DNA of 43,539 nucleotides from a virus, in IMG/VR virus record IMGVR_UViG_3300044638_004679, positions 1-43,539 of that record; one strand, 5' to 3'. The notes under the pieces are model-generated. The model was not told where the DNA came from. It searched no databases and saw nothing but the letters and a program-made list of their open reading frames with translations. Below, piece after piece: positions 1-43,539 of this stretch (positions are counted from its first letter, which is position 1; every line of letters begins with the position of its first letter). Made by a program: the position numbers and the translations under genes.

Positions 1-448
1 CCACTTGTTCGGTTTCCTCGACCCAACTAGGACCGCCGCGAATGTGGAATATGCAGGAGGACATTCCGTTCCAGCTCTTCGTGCTGCTCTTAGCGGAGGT
101 GTAGGCAGATCCGAACGTAGCGTTCAAATCGTCGCTCGACATGGCTTTAACATTTGCCCAGTCAAGATCGCCCTCGTGCCACAGCTTGAAGCCAAGCTCC
201 AGCGGTGCAACGACTTCTGCAATGCCGGGAAAGTGCCAGACCCACTCGTCATGGGATGACGCATCGCCGGACATAACAGCGTAGCACTGGTAATTGCCAA
301 GCGGTACGGAGCCACTGCCCCAGTCGCAGCTCTCGCCGGGTTTGAGGACCGCGCTCCTCGTAGGGTGGTCGTTGCATTTGGGCTGCTCAAAGAGCGCCAC
401 TAATACTGGGACTTCGGTCTGATTTTCGATTTTTATGTGTGTACTCAT
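1..448 (-). CDS. Hypothetical protein, 3' end outside window
   Basis: The frame is open from an ATG at 448 down to base 1, giving 149 visible codons, so the C-terminus lies outside the window. The ATG overlaps the stop of the upstream 66-aa gene as ATGA (445-448), which supports this start. The protein starts MSTHIKIENQTEV and is rich in Trp, Ser and Gly, with no signal peptide or membrane segment. It may be a small beta-rich domain, judging only from alternating hydrophobic stretches. I do not recognise the family. No SD site precedes it, so translation probably depends on coupling to the gene before it. Confidence 0.75.
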   Translation of the reverse strand, partial: MSTHIKIENQTEVPVLVALFEQPKCNDHPTRSAVLKPGESCDWGSGSVPLGNYQCYAVMSGDASSHDEWVWHFPGIAEVVAPLELGFKLWHEGDLDWANVKAMSSDDLNATFGSAYTSAKSSTKSWNGMSSCIFHIRGGPSWVEETEQV

Positions 449-645
449 GTCAGTAGGTGTTTGATGATTAACTCTCTCTCTTCTCCCGTAGCCCTGAGAA
501 TCATCTCTAAGCTGACGAGAGCATCGACCGTGCTTACGTGTTTCCAATCTGGCTTTCCGTCGATGTGTTTGGCGGTGTCCAGACTCTCTACGCGGACCAC
601 TCCGTTGGTTTTGTGGACGTAGATAAATGCGACGGTGTCTTTCAT
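445..645 (-). CDS. Small hypothetical protein, 66 aa
   Basis: The ATG at 645 overlaps the stop of the upstream gene (ATGA, 642-645) and is preceded by AAGGAGG in that gene's last codons. The protein (MKDTVAFIYVHKTNG...) looks like a short beta strand pair followed by a helix; it has no cysteine and no membrane segment. Unlike its upstream neighbours it lacks the KEAKP-type C-terminus, so the SD-bearing gene chain ends here. Function unknown. Confidence 0.7.
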   Translation of the reverse strand: MKDTVAFIYVHKTNGVVRVESLDTAKHIDGKPDWKHVSTVDALVSLEMILRATGEERELIIKHLLT

Positions 646-842
646 TTAGCCTCCTTAGCTTTGCGCTTCCGATTGGCTGGCTTGTAGAGGTAGATGCCGG
701 TTCGGAAAAGTTTACATAGCAAACTTCCCTGATAGCTAAGCACCCAAGCAGCAGGTGTTGGCTTGCGGTGGATCATGCCGACAGTTACAGCTCTCTTGGC
801 ATTGGCCGCTTGGTAGAGCTGTTCAAGTGTTTTGATTTTCAC
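642..842 (-). CDS. Small basic hypothetical protein, 66 aa
   Basis: It starts at GTG 842 inside a GTGA overlap with the upstream gene; AAGGAGG lies about 8 bases before the start. The protein is basic and ends in RKRKAKEAK; those last codons contain the SD site for the next gene. The central part (AAWVLSYQGSLLCKLFRTGIYLYK) reads as beta-rich. It could bind nucleic acid, but only charge suggests that. Confidence 0.7.
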   Translation of the reverse strand: MKIKTLEQLYQAANAKRAVTVGMIHRKPTPAAWVLSYQGSLLCKLFRTGIYLYKPANRKRKAKEAK

Positions 843-1057
843 GGTTTAACCTCCTTCTCATTCCACAACAACAGATCCGCTCGCATCGAGTCGTTTTCTT
901 CCTCTAACTGCTTGATGCGGTCTTGAAGCTGTGATGCATACCCACACGCTACGGAAGGAATTTGAGTGCTTGATCCGCACTTGAAATGGCGCGTATTGAC
1001 TCCATGAAAAGACAAAAATGGAGCGTTACACCGAGGGCAATAGTGTTCGTCACTCAC
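839..1057 (-). CDS. Zinc-ribbon plus coiled-coil small protein, 72 aa
   Basis: It starts at GTG 1057 in a GTGA overlap. The N-terminal half has four cysteines (about residues 7, 10, 27, 38; CPRC then single Cys) spaced like a zinc ribbon. The C-terminal half (about 42-72) is a charged coiled coil containing DRIKQLEEEND and ending LLLWNEKEVKP. The same C-terminal module is joined to a different N-terminus in the gene at 2016-2198. This suggests a shared oligomerisation segment carried by different head domains. Function unknown. Confidence 0.75.
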   Translation of the reverse strand: MSDEHYCPRCNAPFLSFHGVNTRHFKCGSSTQIPSVACGYASQLQDRIKQLEEENDSMRADLLLWNEKEVKP

Positions 1058-1275
1058 GGCTTGGCCTCCTTGGCTTTGCGCCAGTTGACGGTTTCCAACA
1101 GGTCGTAGGTCTGGGTATTGGCTAGCGCATCGCCAGCCTCCTCCAACCGCTTGATCCGCTCATTGGCCGCGTTGAGTTCGCGTTCTAGTTTCAGGCCTTC
1201 AGTTAATAGATATGATTCAGTGCAATCTTCCTGTGCCTTACGAAGCGCAAGGTCCATCCTCGGTGTATCACTCAC
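1054..1275 (-). CDS. Coiled-coil array protein with SDTPR N-terminus, 73 aa
   Basis: It starts at GTG 1275 in a GTGA overlap. N-terminal SDTPRMDLALRKAQE is followed by a heptad-like helix with ANERIKRLEEAGDAL, then a variable spacer and WRKAKEAKP. Closest relatives in the window are 3178-3441 and 2195-2467. Similar SDTPRTDA...ERI.RLE proteins are, to my knowledge, common in environmental phages but have no assigned role. The last codons carry AAGGAGG for the next start. Confidence 0.75.
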   Translation of the reverse strand: MSDTPRMDLALRKAQEDCTESYLLTEGLKLERELNAANERIKRLEEAGDALANTQTYDLLETVNWRKAKEAKP

Positions 1276-1547
1276 GGCTTGGCCTCCTTCCCAATCTTAG
1301 CGTCGTCCCATCCCTGCAACAGGTTGTCCATTCGGATGGTCCTCATGCTCGGAGATGGAGGATTGATGAATGCGTACATTGCGTTGCCAGCTATTTCGAG
1401 TTCTCGGATGCGCTGATCGTAGAACTTCCGCTCACCTTCTAGCTTGTCCCACAGAGCGCGAAGACGGTTTTCGAGTTCGGTGACGTACTTTTCGCGTTCT
1501 CTCAAAGAGTTTGAAAGCGATTCGATTTCCTGAAGGTGCAAGTTCAT
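1272..1547 (-). CDS. Coiled-coil array protein, 91 aa
   Basis: The frame opens further upstream, but ATG 1547 forms an ATGA overlap with the preceding gene and has AAGGAG about 8 bases before it, so this start is preferred. The protein is a long charged helix (about residues 5-60: ESLSNSLREREKYVTELENR...), then YDQRIRELEIAGNAM, a proline-rich turn, and a KEAKP end. It is a longer member of the coiled-coil family in this operon. Confidence 0.75.
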   Translation of the reverse strand: MNLHLQEIESLSNSLREREKYVTELENRLRALWDKLEGERKFYDQRIRELEIAGNAMYAFINPPSPSMRTIRMDNLLQGWDDAKIGKEAKP

Positions 1548-1831
1548 CGCTTGTTCTCCTTTGCTCGCTGCCATGCATTGGCCAGCAGCCGATAGTTTGA
1601 GTCGGAAATGGTACCGTCCTTCAGCCACTCAAGCAGCTCGTCACCAGTACTATTCATCAGCTTGATCCGATCTTGCAGGTACTCGACCAGCTCCTTCAGC
1701 TCGTTCACATCGGATTGAAGCTCGCGCTTCTCTTCCGAAAGCTTCAGACAGGTCTGCTCCCAGCTTGGCGGTGGTGTTCCGCGCATCGCCTCAAACAGCG
1801 GTCTTCCGAATGCGTCGTTGATTTGGCTCAT
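1544..1831 (-). CDS. Coiled-coil array protein, 95 aa
   Basis: ATG 1831 overlaps the upstream stop (ATGA 1828-1831) with AAGGAG ahead of it; a slightly upstream ATG would overlap the neighbour more. An N-terminal segment with GTPPPSWEQTC is followed by a long coiled coil (about 30-70, LQDRIKLMNSTGDELLEWL) and the end NAWQRAKENKR. It is a divergent paralogue of the RIKxLEE family. Its last codons again hold the SD for the next gene (AAAGGAGAACAAGCG before ATGA). Confidence 0.7.
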   Translation of the reverse strand: MSQINDAFGRPLFEAMRGTPPPSWEQTCLKLSEEKRELQSDVNELKELVEYLQDRIKLMNSTGDELLEWLKDGTISDSNYRLLANAWQRAKENKR

Positions 1832-2019
1832 TTGCACTCCTTCCATTTGAACTGATTTTTATTCGCGCAATCGACAACCCACTCAGCGTGGCCCTTCCTA
1901 ACAGCTTCTTCGCGCATGCTGCTCTTGCCAAGTTGATCGCCCCACAGGATGGCTAAGGACAGAAAACAACCGGCCACAAGTCCGTACATACATTGTTCTA
2001 AAAGTGAAATGCTACTCAC
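1828..2019 (-). CDS. Small single-pass membrane protein, 63 aa
   Basis: A GTG at 2019 overlaps the upstream stop (GTGA 2016-2019) behind AAGGAGG. It has one membrane segment near the N-terminus (about 9-26, MYGLVAGCFLSLAILWGD), then a conserved cytosolic-type tail with RKGHAEWVVD...FKWKE. The same layout and tail occur at 2939-3124, so the two are paralogues. Small proteins with this HAEW...FKW tail recur in environmental phages without known function. A longer frame exists upstream but would overlap the neighbour. Confidence 0.7.
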   Translation of the reverse strand: MSSISLLEQCMYGLVAGCFLSLAILWGDQLGKSSMREEAVRKGHAEWVVDCANKNQFKWKECK

Positions 2020-2198
2020 GGCTTCACCTCCTTCTCGTTCCACAGCAGCAGATCGGCGCGGAGAGCGTCGTTCTCGGATTCGAGTTGCTTGATCCGATCC
2101 TCCAGTTTTCGCACCTGAAAGGCGATTGCGCGGAGTTCGCGTGGATGGTTGCAATCGGGAGACTCCGCTAGGAAAAGGATTCGTTCCTCAACACTCAC
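2016..2198 (-). CDS. Coiled-coil array protein, 60 aa
   Basis: A GTG at 2198 sits in a GTGA overlap with AAGGAGG before it. The N-terminal half (VSVEERILFLAESPDC...) is unique. The C-terminal half (LEDRIKQLESENDALRADLL then LWNEKEVKP) is almost identical to the end of 839-1057. The pair shows that a fixed coiled-coil tail is combined with different heads in this operon. Confidence 0.7.
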   Translation of the reverse strand: MSVEERILFLAESPDCNHPRELRAIAFQVRKLEDRIKQLESENDALRADLLLWNEKEVKP

Positions 2199-2467
2199 GG
2201 CTTGGCCTCCTTGGCTTTGTTCCATTGCTTAAGAGCATCAGACTGAGATTCAGTGAAATCAGATGTGTACTCTGGGCAGAAATTCCAAAGCAGATTGTTG
2301 CCAGCCTCCTCCAGCCGCTTGATGCGCTCGTTGGCCGACTCCAGCTTGAGTTCAAGCTCTTTGATTTTTTGGTTAAGCATTTCCATTTTGTTTCCTGTGC
2401 GATGCGTTTTGGTTTTGCCACTAAGCATTGCTTCCAGTTGCAATGCTGGTGATAGTTTTGTTTTCAT
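2195..2467 (-). CDS. Coiled-coil array protein, 90 aa
   Basis: Two starts are possible. ATG 2467 lies directly after a leader that is duplicated before the gene at 3124, which favours it. A GTG at 2518 in a GTGA overlap would add 17 residues. The protein has a basic N-terminus, then coiled coil (LNQKIKELELKLESANERIKRLEEAGN), a variable loop, and QWNKAKEAKP. It is a clear paralogue of 1054-1275 and 3178-3441. Confidence 0.7.
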   Translation of the reverse strand: MKTKLSPALQLEAMLSGKTKTHRTGNKMEMLNQKIKELELKLESANERIKRLEEAGNNLLWNFCPEYTSDFTESQSDALKQWNKAKEAKP

Positions 2468-2509
2468 TTGTTGTTTATGTTTCAGCGTTCGGTGAAATTG
2501 TTTGATTGA
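2462..2509 (-). repeat. Duplicated intergenic leader, copy 1
   Basis: A 48-base segment is about 85% identical to 3120-3167. On the minus strand it contains TTTCACCGAACGCTGAAA, a near-palindrome, followed by an A-rich stretch and an ATG. It lacks an SD site. A promoter, operator or leader RNA are possible. Confidence 0.6.
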
Positions 2510-2514
2510 GCTTC

Positions 2515-2712
2515 TCACGGCTTGGCCTCCTTGATGATTAGAAGTACACCCATGTAAACCATCCAAACGGCTCCGATCGGTATCAGCCAAAACAGCCGGA
2601 AGATCTGTCCAAAGTCATACTGCCCGCTGGAACGGTATGGCCTGAACATGATGCACAGCAGGATTACGGTGATGAGTGCTGGTACGATCCACGATTTGAT
2701 TGTGATGGTCAT
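2515..2712 (-). CDS. Two-pass membrane protein, 65 aa
   Basis: ATG 2712 overlaps the upstream stop (ATGA) and follows AAGGAGG. Two hydrophobic helices are visible: about 8-22 (IVPALITVILLCIMF) and 40-60 (FWLIPIGAVWMVYMGVLLII), joined by a short polar loop. The end is KEAKP although the rest is unrelated to the coiled-coil genes. That shows the C-terminal motif is tied to the downstream start signal rather than to the protein family. The topology resembles small holins or superinfection membrane proteins, but no function can be assigned. Confidence 0.7.
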   Translation of the reverse strand: MTITIKSWIVPALITVILLCIMFRPYRSSGQYDFGQIFRLFWLIPIGAVWMVYMGVLLIIKEAKP

Positions 2713-2942
2713 GGCTTTGCCACCTCCTCTTTGATCACACACGTCGGGAGCCACAGGATCACCCCGATCTTGTCGCCTTCCTTTCCGAGTAACATGTTGG
2801 TGATCGAATCTCCCATCTCATGCGGAACCATCACCGTGATTTCGGTGTGGTTTTTCTTCCTGTGGACTCCGGTTGCGGCTGAGTGGACAGTCTGAGTCTC
2901 CACACCATCCCCAGCTTTCTGAAGCAGTTCAATGATACTCAC
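2709..2942 (-). CDS. Hypothetical protein, 77 aa
   Basis: A GTG at 2942 in a GTGA overlap, with GGAGG upstream, is the likely start; the longer upstream reading overlaps two neighbours. The protein begins VSIIELLQKAGDG, has a beta-rich middle (HTEITVMVPHEM) and ends CVIKEEVAKP, again with the SD of the next gene encoded in its tail. Not recognised. Confidence 0.65.
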   Translation of the reverse strand: MSIIELLQKAGDGVETQTVHSAATGVHRKKNHTEITVMVPHEMGDSITNMLLGKEGDKIGVILWLPTCVIKEEVAKP

Positions 2943-3124
2943 GGCTTTGCCTCCTTCCATTTGAACACTGCTCTTCCGCTCTGATCGGCCACCCATTCGG
3001 CGTGGCCTTTGATGACCGCATGTTCCTTTACCTGTCGCGCTCCGATATGTCCTCCCCAGAGGATGCATGCAGCGGCAACAAGTCCTGCGATTAGTCCGGC
3101 TATGATTGGTCTTGAGTCTTTCAT
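2939..3124 (-). CDS. Small single-pass membrane protein, 61 aa
   Basis: ATG 3124 follows the conserved leader that also precedes 2467; the leader is not coding in both copies, which fixes the start. It has one membrane helix (about 6-25, PIIAGLIAGLVAAACILWGG) and then VIKGHAEWVAD...FKWKEAKP. It is a paralogue of 1828-2019. It is separated from the upstream gene by about 53 bases, so it may head its own translational unit. Confidence 0.7.
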   Translation of the reverse strand: MKDSRPIIAGLIAGLVAAACILWGGHIGARQVKEHAVIKGHAEWVADQSGRAVFKWKEAKP

Positions 3125-3167
3125 TGGTTGTTTCGGTTTCAGCATTCGGTGAAACTGCCTGATTTAG
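3120..3167 (-). repeat. Duplicated intergenic leader, copy 2
   Basis: The second copy of the leader precedes the ATG at 3124. On the minus strand: TTTCACCGAATGCTGAAA, then an A-rich stretch to the ATG. Substitutions between the copies are scattered without regard to codon position, as expected of non-coding DNA. Confidence 0.6.
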
Positions 3168-3177
3168 TGAATGTCGC

Positions 3178-3441
3178 TCACGGCTTGGCCTCCTTGGCTT
3201 TGCGCCATTTTGAAACAGTGTACTGCACGGCATTCAACCGCTCATCGCGTAGCCACGCCTCCATCGCATCCCCCGCCTCCTCCAGCCGCTTGATGCGGTC
3301 TTGAGCGGTGGTGAGTTCGCGTTCGATGCGTTTCATCTCACCAGCTAGGTCGTACATCGTAGCGTCAGGCTTGAAGTACGCAGCGTCTGTCCTCGGCGTG
3401 TCTTGGATCATTTTCGTGGGGTCAGGAATATGATCGCTCAT
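3178..3441 (-). CDS. Coiled-coil array protein with DTPRTDA motif, 87 aa
   Basis: ATG 3441 overlaps the upstream stop (ATGA) behind AGGGAGG. Order: short N-terminus, QDTPRTDAAYF, a helix with GEMKRIERELTTAQDRIKRL EEAGDAM, a variable segment, and KWRKAKEAKP. It is the fullest version of the family found at 1054-1275. It probably forms an alpha-helical dimer; role unknown. Confidence 0.75.
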   Translation of the reverse strand: MSDHIPDPTKMIQDTPRTDAAYFKPDATMYDLAGEMKRIERELTTAQDRIKRLEEAGDAMEAWLRDERLNAVQYTVSKWRKAKEAKP

Positions 3442-3593
3442 TTCGCCTCCCTCGCTTTGCGATTCCTTGTCCAGTAACTGAACGCATAGTTTTTAACCTT
3501 CTTAGCCGCCTTATGGATTTCTCCAGCCTCCTTCTTGGTGATGGTGTACACGCCGGTGCCGCCATCGATGATGCTCTTGATCCTATCGCTCAC
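3438..3593 (-). CDS. Small basic protein, 51 aa
   Basis: A GTG at 3593 overlaps the ThyX stop (GTGA 3590-3593) and GAGGAGG lies in the last ThyX codons. The frame runs 51 codons to a stop overlapping the next ATG. The protein (VSDRIKSIIDGGTGVYTITK...) is lysine-rich and ends RNRKAREAK, matching the KEAK-type tails of the array. Not recognised. Overlaps on both sides make it a convincing gene despite its size. Confidence 0.65.
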   Translation of the reverse strand: MSDRIKSIIDGGTGVYTITKKEAGEIHKAAKKVKNYAFSYWTRNRKAREAK

Positions 3594-4240
3594 TTGATGC
3601 CCTCCTCAATTGCTGCGTGGATGTGTGGGAATTCAATCGCGAAGATCGTGTCGCGGATAGCTTCGGCGATCTGACGATGCTCTTTCTGCGTACCCTTCGC
3701 GCACCGCTGCTCCAGATAATGAATCCATGATCGAATGTTGCCAGTCATGTAGAGTGTAGTCTGCGTACAGAGCGGCAAGACCATTCGCGCCGTCTCGCGG
3801 CTCACGCCTTCCCTAAGCAACGTCCGATAGGTTGTGAACGCAAGTTCAACAGACTTAGCAACCACATCCATGGCCCACTCCTGCGGATACATGTCGCCGC
3901 TTCCTTGACGATTCGCTCTGTCCTGAGTGCGAAGTTCAATCGGTTCAACCTCGTCGCACGGCGCATAGCGTTGTGAAAATTCTTGGAAGCAAAAGCTGCG
4001 ATGCCTGATAATCTGAGCGGATATGGCGCGGCTTGTCTGAATCTCGACCGTCATACTAGCCTGCTCAAAGATGCTCCAGTGGCCGTTCTTGATACAGTAG
4101 GCCAATAGCTTTGGAGCGGTCAGCAGACTCATCTGATTGCTCGGATTACTGACTCGCGCTGCGTAGGTGATGAAATCGGATGCGGTCAAAGCGCCGTCAC
4201 CGACAATTGGTTTCGTGATTGCTGCTAGTTTTACTCTCAT
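3590..4240 (-). CDS. thyX: Flavin-dependent thymidylate synthase (ThyX)
   Basis: ThyX makes dTMP from dUMP using FAD, NADPH and methylene-tetrahydrofolate. The family signature RHRx7S is present at about residues 79-89 (RHRSFCFQEFS), continuing into QRYA, and the 216-aa length is typical. Later residues (TRMVLPLCTQTTLYMTGNIRSW, in two parts) match the conserved C-terminal helix region. In phages it supplies thymidine for replication; here it is coupled to the small-gene operon downstream. The start ATG 4240 is preceded by TTTGTATCC without an SD site. Confidence 0.95.
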   Translation of the reverse strand: MRVKLAAITKPIVGDGALTASDFITYAARVSNPSNQMSLLTAPKLLAYCIKNGHWSIFEQASMTVEIQTSRAISAQIIRHRSFCFQEFSQRYAPCDEVEPIELRTQDRANRQGSGDMYPQEWAMDVVAKSVELAFTTYRTLLREGVSRETARMVLPLCTQTTLYMTGNIRSWIHYLEQRCAKGTQKEHRQIAEAIRDTIFAIEFPHIHAAIEEGIK

Positions 4241-4305
4241 GGATACAAATTTTAGGTCTTAGTTTCGAGCGTTATCGCGGAATGCGCTCCCCTCCGTGTT
4301 GAGGA

Positions 4306-4743
4306 TTAGAACGGCTTCGGATCAAGGTCGTCGGCATCGACTTGAGCAATCGGAACCTCGCGCATGTTTTTGATGCGGAGAGTCTTCTTCGTCTCACCGT
4401 TGACTTGGTACTCCTCGGAGCGAGCGGTGATAAGCAGCTCCAATCCGATCATCGTTTTGAGGAACGCTGCGTAGCTGCCCTTGGTGCCAAGGAAGTCCAC
4501 TTGAGTGCCATCGGGAACGTTGTGCTTCGTTGCAGCAACGAGCTGATTGACGCGGAACCAGACATTCTCCTGATTGATGTAGCGGTCCGTGATGCTCGCT
4601 CCGTCTTCAGTTTTGAACGTAACCTTGCAGACCTCGCGGCCCTTGGCATCGAGGGTTTCCTCGACCTTGGCGACAGTGACGGTGTAATCGCCTTCGGCAT
4701 CGATGTATCGGCCTCCGGCATCCTTGCGGTTTACTTGGAACAT
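4306..4743 (-). CDS. Probable single-stranded DNA-binding protein, 145 aa
   Basis: A beta-rich protein with an OB-fold-like strand pattern (YTVTVAKVEETLDAKG, VCKVTFKTEDGASI) and an acidic C-terminus ending DADDLDPKPF. Such a tail, acidic with a final Phe, resembles the protein-interaction tip of SSB. It lies next to the exonuclease and RecT-type genes, which supports a role in recombination or replication. It could also belong to the DUF669-type phage proteins found in the same position. No canonical SSB motif is certain. Confidence 0.6.
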   Translation of the reverse strand: MFQVNRKDAGGRYIDAEGDYTVTVAKVEETLDAKGREVCKVTFKTEDGASITDRYINQENVWFRVNQLVAATKHNVPDGTQVDFLGTKGSYAAFLKTMIGLELLITARSEEYQVNGETKKTLRIKNMREVPIAQVDADDLDPKPF

Positions 4744-4756
4744 AATTTATTCGGTT

Positions 4757-5551
4757 TTAATTTTCGGATTTATTCAAGACCCACTTAGGGCATGAAAGGG
4801 TTTGTGTAGCGGTTGGATAGGCTGGCCAACTGTCCAGTGCGCGGCATTCGTGCAGCGTTGCGATTGCTTTGCAGCGAAGATTCTCGCCTGCCTGAAGCCA
4901 TTCGGCGTCCAGCTTGTAAATGCCAATGGCGTACGGAGCTTTGCGCTCAACGGCAACGAAGATGAAGCTATCAGCGCCAGTCATCGCCATGTAGTGCGCG
5001 GCCTGAATATGGTAGCCGAACGATGCGATGGTTCGCAGGAAGGCTTCGGGCGATGCGTCGTCGGTCGTCTTGATGTCAACGAGCGTATGGCCTTCGATCC
5101 ACAGATCGGGACGTGCCTTAAGGGCGATGCCGGTTTCTTCGTCCTGAGCGAAGACACTCGCCTCGATCCGGTGGTCGAGATGAATGATGTCCCAGAACGG
5201 ATGGCGACGGACACTGTTGGCCACGCCTTGCACATCGATGTCTTCAGCGTGAGTCAGGTGGATGCGGCTCTTGTGCTGCTCCTTCCACTGCTTTCCTTCC
5301 TTCGTACGTCCGTCGATGTCCGGCGGAACAACAGCGACGACTTGCGAGTAGAGTTGCGGCTCCAGCACAGCGGTATGAATCGCCGTACCCATCTGCATCG
5401 ACTTCGTCGGCTCCTGATGCTCCTCTAGTGCGGCTTTGTAATGAGCCGGGGACTTGAGGATCTTGGACATCATCGACTTAGAGAGAGCATCAACGGCGTG
5501 ATACTTCTCCGCTGGCATGTCGAGATTGACGTGTTGGTTGAGAATGCTCAT
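4757..5551 (-). CDS. RecE/YqaJ-type exonuclease (PD-(D/E)XK fold)
   Basis: This 264-aa protein shows the layout of phage 5'-3' exonucleases paired with RecT. An N-terminal helical part contains SKSMMSKILKSPAHYKAA and MGTAIHTAVLEP (about 54-65). E130 follows, then KARPDLWIEGHTLVDIKTT with D149, D159 and K161 as metal-binding and catalytic candidates, and FGYHIQAAHYM after that. The expected role is resection of double-stranded ends for RecT-type annealing. Its start overlaps the recT-like stop (ATGA 5548-5551), so the two are coupled. Confidence 0.85.
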   Translation of the reverse strand: MSILNQHVNLDMPAEKYHAVDALSKSMMSKILKSPAHYKAALEEHQEPTKSMQMGTAIHTAVLEPQLYSQVVAVVPPDIDGRTKEGKQWKEQHKSRIHLTHAEDIDVQGVANSVRRHPFWDIIHLDHRIEASVFAQDEETGIALKARPDLWIEGHTLVDIKTTDDASPEAFLRTIASFGYHIQAAHYMAMTGADSFIFVAVERKAPYAIGIYKLDAEWLQAGENLRCKAIATLHECRALDSWPAYPTATQTLSCPKWVLNKSEN

Positions 5552-6354
5552 TCGGTGGGCGGGTTAGCGAACGTCTTAGCCTTGGAGATGAAGCTGTCAG
5601 GATCGGCGACGATCATGTTGGCCACCTTCGTGGATACATCGCGGAAGTTCTGGCCTTCCTTGATCAAGTTCTTGCTGACGAGGAACGCGTTGGCGATATC
5701 AGAATGTGGCTCAAGAATCTGCTCTAGCTTTTCAACGAGCGAGAAGGCTGGTTCCGGCGTCACATTGACCGTCTGGCGCGTCGTAGCGGTGATGGTGGGT
5801 GTTGACGGCGCAGCAAAATCAGCAGCCTCCTCCGGGGTATAGACGCCAGCAACAACTTCAGGTGCGAGCATTCGAATAGCCTTGGAGATGCAGCGCGCAC
5901 GAAGCATAGCTGCCGGATCTTTCTGCCATCCAGAACCAGCCTTGGCAGGAAGCAATCCTGCGATTTTGGCGTCCTCGGTCGTAAATCCGATTTCGCATTC
6001 GTTGCCGTCGAATTTCCAGACTCCGATAGCAGCAGTCGAATCGAACTGCTTCCAAATGACCTTACCGCCCCGAGTCCGATATCCGGCGAGCATGGCGTCT
6101 GAGCGCATCGTCAACGAGCCGTTGACCAGATGAAACTCTCGCTTGAAGTCGAACGGAGTCTTGCGAGTGGCTAGGCATTCAAGGGCGATCATGTTGCCTT
6201 GCTCGTCCTTCTGACAGTTGAAGACTCCGCTTCGCGCAATCCACGATCCGAGTTCCTTGACCGCTTCAAGCGATGTTCCGATGCGGGAGTAAAACTCTCC
6301 GTCAGGACTGACTGGCGGTTGCGTTTGCGTTGTCGCTAATTGGTTGCTGCTCAT
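5548..6354 (-). CDS. RecT-family single-strand annealing protein
   Basis: 268 aa. The core GSGWQKDPAAMLRARCISKA (about 140-159), followed by IRMLAPEVVAGVYTPEEA, matches the pattern of RecT-type recombinases (aromatic, charged pair, ML-x-AR-x-x-S/A-x-AxR, then GVYTPEE). The N-terminus is low complexity, and the C-terminal 90 residues form a separate helical segment. It pairs with the adjacent exonuclease for homologous recombination and possibly concatemer formation. It overlaps the upstream HTH gene by 53 bases; no other credible start was seen. Confidence 0.85.
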   Translation of the reverse strand: MSSNQLATTQTQPPVSPDGEFYSRIGTSLEAVKELGSWIARSGVFNCQKDEQGNMIALECLATRKTPFDFKREFHLVNGSLTMRSDAMLAGYRTRGGKVIWKQFDSTAAIGVWKFDGNECEIGFTTEDAKIAGLLPAKAGSGWQKDPAAMLRARCISKAIRMLAPEVVAGVYTPEEAADFAAPSTPTITATTRQTVNVTPEPAFSLVEKLEQILEPHSDIANAFLVSKNLIKEGQNFRDVSTKVANMIVADPDSFISKAKTFANPPTE

Positions 6355-6571
6355 TTGTATTCTCTTGTTGTTTCTTTGTTTTTCTTGCGTATGGGTTCAC
6401 AGCTCCGGTTGTCGCTCGACTCGTTAGAATCGCGGCGATGTCGGACTCGGTGAACAAGATTCGTCGGCCAATTCTCCTATGCTGGACGCCATCATGGCGC
6501 ACGATCCGCCGGAGCGTTTCGGTGCATATCTGGAGCATCTCTGCCGTGGCCTTTGCGGTAAAAACTTTCAC
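6302..6571 (-). CDS. Excisionase-type HTH DNA-binding protein, 89 aa
   Basis: It starts at GTG 6571. The first 50 residues form a winged helix of the excisionase/AlpA kind: TAKATAEMLQICTETLRRIV (two helices), RHDGVQHRRIGRRILFTES (wing), DIAAIL. The polar C-terminus is Gln/Asn rich. No integrase is visible in the window, so a regulatory role for the recombination operon is more likely than excision. It is preceded by a structured non-coding stretch with two inverted repeats. Confidence 0.75.
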   Translation of the reverse strand: MKVFTAKATAEMLQICTETLRRIVRHDGVQHRRIGRRILFTESDIAAILTSRATTGAVNPYARKTKKQQENTNEQQPISDNANATASQS

Positions 6572-6792
6572 TTGGAAAAAATCGACAGCGTTCGGGTGTT
6601 AACTTGGGGAACCAATGTGTAAACCCGTCGAAGCCTCTCGCTCCGCTCTATGCCCGAACGCTGAAAAGGGACTGCAATCAGGTGTTCAGTCACGGGCGAA
6701 AATCCACTAACGCCCTGTCGCGATTTCCCTTCGCGCTCTAAGTCTGATTGCAGAAAATTGGTCATTGTTGCGGACGTAGCTTCGCAGTTGTC
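6572..6792 (-). other. Structured intergenic region with two long inverted repeats
   Basis: Between the HTH gene and the 140-aa gene lie a perfect 11-base inverted repeat (CAGCGTTCGGG 6586-6596 with CCCGAACGCTG 6653-6663) and a perfect 10-base one (CTGCAATCAG 6672-6681 with CTGATTGCAG 6744-6753). The second encloses a shorter GGGCG/CGCCC pair. A 65-codon frame spans the region but looks like chance. It is a candidate leader RNA, operator or recombination site. Confidence 0.5.
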
Positions 6793-7215
6793 TCAAGTCG
6801 TTGCAAGAGGATATTGAAAAACTTTTCGACCGAGGCGTTCTTCGATCCTCTGAAGGTAGGCCACCTGCTCCGGCGTTCCGTTCTGGCCGCTGCCGTTGAG
6901 GAACGTGATACGCTGATCCATCAGGTGGTCCTTGCGCCGCTGCCATTCCTTATCTGACTCGCCATCGTGGCGGTAGATCGTGTACGGGCCATGATGGAGT
7001 TCCAAAGTGTACTGCTCAGCGTTCGGATTGACGGGCGTTTTCTCTGGCTTCGGGCCAAAGCCTTCCCATGCGCTGTCGTCGCTGTCCGATTGGAACGAAT
7101 CCTCGATTTCGCTGATCTTCTTGGTGGTGGATTTCATCATCGCCTCAATTGATCCGAGGCGTTTGTTCATCTTTTCGATGCTGGCGAATAGGATTTCTAT
7201 CTTCTGGTCGGTCAT
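6793..7215 (-). CDS. Hypothetical protein, 140 aa
   Basis: An N-terminal coiled coil (about 1-40, IEILFASIEKMNKRLGSIEA...) is followed by a Ser/Asp-rich linker. A charged C-terminal domain with HHGPYTIYRHDGESDKEW and helix LQRIEERLGRKVFQYP comes last. It is separated from the upstream gene by 12 bases and probably co-transcribed with it and the recombination genes. Not recognised. Confidence 0.7.
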   Translation of the reverse strand: MTDQKIEILFASIEKMNKRLGSIEAMMKSTTKKISEIEDSFQSDSDDSAWEGFGPKPEKTPVNPNAEQYTLELHHGPYTIYRHDGESDKEWQRRKDHLMDQRITFLNGSGQNGTPEQVAYLQRIEERLGRKVFQYPLATT

Positions 7216-7227
7216 AATTTTTCTGGG

Positions 7228-7701
7228 TTAGTTGCCGGTTGAACTGTCGGTTTCGGAAAGGCTGCGGTACTTGGCGAGAAGGTCGTCGATGGATGAGTCG
7301 GCCACAGGTTCCAGCTCCGGCTCGGCAGGCTTCTCGTCATCGACCTTCTGCTTCCTCTTACGCTGCTTCCCCTTGCGAAGCGCGTTGATAGCTTTCCAAA
7401 GCTGGGCGATTTCGCGACGCAGGTCCGAGAGCTTGCGCGACTCAAGATCCTTCTGAGCCTCCTCATCGGACGGCTTCCAATCGCAGCCATGCCAGACCCG
7501 ATGGGTTCGATCAAAAACCAAGACCTGACTCTTGACGTTCCGCATCGAGCCAAACGCCCGATTAGCCTCGACCAACCCACCGCCAATCGTCTCGACAATG
7601 TAGGCCAACAACTCGGACTTCTCCGAATTCAGATTGTGCCTCTTCGGCGGCATTTCTCGAAACGTGGACCGGAGCGTGGAGCCATTTGATAAGTAACTCA
7701 T
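7228..7701 (-). CDS. Hypothetical basic protein, 157 aa
   Basis: First gene of the 4.3-7.7 kb minus-strand unit. Residues about 25-75 are compact (LLAYIVETIGGGLVEANRAF, DRTHRVWHGCDWKPS). Then comes a charged helix with LRREIAQLWKAINALRKGKQ, a KRKRKQK patch and an acidic tail with ELEPVADSSIDDLLAKYRSL. It could bind nucleic acid or act as an adaptor; no family recognised. A TTGACT-N17-TATCTG promoter candidate lies just ahead. Confidence 0.7.
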   Translation of the reverse strand: MSYLSNGSTLRSTFREMPPKRHNLNSEKSELLAYIVETIGGGLVEANRAFGSMRNVKSQVLVFDRTHRVWHGCDWKPSDEEAQKDLESRKLSDLRREIAQLWKAINALRKGKQRKRKQKVDDEKPAEPELEPVADSSIDDLLAKYRSLSETDSSTGN

Positions 7702-8101
7702 GGTGGAAAACAGATAAGTCTCTTTTGTCGTCTAGTCAACGTAAATCTACCAATGGCTCCTTTTAAGTTACCCTTGGTCTACCTAGCTCATCTAAAGATA
7801 AGCCTCCCCTTTCTAAAAAAGGGGAGAGGCTTATTCCGAAAACGGAATGCTTGCGCTCCGCCTTTGGGGGCGGTGCCGCTTCCGTTTCGGAAAAGGATAT
7901 GTGAAGTGTTCTTGTCGCTTTGTCGGTCATGTAGGGCAGCGGGAATGCCTCGCAATCGATCAGAAATGCCCCGTAGAGCGTTCGTAAGCTGTTTTGCGGC
8001 TCTACGGACGGTTTCGCGTATGTCCGCGCTAGAATCGAATCGATGAAATGGCATGGTGCGAATGAGGTTTATTGGCCTACTTTTTATCCGGCGAAAAGTT
8101 A
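7702..8101. other. 400-base gene-poor region with hairpin cluster
   Basis: No convincing gene. The two frames present on opposite strands (7753-8046 plus, 7788-8054 minus) run through hairpin DNA. Seen directly: a 14-bp stem with a 2-base bulge (TAAGCCT+CCCCTTT 7799-7812 with 7818-7833), ATTCCG-AAAA-CGGAAT (7833-7848), CCGCC/GGCGG (7858-7873) and TTCCG-TTT-CGGAA (7880-7892). The second and fourth can also pair with each other. The first may end transcription from 8102-12907. The rest could be an origin, packaging signal or small RNA. Confidence 0.55.
7711..7739 (-). promoter_or_regulatory. Candidate sigma-70-like promoter
   Basis: On the minus strand TTGACT (7739-7734) is followed after 17 bases by TATCTG (7716-7711). 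The start codon at 7701 is only 9 bases beyond, so the transcript would be almost leaderless. The -35 matches consensus in 5 of 6 positions; the -10 is weak. Confidence 0.4.
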
Positions 8102-8347
8102 TCAGGATTGGATTCGCTCGACGACCGGATACACATCGTAGTCCTCGCTGAGTTCGACCGGCACGACGCGAATCCGCCCTTGCGTGTACTCGCCGGGATT
8201 TAATTCACGAGCCGCTCGTTCCGCGTCCTTGCGCGAGGAGAATTCGACCGTCTGGTAGCTGACGACCTTCTCCTTCATGTCGGACCAGCCAATCGCGCCG
8301 CTTAGCTGGACCTTATAGACTGGCTTCGCGAACAGGTTGCGGCTCAT
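8102..8347 (-). CDS. Hypothetical protein, 81 aa
   Basis: ATG 8347 overlaps the upstream stop (ATGA) and has GGAGG 13 bases before; a longer reading would overlap the neighbour by 100 bases. It looks like a small alpha/beta domain: VYKVQLSGAIG, VVSYQTVEFSSRKDAERAAR, YTQGRIRVVPVEL. The strand-helix pattern resembles short ferredoxin-like phage proteins of unknown role. Last gene before the hairpin cluster. Confidence 0.7.
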   Translation of the reverse strand: MSRNLFAKPVYKVQLSGAIGWSDMKEKVVSYQTVEFSSRKDAERAARELNPGEYTQGRIRVVPVELSEDYDVYPVVERIQS

Positions 8348-8688
8348 GGATACAGTCCTCCCGTGCGGATGACGCTGATGATCGTCTCCGAATCGTCGAT
8401 GAGTTGCTGCCGTCGTTTCTCGCCCTCGCCGGTCGTATCCGCGCACTGGTACATTCGGACGTAGAAAAGCGCGTCCTGGAGGCAGGTGAGCGCGGCGGCG
8501 ACGTGCGCGAGACGGGTTGATGCGGATGCGATGAAAGGATTCTGAAAATCAGCGGCCATCAGTTCGAGTTGTTTGGCCAACTCATCAAGCGGGATATTTC
8601 GCGCCTTCAAAGATTCGTCCTTATGTTTTTTTTCAACAAACTCTAAGATTTCGTATGCGTTGTACGGTCCGTTTGTTCCAGTTATCAT
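8344..8688 (-). CDS. Hypothetical helical protein, 114 aa
   Basis: It starts at ATG 8688 in an ATGA overlap with the preceding gene. The protein is mainly helical (LDELAKQLELMAADFQNPFI, TRLAHVAAALTCLQDALFYV) and ends in a charged segment with GEGEKRRQQLIDD. No membrane segment. Not recognised; part of the coupled 8.1-9.3 kb group that includes the lysozyme-like gene. Confidence 0.7.
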   Translation of the reverse strand: MITGTNGPYNAYEILEFVEKKHKDESLKARNIPLDELAKQLELMAADFQNPFIASASTRLAHVAAALTCLQDALFYVRMYQCADTTGEGEKRRQQLIDDSETIISVIRTGGLYP

Positions 8689-8918
8689 AGCGTCTCCAAA
8701 TCAGGTGTACCGGGGCAGAGTTTGTCGCCTTCCTCGCGTTCGATGATGAGTTCAAGGATCTGAGTGCCATCCTTCGCGATGAGGGAGCAGATATGTTTGT
8801 TGTCGTCGTAAATGCTGAGCGGGGTTGCGCCGTGTTCTTGCTCCTCGCCGGTTAGGATGGCGTTGAACAGATCGACGATGGTCTGGGCGTTGTCGCGGGA
8901 TTGAATGGTTAGTTTCAT
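8685..8918 (-). CDS. Hypothetical protein, 77 aa
   Basis: ATG 8918 overlaps the stop of the lysozyme-like gene (ATGA). It is a compact alpha/beta protein: LTIQSRDNAQTIVDLFNAIL, then a beta section with ATPLSIYDDNKHICSLIAKD and ILELIIERE. Acidic overall. Not recognised. Confidence 0.7.
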   Translation of the reverse strand: MKLTIQSRDNAQTIVDLFNAILTGEEQEHGATPLSIYDDNKHICSLIAKDGTQILELIIEREEGDKLCPGTPDLETL

Positions 8919-9271
8919 TTTCTTGCTGTTGTTTGACTGGTTTCGAGAGAGGAAAGTTTTCGCATGACACGACGGCCATAGGCGCGGGAGGAGGAACGAT
9001 GGATGGCTCGTGGCCCACCCTGCCAGATCCTTGCGAGCGATTCGTCGCTGAGATGTTTGCCGTAATGGCTTAGGTATGCGTGGGCAATGAACGTTGCGAC
9101 GGCTCGATTCGTTACCTGAGTGTGCGCGTAATGCGTCCCCATGATGCGATTAACATCTCTTACCATAATCGGCTTAATCTGGAGCGCGCCAAGTTCGCCG
9201 TGTTTGCCGCGAGCGAGGTCATTTCCGTTCGATTCGATCTGAATCAGGGCCGAAAGAAGCAATGGATGCAT
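8915..9271 (-). CDS. Lysozyme-like/lytic transglycosylase domain protein, 118 aa
   Basis: The likely start is ATG 9271, because upstream codons overlap the previous gene. The protein has the hallmarks of the lysozyme-like superfamily: ALIQIESNGND with the candidate catalytic Glu13, GELGALQIKPIM (28-36), a conserved helix, and LARIWQGGPRAI (79-90), matching the usual WNGGP segment. No signal peptide was seen. It probably cleaves peptidoglycan glycan strands and is the best endolysin candidate in the window. It is distant from the holin cluster at 18.5 kb. The basic C-terminal tail (SSSRAYGRRVMRK) may help binding. Confidence 0.75.
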   Translation of the reverse strand: MHPLLLSALIQIESNGNDLARGKHGELGALQIKPIMVRDVNRIMGTHYAHTQVTNRAVATFIAHAYLSHYGKHLSDESLARIWQGGPRAIHRSSSRAYGRRVMRKLSSLETSQTTARK

Positions 9272-9338
9272 GATTTTATTCTCGTTTACGCGTTGAACGG
9301 ATGCGCGCACCCCCGATTTACCGGATAAACGGAGCGGC

Positions 9339-9647
9339 TCAAAGCCCTTTCGCCTTCCTGATAACGGCGCGAGCAAAGTCCAAGTCGTCGTCGTCGGCCA
9401 TTGGATGCGCGAGGCGTTCAAGCGCGGAGAGAAGATCGGGGGCGGAGGCGATTAAATGGGCGTTGGCAAGCGGTTCGTCCATGTGAGGCGCGAAGGCGCT
9501 TACGTTGACTCGCGCAAGGACAAGCTCGCCTTGCGGATGATTCAATGACGCATCGCTTCCATCGATGACCTCAAGGACAGACAGTTTCGAGTCGAATCGA
9601 TCTTCATCGAATCGGACAAGCCAAGGGCCGGGGGTATGGGATTTCAT
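9339..9647 (-). CDS. Conserved phage protein (HTPGPW...NAHLIASAPDLL), 102 aa
   Basis: It begins MKSHTPGPWLV and contains ANAHLIASAPDLLSALERL followed by ARAVIRKAKG. This layout is widespread in phages and prophages of many hosts; its function is unknown. The protein appears to be a small beta domain with a C-terminal helix. The start follows GAACCA without an SD site. Confidence 0.8.
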   Translation of the reverse strand: MKSHTPGPWLVRFDEDRFDSKLSVLEVIDGSDASLNHPQGELVLARVNVSAFAPHMDEPLANAHLIASAPDLLSALERLAHPMADDDDLDFARAVIRKAKGL

Positions 9648-9651
9648 TGGT

Positions 9652-10251
9652 TCAGGCTTTGACGGTGAATGATTCTGCGAACCGCTCGCCTTCCTTGCGT
9701 CCTGATTCGGAGCCGCCTAGAACGACAGCCTCGCACGCGGAATCCGATAGCTGGCGCGCATAGGCGTTCCAGTGTTCGCGTGCGTCGCAATAGGGGATGC
9801 CGCAATCGCGGTTCAGGATATGCGCGAAGGATGAATAAAAGTCGGCGCGAACGGATTCGACCGCATCTTCCATGTCGATAGCGCGGAGAAGATCCGCGTC
9901 CATGCGGGATAATTCCATGCGCGGGAGGAGGATTTCGACGGCAAAGTCGCGTGCGTCCGCCCATATGCTGCTGTACGCGTTTGTCCTAAGCCACAGGGAG
10001 CCGTCCTGAAATAGATGGTATTTGGATGCGTCCGACGATTCATCTTCGCGGAAAGAGTCTGCTATGTCGTCCGCGAATGGCGCGAGAGTTTCGATGAGGT
10101 CTTGCTCCTCGTCCGATAGGAACGAGTCCATGCGGTAATTTTGTCGGATGTAAGCAAGCGCGGATTGCGGGAGCCGGTCAGCGTGAAACGAAAGCAGGAT
10201 CGTCTCGCGTGCAATGATGCGTTCGATGATGGGGAGCAATTTTGGATTCAT
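9652..10251 (-). CDS. Hypothetical protein, 199 aa
   Basis: An acidic, mostly helical protein (LLPIIERIIARETILLSFHA, LSDEEQDLIETLAPFADDIA). A central part has WLRTNAYSSIWADARDFAVE and a Cys-containing stretch (RDCGIPYCDAREHW). No membrane segment or recognised motif. The ATG at 10251 follows ATAATCCAATCCA, one of the AAATCC-type leaders. The gene is separated from its upstream neighbour by a hairpin with a GCAA loop. Confidence 0.7.
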   Translation of the reverse strand: MNPKLLPIIERIIARETILLSFHADRLPQSALAYIRQNYRMDSFLSDEEQDLIETLAPFADDIADSFREDESSDASKYHLFQDGSLWLRTNAYSSIWADARDFAVEILLPRMELSRMDADLLRAIDMEDAVESVRADFYSSFAHILNRDCGIPYCDAREHWNAYARQLSDSACEAVVLGGSESGRKEGERFAESFTVKA

Positions 10252-10333
10252 TGGATTGGATTATTTGAGGAAGGACTTGTGGCCTACCCTGTCGCAGCAC
10301 GCCTTGCGGCATGATGCGCGTAGGATGGGTCAT
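10252..10333 (-). promoter_or_regulatory. Intergenic hairpin with GCAA tetraloop
   Basis: On the minus strand, CATGCC-GCAA-GGCGTG (10313-10298) forms a 6-bp stem, including one G-T pair, with a GNRA-type loop. CCTAC/GTAGG can form an outer pair. It lies between a stop (10334) and the next start (10251), like the elements at 11166-11244, 12002-12075 and 12412-12482. Confidence 0.45.
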
Positions 10334-10537
10334 TTAGTCGAGACTTGACCAGAGGGCGGAGCCGCGTAGGCCGCTATAATGGACTTCGTATCGCGGAGGA
10401 TTCGGGACGCCCACCTCGCGCCAAAGGTCAAGTTGCTGGCGCGCATAGGCGACGGCGTCCGATTCGGTTTTTGACCAGTGGACAAGTTGAGGCTTGGAGC
10501 CGCTAGAAAGCGATGTTTGCATGACGTAATAATTCAT
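10334..10537 (-). CDS. Hypothetical protein, 67 aa
   Basis: A short alpha/beta protein (MNYYVMQTSLSSGSKPQL, a helix ESDAVAYARQQLDLWREV, then PRYEVHYSGL). The start follows CCCCGCGCATCCA, the same leader as the gene at 10838. The pattern recalls small phage domains with a strand-helix-strand core; not recognised. Confidence 0.65.
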   Translation of the reverse strand: MNYYVMQTSLSSGSKPQLVHWSKTESDAVAYARQQLDLWREVGVPNPPRYEVHYSGLRGSALWSSLD

Positions 10538-10556
10538 TGGATGCGCGGGGAATGGG

Positions 10557-10838
10557 TTAAATGTCGAAGGTAATCAGACGGTAGCCTTTGCGCGGCTCAA
10601 TCTTGGCTGTCATTCGCTCCTTTCGCGTCGTATCGCGCATTGCCTGATTCCATTCTACTTTTTCGCGGAAAGAGCCGTTTCCGATTTTTACCGAGACATT
10701 GCGCGGCATTTCATGCGCGAGATGTTGTGCGCGTTCGAATTGCGCCAGTGGTGAAAGATTGGGAAAGGCCGGGATTGAATCTCCAAAGCCATTCCAGAAT
10801 TGATCCGATAAATCGCGGAAAATTGCTGTGATTTTCAT
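10557..10838 (-). CDS. Hypothetical protein, 93 aa
   Basis: Begins MKITAIFRDLSDQFW. The middle has a helix (LAQFERAQHLAHEM) and a beta segment (RNVSVKIGNGSF); the tail is basic with RKERMTAKIEPRKGYRLITF. A GCGCATCCA leader precedes the ATG. Not recognised. Confidence 0.65.
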   Translation of the reverse strand: MKITAIFRDLSDQFWNGFGDSIPAFPNLSPLAQFERAQHLAHEMPRNVSVKIGNGSFREKVEWNQAMRDTTRKERMTAKIEPRKGYRLITFDI

Positions 10839-10856
10839 TGGATGCGCGGGGATAAA

Positions 10857-11165
10857 TTAGAATTGCTGAATGACGATTCCGCCGTCGAATGGGACGACTT
10901 GCGTGCGGTCCTGAAGCCAATCCAAAGCCTCGGATTCAGATTCGAAACTCTGGCCGTGTTCTTTGGACGCGACGATTGCGGAGGGGTGTTCCGCGAATTC
11001 ACAGCAAATGCCGATAGGATCGAGTTCCAACTCAAAACAGGTTGACTTTTCGTAGTCTTCCAAATACGCGAATAATGCGCGGCGTGCGGGGACGGTGAAT
11101 TGAGTTTCGCGGCCGCATAGGCGGAATGCTTCGATGAATTGGAATTCTGTGACTATGGTTTTCAT
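10857..11165 (-). CDS. Conserved phage protein (ELDPIGICCEF type), 102 aa
   Basis: It contains RRALFAYLEDYEKSTCFELE followed by DPIGICCEFAEHPSA. This matches a small phage family whose members carry a YLEELEEDTG-like helix and a CCEY/CCEF motif; that comparison is from memory. The C-terminus (ALDWLQDRTQVVPFDGGIVI) matches the usual end of that family. Function unknown. Confidence 0.7.
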   Translation of the reverse strand: MKTIVTEFQFIEAFRLCGRETQFTVPARRALFAYLEDYEKSTCFELELDPIGICCEFAEHPSAIVASKEHGQSFESESEALDWLQDRTQVVPFDGGIVIQQF

Positions 11166-11244
11166 TGGATTTGGATTTGTTGAACCGGGAATCGGGATGA
11201 TTCACCGCCGGAGGCTACCGTTGCCGATAGTCTCGCGCGGGAAA
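11166..11244 (-). promoter_or_regulatory. Stop-codon hairpin element, copy C
   Basis: The TGA of the upstream gene (11247-11245) lies in TGATT (11247-11243), which can pair with AATCA at 11202-11198. Inside lies CTATCG-GCAA-CGGTAG (11230-11215), a 6-bp stem with a GNRA loop. The next ATG follows CAAATCCAAATCCA. The layout matches copies at 12002-12081 and 12433-12487. Confidence 0.5.
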
Positions 11245-11613
11245 TCAAAGCGAGCCGTTCGATTCGGCAATGTCGCCCCATGAAGCGATTCGATAGTGTC
11301 CATTCATTCGGACAATTGTAGGCGCATAAGTGTCGCCAATGTTCAGGTACTCAACCCAAGTTCCGTTTCTAGTCTGAAAGGCTTCTATGCCGAAAGTTTC
11401 CAGTAATGCGTCAAGGCAATGAAGGCGCACGTCAGAGGTTGAGGGCGCATGATAGCACTCGCGCACTCGCGCATCACCGGCGGGGAGCGATTCAAGTTCG
11501 GAACGGCGCATTCGGAAGATAGCTTTGGCTTCCTTTCCCTTGCCGGGGAAAGCCGATTCGATAGACGTAATGGACGGGGAGCGGAAACGGGGAGCGGATT
11601 TGGTTATGGTCAT
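11245..11613 (-). CDS. Hypothetical protein, 122 aa
   Basis: ATG 11613 follows AAATCCAAATCAAATCCC, the recurring leader; the longer upstream reading overlaps the neighbour. A basic N-terminus (SAPRFRSPSITSIESAFPGK) is followed by a helix (EAKAIFRMRRSELESL), then LHCLDALLETFGIEAFQTR and a beta-rich end (TYAPTIVRMNGHYRIASWG). The last codons (GSL, stop) form part of the hairpin after the gene. Not recognised. Confidence 0.65.
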   Translation of the reverse strand: MTITKSAPRFRSPSITSIESAFPGKGKEAKAIFRMRRSELESLPAGDARVRECYHAPSTSDVRLHCLDALLETFGIEAFQTRNGTWVEYLNIGDTYAPTIVRMNGHYRIASWGDIAESNGSL

Positions 11614-11629
11614 GGGATTTGATTTGGAT

Positions 11630-12001
11630 TTATTCGGTGACAAGTGATTCCTCAGATTCAATGGCGCAGTGAAGTTCGAACCAAATGCTTTCGAGTTCTG
11701 AGGAAACTTGCGCGATTGCCTCGGTGACTGGCGCGGGGAATAAATCGGCGTTTTCCCCGTCCATTCCACGATATCGGAAAGACTCGGCGGCGGCGGTCAT
11801 GAAGGACAATAGAGTCTCGAAAGCGGATTCCATCGAAGGATTCCCGCGCAGAGTCAAATCAGTGACTCGGTGTTCACCGAAAGGACCGTCAAGGATAAAG
11901 CCGGACGGGGACAGTGAGACGGTGATTTGCTCTTCTCCTTTGCCGATAGAAACGGCGGGGAGCAAGCGCGCTGAGATTAGGAACGGAGCGGATAGCTTCA
12001 T
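11630..12001 (-). CDS. Hypothetical protein, 123 aa
   Basis: ATG 12001 follows the AAATCC-rich leader. The protein starts MKLSAPFLISARLLPAVSIG; a beta-rich first half (QITVSLSPSGFILDGPFGEH) is followed by helices (MESAFETLLSFMTAAAESF, AIAQVSSELESIWFELHCAI) and an acidic end. It resembles no family I know. The separation from the upstream gene is the hairpin at 12026-12081. Confidence 0.65.
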   Translation of the reverse strand: MKLSAPFLISARLLPAVSIGKGEEQITVSLSPSGFILDGPFGEHRVTDLTLRGNPSMESAFETLLSFMTAAAESFRYRGMDGENADLFPAPVTEAIAQVSSELESIWFELHCAIESEESLVTE

Positions 12002-12081
12002 GGGATTTGATTTGGATTTGATCGGCTTTGATTCACCGCTATTCCCTACCGTTGCCCGAAGGGAAGCGCGGGGAATCAAAG
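12002..12081 (-). promoter_or_regulatory. Stop-codon hairpin element, copy B
   Basis: A perfect 9-base inverted repeat (CTTTGATTC 12026-12034 with GAATCAAAG 12073-12081) encloses a second one (TTCCCT 12042-12047 with AGGGAA 12060-12065). The outer arm contains the stop codon of the upstream gene (12078-12076). The next ATG follows 24 bases after the hairpin, behind AAATCCAAATCAAATCCC. Confidence 0.6.
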
Positions 12082-12411
12082 GGAATTGACGCACTCGCGC
12101 AGGATTTGACGGAAAGCGTCAACCTTTCGCATAAGCTCCTTATCCGCAGCGTCAAAGCGCGCTTTGGATTGGGCGATTGAATCGCGTTCTAATTTCATGG
12201 CCGCATGTTTTGCTTCTGAAAGGATGACCTCAGCACGCTTTCCCGCTTCCCGAATTGAAGCGGAAGCATAAATTCCCGGATGAAAGTCGCTTCGGATATC
12301 GCATTCGATGAAAGGGATTTGCTCACGGAGCCAATCGCCGCAGTAGGAACCGGAGCCTAATTTATCTGCGGCATCACTGAGGATTTGGATTTCTTCGGAT
12401 TTGGATAACAT
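12076..12411 (-). CDS. Hypothetical helical protein, 111 aa
   Basis: Mostly alpha-helical: MLSKSEEIQILSDAADKLG, then a Cys-containing loop (GSYCGDWLREQIPFIECD), then long charged helices (AGKRAEVILSEAKHAAMKLE, ARFDAADKELMRKVDAFRQI). It ends CVNSL with the stop inside a hairpin arm. It begins behind an AAATCC-type leader. Role unknown. Confidence 0.7.
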   Translation of the reverse strand: MLSKSEEIQILSDAADKLGSGSYCGDWLREQIPFIECDIRSDFHPGIYASASIREAGKRAEVILSEAKHAAMKLERDSIAQSKARFDAADKELMRKVDAFRQILRECVNSL

Positions 12412-12487
12412 GGGATTTTATTTGGATTTGGATTTGATTGCCGATTGCTGCCCATAGTTTCCTAGGGGCAGGATATCGGGAATCAAA
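12412..12487 (-). promoter_or_regulatory. Stop-codon hairpin element, copy A
   Basis: A 13-base inverted repeat with one mismatch (TTTGATTGCCGAT 12433-12445 with ATCGGGAATCAAA 12475-12487) encloses CTGCCC/GGGCAG (12448-12453, 12466-12471). The outer arm holds the TGA of the 46-aa gene. The next start is 21 bases after the hairpin, behind AAATCCAAATAAAATCCC. Confidence 0.6.
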
Positions 12488-12623
12488 GCTTAGAAATCAG
12501 TCTCCAATTGCCCGAATACATCGAATAAGCGTAAAGTCTGAAATCAGAATCGGATTTGAAATCCATTCGAATAGTAAAGTTTCGGTTGAGAAGCTTTTCA
12601 AATACTTCAAAAGTATAGGTCAT
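12483..12623 (-). CDS. Very small hypothetical protein, 46 aa
   Basis: Frame of 46 codons from ATG 12623, 4 bases after the stop of the 35-aa gene. It reads MTYTFEVFEKLLNRN, then a beta-like middle (FTIRMDFKSDSDFRLYAYSM) and NWRLISKL. Its stop lies in hairpin copy A exactly as for the two related junctions, which supports it being a real gene. Confidence 0.5.
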   Translation of the reverse strand: MTYTFEVFEKLLNRNFTIRMDFKSDSDFRLYAYSMYSGNWRLISKL

Positions 12624-12627
12624 TGGT

Positions 12628-12735
12628 TCAATGGTTAGGAGTAAAACCGAGTGACGTTTCTAGATAGGCTTGGATTAGGATGATCGTGACAATTGCAGCT
12701 GCAATGGCGATGCGTTTGAGAGTGATGCGTTTCAT
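12628..12735 (-). CDS. Very small membrane peptide, 35 aa
   Basis: Frame of 35 codons from ATG 12735. A basic start MKRITLKR is followed by a hydrophobic helix (IAIAAAIVTIILIQAYL) and a short polar tail. It sits between two tightly spaced genes and has a CC-ending leader (GAACCC) like its neighbours. A membrane peptide of unknown role; small size limits certainty. Confidence 0.45.
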   Translation of the reverse strand: MKRITLKRIAIAAAIVTIILIQAYLETSLGFTPNH

Positions 12736-12739
12736 GGGT

Positions 12740-12907
12740 TCAAAAGTATTCGAAAGACAGGCCGATATCGGAAAGCTTAGGTAAACCGGCTTTGGAACGA
12801 ATCGAGTGAGCTTGCTTTAAGAGCTTCTCGACTTGCTTCAAGTCACCGGCTTTTGCCGCGCTTTCCGCTTGGATCAGGACTTGACGAACGGCTTGCTTTT
12901 CTTTCAT
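12740..12907 (-). CDS. Small helical protein, 55 aa
   Basis: Frame of 55 codons from ATG 12907, the first gene of the leftward block. Helical, lysine-rich: KEKQAVRQVLIQAESAAKAG, then LKQVEKLLKQAHSIRSKAG, ending DIGLSFEYF. The start lies 6 bases after a candidate -10 box. Not recognised. Confidence 0.55.
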   Translation of the reverse strand: MKEKQAVRQVLIQAESAAKAGDLKQVEKLLKQAHSIRSKAGLPKLSDIGLSFEYF

Positions 12908-12913
12908 GGGTAC

Positions 12914-12942
12914 AGACTAGGGGAGAGAGGGGAGAGAGTCAA
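12914..12942 (-). promoter_or_regulatory. Candidate promoter of the leftward accessory block
   Basis: On the minus strand TTGACT (12942-12937), 17 bases, TAGTCT (12919-12914), then the ATG at 12907. It has the same -35, the same spacing and nearly the same short distance to the start as the candidate at 7711-7739. It lies in the divergent gap 12908-13101, which also holds an A/T-rich stretch near 12940-12968. Confidence 0.4.
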
Positions 12943-13101
12943 AGAAAAAAACAAATTAATTTTTAAAGCGGGGCGAAAGGGGCGGATTCATTGGGCGGAA
13001 TGAGGGAAAATAAATTTGAGAATGGGCGATTGGCGAAAGGGAAAACGGACCGTCACAAGCCAAAGGTTGAAAGCCGCAGGCAAAGCCGCTATGCGTCATG
13101 C

Positions 13102-13560
13102 ATGGCGAAGCCAAGCGAAGTCTGGGACGAAGTTAAAGCCCGATACCTATCCGGTGAGGAACTATCGACGATTGCAGTCGATTTGAAGCTATGCGTTGAA
13201 ACGGTGCAAACCAAAGCAAGTCGAACGGGATTGACGAAGTTAAGGAGGCAAATGCAAACGGTTTGCATTGAAAAGAAAACCCAGAGCCTAGAAAGTCTAT
13301 CGGCTTTGGTGCGTTCGAAGCTCGCCGCAGACGCCGCTTCTACGCTTGAGCGCGTTGACTCTTATGATCTAGATGGCATCAAGGACGAGGCAACTCGCGA
13401 GACGATACTGAACAGCGTAGCTAAGCGTAGCGCGCTTGTGTTCGGATGGAGTGAAGCCGGAGAAGCGACCAGCGTGTCCATTAATCTGTTAGGATCGATG
13501 CCGGACCGGTTCACGGAGGTTGTAGTCCACGGAGACAGCGCCGGCGCTACAGTCCGATAA
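13102..13560 (+). CDS. Probable small terminase-like HTH protein, 152 aa
   Basis: Start chosen at ATG 13102; an upstream frame adds 37 low-complexity basic residues. The N-terminus (about 5-45) reads as a helix-turn-helix of the resolvase/sigma type: VWDEVKARYLSGEELSTIAV then LCVETVQTKASRTGL. The remainder is helical with ALVRSKLAADAASTLERVDS and VAKRSALVFGWSE. HTH plus helical oligomerisation region is the layout of small terminase subunits, which recognise the packaging site. The position near the head genes agrees, but the large terminase is 14 kb away on the other strand. It could instead be a regulator. Confidence 0.5.
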   Translation: MAKPSEVWDEVKARYLSGEELSTIAVDLKLCVETVQTKASRTGLTKLRRQMQTVCIEKKTQSLESLSALVRSKLAADAASTLERVDSYDLDGIKDEATRETILNSVAKRSALVFGWSEAGEATSVSINLLGSMPDRFTEVVVHGDSAGATVR

Positions 13561-13718
13561 TGCATATTATCAGACTATAGGCGGACATTCTATGTCCTAG
13601 GGGTAAAAGGATTGTTTTTCCTAGGATTGGCACGAAAGTTGACGTAAGACCTGGCACCCCCTTTGCGGGGTGGCTTCGTTTACGATACCCCCCTCAAAAA
13701 TTTTCCGTCTTTTTGACC
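13561..13718 (+). other. Intergenic region with GC hairpin
   Basis: It contains CACCCC (13655-13660) and GGGGTG (13667-13672), a short hairpin followed by an imperfect T-rich stretch. Two copies of TCCTAGG lie about 25 bases apart near 13592-13625. It might be a weak terminator or a packaging site, given the neighbouring small-terminase-like gene; neither is proven. Confidence 0.3.
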
Positions 13719-14255
13719 ATGTTAAGTAAAATTAAAATTGGTCAAGTTATTTCTCTCAATCAAGCTGAGAGGAAGTTGGCCCACTTCGTAGCCAAGAATC
13801 GCAACGGCAATAACCGTCATTTCAACACTACGAACTTAAAGATAAGCACGGATGACCCTGCGACGGTGGATCTGGAGGGCGTATGCGGCGAGATAGCCTT
13901 CTGTAAGCTATTTAATGTCTATCCCGACATCGACACGGATCGCGAACCTCCGCACCCGCTCTACGACGCGATTATCCCGCCTATCCCTCCGGGCATTCGC
14001 ATCGATGTGAAGACGACCAAATACGAGAATGGGAAGCTACTGGTCGATGCGCGCAAAGGCTCAAAGACCGACGGCGTGGATTTCTACGCTCTGATGACCG
14101 GTCAATTCCCCGGTCCGTATACGTTCAGGGGATTCATCGCGAAGGAGCATATCATCCAGCCGCACAGAATCGGAACGATCATCAAGGGATACAAAACGTA
14201 CATTGCCGAGCAAAGCGAACTCATCGACGGCATTCCCGATCAAGACTTATTCTGA
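13719..14255 (+). CDS. Predicted PD-(D/E)XK nuclease-like protein, 178 aa
   Basis: The ATG at 13719 is preferred over a TTG two codons earlier. Conserved elements fit the restriction-endonuclease-like fold: a helix with LEGVCGEIAFCKLF (Glu53/Glu58), LYDAIIPP (Asp83), RIDVKTTKYENGKLLVD (Asp96, Lys98), then FYALMTGQF and TFRGFIAKEHII. Similar small phage proteins with an E-D-DxK pattern occur in many tailed phages. It could trim DNA, act in recombination or be an inactive fold. Its place beside the small terminase candidate suggests a link with packaging. Confidence 0.55.
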   Translation: MLSKIKIGQVISLNQAERKLAHFVAKNRNGNNRHFNTTNLKISTDDPATVDLEGVCGEIAFCKLFNVYPDIDTDREPPHPLYDAIIPPIPPGIRIDVKTTKYENGKLLVDARKGSKTDGVDFYALMTGQFPGPYTFRGFIAKEHIIQPHRIGTIIKGYKTYIAEQSELIDGIPDQDLF

Positions 14256-14454
14256 TTGCTAAAGGCGCACCAGTGTGTCTCAGTCCGGTTTATCGACCCT
14301 AAGCAAGGCGGAGGCTTGGTCAGCCATCGCAAAACTGTCTAAGCGGCAATGACGCTCCGCATCGGTCAGCGCGTAGGTCCGATCCGCCATCGTTTGATGG
14401 ATGGATAGAATGGCCTACCAAATGCAGATAACGTCGGTTTAATTTTTTCTCAAT

Positions 14455-15693
14455 ATGGCTTGTCCCAATGTCTTCAACGCCTTCGCCGTAGCGACTGAGT
14501 CGCTCGCGCAGGACGTTTATAAACGCGCCTCGTATCGCTCGATGTGGCTCAATATGATTGAGCGCGGAGAGTATCCTCAAGGTACTGGCTTGACCCAGAC
14601 CTCGTTCACCACCACTTCCATCGAGCCGACTGCGGCTGAGGAGTGGTCGGCTATCACGCTCGCCAGTGGCGAGAACGGTGGCGCTTGCGATGTCACTTAC
14701 AGCGAGGTTCCGGTCGGCTATAATGCCGTTACTTGGAGTCCTGAGCGTTTCGCCCTCAAAGGTCCGCTCCTGTGTAAGGACGATCTGACCTTCGACCATC
14801 GCGTCGAGGCGTTCTTGCGCGTGTACTTGGAGAAGCTCTCGATCCGCGCACAGCGTTCATGGGAGACTCGCTATCAGAACACCTTCGCCAAGTTCGCCAT
14901 CAAGGCAGTGGCCGACTCGTCCTTTACTCAGGTCGAGACGATTCCCTCTGGCGTGAATGAGTTCCCGTGGATTCAGACCGGATCGGCTGGTCAGGCGCTC
15001 AATCAGTCCACCTCTGAGTTGACTCAGGAGATGCTCGATGTCGCGGCTGCTACGCTGATTCGTAACGGTGCGACGAATCCTGATAGCTCTGGCTTCATCT
15101 CGTACAGCAGCGATGGTCCGGTATTTCCGCTATATATCGGCTTGGAGGCTTCGCAGCGTATCGCTCAAAACAACCCCGCGTTCCGCGATGACTTGCGCTT
15201 CGCTGATCAGGGCAGTGGCGCTGGTGCGGAGTTGCTCAAGCGGATCGGTGCGAACCGGGTGATTAAGAACTATCGCCATGTGCCGAATCTGTTTCCGCCC
15301 CGCTTCACCTATGCTGGCGGCAAGTACACGCTGGTGCAGCCGTTCACCAGTGCGAGCGGAACGAAGGGTACTGTGTTCAGCGTCAATTCGAGCTGGACGA
15401 CTGCTCCGTACGAGGCTGCGTTCATCGTGACTCCGTATGTGTTCAAGAGCCACATCGTGCGGCCCGTGAATCGGGTTGGCGATCTTAGCTGGATGCCGAC
15501 CAACTACATGGGCGAGTGGCAGTGGGTGACGGGTGCCTACAAGCTCGATGTGGATTGCGCCGATCCGCTGGAGAAGAAGGGTCAGCATTATGCTGAGTTC
15601 GTTCACGCTTCGGAACCAATATTCACCAACCAAGGAATGACGATCATCTTCCGTCGTTGCACCGGCGCGCTGACTCAAATCATCTGCTCGTAA
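14455..15693 (+). CDS. Probable major capsid protein, 412 aa
   Basis: The length, mixed alpha/beta composition and absence of a signal peptide fit an HK97-type capsid subunit. Seen: a helical N-terminal arm (FNAFAVATESLAQDVYKRAS), a middle with FLRVYLEKLSIRAQRSWETR, and a long P-domain-like beta section ending with FTNQGMTIIFRRCTGAL. Thirteen-odd Trp and Cys residues, including a Cys near both ends, are unusual. No other gene in the window is as good a candidate, but the family is not matched by a specific motif. Two terminators follow immediately, as expected for a highly expressed gene. Confidence 0.65.
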   Translation: MACPNVFNAFAVATESLAQDVYKRASYRSMWLNMIERGEYPQGTGLTQTSFTTTSIEPTAAEEWSAITLASGENGGACDVTYSEVPVGYNAVTWSPERFALKGPLLCKDDLTFDHRVEAFLRVYLEKLSIRAQRSWETRYQNTFAKFAIKAVADSSFTQVETIPSGVNEFPWIQTGSAGQALNQSTSELTQEMLDVAAATLIRNGATNPDSSGFISYSSDGPVFPLYIGLEASQRIAQNNPAFRDDLRFADQGSGAGAELLKRIGANRVIKNYRHVPNLFPPRFTYAGGKYTLVQPFTSASGTKGTVFSVNSSWTTAPYEAAFIVTPYVFKSHIVRPVNRVGDLSWMPTNYMGEWQWVTGAYKLDVDCADPLEKKGQHYAEFVHASEPIFTNQGMTIIFRRCTGALTQIICS

Positions 15694-15718
15694 TCGATCA
15701 GAGGTTCATGCGAAAGAT

Positions 15719-15755
15719 CCGCAGGCGTGAAAATGCTTGCGGGTTTTTTGTTTTG
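15719..15755 (+). terminator. Rho-independent terminator after the capsid gene
   Basis: The stem CCGCAGGC (15719-15726) pairs with GCTTGCGG (15735-15742) around an 8-base loop and is followed by TTTTTTGTTTT. Confidence 0.8.
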
Positions 15756-15820
15756 CGACATCGTTGCCTCGGTTGAATCAATAGGTTGAATGTCTTGTAA
15801 ATCGCCTCACAACGAGGCAC

Positions 15821-15857
15821 CCCGTCACTGGCCCGAAAAGTTAGTGGCGGGTTTTTT
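15821..15857 (+). terminator. Second rho-independent terminator
   Basis: CCCGTCACT (15821-15829) pairs with AGTGGCGGG (15843-15851), with one G-T pair, followed by TTTTTT. A smaller hairpin GCCTC-ACAAC-GAGGC lies just before it (15804-15818). Confidence 0.8.
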
Positions 15858-15879
15858 ATTGCCCGTTATCGCTTAGACA

Positions 15880-15906
15880 TTGACATCCCAATGGGTCGCG
15901 TAATGC
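15880..15906 (+). promoter_or_regulatory. Candidate promoter for the 15.9-19.3 kb unit
   Basis: Perfect TTGACA (15880-15885), then 15 bases, then TAATGC (15901-15906), 7 bases before the ATG at 15914. The -35 is strong, while the spacing is short and the -10 weak. It would give a nearly leaderless transcript. Its position after two terminators makes a promoter here likely in principle. Confidence 0.4.
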
Positions 15907-15913
15907 TCCCCAT

Positions 15914-16198
15914 ATGCCGTCATTCACGATTCCAAAAGGCGTAGAAATCCCCGAGAACCTTGCGGAGGGCGAAGCGTTCCAGACTATGGCGACTATCGTT
16001 CTTGGTAAGGGCGGTAAGGCGGAGGTCATCGAGATTGATGGTGTGGCCATTCCCGGATACGAGAAGAAATCCAAGGGCAAGAAGCTGGCCGAGCGCGGTG
16101 AGGAGGAGGAGATGGAGGTAGAGGAGGGCGAGGCTCCCGGCGGCGGTGGTTTTATCGCCGAGGTGATGCAGCGCGGCGCTGGTCCGATGGCACGATAA
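15914..16198 (+). CDS. Hypothetical protein, 94 aa
   Basis: A small protein with a beta-rich N-terminal half (FTIPKGVEIPENLAEGEAFQ, MATIVLGKGGKAEVIEIDG), a lysine patch (KKSKGKKLAE), a strongly acidic run (EEEEMEVEEGE) and a glycine-rich C-terminus. Given its place after the capsid gene it may be a minor virion or assembly protein. Not recognised. Confidence 0.65.
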   Translation: MPSFTIPKGVEIPENLAEGEAFQTMATIVLGKGGKAEVIEIDGVAIPGYEKKSKGKKLAERGEEEEMEVEEGEAPGGGGFIAEVMQRGAGPMAR

Positions 16199-16219
16199 CC
16201 GATTTTCCAATAGAACGAT

Positions 16220-16657
16220 ATGCCAAACATCACATGCGACGAGGCGGCAACGCTCATCAACGAGGCGGCGTCGCTGGGATGTCGCTCACCGTGGGAGGTT
16301 GAGTTGGCCAAGCTGGCGCTGGAGAACCGCATTGCGACGTATCTTCAGGGCGGCGGCGCGACACGCGGTGCGTATCGGTCGGTGACGACGAGCGGCAGCG
16401 TGGTGAGCGGCGATTACTTCTTGGTCTGCGATGCCACGGCAGGAGCGATTACGCTGACATTGCCCCCGGCGGCGTTGGCTGCTGGTCGTATCTACGTTTT
16501 CAAGCGCATCAATGCTGGCGCGAATACGGTGACGGTCGATGCGTACGCGTCCGAGACGATTGACGGAGCGGCCACACATGTGCTGTCCCCGCAATGGAAT
16601 TCGATTACCATCATTTCGAACGGTACGGCTTGGTTCATCACTTCGCATCCGTTCTAA
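16220..16657 (+). CDS. Putative virion/fibre protein with paralogous N-terminus, 145 aa
   Basis: The first 37 residues (MPNITCDEAATLINEAASLG...) are homologous to the start of the next gene. The rest is a beta-structured domain with GDYFLVCDATAGAITLTLPP, FKRINAGANTVTVDAY, ETIDGA and ISNGTAWF, a pattern common in tail-fibre-associated domains. It probably belongs to the virion surface or tail. No SD site precedes the ATG. Confidence 0.65.
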   Translation: MPNITCDEAATLINEAASLGCRSPWEVELAKLALENRIATYLQGGGATRGAYRSVTTSGSVVSGDYFLVCDATAGAITLTLPPAALAAGRIYVFKRINAGANTVTVDAYASETIDGAATHVLSPQWNSITIISNGTAWFITSHPF

Positions 16658-16663
16658 AATATC

Positions 16664-16873
16664 ATGGCAAACATTTCTTGCGCCGATGCGGCCACACTAA
16701 TTGCGGAGGCTCAGGGAGCTTCGTGCATGAGTCCGCGTGAACGCATTCTGCTGGAGATTGGCCTACTCTGGGAGGCGGCGACGCTTGGCGGAACGGCGGA
16801 TATCACGGCGGATAACACGGTGATAAGCGCGGACGTGACGATCATCACGGCGGACATGACCGAATTTCTGTAG
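16664..16873 (+). CDS. Short protein with ITADNT repeats, 69 aa
   Basis: The N-terminal 38 residues (MANISCADAATLIAEAQGAS...) are paralogous to the preceding gene. The C-terminus is a run of TAD repeats (DITADNTVISADVTIITADM). Very similar repeats occur near residue 64 of the virion protein at 30437-32284. Role unknown; the repeats may be a beta-strand interaction surface. Confidence 0.65.
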   Translation: MANISCADAATLIAEAQGASCMSPRERILLEIGLLWEAATLGGTADITADNTVISADVTIITADMTEFL

Positions 16874-16900
16874 GTCAACGAAACATTCATTTAGTCATAT

Positions 16901-17920
16901 ATGTCAAAGCAAACCATCAATATCGGCGCATCGCCGAACGACGGAACGGGGACGCCGCTGCGGACTTCGTTCGATTACACCAACCAGAACTTTACGGAGC
17001 TATACACGGCTCTTGGAGGCGGCGTTGGTCTTCCCGGTGCGACGACTCAGGTCATCTTCAATGATGGCGGAACGAATCTGGCAGGCGATGCAGGTCTGGT
17101 TTACAACAAGACAACCGATGCGCTGACCGTTGCCGGACTCGTTACCGCTGGCTCCGCAACGATCACTGGCGATCTGACGGTGGACACAAACGTGTTGAAG
17201 GTTGATTCGACGAACAATGCGGTGGGTATTGGTACAGTAGTCGCTCCAGTATACTCATCCAAGCTGCGAGTGGAGGGTGGTGTCGAGATTCACACATCCC
17301 AAGCGTTAAATATTCAACCCGGCAACACAAACCCTTACGAAATTGTCAACCGCAGCGCAGGTGGTTTTGCTTTTTACCCGACAGGTTCAACGTTGGGTCT
17401 GACGCTGGCTCCGTCGGGGAACTTGTCTCTGGCAAACGGAAACCTAGTAATGTCCACCTCCGGCAAAGGCATCGACTTCTCCGCTGTTACCGGCGGAACC
17501 GGAACGGCGACTGGGAACGTACTGAACGATTACGAGGAGGGTACGTGGACGATTGGACTGACGTTTGGTGGTGGAAACACAGGGCTAACTACAGCCTTAA
17601 ATACTGGACGATACACAAAGATTGGAAGACAGGTTACTGTTTGCGGCCGTCTTGAACTTTCAAACAAAGGATCGTCTACTGGAGCAGCCGCTATAACCGG
17701 ACTTCCTTTTTCAATCGCAAGCGGAAACGATTCACAACAAGCAGCCAGTTTCAGGTTTAATGGAGTTTCCTACACTGGATCTTTTCAAGGGTACGGAGGA
17801 GTAAGCTCAACATCAATTAATTTGGAGCAAATATCAGAGGCTGGTTCACCTACAGATATAACTAATTCTAATTTTAGTAACGGAACCAGTATTCAGATTA
17901 GCTTCACCTACACCGTCTAA
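16901..17920 (+). CDS. Tail fibre / receptor-binding protein, 339 aa
   Basis: The N-terminus (QTINIGASPNDGTGTPLRTS then YTNQNFTELYTAL) is a common tail-fibre attachment segment. It is followed by repetitive beta structure (LTVAGLVTAGSATITGDLTV) and a C-terminal receptor-binding type domain with VLNDYEEGTWTIGLTF, YTKIGRQVTVCGRLEL and ITGLPFSIAS. The C-terminal third is much more A/T-rich than the rest, as expected for an exchanged tip. No chaperone-like peptidase was seen. Confidence 0.8.
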   Translation: MSKQTINIGASPNDGTGTPLRTSFDYTNQNFTELYTALGGGVGLPGATTQVIFNDGGTNLAGDAGLVYNKTTDALTVAGLVTAGSATITGDLTVDTNVLKVDSTNNAVGIGTVVAPVYSSKLRVEGGVEIHTSQALNIQPGNTNPYEIVNRSAGGFAFYPTGSTLGLTLAPSGNLSLANGNLVMSTSGKGIDFSAVTGGTGTATGNVLNDYEEGTWTIGLTFGGGNTGLTTALNTGRYTKIGRQVTVCGRLELSNKGSSTGAAAITGLPFSIASGNDSQQAASFRFNGVSYTGSFQGYGGVSSTSINLEQISEAGSPTDITNSNFSNGTSIQISFTYTV

Positions 17921-17924
17921 TCCC

Positions 17925-18176
17925 ATGCTAACAGAACGCACCATTTTCTCGCTTTGCGAGGTTCTTCCTAACACGACGCTTCAGGTTCGGCTATCCGATC
18001 AGATCGTCGATGGCGAAGCTGTCAAAGCCTCCACCTTCCGCCGCTACTGTCTCGCTCCCGGCTCTGACCTTACGGGTCAACCTGAGCAGGTTGTAGCGAT
18101 TGCCAACGCCGTCTGGACTCCCGCCGCTGTCGCAGCCTACGCCGCAAGCAAAACCCCTAGCCCCACCATCCAATGA
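17925..18176 (+). CDS. Small fibre-associated protein, copy 1, 83 aa
   Basis: Contains CLAPGSDLTGQPEQVVAIAN and AVWTPAAVAAYAA. The next gene carries the same module (NPGDDLTGQPVEVVNIANAL WTSAVVAAYKLA), so the two arose by duplication. Such PGxDLxGQP...WT..VVAAY proteins are found after tail-fibre genes in other phages (from memory). Possibly a fibre chaperone or minor virion protein. Confidence 0.7.
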   Translation: MLTERTIFSLCEVLPNTTLQVRLSDQIVDGEAVKASTFRRYCLAPGSDLTGQPEQVVAIANAVWTPAAVAAYAASKTPSPTIQ

Positions 18177-18457
18177 TCGTACCAGTTGATATTGTCGCAG
18201 TGCAGTGCAATCAGAACAACTCGCTGTTCGTTACGACCGGAATCGATTACGACAGCGACGGCGCGGTTGTGGGTTCTGAGATTGTCTCGCAGTACACGCT
18301 CAACCCCGGTGACGACCTTACTGGTCAGCCGGTCGAAGTGGTGAATATTGCGAACGCTCTGTGGACCTCGGCGGTTGTCGCGGCTTACAAGCTGGCGAAT
18401 CCGGTGCCGGTTGTTGCAACGGCTGATTCGCTTGCAGAGGCTCCGCTCGCTAACTAA
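18173..18457 (+). CDS. Small fibre-associated protein, copy 2, 94 aa
   Basis: The start overlaps the previous stop (ATGA 18173-18176). Beta-rich N-terminus (VDIVAVQCNQNNSLFVTTGI, GAVVGSEIVSQYTL), then the conserved NPGDDLTGQP and helix module shared with copy 1, and an Ala-rich tail. The N-terminal halves of the two copies have diverged strongly. Confidence 0.7.
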   Translation: MIVPVDIVAVQCNQNNSLFVTTGIDYDSDGAVVGSEIVSQYTLNPGDDLTGQPVEVVNIANALWTSAVVAAYKLANPVPVVATADSLAEAPLAN

Positions 18458-18465
18458 CCATCACG

Positions 18466-18660
18466 ATGACGGACCACCACGCTTTTATTAGAGACATCTC
18501 AATCGGCGTCGGTGGTCCGATCATCGGTATTCTGGGGAACGCGGTATTTTCAGATCCTCATCTCAAGACTGCGTCGTTAGCTCTTGGCGCATTCGCCGCG
18601 CTTCTAACTTGCGCCGTCAAAGCACTCGAACTGTATCGCAAACTAAAAACAGAAAAATGA
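18466..18660 (+). CDS. Holin-like membrane protein, 64 aa
   Basis: Two hydrophobic helices: about 11-28 (ISIGVGGPIIGILGNAVF) and 36-54 (TASLALGAFAALLTCAVKA), with a basic C-terminus (LYRKLKTEK). The size, charge distribution and position before a second holin-like gene and a spanin-like pair fit a class II holin or antiholin. Confidence 0.6.
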   Translation: MTDHHAFIRDISIGVGGPIIGILGNAVFSDPHLKTASLALGAFAALLTCAVKALELYRKLKTEK

Positions 18661-18854
18661 ATCCTAATCTCGCCTCTCTTGTCCGCCACATCTTGACCGC
18701 TGCCGGTGGTTTCCTCGTCGCCAAAGGATTGGCCAGTGCTGATCAACTCGCTGAACTCGTAGGCGCTGTCGTAAGCATCGCTGGCGTTGGCTGGTCTGTT
18801 TACAACAACAAGAAGGCCGCGAAGGCTGCGCCCGACGTCGCCAAAACTGAATGA
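18657..18854 (+). CDS. Putative holin (Pam3 gp28-like), 65 aa
   Basis: ATG 18657 overlaps the previous stop (ATGA). The sequence LASLVRHILTAAGGFLVAKG, then ELVGAVVSIAGVGWSVYNNK and a basic tail follows the pattern of the Pam3-gp28 holin family as I remember it. Two membrane helices of the class II kind. It would permeabilise the inner membrane at lysis; the endolysin candidate is at 8915-9271. Confidence 0.75.
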   Translation: MNPNLASLVRHILTAAGGFLVAKGLASADQLAELVGAVVSIAGVGWSVYNNKKAAKAAPDVAKTE

Positions 18855-19030
18855 ACTTCTTGGCCGACTTGGTGATGAAGCTGGTTATCTGGCTTCACGC
18901 GCTGACGAAGCAGGATGTCACAAGCGAAGATGCGAAAAAACAACCCGATCTTAAGCGCGATCTGCTTGCTCGCATTGATGAGCATGAGCGTGAGCTGCGC
19001 GAGCCGGGTGATTTACGTCCCCCACGGTGA
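18851..19030 (+). CDS. Small lysis-cassette protein, possible inner spanin, 59 aa
   Basis: ATG 18851 overlaps the holin stop (ATGA) and the frame runs 59 codons. The N-terminus (NFLADLVMKLVIWLHALTK) is a moderately hydrophobic, possibly membrane-attached helix. A charged helix follows (LKRDLLARIDEHERELREPG), the layout of a very short i-spanin. It overlaps the following lipoprotein gene by about 100 bases in another frame, like Rz/Rz1. The helix is shorter than usual for Rz, so the assignment is tentative. Confidence 0.5.
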   Translation: MNFLADLVMKLVIWLHALTKQDVTSEDAKKQPDLKRDLLARIDEHERELREPGDLRPPR

Positions 19031-19157
19031 GCCTGTGCGCCTCGCACAGAGCGTTAAGGCTAAGGTTTGGGTGGTTGACGCCGAAGGCAAAACGGTGCGT
19101 AGTAATAACCGCATCATCATCCACGAAGGCTGGTATGCACTACCAAAGGACAAATGA
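18930..19157 (+). CDS. Lipoprotein, possible outer spanin, 75 aa
   Basis: A signal sequence (MRKNNPILSAICLLALMSMS) ends in a lipobox-like SVSC with Cys near residue 23. The mature part (RVIYVPHGEPVRLAQSVKAK, VWVVDAEGK, HEGWYALP) has a VPHGEPVRLA pattern that recurs in phage lysis regions. It begins inside the preceding gene in another frame. It probably sits on the outer membrane and acts in the final lysis step. An ATG five codons earlier is also possible. Confidence 0.6.
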   Translation: MRKNNPILSAICLLALMSMSVSCASRVIYVPHGEPVRLAQSVKAKVWVVDAEGKTVRSNNRIIIHEGWYALPKDK

Positions 19158-19306
19158 GCAATAACGCACCGTACAAAGGTTCACCGTCTGTTAAGGGGAG
19201 TGGCAGCGGACCTTACAAGCAGTCTCCTCCGCCGAAGCCTCCGGTTAAGCCTGCTCCAAGTGGAAGCGGTCCTTATAAAGGTGGCAGTGGTCCGTATCGT
19301 AAATGA
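19154..19306 (+). CDS. GSGPYK-repeat peptide, 50 aa
   Basis: ATG 19154 overlaps the lipoprotein stop (ATGA). The 50-codon frame encodes a low-complexity basic protein with repeated GPYK units (SGSGPYK at three places, ending SGPYRK) and a proline-lysine core (PPPKPPVKPAP). No structure is expected. It could be a periplasmic or virion tail peptide; not recognised. Confidence 0.55.
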   Translation: MSNNAPYKGSPSVKGSGSGPYKQSPPPKPPVKPAPSGSGPYKGGSGPYRK

Positions 19307-19317
19307 TTCAAAGCAAA

Positions 19318-19350
19318 ATCCCCCGCTGGTAATGAAACCAATCGGGGGAT
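19318..19350. terminator. Bidirectional terminator between convergent operons
   Basis: A perfect 8-bp stem ATCCCCCG (19318-19325) with CGGGGGAT (19343-19350), extended by TGGT/ACCA inside. T-rich sequence follows on both strands. It separates the rightward lysis unit from the leftward head unit. Confidence 0.85.
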
Positions 19351-19370
19351 AATTGTTTCTACGCGTAAGG

Positions 19371-20552
19371 TTAGCGTCCTAACGACTTCAGGACGTTCGT
19401 GACGAAGTCCTCGCTCTTCGACCCATTCGCACTTGATGCACGGGAGCCGCCTGCTGTTGCTTTCGAGCTAACACCGGGTTCACTGCCTCGATACTTCGCT
19501 AGTTCGGCTTGTAGGCGCTTGTTTACTTCAACCTGAGAGTAGAGAAGCTCGCGGTATTTCGGCGCGGCAGCGGCCCATAGAGCGGCTTTGGCGAGGTCTT
19601 CTTCGCTGTTCTCGCCATTGAAGATCTGTTGGGCGAGGCTAAGTCGGCCAGTCAGTTCCGTGTTCCATTCGTCGTCGTTCTCACGCGGCTCAAAGATTTC
19701 CAGCGCACGCGCATTCTCGCTGACCTTTGTCCATGTTTTATTGGCCGACTCCAATGCAGCGCGAGTGCCTTCCTCGTTGTCCTGCTGGTACTTCGAAATG
19801 ATCGAGTCGTAGTCGGACTTCGCTTCGGACATCTCCGCAGACTTCTCGCCGTTAATCTCGTCGTACTTGACGATTAAAGCGCCAAGCTTCGCCTTCTTAG
19901 AGGGCGAAAGACCCTCAACGATGTCGTCGATCTGCGAGTTGCGATAATCGTTCTCAGGGGACTTGAGTAGGCCAACAAGCCTGTCGCCATCCGTGCCAAC
20001 GACAGATTTCATCGAGTCGAACACGCCGGTAATCTTGGCTTCGTACTTTTTGACGAAGTTGGGGTGGCGCTCAATGTCGAGGAGTCGAACACGTTCGGAA
20101 AGCGTGTCGCGCTCCTCCTGCAAAGTCTTGAGCTGAGCTTCTAAGTTCGGATTGGCAACCTTGCCAGACTTCATCTCCTCAAGCTGCTTGGCCAACTGCG
20201 CCTTCTCTTCCTTGATCTTGCGGAAAGCATCAGCGGCCTTCGTAGACTTGATCGACTCAGGGATGCCAGAGTCATCAGTAGCCGAGGAATCCTCGGTAGC
20301 TGGAGCCTTCTCCTTCGGACTGAACATCCGCTCGATATCCATCTCAGACTTGCTGAGCTTGGTATTCGCTTCGGACTTAGGCTGCGTTTGCTTCTTCTGC
20401 TTAGGCTCCTCGGTTACTTGCGAAGCTTTTGCACTAGCCTCTCCAGCGGCGGCATCCTCAAGAGTGTTAGCCTTGAAAGATTCGATGAAGGAGCTTTCGA
20501 AATCAGGCGTTTGCGCGGAGTTAACGGTCGGTGAGTTCAGTGGTTCTTCCAT
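19371..20552 (-). CDS. Probable scaffolding protein, 393 aa
   Basis: Acidic and Ser/Ala/Glu-rich. It has a disordered N-terminus, a central coiled coil (IKEEKAQLAKQLEEMKSGKV, AQLKTLQEERDTLSERVRLL), a helical C-terminal half and a flexible tail with TAGGSRASSANGSKSED. These are features of podovirus head scaffolds, which guide capsid assembly and then leave. The position downstream of the portal agrees. The capsid gene is in a different operon. No protease motif is visible. Confidence 0.7.
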   Translation of the reverse strand: MEEPLNSPTVNSAQTPDFESSFIESFKANTLEDAAAGEASAKASQVTEEPKQKKQTQPKSEANTKLSKSEMDIERMFSPKEKAPATEDSSATDDSGIPESIKSTKAADAFRKIKEEKAQLAKQLEEMKSGKVANPNLEAQLKTLQEERDTLSERVRLLDIERHPNFVKKYEAKITGVFDSMKSVVGTDGDRLVGLLKSPENDYRNSQIDDIVEGLSPSKKAKLGALIVKYDEINGEKSAEMSEAKSDYDSIISKYQQDNEEGTRAALESANKTWTKVSENARALEIFEPRENDDEWNTELTGRLSLAQQIFNGENSEEDLAKAALWAAAAPKYRELLYSQVEVNKRLQAELAKYRGSEPGVSSKATAGGSRASSANGSKSEDFVTNVLKSLGR

Positions 20553-20558
20553 AAAATG

Positions 20559-20891
20559 TTAGTATTGTTTTTCAAATGTTGCTTCAGGTTCTCTCGTTGT
20601 GTCGGTTACTGCAAGTTTTCGAATGTTTTCAAGACAATGCGCGTAGCCAGCAGTCACGCCAGCAGCGAAAACAATGTCCGATTCCTTGCTTCCTTGGGAG
20701 GGCATAGGCACCGGCATCGACTCAGCCACGATGCGTAAAGCCATCCGAAGAATCGGATTTCGTAAAATAAGCGCAAGTTCGCCCTGTTGGCCAGCCGTTG
20801 TCCATTCGAGAATGTCTACCTCAGGCAAGTCCATCAGGCTTTTCGCCATCTCCTTGCGGTTCTTCGTCGAGCCTCTTAGCCAGTTCATCAT
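20559..20891 (-). CDS. Hypothetical head-region protein, 110 aa
   Basis: Helical protein: KSLMDLPEVDILEWTTAGQQ, then LILRNPILRMALRIVAESMP and AAGVTAGYAHCLENIRKL. Small helical proteins of this type sit beside scaffold genes in podoviruses, with unknown role. The first ATG overlaps the GH130-like gene by 71 bases; a later ATG at 20849 would reduce this. Confidence 0.6.
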   Translation of the reverse strand: MMNWLRGSTKNRKEMAKSLMDLPEVDILEWTTAGQQGELALILRNPILRMALRIVAESMPVPMPSQGSKESDIVFAAGVTAGYAHCLENIRKLAVTDTTREPEATFEKQY

Positions 20892-22176
20892 ACTTTGATT
20901 TCTTGTTTCGTTTTAGTTTATGTCTCTGCGGAATTGGATCGAGAACTTCGTCGAGTTTGATTGGGTTCTCTTTGTTGACGACGTCACGCTTGGGTCGAAT
21001 CACCTTCGTCACCTCAAGCAAGTCGGCCAACGGAATCTTGATGTAACCGCAGTCTATGTCGTTGATTCCGTACGAGACGACGAACTTATTCTTTGCGCTA
21101 TCGAAGAATGCGCCGCATGGGAAGACGACCGCAGGCAATCCCGGCCACCAATCCTGCTGATTCGTTCCAGTCAGAAGCGGCAGCGTCGTCATTCGGACAA
21201 TGCGGAAAGGCGGCTTCGCTTCAAAAGCGTAGGCACCCATGTAGTAACGGCGCTTCTTGTTGATCCACGGCAGCGAGCTATGGAAGAAGGTCCAGTACAA
21301 GCCGTCGCATAGGATCGGATTGGAGCCTCCGCGCACCTCGCCAAACTTCCAGAGCGGATTGAACTCGTCGGTGACGTACTCCTCCTCCTTCTCTAAACGC
21401 CCATTAAGGCGTACAACGACGTGTGGATTGGCCGAATACACCATGTGTGGCGCGTTATCGTGGACGAAGTAGAGCCAGTTCTTCTCATGCCCATCGTTGA
21501 TCATGGCCTGCGCGTAGTTGTTGCCGTAGATCATGTCGAAACGGCCTACGTTCAGGAAATGCTTGTCCAGAAGGAACATTCCTTGGTGCGCGTAGCTCTT
21601 GAACGGGACGAATGTGCAGCACGCAAGACCGTACTTGTCGCCGAATTTTAGGACGCGAGGGTCTTCGAACTGTTCGAGGGGATAATGGGAGATTAACTGG
21701 GTCAAAGACTTCTTTGTGGCGCGAAGATCCTGACTCAGCTCGAAGATGACGATGTCGTTCTTCTCGATGTAGACATCCTCGTCCTTCTCGCGCTTGTTAC
21801 GGCAGCGACGGGCAAAAAGCATGATGCGACCATCTGGTTCGAGCATGATTGCCGGGTTGAAGTAGTACGTCCCCGTTTCCTGCGGCAGGACGATTTTGCC
21901 AGTCTCCCAATCGGTTTGTTCACTCAGCTTGGGGACGTCATTTTTTGCGTAGCTCATTAGAAACTCGGCAGCGAATTTGATTTCATCGTAGAGGGCGAGC
22001 CAATGATCGCGCTCCTCGCGGACCTCGGTCAGATGCTCGTCATGTTCTTTGGTTCGAATCTCAAGCGTTTTGCGAAGGTCTTCGATTTCCTGAAGAAGAT
22101 CCGCAGGACCATCGCCACCCGTTGCAAATCGTTTGAGAGCTTTAAGGGACAGGCTTCGGATTATGTCTTTCATCAT
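20821..22176 (-). CDS. GH130-like beta-propeller glycosidase/phosphorylase with coiled-coil N-terminus, 451 aa
   Basis: Residues about 25-75 form a coiled coil (LLQEIEDLRKTLEIRTKEHD...). From about 100 the protein shows the pattern of five-bladed propeller sugar enzymes of GH130/GH43: YYFNPAIMLEPDGRIMLFAR, FEDPRVLKFGDKYGL (EDPR, 171-174), GGSNPILCDGLYWTFFHSS, RRYYMGAYAFEAKPPF, VVFPCGAFFDS and FVVSYGINDIDCG. GH130 enzymes act on beta-mannosidic bonds, many as phosphorylases. The coiled coil suggests attachment to a larger assembly. It closes a glycosyltransferase/methyltransferase cassette, so it may build or trim a virion glycan. Activity is inferred only. Confidence 0.7.
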   Translation of the reverse strand: MMKDIIRSLSLKALKRFATGGDGPADLLQEIEDLRKTLEIRTKEHDEHLTEVREERDHWLALYDEIKFAAEFLMSYAKNDVPKLSEQTDWETGKIVLPQETGTYYFNPAIMLEPDGRIMLFARRCRNKREKDEDVYIEKNDIVIFELSQDLRATKKSLTQLISHYPLEQFEDPRVLKFGDKYGLACCTFVPFKSYAHQGMFLLDKHFLNVGRFDMIYGNNYAQAMINDGHEKNWLYFVHDNAPHMVYSANPHVVVRLNGRLEKEEEYVTDEFNPLWKFGEVRGGSNPILCDGLYWTFFHSSLPWINKKRRYYMGAYAFEAKPPFRIVRMTTLPLLTGTNQQDWWPGLPAVVFPCGAFFDSAKNKFVVSYGINDIDCGYIKIPLADLLEVTKVIRPKRDVVNKENPIKLDEVLDPIPQRHKLKRNKKSKYDELAKRLDEEPQGDGEKPDGLA

Positions 22177-22802
22177 GGATACAAGTTTGTGTTCTCCTGC
22201 GTAGCTAACCTTGGAAGAACCCCGTAGAAGTTCATCCTTGGCATTGAATCGACCAGCATCTGGATGTCGATTGGTGCCCAGACCTTTTGATTCGTTTCGA
22301 GGAGCTTACAAACGCCCTCGTAATTTACAAGATATGCGTGGGTACACATGCCTCTCACCAGTTTGTAGAGGTTTGATGCGATGTAACCGTGGTCTTCGAT
22401 GGGGTCGGTGCAGCAACTTCCGAGGTAGACGACGTGCCAATCATTCGGAAGGAACTGAAGGTTGTCATTGGCCTTTGCTTTCCAGTTCTCGTCAAGAAAC
22501 TCAACGTCATCCTCGACGATCAAGAAGGTGCGATGATCGGTTACCTTCGATTCAACCATCCACTTGATGGCCGACCAGACGGAGAAGTGACTAAGTCCGG
22601 CGACGATGGTCTTGCACTTCGCCTTCTCCTTCTCGCGAGTGTGATAGTAGTCGGTTGAAATGCCGCAGTTATGCGAACGAAAGCCGTAAATCGGAACCGC
22701 ATCGATTCCGAATGACTTCATGTATCTGATGCACCGCTTCTCTTTTTCGCCCTCAGGTTTTGAGACGATGAAGGTCGGTGTATTCTCGAAATCAACTTTC
22801 AT
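22173..22802 (-). CDS. GT25-family glycosyltransferase, 209 aa
   Basis: ATG 22802 overlaps the upstream stop (ATGA). GT25 features: IVAGLSHFSVWSAI (about 67-80), FLIVEDDVEFLDENW with the EDD motif near 97-99, WHVVYLGSCC (about 122-131), and MCTHAYLVNYEG. GT25 enzymes transfer galactose or related sugars from nucleotide-sugars, typically to lipooligosaccharide. In this phage the acceptor may be a virion protein or glycan. It is paralogous to 23394-23996. Confidence 0.85.
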   Translation of the reverse strand: MKVDFENTPTFIVSKPEGEKEKRCIRYMKSFGIDAVPIYGFRSHNCGISTDYYHTREKEKAKCKTIVAGLSHFSVWSAIKWMVESKVTDHRTFLIVEDDVEFLDENWKAKANDNLQFLPNDWHVVYLGSCCTDPIEDHGYIASNLYKLVRGMCTHAYLVNYEGVCKLLETNQKVWAPIDIQMLVDSMPRMNFYGVLPRLATQENTNLYP

Positions 22803-23389
22803 CGGTTTGGAAGGATGTAGATGATGCCACGTCGCGCACCTGTGCATCGGCTCGGATGATTGTAGTAGTAGCTATAGCCATAACGCTGAGTTAAAGTTTT
22901 AGCCCTATAAATAGCGTCTAGCTTCTCTTTAACGTATCCAAAACATATTTCATGCTCTTTGTAAGCGTCGTACCCAAGTTGTCCAGTGGGTTCTTTGAAG
23001 TCGTGGATTGCGATGACTGGATGAATATCGAACCGATTGATTGCCTCAAGCTCTTCGAGAAGCGGTAGATAGTCGTTCCAATGCGCGTCGAGGAAGAAGA
23101 TTGTGTCGTGTCCAACCCCGTGATGCGGGATGAACCAGTTCATGCAGGCATCGCTGCTGCCTTCGAACATCTCGACGTAGACATTCTCGCGCTTGAACCG
23201 TTCCTTCGCCTTCTCAACCCGATCATTGTCGAGTTCGCAGGAAACCGTCTTCAGGAAGTTCTTGGCCAACCAGATGGTCGTATCACCTTCGTGCGTTCCT
23301 GTTTCGACCGCAGTCGTCAGCTCGAAGCGTTCCTTGAGGTAAAGGAACTCCTGCTCAATGAATGTGTCTCCGTTGAATGGTGAACCCAT
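22799..23389 (-). CDS. SAM-dependent methyltransferase-like protein, 196 aa
   Basis: Motif I is VETGTHEGDTT (28-38), followed by SCELDNDRVEKAKERF as the acidic SAM-binding strand and FFLDAHWNDY (98-107), where an Asp-His pair could bind metal or substrate. This is typical of small class I methyltransferases next to glycosyltransferases, often acting on sugars. It has no nucleic-acid methylase motif (no NPPY or PC). Its stop overlaps the next start. Confidence 0.75.
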   Translation of the reverse strand: MGSPFNGDTFIEQEFLYLKERFELTTAVETGTHEGDTTIWLAKNFLKTVSCELDNDRVEKAKERFKRENVYVEMFEGSSDACMNWFIPHHGVGHDTIFFLDAHWNDYLPLLEELEAINRFDIHPVIAIHDFKEPTGQLGYDAYKEHEICFGYVKEKLDAIYRAKTLTQRYGYSYYYNHPSRCTGARRGIIYILPNR

Positions 23390-23393
23390 AGTT

Positions 23394-23996
23394 TTAGTCG
23401 GCTAAATTCATTCCCTCTTGGTCGGCGACACGCGGGAAAATTGTGAAGCAGTTGAGGTGATGCTTGCTGTTGAAATACATCTGCAAATCAATCGGAGCGT
23501 AAATTTTCTCGTTCGTCTCGATCAACGTCTTCAGCGCCTTCTTTCGGACAACGTAGCAGTGGGTGCAGAGCGGCATCCCCTCGAACAGATTGGAATCATA
23601 CTCACGGCTAATCTTGCCGTGAACGCAGCATGAGCCGGGATAGAGCAAATCCCAGTTCTCAGGAAGCTTGGTTAGAGCGCGTTCAACCGTCTCGCGCCAG
23701 TTCGGCCTGAACAAGATGTCATCCTCAAGCACCATGACCATCTCAGGAGTGTTTGGATCAAACTCTAGGGCGTTCCAGAGCATCCAATGCGACATCGTGC
23801 ATCCGACATGCTTGTGGCAGATTGTGTATCCAGAGCCGGGGTTATCGACCTCGTACGGAATGCTGGCCTTTAGCCCAGACTTCTTCCCATCAAGACCATA
23901 GAAAATCCGATAGCTATTGATTCCAGCGGATTCAAGGTTTTCTTTTAAGCGCGGGATGCGAGAAGAACCTCGCACTGTGATAACGACCGTTTCCAC
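23394..23996 (-). CDS. GT25-family glycosyltransferase, 200 aa
   Basis: Shows the GT25 pattern more fully than its paralogue: N-terminal METVVITVRGSSRIPRLKEN, HVGCTMSHWMLWNAL (about 63-77), VMVLEDDILFRPNW with EDD at 91-93, LLYPGSCC, PLCTHCYVVRKKAL, and APIDLQMYF. It probably adds a second sugar in the same pathway as 22173-22802. It follows the methyltransferase at 24001 by 4 bases. Confidence 0.85.
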   Translation of the reverse strand: METVVITVRGSSRIPRLKENLESAGINSYRIFYGLDGKKSGLKASIPYEVDNPGSGYTICHKHVGCTMSHWMLWNALEFDPNTPEMVMVLEDDILFRPNWRETVERALTKLPENWDLLYPGSCCVHGKISREYDSNLFEGMPLCTHCYVVRKKALKTLIETNEKIYAPIDLQMYFNSKHHLNCFTIFPRVADQEGMNLAD

Positions 23997-24000
23997 GGGG

Positions 24001-24618
24001 TTACTTTAACTTTCGATAGATGGCAAATACGCTCTCGTTAAGGTCAAATCGCGAAATAAATTCGCAACGCTTGAGGACGAACTTGAGGGCTGTCTGAGTT
24101 GAATCCCAGTTCACATCGTCCATGACGAGATATCCGCCAACCTTTAGCTTTGGGAGCCAGTTAACGACATCGCTCGTAGACGGCCATTCGGCGTGATTGG
24201 CATCGATGTGAACCATGTCCATTTCCGGCAGAAATCGTGAAGCGTCCCACGAAGACATACGGCAGAACTGAATGTTCTTCACGACTCCAGCGCGAACTGT
24301 GTGTCCAACAAAAGCCTCGTAGTGCCTGTCCAGATCAAGCGTAGCCCACCACTCTTGATTCGCAGTAGACTCGTCATCGATACAGTCCTCTTTCTTCCAA
24401 GAGTCGATGGCGTAAACGGTTCCGCTTCCGTTGAGCTTGCATGCGTAGGCCAGAGCAAGCGTTGACTTGCCTTCAAAAACGCCTACTTCAGCAATCCTTT
24501 GAGGCTTTGATTCGAGGACAAGCTTGGCAATTTCAAGCCCCTTTTTCGGATCGCACCATCCTCCCATTTTAGGGAACTGATCGGCGATGAATTGAGCGAC
24601 ATTTTGTTCGTTTTCCAT
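24001..24618 (-). CDS. Class I SAM methyltransferase (Methyltransf_24 type), 205 aa
   Basis: SAM-binding motif AEVGVFEGKST (43-53), TVYAIDSWKKEDC (acidic residue after the second strand), MDMVHIDANHAEWPSTSDVV and KVGGYLVMDDVNW. The HIDANH...DD pattern is that of Methyltransf_24 enzymes, many of which modify sugars or small molecules. First gene of the cassette after the portal, with 3 bases between them, so co-transcribed with head genes. Confidence 0.8.
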   Translation of the reverse strand: MENEQNVAQFIADQFPKMGGWCDPKKGLEIAKLVLESKPQRIAEVGVFEGKSTLALAYACKLNGSGTVYAIDSWKKEDCIDDESTANQEWWATLDLDRHYEAFVGHTVRAGVVKNIQFCRMSSWDASRFLPEMDMVHIDANHAEWPSTSDVVNWLPKLKVGGYLVMDDVNWDSTQTALKFVLKRCEFISRFDLNESVFAIYRKLK

Positions 24619-24621
24619 ATT

Positions 24622-26871
24622 TTATCCCTGACGCGACAAGTTGGATTCCGCAGTTGCATTCGCACGTTGAATATCAGCGGTTGTCTTCGCATTCCGGCGC
24701 GACAAATCTGCCATCGCCTTCGTGTTCTGACGCTGGATGTTGGCCATAGTCTCGGCGTTCTGGCGAGCGATTTTCGCCTGAACCTCCGCGTTCATCACAG
24801 CAGTACGAGGATCGGAGCCTTGCTGAATTGCCTGAGCTTGCTGCTGCTGAGCCATCGCTTGCTGCTGCTCTTGGAGCATCTGACCAAGCTGCTCAACGGT
24901 CTGCCCGAGCATTCCGAGCTGCTGGACGTACGCATCGACCTGCTGCTTGCGCGACGGATCGGTTGCGAGCCTCTGGATGTGCTGCTGAACATGCTGACCA
25001 ATACCCTGCATGAAGAGCATGATTTCCTCTGGGTTTCCGCCACCTTGAAGCGATGACGCCGCTTCATTCGCCGCGCCAAGGTGAGTCTCGATGTGGATGA
25101 TCTGATTCTGCGTATCGGTGACGAGCGGCATATTGCCCTGACGCAGCGAGGCGTGTTCGAGAACGGCCAGAGCGGCTTGATCCTGCGTACGAGACGACTG
25201 GAGCTGAGAGGGCAGATAACGATCCACCATCTGTTGGCCAACCTGTGCGGCAATATAGTCCTTGAGCAGGTTAATTTTGCCGCCCTCTGGAAGCGAACCG
25301 GACAACTGTAGAAGCGAACCGAGGAGTTGTTGCTTAGCGAACTGTGAACCTTGGCCCACAGTCCTAGTCGCCTCAACGTAGTCGATGTCGATCATCGCCT
25401 GCACGGGAACGCCACGTTCTTTGCATCGGCGCTGGAACTCGATGGCGTCCTTATCGGACTTCGTAATCGGGTTCAGATTAGGATTCGAAGCGCGGTTGTA
25501 CCGTTCCTCAAAGAAGGAATCGAGCTGAGTGTAATACCGGCTCAACTGCGTCTTACCGATGGCGGACTGCTGCGAGACGATTGCTTGGACTTCCGTCGCT
25601 GTACGGGGGTTGCCCTGCGGCTTGTTGAGCGATTGGCGATACTGAGAGAGATTGCCTTGAAGAACATTTTCAAGGTCCGCATTGACCGCCATTGGAGCAT
25701 CCAGAACTCCAGCAATATTCTGCTGAACGACTTCGTAATCTGGCGGAAGAATGGCATACGGTCCTTGCTGTACGACGCTTGTCTTGCTTAGCGCATTGGC
25801 GTTCAGGGGTCGGAATAGAATCTGAGTCCTCGCAAACGCGCTATCTACCATTGAGCAGCGAAGACGATTCTTTAGCTCCATCGGCTGAAGCATCTTGATG
25901 CCCAAGCCCTTTACACCGTGATGTTCGCCGTCGCCACGGTCGTAGTACATCGGATGAATGACCTGCTCCCATCGGCTGAACCGGCGAAGCTTGCGATACA
26001 TGAAGCTCTCGCTGTCGCGTTCGTCGATGATTACATGGCTGATCTGACCATCGAATTCCTTGTAGAAAACGTGGCACATCAACACGACCTCGGAACGAGC
26101 GGAAAACGTGATGTCGTTTGAGCGAAGCTGCTTCTGGAAGAACTCCCAGTCGTACTGCACACCGGAGCGATACGGCTCGGGCATCGCCGCACGAATGCGC
26201 TGGCGGACATAATCAACATCCCAACCGGAAGCTTTTGCCGCCTTTTCGTCTTGGATCTTCTCGAACAGATCATCCACGCCCATGCGCGTGCGGACGCAGG
26301 CCACCTTCCAGTCGCTTACGTTTGACTTGGTGCCGTCTGGGACAAGCAGATCCGTCGCCATGATGGCTTTGCAGCGCCAGTTGGTATTGTCCTCGAAGAT
26401 CAGCGGACCATCGCCAATGAGGACCATCTCACGCTGCGAGAGCTGCATGATGTAATCGAAGTCCTTGTCGAGCTTCTGGAGCCGATCAAACTCCTCGGTG
26501 ATGATCTTCGACCATTCCTCCCGCTTATCCATGTCATTACCGTACGCGGTACGAATGTTTGTGTAGGTCGGAACCTCGGCGAACACGTCGTAGAAGGCTG
26601 ACATTGCCAGCGTGAGGAACGCTTCCGACTCACGGAAGTTGACGTTGGTGCGGAACGCTTGGTTGTTGCGGCGCAGTTCTGCTGGATTGTACGGAGGATT
26701 TCCATCGACCAGACCGCGCAGCTTGGCTCGCGTACTATTACGCAGCTCATCGGCCATGATAAGCTTCTGGAAGATTTCGCGAGCGGATGCCGCGTCGGCT
26801 ATGCGCGTTTCAGGCGCTTTGCCGTCTTCGTTGATAGTTTCAAGCGGCAGTTGGGCTAGGTTTCCGTACAT
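24622..26871 (-). CDS. Portal protein, 749 aa
   Basis: A large portal of the podovirus head-to-tail connector type. It has an N-terminal helical region, a core with WSKIITEEFDRLQKLDKDFD, FEDNTNWRCKAIMATDLLVP and RWEQVIHPMYYDRGDGEHHG, and a long stem/crown helical region (QSRTQDQAALAVLEHASL). The C-terminal 130 residues are Gln-rich, with imperfect 14-residue repeats (RQNAETMANIQRQNTKAMAD...). T7-like portals are about 530 aa, so this one is enlarged mainly at the C-terminus. It lies directly after the terminase and the cysteine-rich gene. Confidence 0.8.
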   Translation of the reverse strand: MYGNLAQLPLETINEDGKAPETRIADAASAREIFQKLIMADELRNSTRAKLRGLVDGNPPYNPAELRRNNQAFRTNVNFRESEAFLTLAMSAFYDVFAEVPTYTNIRTAYGNDMDKREEWSKIITEEFDRLQKLDKDFDYIMQLSQREMVLIGDGPLIFEDNTNWRCKAIMATDLLVPDGTKSNVSDWKVACVRTRMGVDDLFEKIQDEKAAKASGWDVDYVRQRIRAAMPEPYRSGVQYDWEFFQKQLRSNDITFSARSEVVLMCHVFYKEFDGQISHVIIDERDSESFMYRKLRRFSRWEQVIHPMYYDRGDGEHHGVKGLGIKMLQPMELKNRLRCSMVDSAFARTQILFRPLNANALSKTSVVQQGPYAILPPDYEVVQQNIAGVLDAPMAVNADLENVLQGNLSQYRQSLNKPQGNPRTATEVQAIVSQQSAIGKTQLSRYYTQLDSFFEERYNRASNPNLNPITKSDKDAIEFQRRCKERGVPVQAMIDIDYVEATRTVGQGSQFAKQQLLGSLLQLSGSLPEGGKINLLKDYIAAQVGQQMVDRYLPSQLQSSRTQDQAALAVLEHASLRQGNMPLVTDTQNQIIHIETHLGAANEAASSLQGGGNPEEIMLFMQGIGQHVQQHIQRLATDPSRKQQVDAYVQQLGMLGQTVEQLGQMLQEQQQAMAQQQQAQAIQQGSDPRTAVMNAEVQAKIARQNAETMANIQRQNTKAMADLSRRNAKTTADIQRANATAESNLSRQG

Positions 26872-27485
26872 GGTCGTTTTTTCCAGCAGTGAGCCGGAAG
26901 GTTTTCGTTCTCTGTAGCGTCCGAGAATTTATGAAGGGTTTCAATGGGAAACCAAACCATGCTTCTGATAAAGCAACCGCAAAACTCGCAGCTTTGCAGG
27001 TTTTCGTCTACTGGAGTACTGCCGTGTTGAGAGAAAGTTTTGACAGCATCCTTTAGCACACGGGCGTTGCATCCGGTGCATCCAAGTGGCTTTCGATTGT
27101 AAACGCAGGTCGAGCAGATGCTTGCGCGTCGATTTGCTTCCGCCTGATCCACCTTACCGCCGCCAACCGTAAGTCCGTGGAGAAGACTCATGCTGAATCG
27201 GATGACGTCCCCGATCTGAAGCGATTTACGTCCCTCTGGCTTGGGAACATTAACTTCGTTGTAAGAGCAATCGGCACCGTTACGACACGCATATTCGGTG
27301 ATTAAATCGTCAAGGTTGCTCGGGATTTGAATCGCGTTTGCCGTGTAGTGATTGCGAACAAACTCATGGAGCTGCGCCCATGATCCTCCGGGTACTTCAA
27401 TCCCAGTCTCAGGAATGCGGTAATGCCATCCGCCGGGGATGACCATGTGTTCGTTCAAAACTTTGTAACCAGTGGTTTTGCTCAT
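26856..27485 (-). CDS. Cysteine-rich, probably zinc-binding protein, 209 aa
   Basis: Three CxxC pairs (about 124/127, 136/139, 166/169) plus further Cys at 67, 73, 171, 200 and 206. The pattern VDQAEANRRASICSTCVYN then LGCTGCN resembles small phage proteins with an A..RA.IC..C..N signature. The N-terminal part is a beta-rich domain (GGWHYRIPETGIEVPGGSW). It lies between the large terminase and portal and overlaps both, so a role at the packaging vertex is plausible but unproven. Confidence 0.6.
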   Translation of the reverse strand: MSKTTGYKVLNEHMVIPGGWHYRIPETGIEVPGGSWAQLHEFVRNHYTANAIQIPSNLDDLITEYACRNGADCSYNEVNVPKPEGRKSLQIGDVIRFSMSLLHGLTVGGGKVDQAEANRRASICSTCVYNRKPLGCTGCNARVLKDAVKTFSQHGSTPVDENLQSCEFCGCFIRSMVWFPIETLHKFSDATENENLPAHCWKKRPCTET

Positions 27486-29182
27486 GCTTCAATCGTTTCG
27501 TCGTAGTAAATTGAATCTGCGTCCTTCACTAGCTTTTCCCAGACCTTATCCATCTTCGTAAAGCGCGGCTCTAAAACAGCAGTTTTGCGGACTAGATCAA
27601 GCAAGACTACAGCAGCGTCGGCCAAATCAGGCGATTTTCCTGTCCGTTGCTTCATCACGGTCTTGGATTCGACCGATATCTTCCGCTTGGAATCATCGAA
27701 CATACGGGCGCAGAACTCCTGCAACGTCTCGATGTCCATGCCTCCTAAACGCTCCTCAACGGCCCATTTACGCATCGAGAACCAGAGTTCCGTTACCTTT
27801 CTATCGTAAGCCTCATTGCATGGCCTACTGTCCTCGTCGCTGACAGGAATCGTTGATGGCGAGCCACCGAACTCAACGCGATGAATTACACCCCATTCGC
27901 GGGTCAAGATGTCGGCCAACCCACCGCCTTCACCGCTTGAATCCAGACCAAACTTGTCCGGTGGAACGCCGCGCTTGTTGCATTCTTCTTTAACCCGATT
28001 GGCTATCTGGTAATGCACCGGCTCCGTTAGCTGAGCGTTGACGGATATGTGGATGATGTCCTGAAAAAGTATGCTGACCTTGTCGTTTGCGGTGCCAACT
28101 TTGGCAAAGCGAAGGATACATCTGTCGCCGCCAAAGCCCGGATCAAGACCGGCAACGATTTGGACATTGGTCGTAAACACCAAACTTTTTGTAGGTGTGT
28201 GCGTCTCAATCAGCGATTCGGACAAGACCGTCTTGACCATGCCGTCCGGCGACCAGAATCCGCGTGTGTACTTCCAAAACGTAGGGCTTTGCTCGCCCTC
28301 ATGTCGCATAGCCGACAAGACCTGATCCTGAGTAATGAGGTACGGATACTTCGTTCGACCTTCGCTTATGTTCGGCGACTTCATGCCGTCAAAGCGTCGG
28401 CACATCCCGCGTTCTGTTAGCCAATGCTGGTCTTCAATCGTTACGCTGCGCCAGCCTTTTGCCGGTGTGCAGAAGCGTCCATGCGGATCAAACTTTGAGG
28501 CAGGGTTTCCGATGACCAACATCTTGAACTCGCGGCAACCCTTAGAAAGGTTCGTACACGCTTCGAAAGCCGCTTCAGGCGTATCCGTAGCTTCATCGAT
28601 AATAACCATCACACGCTCGGCGTGGATGCCCTGAATGTTGGCTACAGCCTTCGATGTGTTGCCCTCGGCGACGGCGATAGCAGAAATGGAGTGTCGGTCG
28701 TCGCCTTTGATGGCTTGAAGACTCATCTTCGAATCGACCATGTTTCCGGGGAATCCGCGTGATTTCCGAACAAGATCCTGAAGATTGGCCCACATACGCT
28801 TTCGGATCATCTTTGCCGTCGTAGACGTGAGAACAACGGTTGTCTTGGAAGGGTTGGCCAACCACCAAACAGTCGCAAAGAGCGTCGCGCCGAAAGTCTT
28901 TCCGCTCGCACCGCAACCGGCCCATCCGACGTAGTCGTGTTCGCAAAGACCTTCGACTTGTGCTTCAAGCCACGGGTTCCAGCTCATCTTCGGCCATAAC
29001 ATTTTCGTGGCGTTACGAAAATGATCGAAAGTACCCAGTCCGCCCTCATTCGGTTGGAGTCGATTTCGGAATGCGTAGAGTTCCAGTTCTAGGTCTGGAA
29101 TCTTGACGGGCGAACGAATCCCGTACTTGTGGTCGATCAATGGATGCTCTGACACTTGCTCTGGCATAGTTTGGCCTTGCAT
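27482..29182 (-). CDS. terL: Terminase large subunit
   Basis: The packaging ATPase-nuclease. Numbered from ATG 29182: Walker A GCGASGKT (89-96), Walker B VMVIIDEA (191-198), motif III-like LVIGNPAS, then an RNase H-like nuclease with Asp347 (AGLDPGFGGD), Asp414 (FGLDSSGEGGG) and the acidic SPDLADA near 538. All key residues appear intact. About 566 aa is normal. The ATG at 29167 and a more upstream start are alternatives; 29182 leaves a 39-base divergent gap. It drives DNA into proheads through the portal encoded downstream. Confidence 0.92.
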   Translation of the reverse strand: MQGQTMPEQVSEHPLIDHKYGIRSPVKIPDLELELYAFRNRLQPNEGGLGTFDHFRNATKMLWPKMSWNPWLEAQVEGLCEHDYVGWAGCGASGKTFGATLFATVWWLANPSKTTVVLTSTTAKMIRKRMWANLQDLVRKSRGFPGNMVDSKMSLQAIKGDDRHSISAIAVAEGNTSKAVANIQGIHAERVMVIIDEATDTPEAAFEACTNLSKGCREFKMLVIGNPASKFDPHGRFCTPAKGWRSVTIEDQHWLTERGMCRRFDGMKSPNISEGRTKYPYLITQDQVLSAMRHEGEQSPTFWKYTRGFWSPDGMVKTVLSESLIETHTPTKSLVFTTNVQIVAGLDPGFGGDRCILRFAKVGTANDKVSILFQDIIHISVNAQLTEPVHYQIANRVKEECNKRGVPPDKFGLDSSGEGGGLADILTREWGVIHRVEFGGSPSTIPVSDEDSRPCNEAYDRKVTELWFSMRKWAVEERLGGMDIETLQEFCARMFDDSKRKISVESKTVMKQRTGKSPDLADAAVVLLDLVRKTAVLEPRFTKMDKVWEKLVKDADSIYYDETIEA

Positions 29183-29221
29183 TAGTTCTCGCTGGACTTG
29201 ACGGTCTGGCAAAGGAAAAAT

Positions 29222-30433
29222 ATGCCGTCGCAACTTGTTTCTTCAACCGGCTGTTGCCAGCCTTGCGATACCGTTCCGGTTGTCGTGAACGTCCCCGGAC
29301 CACAGGGTGCTGCGGGTACTAACGGAACAAACGGCGCGAACGGAGAAAATGCGTTCTCGTATACGACCGCGTCGTTTGTAGTTCCGACGTTTGGAGCATC
29401 GGTTGTCGTTGCGGTTGCGAACACTTCGTTTCTTCCAGAGTCGGTTGCTGGACAATTTTTTGTATCGGTTCAGGGATGTGGCTACTTGCAGGTTACATCG
29501 GTAGACGGCTTGCTGGTAACCCTTCAAAACCCGCTTGCAGGTGTTCTCGGAGTCCCAAATGCGATTCCTACGACGGTAATTCCACTTGGCTCGCTTATCA
29601 CGCTGTCGGGTGCGATTGGTGCCACAGGGGCTGCTGGCGTTGCAGGCGGCGCGCCATCTGCCGGAACGTACATTCTTCGAGTTCCTGACGCAGCACTCGC
29701 AAGCGCAACGGCCCTCAATTCGTTTTCATCCGGTTATCTTAAGACTCAAGGGTCAGCCGGATCAGGTTTTCTTTCGACTACAGCAACGGTTCCTGTGGGC
29801 GACATCAGCGGAGTATTGCCGGTTGCCAATGGTGGAACAAACGTAGCAACCGTACCTACCAATGGCCAACTTCTGATTGGCAATGGAACTGGTTACACGT
29901 TGGCTAGCCTTACCGCAGGGTCGAACATCACGATTACTCCGGGTGCAGGAACGATTGCTATCGCCGCCACGGGGGCTGCGGCAGCGTTCAGTTACGTCAC
30001 GTTTACGCGGAGGGTGACTGGAACCGGAGCATCCGCTCCGAATATTGTTGGTCCTACGGCTGGCAGCAATCCGTACAGCACAACGACTTACGGGTCCGCA
30101 TCCTACGTCAGTCTTGATAGCGCATCAGGATTTACAGCATCGAGCGGTCGATTTACGGTTCCATACACCGGATACTACAGGATTGACGCATATTTCAACC
30201 TTGTAGCAGATACTTCTACTGCAAGCGTTACTATTTACATTAGAAAACTTGGTTCAAACGTATTGTCGTCAAAGTCTTTTAGTGTCACCAGCAGTGGATA
30301 TCATCCGATTAGTTTGATGTATATTGATCAAGCATCTGCGATTACCGATTATTATGAAATAATTGTTGGAACTACGCAGACGCTGATTGTTGACAGCGGC
30401 TCTTCATTCTCCGTTCAGCGGATTCAGGCTTAA
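29222..30433 (+). CDS. Collagen-like tail fibre with C1q-like tip, 403 aa
   Basis: ATG 29222 has AAAGGA about 7 bases upstream; an earlier start would reach into the divergent gap. Order: Cys-containing N-terminus (SSTGCCQPCDTVPVVV), collagen-like GPQGAAGTNGTNGANGEN (about 30-47), beta repeats including GVLPVANGGTNVATVPTNGQ, and a C-terminal domain with SSGRFTVPYTGYYRIDAYFN of the C1q/TNF-like kind. Probably a trimeric fibre that binds a cell-surface glycan. First gene of the rightward structural operon. Confidence 0.75.
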   Translation: MPSQLVSSTGCCQPCDTVPVVVNVPGPQGAAGTNGTNGANGENAFSYTTASFVVPTFGASVVVAVANTSFLPESVAGQFFVSVQGCGYLQVTSVDGLLVTLQNPLAGVLGVPNAIPTTVIPLGSLITLSGAIGATGAAGVAGGAPSAGTYILRVPDAALASATALNSFSSGYLKTQGSAGSGFLSTTATVPVGDISGVLPVANGGTNVATVPTNGQLLIGNGTGYTLASLTAGSNITITPGAGTIAIAATGAAAAFSYVTFTRRVTGTGASAPNIVGPTAGSNPYSTTTYGSASYVSLDSASGFTASSGRFTVPYTGYYRIDAYFNLVADTSTASVTIYIRKLGSNVLSSKSFSVTSSGYHPISLMYIDQASAITDYYEIIVGTTQTLIVDSGSSFSVQRIQA

Positions 30434-30436
30434 ACC

Positions 30437-32284
30437 ATGAGCGAACGCGCACCACGGAGGTACACGGATGGGTCTGTCACCTTTGAGGGTGGCGTTGACT
30501 CAGGTGTGATGCCGTCTGAAGTGGACAAGAATCAGGTGGCGTTTGCGGTGAATGCCAGCTTCCGGCAAAGCTTTGCTTCTCCTCGACCGGGTTTCATCCA
30601 AAAGGATTACGAAACGTGCCTTTCGATTACCGCCGATAACACGCTCGTCACTGCGGATCAAACGAACGTCACGGCTGATGGATACTCAGAAGAATGCTAC
30701 AGCTCAAGCGGACTGACCGGCGTGTTCCAGTGTGCGCTTCCGTACATCGGGGACAATGGGGCGACGTTCATCCTGATGTTGATCAGTGGTAAAGTGTGGC
30801 TTTACGACTGCCTTCAGAACAGCGTTCAGAACCTTTCGGCTACGCCCGATCTTGAGAATCCATCGAACATACTCGACGGATGGATGGTTCAAGCCGAGAA
30901 CTTCGTCGTCATTCAGGATGGACAGAGCGCACCGCTGATCTTCAACGGATCAAACCTGCGTCGCGCAACCATCGATGAAATCAAGTGCGGTAGAGTAATG
31001 GCCTACGTCAATGGACGTATCTGGTACGCTCTTGCAAATGGATTCTCATTCCGAGCAACCGACATCGTTTATGGAGACGGTACGCGAGCCAGCGTTCTCA
31101 AGGAAACCGAGAACACCTTCCTCAATGAAGGCGGTGACTTTGCGGTTCCGTCGGATTCAGGAGGCATCACAGCAATGGCCGTCCCCGGCAATCCAGATAC
31201 GTCGCTGGGGCAAGGACCGCTTCTCATCTTCACGCCACGATACGTTTTCAGCATAAACGCTCCGGTTGATCGTGATGTCTGGAAGAATCTGAACTATCCG
31301 ATTCAAGCCATTAGCTTGCTGACCAGTGGAGCGTTGGGTGCGCGTTCAGCCATCACGGTCAACGGTGATGTTTTCTATCGTGCAGTCGATGGTGTTCGCT
31401 CGTTCATTATCGCCAGACGTTCGTTCAACGATTGGGGAAATACCCCGATCAGCAACGAGGTTCTGAACATCATCGATAATGATCAGACCGATCTGCTGTG
31501 GGCCAGTTCTGCTGTCGTGTTCGACAATCGACTACTGATGACGTCTCAGCCTCGGTACAATGCCGAGGGCGTCGTCCACAAGTCGTTGGTCGTTCTTGAT
31601 TTTGATCTGATTACGTCGCTGCGGAAAAAGTTTCCTCCTGCATGGGCTGGAATCTGGACGGGGCTTGACGTGTTGCAGGTTCTCAAAACCGAGAATGCTT
31701 ATGGAGACAGATGCTTCTCGATAGCCCGTGGGCTTGATGGAACCATTCAGATTTGGGAAATAAGCAAGGCTGAGAAGTTTGACAACAATCTTGCTGACGG
31801 TAAGAAAGAAATCCAGTGGCTGGTTCAAACCCGCGCTTACAATTTCGAACTTCCGTTTGGATTGAAGCGGCTTGATTCAGGCGACATTTTCATCGACTCG
31901 CTGGACGGAGATGTTTCGTTCAACATCGAGTATCGCCCAGACCAGTATCCCGGTTGGATTGAGTGGGCAGATTGGACTGAATGCGCGGCAACATTGCAGT
32001 GTCAGCCTGTTTGTCCGATAACCAACTTTCAGCCTCAGTACAGGCCGAAGATGCGCTTGCCGACTCCTTCGGATATCCCGTGCAATTCGAGCATCAGCAC
32101 ACCGACAAGAAACATGTACGAGGTTCAGATGAGCCTTACGATTACTGGATATTGTCGCATCAAGAGCATTCGAGTTCACGCTTACGACGTTCAGGAACCT
32201 GCGGTCGGAGAGTGCCTCGTGTTCGAAGGATGCAAAACTCTTGAAGGTTGCGACGTAAACCCGTTCCTCTACACATCGGAATAG
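30437..32284 (+). CDS. Virion structural protein, probable tail nozzle, 615 aa
   Basis: The N-terminus has FEGGVDSGVMPSEVDKNQVA and ASPRPGFIQKD, a pattern typical of large podovirus tail-nozzle or structural proteins (GGVDSG...NQ..WAVN..FR...RPG). Residues 64-81 hold ITADNT-type repeats shared with the 69-aa gene at 16664. The rest is beta-rich with Trp/Tyr and a Cys-rich C-terminal part (CAATLQCQPVCPITN, LVFEGCKTLEGCD). Together with the adaptor at 33080 it probably forms the short tail. Confidence 0.65.
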   Translation: MSERAPRRYTDGSVTFEGGVDSGVMPSEVDKNQVAFAVNASFRQSFASPRPGFIQKDYETCLSITADNTLVTADQTNVTADGYSEECYSSSGLTGVFQCALPYIGDNGATFILMLISGKVWLYDCLQNSVQNLSATPDLENPSNILDGWMVQAENFVVIQDGQSAPLIFNGSNLRRATIDEIKCGRVMAYVNGRIWYALANGFSFRATDIVYGDGTRASVLKETENTFLNEGGDFAVPSDSGGITAMAVPGNPDTSLGQGPLLIFTPRYVFSINAPVDRDVWKNLNYPIQAISLLTSGALGARSAITVNGDVFYRAVDGVRSFIIARRSFNDWGNTPISNEVLNIIDNDQTDLLWASSAVVFDNRLLMTSQPRYNAEGVVHKSLVVLDFDLITSLRKKFPPAWAGIWTGLDVLQVLKTENAYGDRCFSIARGLDGTIQIWEISKAEKFDNNLADGKKEIQWLVQTRAYNFELPFGLKRLDSGDIFIDSLDGDVSFNIEYRPDQYPGWIEWADWTECAATLQCQPVCPITNFQPQYRPKMRLPTPSDIPCNSSISTPTRNMYEVQMSLTITGYCRIKSIRVHAYDVQEPAVGECLVFEGCKTLEGCDVNPFLYTSE

Positions 32285-32285
32285 T

Positions 32286-33083
32286 ATGCCAAACCTAACC
32301 CTCATCACGCTTACAGCTCCAAGCCTTCCGGCAAATTATTGCCCTGCCTCTTACCAGAAGTTGGCCAACGATATCATCGGAGGCACTCAGGCTACGTTCA
32401 ACAGCACGATTGGAAACTCGTTCTTTAATTTTGGACCGACGTATCCGGCAATTAACAACCGGATTTACCCGTGGCTTGATGAAAATGGTCAGTGGTGGAT
32501 TTACGATCAAGGATTCTGGCTTCGCAAAAACCCAGTTACGGCAGCATACGAGCGTCGCATCTATGTCGGAACGACCACGGATCTTCTTTCGTACGACGGC
32601 GGCGATGGAACGGCTACGGCGACAAGTACAACTGGCCCGATGTGGGAAGTTGACACTGAGTTTGAAGCTCGCTTTCCGGTTGGTGTTGGAGCGTTTGTTG
32701 CGAGCGGTGCGGTTGTTGTTCAGGGAAAGGCGACATCGACATCAATCGTTGGCGAGGACAAGCACACGCTGACGGTTCCAGAGACTCCGTTCAACGAACA
32801 CACGCACGGTGTTGCTCAGTTGATTGCTCCGGCAAACGACGATTACTATCTCGTCAACAAGTCGTGGAGCGGACTTGGTTCGTACCCCACACAGATCCTT
32901 CAAGGTGCTGCTGGAAGCGGTGGTGGAGGAAGTGGACCGAACATTACGACTGGTGATATCGGAACTACCACTGCCGACAAGACCGGCAACGATACCCAGA
33001 ACGCTGTCGGCCACAACAACCTTCCTCCGTTCTACGGCGTTTACTTCATCAAGCGAACCATCCGAGTCTATTACACCAAATGA
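32286..33083 (+). CDS. Tail fibre/collar-domain protein, 265 aa
   Basis: It begins MPNLTLITLTAPSLPANYCP. The middle section has GQWWIYDQGFWLRKNPVTAA. The C-terminus is collar-like: FNEHTHGVAQLIAPAND, a glycine-rich stretch (GSGGGGSGPNITTGD) and NNLPPFYGVYFIKRTIRVYY, which matches the end of phage tail-collar domains (PF07484 type). A likely short fibre or fibre-anchoring protein. The stop overlaps the adaptor start (ATGA 33080-33083). Confidence 0.75.
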   Translation: MPNLTLITLTAPSLPANYCPASYQKLANDIIGGTQATFNSTIGNSFFNFGPTYPAINNRIYPWLDENGQWWIYDQGFWLRKNPVTAAYERRIYVGTTTDLLSYDGGDGTATATSTTGPMWEVDTEFEARFPVGVGAFVASGAVVVQGKATSTSIVGEDKHTLTVPETPFNEHTHGVAQLIAPANDDYYLVNKSWSGLGSYPTQILQGAAGSGGGGSGPNITTGDIGTTTADKTGNDTQNAVGHNNLPPFYGVYFIKRTIRVYYTK

Positions 33084-34054
33084 AGCTAATCGTTCAGGAC
33101 ATTCGCTCGACAATCGCCCGTGTAGTCGGCGTCTGCGTCGATGACCCTCGCGTTTACGACTACATCAATCAGGCGTGCCGACGGCTTCTGCACAAGGGGT
33201 TGTGGGCAGGCGCGTACGGACGCTTCACCATCCATACGGTCGGAGGGTGCATCACTTGGCCGCGTCATATCGAAACCATCGAGTCTGTGGCTGATTGCTG
33301 CGGCGTCGGAACGGTTCGCAATCAATGGTTTGAGTTTCAAGAAAGCGGATACGGACTGCTCGGCGAGAACAATGGCGGGTGCGTCGGCAAGCAGCTTGTG
33401 GATCGTGGCACCGTCGTTTCTTACCGCGACATGTCCGGCGAGACGAATAGCTTCATCCGAGTCTATCCCGGTGACGCTTCTGATGTCGGCAAGACCATTA
33501 CCCTGCAAGGTGTCGATCAAAACGGGCAATGGATTCGCACACTGTCTGGTGGCGTATGGATCGACGGTGAGAAGCTGACCCTCGCGTTGCCGTACGTTCA
33601 ATCGACCAAGAAGTTCATATCGCTGACCGGCGTCATTCGTCAGGCAACCAACACGTCGAGCCGGTTGTACGAGTACAATGCGACGACATTGCTGGAGCTT
33701 GATCTGGCAGTTTACGACCCTGATGAAACTTTGCCGCAGTACCGCCGCAGTTACCTGACGGATCGTTGTAACAACGACGAGGATAAGCCGGTGACGGTCA
33801 TGGCGAAGATGCGCCATATCAACGCGACGAGCGTCAATGACTACCTCATTCCGCCGAGTCCCGATGCCATCAAGCTGATGGTCATGGCGATTCGCAAGGA
33901 GGAGAACGATTTGATTCAGGAAGCAGTGGCCTACGAAGCAAAGGCTGTTCAGGCTGTGCAAGAGCAGACCATGCAGTACCTAGGCGACGCAGTTGCTACG
34001 ATCCGTATGGTCGGTGTCGGACTAAACGGCGGTGGATTCTCCCAATGGTTCTAA
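33080..34054 (+). CDS. Head-tail adaptor / tail tubular protein A-like, 324 aa
   Basis: An N-terminal helical segment (DDPRVYDYINQACRRLLHKG LWAGAYGRFTI) is followed by a beta core (SFIRVYPGDASDVGKTITLQ, FISLTGVIRQATN) and a C-terminal helical part (DAIKLMVMAIRKEENDLIQE, AKAVQAVQEQTMQYLGDAVA). This is the organisation of podovirus adaptor proteins joining portal and nozzle. Identity is inferred from pattern and position. Confidence 0.65.
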   Translation: MKLIVQDIRSTIARVVGVCVDDPRVYDYINQACRRLLHKGLWAGAYGRFTIHTVGGCITWPRHIETIESVADCCGVGTVRNQWFEFQESGYGLLGENNGGCVGKQLVDRGTVVSYRDMSGETNSFIRVYPGDASDVGKTITLQGVDQNGQWIRTLSGGVWIDGEKLTLALPYVQSTKKFISLTGVIRQATNTSSRLYEYNATTLLELDLAVYDPDETLPQYRRSYLTDRCNNDEDKPVTVMAKMRHINATSVNDYLIPPSPDAIKLMVMAIRKEENDLIQEAVAYEAKAVQAVQEQTMQYLGDAVATIRMVGVGLNGGGFSQWF

Positions 34055-34611
34055 AACTCAACATCGACTTTGCGCTGGAAGAGGTGACTCCTGAGAAACT
34101 GGAGTTGCTTCAGGCTGTCTTTGACGCGCATGACATGGCGGCTAGGAACAATCAGAACGCTAGTTCTGGCGCTGCGGTAAACGCTTTCTTTGGTAGCGCG
34201 CAACTAACCAACGCAATCGCTTCCGCTATCCTCACGCTTGGCGATGCTCATGGTCCGATTGGTCCTGCTCGATTCGTTTACGAGAAATTCGACGAGCGAT
34301 CTTTGAAGTCGGCCATATTGTCTGGCATGAAGATTCCCGGTTTCGGGAACTCGTTCTTCAAGGACAGCATCGACCCAGCATGGAGTCGGGTGCGCGAGAT
34401 TATTGAGGTGGACTTCAAGAAGGCGAACGACCGCATCAATCAGCTTCATGGCTGGATGAAAGAAGTTGGAAAAGACGTTCACCCAAATGCGGCTCTTTAC
34501 AGCGCAGTAATTTGCAACGAACTAGGAATGATTCACGGTTCAGAGTCAGCCATCTTCGTGTTAGCTCGAACAGCGGCTTGGACATCTTTGTGCATGAAAA
34601 ATGAACGGTAA
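34045..34611 (+). CDS. Citrate-synthase-like protein (C-terminal half only), 188 aa
   Basis: The order and content of three segments match the catalytic half of citrate synthases: DAHGPIGPARFVYE (His69, compare HGGANEA), KIPGFGNSFFKDSIDPAW (97-113, compare GFGHxVYKxxDPR), and HPNAALYSAVICNELG...FVLARTAAW (146-179, compare NVDFYSGxxL...FAxARTxGW). The residues corresponding to the second catalytic His and the Asp are Asn102 and Ala149, so citrate-forming activity is unlikely. Citrate synthases are about 380-430 aa; this lacks the first half. It overlaps the adaptor stop by 10 bases and lies in a virion operon. A structural or ligand-binding role is possible. Confidence 0.7.
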   Translation: MVLKLNIDFALEEVTPEKLELLQAVFDAHDMAARNNQNASSGAAVNAFFGSAQLTNAIASAILTLGDAHGPIGPARFVYEKFDERSLKSAILSGMKIPGFGNSFFKDSIDPAWSRVREIIEVDFKKANDRINQLHGWMKEVGKDVHPNAALYSAVICNELGMIHGSESAIFVLARTAAWTSLCMKNER

Positions 34612-35146
34612 ACTCTTTCAAATCTGCGGGTTGCCACGATTCGGATCGGCATTCATGTCGGTCCTTTTCTCGTTGGAGGGTGATTGCATTGGCCTACATG
34701 AGCAGGGTGCGACTGACTCAAACTGGCAGAAGTCGATTGAAGATTACCGGAACCGTTACAAGTACGTCGCCGACTGTTCGACCTACGGATATCTTCCGAA
34801 GGCTATCGTGCATGACTCGGTCAAGGTGTACGTCAAGAAGGACGCGGAATCGTCTGCCAAAGAATGCACCGAGCGATTCGGTTACGAGGTTCATCTGCCA
34901 TCAATTCAGATGCTTCGCGAGTATGCTGACAAATGGGCGGCGTCGAACAGCGTGATGACAATCGGAGAAGGGGAACTTTTTAAGGTGGATACTTTACGTC
35001 GGATATGGATTCATTGCTTTCATAACGAGCGAGCTTTTCCCGAGGAGAAAGCTGCACGTCTGATTACCATGAACATCCAACGTCACGAACCCGAAAAGGT
35101 CTTCTCGATTGAGAATGGAAATCGTTTTGCGAAGGAGGTTTTTTAA
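34601..35146 (+). CDS. Sulfotransferase-like protein, 181 aa
   Basis: The N-terminus LFQICGLPRFGSAFMSVLFS (5-24) resembles the PAPS-binding loop of sulfotransferases (GLPRSGTxxL), with Phe in place of the Ser after Arg. A helix follows, then YLPKAIVHDSVKVYV, and a C-terminal helical region (ARLITMNIQRHEPEKV). The family is usually over 250 aa, so this is short. It might transfer sulfate to a virion or host sugar, or be a related P-loop nucleotide binder. It starts 11 bases inside the citrate-synthase-like gene. The segment AKEVF before the stop contains AAGGAGG upstream of the next ATG. Confidence 0.55.
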   Translation: MNGKLFQICGLPRFGSAFMSVLFSLEGDCIGLHEQGATDSNWQKSIEDYRNRYKYVADCSTYGYLPKAIVHDSVKVYVKKDAESSAKECTERFGYEVHLPSIQMLREYADKWAASNSVMTIGEGELFKVDTLRRIWIHCFHNERAFPEEKAARLITMNIQRHEPEKVFSIENGNRFAKEVF

Positions 35147-35149
35147 TTT

Positions 35150-36010
35150 ATGGGACTCATAGCAGCAGGCGCTGGTGCAGCATTGATGATCGGTGGAGCG
35201 GCAATGTCTGCCGGTAAAAAGGTCAAAGTACCGCAATTTCAGAGGGTAAACACCGAGAAGGAGCAAGAGGCAGCGATAAAGCAAAATATTGCGTCGCTTC
35301 AAAGTGGCACTGAATTGGCCACCAAGACGACCGCTGCTGAGCAGACTCTTCTTGAGTCTCAGCTTCGTCGTGCGATTCCCGGTTACGATCAGCTTATTGC
35401 TCAGGCTGGAAAGACTATTGGCTCAAGATTGCGTGGCGAGGTTGATCAAGATGTTCAATCGCAGCTTCAACGAGCTGTCGCTGGTCGGGCGGTTGGTGGA
35501 GGATTCAAAGAGTCAGAAGGCATTCGAACAAATTTGCTCGCTCGCGACTTTGGTCTGACAGCGATGCAGATTCAGAATCAAGGTCTTGCTCAGGCGCAGA
35601 ACTTTATCCAGCAGCAGCGTACGATGGGCATGGCGCAACCCTTCTCGGTGAGCAGCATGTTCATCACGCCGACTCAGCGGATAAATCTTTCGCTGCAAGA
35701 GAATCAGTTCCAGTACCAGCGAGACATGGCTGCTGCTCAAGTTGCTGCTCAACCTGATCCTATGATGGCCGCTATCGGCGGTTCGTTGTCGAACATTGGC
35801 GGAATGGCGTTTGGTAGTGGAATGGGCGGCATGATGGGCGGCGGCGGCGGCGGTGGACAAGGGGGCGGCGGTGGTGGTGGATTTACCATAAACATGGGCG
35901 GAGGCGGGTATGGAGTTGGAGGTGGTGGTGGTGGCTACTATCCTCAAGGACGTAGTTCGGGTTACAACCCATACGGCCAAAATCCATACGGTGGATATAA
36001 TGGCATATAA
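35150..36010 (+). CDS. Internal virion protein, glycine-rich C-terminus, 286 aa
   Basis: A hydrophobic small-residue N-terminus (GLIAAGAGAALMIGGAAMSA) could insert in a membrane. It is followed by coiled, Gln-rich helices (QSQLQRAVAGRAVGGGFKES, QIQNQGLAQAQNFIQQQRTM) and a long glycine-rich tail with PYGQNPYGGYNG. This fits a small internal (ejection) protein like T7 gp14: similar N-terminal hydrophobic helix and position before two larger internal proteins. Confidence 0.65.
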   Translation: MGLIAAGAGAALMIGGAAMSAGKKVKVPQFQRVNTEKEQEAAIKQNIASLQSGTELATKTTAAEQTLLESQLRRAIPGYDQLIAQAGKTIGSRLRGEVDQDVQSQLQRAVAGRAVGGGFKESEGIRTNLLARDFGLTAMQIQNQGLAQAQNFIQQQRTMGMAQPFSVSSMFITPTQRINLSLQENQFQYQRDMAAAQVAAQPDPMMAAIGGSLSNIGGMAFGSGMGGMMGGGGGGGQGGGGGGGFTINMGGGGYGVGGGGGGYYPQGRSSGYNPYGQNPYGGYNGI

Positions 36011-36021
36011 ATAGAAACATT

Positions 36022-37713
36022 ATGGATCTACAACCTAATCGAAATGTTGGTCTTGAGAATCAGCTTCAGGCCATCCAGCTAGGCGCAAGCCTCTACGACC
36101 GTGCACAGACGCAGAAGCGGATGATGGAGCAATTGCAGGTGCAGACGGCGGAGTCGCTGATCCAACGGCAGGGTATGGAGCTTCAGAATAAGATTCGCGA
36201 AGATTCACTTGCTGAAGCAATTGGAGAACGGAAAGCGCAGGTTGATGAGTACAACACGTTCTCGACTCTTGGTAAGCAGGTTTCGGATTATCTGAGCAAC
36301 ACTAAACCGGGCGCAGTATTTCCAGTTGTTCCGCCATTTAAGTCTAAAACGTACAGGGCTGAGGCGGACAAGATGATGAACAACCTTGAGAAGTATTCCC
36401 CTCGGGCCGAGTTGTTAAAAACTCAAGAGAAAGCAAGAAACGGAGCAATAGCTAATCAAACTGCTATCTTAAAAGAAGCGATGCAAATTCCCGGCGCAGT
36501 TGACATTAATCCACAAACAGAAGAGCCAACAATAAACTGGACAGTTTTTAATGCGGGAAGAAAACAGGTATTTGATGCTTCGGTTCAAAAAACCCAAGCT
36601 CAGACGGGTTCAATTGTTGGTAATCTTCAGCTTTCTAGGGACAAGCTAAATGCGTTAATTGCAAATAACGCAAGCGATGCAGAGATTGCAATGGCAAGAC
36701 TTGCTGTTGATAAATCTTTTAAAGAAGCAAGGGTTAAACTTGATGAAGAGGAGTTCGGGTTCAATAAACAATTCAAAACTACAGAACTTGGAATTAATCA
36801 ACAGAGAGTAGATATTGCAAAAAACAATCTACTTCGACTTGAGCAAGAGGGTAAAGATAAGAAAGCCATTGAAGAGGCTAGAATGATCTATCGCGATGCG
36901 TTAGATAGCAAGAAGCTAGAACTTGAAAACAAAAAGTTTGATGCTACCAAGGGTGTTCAACTTGAAAAACTTGAACAAGGAAAAACAAGGTTGCAGCAAA
37001 ATCAGCAGCGAATTGATGCTTACAAGCAGAAGCTGCTTCAACCTGTAAAAGCAGGGGAAATCAAACTTAATTCTGTTGATGATAGAATGGTAAAGAAATT
37101 TGCCGATGATATCTCAAACAAACAGGGAACATCTGATGCGATTGGTTATGAAATTTCAATTTTAGAAGATCCAACTATTGACGATTATGTTAAAAGAGCG
37201 TCAGCTCAAAACATATTGAAAGTATTAAACAGCGCAGAAGGAAAAGATGCTGTTGGGGTTGAGGAGGCAAAACGTCTTGGCCAGTTTCTTGAATTTCAAA
37301 TAAACCCAATCAGGGCAATTTCAACTGGAAGAGCGTTTGGAACGGATATGCCTCGATTTATAGAGCAGATTTCAATTAAGAAAGGCGAGCTTGATACGCG
37401 TGTTGATCAAAGCATGGTTCGCATAAACGATATTTACAAAAAATATGGAAAAGAGATTCCTGCTGGAACGTCTCAAACGCCTTCAAGAGGATCGTTAATG
37501 ACAGCTCCTGCTCCTCAAACGATGCGCTCCACAAACGCCCCTGCAATGTCGCAAACAAACTCGCCGAGCATGTCTCCGACAAACGCTCTGGCAATGTCTG
37601 GAACGAATTCGATGTCAGAAATATCATTTGAATCAACGGCTGAAGCTAGGGCAAAAGGAAAGAAAACTGGTGACTTTGTAATCATTAAGGGCGTTAAGGG
37701 GAATCTAAAATAA
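36022..37713 (+). CDS. Internal virion protein, coiled-coil, 563 aa
   Basis: Almost entirely helical, with long charged Gln/Lys/Glu stretches (QVDEYNTFSTLGKQVSDYLS, LNALIANNASDAEIAMARLA, NNLLRLEQEGKDKKAIEEAR). The C-terminus has an imperfect 7-8 residue repeat with NAPAMSQTN, NSPSMSPTN and NALAMSGTN. Length and position correspond to a middle internal protein (compare T7 gp15). Base composition falls markedly after about 36400. No enzymatic motif seen. Confidence 0.65.
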   Translation: MDLQPNRNVGLENQLQAIQLGASLYDRAQTQKRMMEQLQVQTAESLIQRQGMELQNKIREDSLAEAIGERKAQVDEYNTFSTLGKQVSDYLSNTKPGAVFPVVPPFKSKTYRAEADKMMNNLEKYSPRAELLKTQEKARNGAIANQTAILKEAMQIPGAVDINPQTEEPTINWTVFNAGRKQVFDASVQKTQAQTGSIVGNLQLSRDKLNALIANNASDAEIAMARLAVDKSFKEARVKLDEEEFGFNKQFKTTELGINQQRVDIAKNNLLRLEQEGKDKKAIEEARMIYRDALDSKKLELENKKFDATKGVQLEKLEQGKTRLQQNQQRIDAYKQKLLQPVKAGEIKLNSVDDRMVKKFADDISNKQGTSDAIGYEISILEDPTIDDYVKRASAQNILKVLNSAEGKDAVGVEEAKRLGQFLEFQINPIRAISTGRAFGTDMPRFIEQISIKKGELDTRVDQSMVRINDIYKKYGKEIPAGTSQTPSRGSLMTAPAPQTMRSTNAPAMSQTNSPSMSPTNALAMSGTNSMSEISFESTAEARAKGKKTGDFVIIKGVKGNLK

Positions 37714-37717
37714 TTTT

Positions 37718-40700
37718 ATGGACGAATACGTTTTGCAGGGGGATGGCCAACAAGGTCAGATGGATGCCGGTCAGCCGTTGACTGCTGCTGATGTTACTTT
37801 TAGTGAACCCGCTCAAAATCAGCAACAGCCGCAACCAGTCGCACAAGAGGATGCTTTTGCTGGGTTTACTCCGAGCGAACCCATAACTAATGAATCAGAC
37901 CCATTTGCTGGGTTTACTCCGAGTGAACCTAAAATTGGTTCAATGGAAGCTGTCCAGCAAGCTGCTAGTCAGGCTTCGCTTGTTGGGCGTGATACGTTCA
38001 GGCCAAAGAGTCTTTTGGTTCAGCAGGCTGACCTTTACCTTGGCCGCCCTAGCGCGGAAAAATTTCAGAAACTTGAGGCCACTGGATTCAATCCAGAGCC
38101 AGCAATCGAACTTTCCGATGCAGAGCAGAAGCTTTTTAGAGACTATAGGATTCGACAAGGTAGAAGGACTGCTGCAAACGTGGTGGGTCTTGTTGGCGGA
38201 ATCGGTACGGCATTTCTTCCCGGCGGACAGTCCGTTGCCGGTGAAATGATTGGCGGCTTTGGCTCTGCATTGCTTGCTCAAGCTATCTCTCCAGATCCGT
38301 TTGATACTCAAGAAGCTGCATCTCAAGCAATACCGCTTCTTTCGCGTTCTAAAAAAGCAAGAGAAGGCGCTGGGTTTTTAGAATGGCTTCGCACCACTGA
38401 AACTGGAGTAGGCCAGCAATCTACAAGAACGAAACAGGCTCTTAAAGAAATCATCGCTGGAGCAGGAACTGGAGGGTTGCAGGGTTTTGCGTCAACGCTA
38501 GGAGATGAGTCTGGAAAAACGCAAGAAGTGCTGAAACAAGCAGCGCTTGGAGGGCTTTTGCTTCCTACTTTTTCATCTGGAGGAAGAGCCGTCAGCGCGG
38601 CGTTGAGGTCATCTGGAAAAACAGAAGGATTTTTAGGCCGTTTTGTTGGAGAGCTTGAAAGGCCATACGCTCAACAGTTTTTGCAAGAAAGAGCAGATTT
38701 TATTCGAAGAGAAATTGGACCCGGAGGAGGAATTGACCCAGCAATGGCAGAGCAATTGGCCAACACTCTTTATTCCCCCCAAAGGTCTGGTAGTCGCCCA
38801 GAGGACATTCGCGCTTGGCAGGGAAACATCACCGATTTCCTTCAAAATTCTATCAGGACTGGAAACGCAAACGGACTAAGCGGAGATGAGCTTACTCAGC
38901 AAATTGTTAAAGCTCTTGAGAGTGTAACAGAAACAAAAAATATAGACCAAAACCTTGTCAGCGGAATTGTGTTGAATGCCGAACAATTGATCGGAGATGC
39001 AAAGAAAAAAGCAAGTGAAGCTTTTGTTGGAAAAAACGCAGATCTTCTTGGCGCTGCTCTTAGGTCTGAAGGAGATTTACAGCTTAATTCTCAATATCTA
39101 TTTCGTGAAATACTAAGTTTAAACGAACAGAGAAAATTGATTTCTGTAAACGACCCAGTTTCAATTGAAAGGATCGACAACGATATTGCTTACAAGCGAA
39201 AGCAAATTGACGACATTGAAAACGGATTTGATCCTCAGTTTGGATACGGAAAACCTGCCACACAGTTTGGAACCGGAAAAGAATCTGGAGAGTATGCGAA
39301 TGTTCTTTACAAAGAATTTCAAGCTGCTCAAGAAAAAGGTTATGATCTTTTAGAGCCTAAACTTAAATCAATATCTGTTGATGTTCCAAAAGTTGATAAA
39401 GATGGAAAACCAGTCAAAGGTGATGACGGAAATCAAATCATTGAAACCTTTACGCTTAAAGATTTAAAAGAACAAAGAACAAAAATATTTAAAAAAATAG
39501 ATTTTGACAAAAAAGTTCAACAAGCTGATTACGAAGATTTTCTAGAGCTTGAACGTATTGAAAAAGTAATGGAGAAGGGTCTTAATACAGATCCTAAATT
39601 TAAGGCTGATTTTAAAGCTCAAAGCGCTTCATATCACGAAGGCATAACTAGGTTCAAGGGGGCTATTATCTCTAAGCTTATGAGAGATGTTGGAGAAGGA
39701 GGAGGAAGCCCTGAAGTTGTTCTTAGTATTCTTGGCGAGCGTGGCGGCGAAGCCTTGGAGGTAATGAAGAAGTTGGCGGCTGAAGAATGGGAGCCTACGT
39801 TCAAGCCTTTGATTTCCGAATTTGTTTACAACAAGCTTCGAACCATAGGTCAAAAACCGGAAGAGCTTTTATCTTTGTTAACGGAGGCAAAAATGGGAAA
39901 AGGCTCTAAATTGACAAAAGAAGTTGCCGATGAGTTTTTTCCGCAGTTGTCTCAAATCCAAGATGTTGCAAGCAAGTACCGTGGACTTGTAGATCAACAA
40001 GCAAATTTGATTTCAAAGAAAAATGATCTGGTTACAAAGTCTGAAGATTTGTTATCAAAAATTGATGAAGGGCAAACAGAAGCTGCCAGTCTTTATCGAG
40101 AAAACGAGAAAAGACTAACCGAAGTTAGATCTGAAATTGAAAAGCTTAGAACGTCAAAACTAGTCTTTGACCCCGAAACGAATGAAATGATTAAGACTCT
40201 TTCTGACCTGAAAAGCGCTGTAAGAGGTGAAAAAATTGTAAATTTGGACGAAGAAAAGCTTAAGGCAATTTTGTCGAATCCTAATGCGGCAAACTTGACT
40301 AAAGATCTTAATATCTACGTTCAAGAAATGGCAAAAGAAGCGACTGATTTTCAAAAGTTGGTAAAAAACTCGATTGAAACAGGCGATCTTTATGGCCCAG
40401 CAACACCTAAAAATATTGTCGATTTCTTGACAACACCCAAGGGTAAGCTTGGAACAGGTTTTGTTGCTGATGAATTTATGAAGGTGATAAGGTCAAATAG
40501 ACCAGACCTTCTTGGAGACGTTCAAAACTTTATAGTTGGAAAGATTGTTGAAGAGTCTTTTAAACCCGGAAAAAAAGAGATTAACATCGAAACGATGAGG
40601 AGTCTCATTTCAGACAAGTACAATCCTTTGATCCAACAAGCATTTGGAAAAGAAGGGGTTCAGAGGTTGAACAAGATCGCAGATCAACTTTCGGTTGTTG

Positions 40701-41035
40701 TTGAAAAAGAGAGCCTTCTTAACAGCAAGATTTTACCCGCGCTTACATCTGCCGCTGCCGCTGCTGCTGGCGTCAAGTTTCCGGGGAGAGTTTTCCTGTC
40801 AACTGTTGTTGCCGAATCCGCAAGATCGGCTGTTGGAAAAGCTCTTCTAACCAGAGAGTTTCGCGATGTGGCGTCTAGGCCGCTTGATCAGATTACCAAA
40901 GATCAGATGGACACCTTCAATCGTCGCTGGCCAAAGCTTCTTACGCTTGAAGGTGAGCGTTTGATGATGCGCGAAGAAGAGCGCAAGGATGCTGAACGTC
41001 CTAAAATTCCGTCAGCCGCAGAGCGTCGCTTCTAA
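37718..41035 (+). CDS. Large internal virion protein, 1105 aa
   Basis: The longest gene in the window, placed like T7 gp16. A disordered N-terminus has a duplicated FAGFTPSEP motif (direct DNA repeat at 37856-37881 and 37904-37929). Then comes a glycine-rich hydrophobic part near 145-190 (VVGLVGGIGTAFLPGGQSVA) and long coiled coils. A second small-residue segment near the end reads ILPALTSAAAAAAGVKFPGR. No lytic transglycosylase motif was found, unlike T7 gp16. It probably forms part of the ejection channel across the envelope. The middle is very A/T-rich. Confidence 0.7.
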   Translation: MDEYVLQGDGQQGQMDAGQPLTAADVTFSEPAQNQQQPQPVAQEDAFAGFTPSEPITNESDPFAGFTPSEPKIGSMEAVQQAASQASLVGRDTFRPKSLLVQQADLYLGRPSAEKFQKLEATGFNPEPAIELSDAEQKLFRDYRIRQGRRTAANVVGLVGGIGTAFLPGGQSVAGEMIGGFGSALLAQAISPDPFDTQEAASQAIPLLSRSKKAREGAGFLEWLRTTETGVGQQSTRTKQALKEIIAGAGTGGLQGFASTLGDESGKTQEVLKQAALGGLLLPTFSSGGRAVSAALRSSGKTEGFLGRFVGELERPYAQQFLQERADFIRREIGPGGGIDPAMAEQLANTLYSPQRSGSRPEDIRAWQGNITDFLQNSIRTGNANGLSGDELTQQIVKALESVTETKNIDQNLVSGIVLNAEQLIGDAKKKASEAFVGKNADLLGAALRSEGDLQLNSQYLFREILSLNEQRKLISVNDPVSIERIDNDIAYKRKQIDDIENGFDPQFGYGKPATQFGTGKESGEYANVLYKEFQAAQEKGYDLLEPKLKSISVDVPKVDKDGKPVKGDDGNQIIETFTLKDLKEQRTKIFKKIDFDKKVQQADYEDFLELERIEKVMEKGLNTDPKFKADFKAQSASYHEGITRFKGAIISKLMRDVGEGGGSPEVVLSILGERGGEALEVMKKLAAEEWEPTFKPLISEFVYNKLRTIGQKPEELLSLLTEAKMGKGSKLTKEVADEFFPQLSQIQDVASKYRGLVDQQANLISKKNDLVTKSEDLLSKIDEGQTEAASLYRENEKRLTEVRSEIEKLRTSKLVFDPETNEMIKTLSDLKSAVRGEKIVNLDEEKLKAILSNPNAANLTKDLNIYVQEMAKEATDFQKLVKNSIETGDLYGPATPKNIVDFLTTPKGKLGTGFVADEFMKVIRSNRPDLLGDVQNFIVGKIVEESFKPGKKEINIETMRSLISDKYNPLIQQAFGKEGVQRLNKIADQLSVVVEKESLLNSKILPALTSAAAAAAGVKFPGRVFLSTVVAESARSAVGKALLTREFRDVASRPLDQITKDQMDTFNRRWPKLLTLEGERLMMREEERKDAERPKIPSAAERRF
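37856..37929 (+). repeat. In-frame 26-base direct repeat
   Basis: The unit TTTGCTGGGTTTACTCCGAG plus NGAACC occurs at 37856-37881 and 37904-37929, 48 bases apart, with one base difference. It encodes FAGFTPSEP twice in the N-terminus of the 1105-aa virion protein. Confidence 0.85.
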
Positions 41036-41304
41036 TGAAAACCTCCCTCTCCAAAAAGGGTAACACCTATCAGGGCAAGAAGGTGACGCTGAACAAGCCC
41101 TTCTACACGCCGGGTGAGCGGAAGAAGAGCGCGGTGTACGTTAAGAATCCGGCGAACAAGGTTGTCATCGTTCGCTTCGGCGATCCTGACATGACGATCA
41201 AGAAGTCGAATCCTGAGCGTCGTAAGAATTTCCGTGCGCGGCATAACTGCGATACGGCGAAAGATCCTACCAAACCCAGAACGTGGTCATGCAAAGCATG
41301 GTAA
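41035..41304 (+). CDS. Conserved small phage protein (ARHNCD...WSCKAW), 89 aa
   Basis: The ATG overlaps the preceding stop (TAATG). The sequence VVIVRFGDPDMTIKKSNPER, then RRKNFRARHNCDTAKDPTKP and TWSCKAW, corresponds to a small basic protein widespread in tailed phages near structural genes (remembered pattern). His and two Cys residues may bind zinc. Probably a minor virion or assembly protein; role unknown. Confidence 0.75.
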   Translation: MKTSLSKKGNTYQGKKVTLNKPFYTPGERKKSAVYVKNPANKVVIVRFGDPDMTIKKSNPERRKNFRARHNCDTAKDPTKPRTWSCKAW

Positions 41305-41308
41305 TTTT

Positions 41309-41494
41309 ATGGACAAGATGAAACTTGGCGGTGGCGGACGGTACGAGAAGCTTATCGGCTCTCTTGAGAAGAAGGGAGTCAAAGATCCTGCGGCTCTTGC
41401 GGCCTACATTGGTCGTAAGAAGCTCGGCAAGGCGAAGTTCCAATCGCTCGCCGCGAAAGGTCGTCGCCGCGCTGAGCGCCAGTCTAACGCTTAG
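41309..41494 (+). CDS. Small basic phage protein, 61 aa
   Basis: ATG 41309 lies 4 bases after the previous stop. It contains KLGGGGRYEKLIGSLEKKGV then PAALAAYIGRKKLGKAKFQS and an Arg-rich tail. The LAAYIGRKKxGKxKF pattern recurs in small phage proteins next to the ARHNCD-type gene. It may bind nucleic acid. Its 3' end overlaps the convergent primase-helicase gene by 11 bases. Confidence 0.7.
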   Translation: MDKMKLGGGGRYEKLIGSLEKKGVKDPAALAAYIGRKKLGKAKFQSLAAKGRRRAERQSNA

Positions 41495-43322
41495 GATAGC
41501 GTCCTTTGACGTACGGCTTCTTGGCCGACTCCTTATCGACGACGAACTTCTGTGGATCTGCGTAGTTCCATGAGATGTCGCCGCCCGTGCCGCGCTGGAT
41601 CATAATCGATCCGGTGACTTTTCCGTCCTTGTCCGTCATGCCGGAACGATCCGCTCGCTTCGCCATTCCGAGCATAAATTGTCGAGGTTGATTGAAACCA
41701 ACTTCCTTCATCACAATCACCTCTCTGGCCCAGTTCGTTAAGTCCGACGATCCGAATCCTGAGTAGGCCATCTCTGCCACGCTCTCCGGTTTGTCGTCTC
41801 GACCTTTGGGCTTCGGGAAGTGATGGACGAGAATCAGGACTACGCCCGTCTCCATCATAATCGGCTGGAGCAAGTGTCGCGTAAAGTTCGCGCAGACCTC
41901 GATATCCGATGGATTACCGCCCATGTAGGAGAGCAGCGGATCGATATAAACCACGTCCACCTTAGTCTTGCGAACGAGGCGGCGCAGCATCGTCGCGAAG
42001 TCAGAACCCGTTCTTACTGTCTCGCGGAAGAATAACATGTTCGCACTTCGAAGACCTCGCTCCCAGTTCTCCTTGCCGAAGGTCATTTGAGCAGCGCCCT
42101 TGAGCGCATCATGCTGATCGGCAATGTCGTTTTCCGCCTGAATGTAAGCTACTTTTAGCGCACGGACGGGTTTGACGCCAAACCAAGCTTCGCCGGACGC
42201 CCATTTCAGACCCTGATACGCGGCCATCGAGCTTTTGCCGCATCCACTTTGCCCCACAAAGAGAAGCGACGATCCGCGTCGAACCCACCTATCGCCGATC
42301 AAATTGTCAGGATCATTCTGCGGGTCGTACTCGATGATGGCATCTATCGAGAACTCCATCGGCATGTCCTGCGCGTCCATGTCGTCCTTGAACGCTTCCC
42401 AGTTCACCGCGCCCACATTGACGGCCAAGAGCTTCTGCTCCTTGCCATCGCGCATTACACCGGCCAGACGGCTGAACCGGCTCGCGTTCTTATTCTTCGG
42501 ATCGATGCCGATGCTTTCGAGGTAGCGATAGACGACATCGCGGCGCTCGTTCCATTCCTCTCTATTGGCCGCTTCAACGCGCACCCAGCCGTGCAGACTC
42601 TTGCCGCCGGAATCTATGACGACCGATAGCGGGAGCTTCGACTCCTTCAACGCTGTCCATTGCTCGTCCTTCGTCTTCTCGTCCATCTCGACTAGGACAT
42701 GGCGGAAGTTCGCCACGCCAGAATCCGATCCGCTCTCATCGAAGCATGGATTGATGCGGACGTATGCACCCTTGCTATCGCTGCCGTTCCACATGGCGCT
42801 GATGGGCGGCGTGAAGTGGTTCTTAATCCATTCGTCGCGCTTGAGGAACGTACCCTTGGAGGCTGGCCTACCTCGACCCTCTTCGTCGAAAATGATGTCG
42901 TTACAGATGCAGACAACCTCATCCGACTCGAAGCAGGCTTTCAGGAAGTCGATTGTCGTAAACGGAGACGGAGGTTCCGGCATCGTTTGGATCGTGCGAA
43001 CGACGAACTTGCCGGTGGGCGAGATTGGATTGCCGCCCTGACCAATGCCTGACTGAGAGGATAAGAGCCAGCCACGCGGCTTGTCGTGCGAAACCTTGGA
43101 CGCTTGATCGAGCTTGTGGGCCAATTCATGTGGTTTCCACGGTGGGAGGCATTTCGCGTTGTACTCATTGAGGAGCGTATCAGCATCCCCCGCATTAAGC
43201 TCAAAACCGTGTATGAGCGCGGTTGCTACAGCGAATGTGCTTCCATGCCCATTTTGACCTGTGACGGCTCCTGGCGTGTTTCTGAGCCATGCTCTGGCAC
43301 GGTCGATCTTTGATTGATTCAT
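41484..43322 (-). CDS. Primase-helicase (AEP-like primase plus RepA-type ATPase), 612 aa
   Basis: N-terminal helical domain (about 5-85) of the kind found in primase-polymerases: RARAWLRNTPGAVTGQNGHG and CLPPWKPHELAHKLDQASK. A primase-like section follows, with VEMDE (211-215), SGGKSLHGWVRV (238-249) and NASRFSRLAGVMR. A RecA-type ATPase comes last: Walker A GQSGCGKS (357-364), VAYIQAEND, Walker B VVYIDPLL (457-464) and VHHFPKPKG (499-507). Expected role: priming and unwinding for phage replication. The primase metal ligands are only partly recognisable, so primer synthesis is less certain than the ATPase. Confidence 0.8.
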   Translation of the reverse strand: MNQSKIDRARAWLRNTPGAVTGQNGHGSTFAVATALIHGFELNAGDADTLLNEYNAKCLPPWKPHELAHKLDQASKVSHDKPRGWLLSSQSGIGQGGNPISPTGKFVVRTIQTMPEPPSPFTTIDFLKACFESDEVVCICNDIIFDEEGRGRPASKGTFLKRDEWIKNHFTPPISAMWNGSDSKGAYVRINPCFDESGSDSGVANFRHVLVEMDEKTKDEQWTALKESKLPLSVVIDSGGKSLHGWVRVEAANREEWNERRDVVYRYLESIGIDPKNKNASRFSRLAGVMRDGKEQKLLAVNVGAVNWEAFKDDMDAQDMPMEFSIDAIIEYDPQNDPDNLIGDRWVRRGSSLLFVGQSGCGKSSMAAYQGLKWASGEAWFGVKPVRALKVAYIQAENDIADQHDALKGAAQMTFGKENWERGLRSANMLFFRETVRTGSDFATMLRRLVRKTKVDVVYIDPLLSYMGGNPSDIEVCANFTRHLLQPIMMETGVVLILVHHFPKPKGRDDKPESVAEMAYSGFGSSDLTNWAREVIVMKEVGFNQPRQFMLGMAKRADRSGMTDKDGKVTGSIMIQRGTGGDISWNYADPQKFVVDKESAKKPYVKGRYPKR

Positions 43323-43539
43323 TTGATTCCAAGTTGTTTGCGCGCTATGTCCCCGCTTTCGCCCAGATCATTTGAGGCGATTTGCTGGAGAACCGACTTT
43401 GATTCTTCGAACTTTGCGAAAAGGAGAGACAGCTCTTTGGGAGTCATCAGGTACTTGCTCCAGTGTTGGATTGGTATGGAGCGAGACTGAAACTTCGCAA
43501 AGAGCTGCTCTTGTGCTGCGATGTAGAGTTTAGGGTGCT
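43319..43539 (-). CDS. C-terminal part of an unidentified gene (5' end outside window)
   Basis: The frame is open from the window edge, 72 codons to a TGA overlapping the primase-helicase ATG (43319-43322). The visible part has LYIAAQEQLFAKFQSRSIPI, HWSKYLMTPKELSLLFAKFE and a helical tail ending ARKQLGIK. The WSKYLMTPKEL segment looks like a conserved helical domain but I cannot name it. Coupling to the primase-helicase suggests a replication role. Confidence 0.65.
   Translation of the reverse strand, partial: HPKLYIAAQEQLFAKFQSRSIPIQHWSKYLMTPKELSLLFAKFEESKSVLQQIASNDLGESGDIARKQLGIK

Follow-up and report, generated by a model that had tools for sequence, protein, structure and literature searches.

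What is modified by the methyltransferases and glycosyltransferases that a phage encodes in the midst of its head genes? The question is raised by a virus stretch of 43,539 nucleotides (IMG/VR record IMGVR_UViG_3300044638_004679, analysed at full length and referred to as the window), in which four genes for such enzymes and one for a GH130-like propeller protein follow the presumed portal gene. An earlier note made from the sequence alone had read these genes as a cassette inserted between portal and scaffold, producing a methylated glycan, perhaps on capsid or portal, through expression with the head genes. Relatives of the window were gathered by scans with the portal and the GH130-like gene as queries, which yielded well over 100 related contigs and a test set of 156 loci with a full portal gene and at least 4.5 kb of downstream sequence; as some of these loci derive from the same source contigs and, therefore, overlap, the counts for the variable region are based on distinct interval sequences.

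Organization of the locus

All five open reading frames predicted at 20821-24618 were found there on the minus strand (Table 1), and their tight spacing was borne out: the portal stop codon and MT1 are separated by 3 bases, MT1 and GT1 as well as GT1 and MT2 by 4 bases, and the MT2/GT2 and GT2/GH130 junctions are ATGA overlaps (position 22802, not 22847, is most likely the start of GT2). The dN/dS ratios of the cassette genes relative to the relatives were approximately 0.03-0.13, with silent sites near saturation at the distances compared; all five are under purifying selection and are, therefore, regarded as real, selected genes. Terminator- or promoter-like sites showed no excess across the region, and the cassette is presumably co-transcribed with its neighbours.

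Within the head and packaging genes, TerL is the sole confirmed assignment (phrog_2, 1.4e-23). The portal, scaffold and capsid identities are presumed from position and size, as the candidates obtained no support from Pfam, PHROG or PDB profiles; the presumed portal shares 80-100% identity among the relatives. With these positional identities the location of the cassette between portal and scaffold holds, whereas its insertion into an ancestral portal-scaffold pair is not demonstrable because an empty site was present in none of the 156 testable relatives. Indeed, the locus was kept in 156/156, each with the GH130-like gene; relatives carrying these genes always elsewhere, named beforehand as contrary evidence, did not occur.

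Table 1. Features of the window discussed in the text (coordinates refer to the whole window).
Feature	Coordinates	Strand	Basis and remarks
MT1, family F1: O-methyltransferase, Methyltransf_24/TylF-like	24001..24618	-	Pfam 8.5e-20; motifs kept
GT1, family F0: GT25 glycosyltransferase	23394..23996	-	Pfam 5.6e-14
MT2, family F3: class I SAM-methyltransferase-fold protein	22799..23389	-	model pLDDT 75
GT2, family F2: divergent GT25	22173..22802	-	Pfam 1.9e-4; EDD invariant; ATGA overlap
GH130-like five-bladed propeller, conserved N-terminal helical extension	20821..22176	-	Pfam 4.6e-11
Presumed portal, conserved left flank of the slot	24622..26871	-	position and size; one gene between it and TerL
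Gene of 110 aa	20559..20891	-	always between GH130 and scaffold (conserved order)
Presumed scaffold, operon end	19371..20552	-	position
Capsid candidate, 412 aa, highly conserved	14455-15693	opposite, convergent with scaffold candidate	position
Virion-region protein with six collagen-like triplets (GPQGAAGTNGTNGANGEN)	29198..30433	+	candidate acceptor, lead only
Two long tail-end genes (563 and 1105 aa)	36022-41035	+ (operon)	likely receptor-binding or fibre genes; GC down to 0.37-0.41 in parts
Structural protein	16901-17920		N-terminus conserved, C-terminus swapped
ThyX	3590-4240		detected in about half of the compared genomes (some contigs incomplete)

Predicted functions of the encoded enzymes

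MT1 combines a Methyltransf_24/TylF domain score with conserved SAM motifs, and its profile matches the solved O-methyltransferases NovP and CmcI. MT2 was assigned by fold: its Pfam score is below the cut-off, and its structural model gave hundreds of methyltransferase fold matches (best PDB entries: NovO, CouO, COMT and other methyltransferases), so that a class I SAM-methyltransferase fold is predicted. The Glyco_transf_25 domain (PF01755) was recognised with 52.9 bits in GT1 and with 21.8 bits in GT2, the latter just under the Pfam cut-off of 24; the GT25 assignment of GT2 is backed by the family profile A5, in whose alignment the EDD motif is invariant in three GT25 families including GT1 and GT2. 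The joint profile of the three phage GT25 families was nearest, among PDB entries, to mimivirus R655 and procollagen galactosyltransferase 1 (COLGALT1; 5.6e-14). In contrast to these proteins, the phage GT25 enzymes are small and single-domain, and no lysyl hydroxylase was recognised.

The GH130-like protein matches Glyco_hydro_130 (PF04041) over the whole domain (profile positions 18-319 of 320; 42.7 bits versus a gathering cut-off of 26). The catalytic aspartate of the EDPR motif and the preceding glutamate, as in GH130/GT108 enzymes, are kept (E171-D172 invariant in 17 sequences). However, unlike GH130 mannoside phosphorylases, the protein carries the N-terminal helical extension and exhibits D240 and E280, both invariant in the relatives, at the positions of the phosphate-binding R/K residues in 5b0p and 7fip. 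This acidic pair resembles that of the hydrolase BT3780, in which an acidic pair at the phosphate-site positions marks a mannosidase (PMC4599007), and GT108 enzymes of the same fold have transferase and phosphorylase activity (PMC8950772). Based on the replaced basic residues and these precedents, the GH130-like protein is probably not a phosphorylase and may be a hydrolase or a transferase. An AlphaFold model of this enzyme was set aside (pLDDT 38).

The F4 glycosyltransferase (see below) and the GH130-like protein share a match to PHROG 28262. This double match suggests a natural fusion and hints that the two proteins may work together; a fused F4-GH130 gene was not found among the sequences in hand.

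A variable slot between portal and GH130-like gene

The view of one fixed five-gene cassette had to be given up: four of the genes are exchangeable modules, whereas the GH130-like gene has the behaviour of a backbone gene and forms the fixed right flank of a variable slot. Between portal stop and GH130 start, 75 distinct intervals represented 10 architectures, composed of 9 gene families in all: F0, F2 and F7 (GT25), F1 and F6 (Methyltransf_24), F3 (MT2) and F5 (methyltransferases), F4 (Gly_transf_sug) and F8 (galactosyltransferase-like glycosyltransferase). At least one glycosyltransferase and at least one methyltransferase were present in all 75 intervals; no other families were recognised, and no interval was empty.

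The exchange is frequent, with architectures differing in 123 of 218 pairs whose portals are at least 98.5% identical. In DNA alignments of near-identical phages the similarity broke at the portal stop and usually returned at the GH130 start, as between the window and loci L014, L096, L021 and L059; against L012 it returned within the slot, at MT2. The GC content is 0.49-0.51 for the variable genes, 0.55 for the portal, 0.52 for GH130 and 0.52 for the whole window. The alleles clustered by cassette type and not by backbone: median identities were 0.83-0.91 for the same architecture on diverged backbones versus 0.52-0.82 for different architectures on near-identical backbones. In L017, for example, the portal matches that of the window without differences in the aligned part, but MT2 has only 62% identity; in L121 the portal has 89% and MT2 92% identity.

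This allele pattern is a trans-lineage polymorphism. It is compatible with balancing selection on the alleles, and also with ancient exchange from a shared pool. Tentatively, the slot may be regarded as a "coat-type" locus under balancing selection, with at least 10 glycan-synthesis haplotypes kept across diverged lineages, redistributed among near-identical backbones through recombination at the borders of genes and combined with a fixed GH130-like partner, resulting in a variable particle surface in antibody-free habitats; we consider this a serious but somewhat doubtful proposal. Virion glycosylation as such is already known. What is new, judged from the literature and collections searched, is that a GH130-like partner stays fixed and that complete enzyme sets are exchanged in a single slot.

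The cassette type correlated with no backbone gene in 20 genomes, a small sample in which a weak association could escape, and within the same genomes no acceptor gene co-varying with the cassette type was detected, at low power. For the two tail-tip genes the permutation test gave p=0.25 and 0.20 (20 genomes, low power), so that a receptor-related role of the cassette is unsupported. The tail-tip genes themselves are swapped between relatives. The structural protein at 16901-17920, with its swapped C-terminus, has a relative in contig L253 (3336-4511) that ends in a Peptidase_S74 chaperone domain.

Comparison with known systems and target of the modification

The closest parallel in layout is provided by the mycobacteriophages of cluster O; the F7 GT25 query matched mycobacteriophages of clusters O and F. 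In Firecracker (cluster O) the portal gene is followed by a methyltransferase of the TylF/Methyltransf_24 type, three glycosyltransferases (the last one a GT25), the protease and the major head protein; in the cluster O cassettes (Corndog gp35-38, Firecracker gp33-36) a Methyltransf_24/TylF gene thus stands right after the portal and precedes glycosyltransferases including GT25. In the present phages, too, the stretch of the head operon from portal to scaffold (both assigned by position) holds methyltransferase and GT25 genes, and the match in gene order and families is strong. However, the portal of the window is unrelated in sequence (no match among 50,697 phage records), so shared descent of the backbone with cluster O was not indicated, and a GH130-like gene was not present among the four scanned Firecracker genes. 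Set swapping between near-identical phages was observed in the present phages.

The cluster O gene order was described, and capsid modification by its genes proposed, in 2015 (PMC4351075); PMC11600133, citing Freeman 2023, reports capsid and tail tube as targets of the enzymes. Because the layout is the same and the cluster O enzymes are reported to modify these virion proteins, virion glycosylation with O-methylation appears to be the best reading of the locus and a reasonably probable one, so that the proposal of a methylated glycan on virion proteins made via the head operon stands as the best-supported explanation. The virion would be the target, the methyl groups would reside on the sugar, and selection would favour diversity; swaps in the slot probably give the particle a different sugar coat. 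A further case of virus-encoded virion glycosylation are the chloroviruses, whose own glycosyltransferases build the glycan on the major capsid protein (PMC11571054); these are, in contrast to the present phages, eukaryotic viruses with unrelated genes.

The main rival, late remodelling of the host surface glycan that causes superinfection exclusion or prevents adsorption to debris, with the swaps tracking host surface diversity, is considered unlikely, although the enzyme types would suit it: GT25 proteins (named LPS biosynthesis protein in Pfam) and sugar O-methyltransferases have bacterial surface glycans among their substrates, GT25 members of bacteria work on lipooligosaccharide too, and the exchange of complete sets is reminiscent of serotype loci. 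The cassette sits, however, among head genes, the association with the tail tip went undetected, and the same layout serves virions in cluster O, according to PMC11600133. Serotype conversion of the gtr type was likewise weighed and rated low: a flippase and a bactoprenol glucosyltransferase or other polyprenyl-linked transferase were absent among the five genes and the other main genes of the window that were scanned, which also speaks against the host-surface reading.

The absence of other recognised families and of empty intervals, together with a glycosyltransferase and a methyltransferase in each of the 75, speaks against a reading of the slot as a neutral landing site for recombining cargo genes without selection for product diversity. 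Frequent swaps that track no other gene would be expected of such a site, but the low dN/dS ratios and the persistence of the same types on diverged backbones render it improbable. Still less probable is a modification of the phage DNA, i.e. glycosylated or methylated hypermodified bases as a protection against restriction. DNA is a frequent target of phage glycosyltransferases, ThyX is encoded in the window, and MT1 matches a PHROG labelled DNA methyltransferase; however, MT1 belongs to the small-molecule/sugar O-methyltransferases, ThyX was detected in no more than approximately half of the genomes, and a base-hydroxymethylating enzyme was not recognised among the genes scanned. GT25 and GH130 are not known to include base modifiers.

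Under virion glycosylation, the locus would be a module of which one part is fixed and another swappable. The GH130-like enzyme, whose gene stays in place and lies in line with those of portal and scaffold, would probably make or edit a common sugar step, whereas the variable methyltransferases and glycosyltransferases would determine the remainder of a short O-methylated glycan, with SAM and host sugar nucleotides as substrates. The glycan might be attached to at least one virion protein while the head assembles, with the capsid and the collagen-like protein at 29198 as candidates. Phages of one lineage would trade whole sets through recombination with breakpoints at the portal end and, mostly, at the GH130 start, and near-identical particles would thus come to differ in coat chemistry. 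The collagen-like protein is considered as an acceptor because the GT25 profile is nearest to procollagen galactosyltransferases, which provides a lead; its triplet stretch with repeated NGT is conserved in 20/21 genomes. In genome G017 an additional open reading frame of 241 aa with long collagen-like repeats lies nearby.

Phage virion glycosylation is known mainly from mycobacteriophages, where it has been discussed as weakening recognition by antibodies. With a modular, swappable counterpart in environmental phages, the question arises of what selects variable particle glycans where antibodies are absent. In addition, the locus links a GH130-like propeller to phage glycan assembly and represents a recombination slot in a late operon whose diversity appears independent of the host-range genes.

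Distribution of the phage family

The phage family is uncultured and of freshwater type. The portal, the capsid candidate and MT1 gave no match to cultured phages (megablast and tblastn), and the GH130-like protein had no match among cultured phages at 1e-5; at a limit of 10, weak unannotated fragments only were obtained. A fragment of a related phage is carried by L253, a contig of a metagenome-assembled genome (uncultured Nitrosomonadales), which gives a weak host hint. L253 may, however, be a binning error, since this metagenome-assembled genome gave no portal match and further genomes sampled from its class yielded no relative of GH130. The contig L073 (IMGVR_UViG_3300021962_000056) has 92.5 kb, approximately twice the usual 42-47 kb, and is possibly a concatemer or a misassembly. 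Identical 127-bp ends were observed in G011 and G012, the contigs behind L096 and L119, which suggests circular assemblies and, thus, complete genomes of approximately 45-46 kb.
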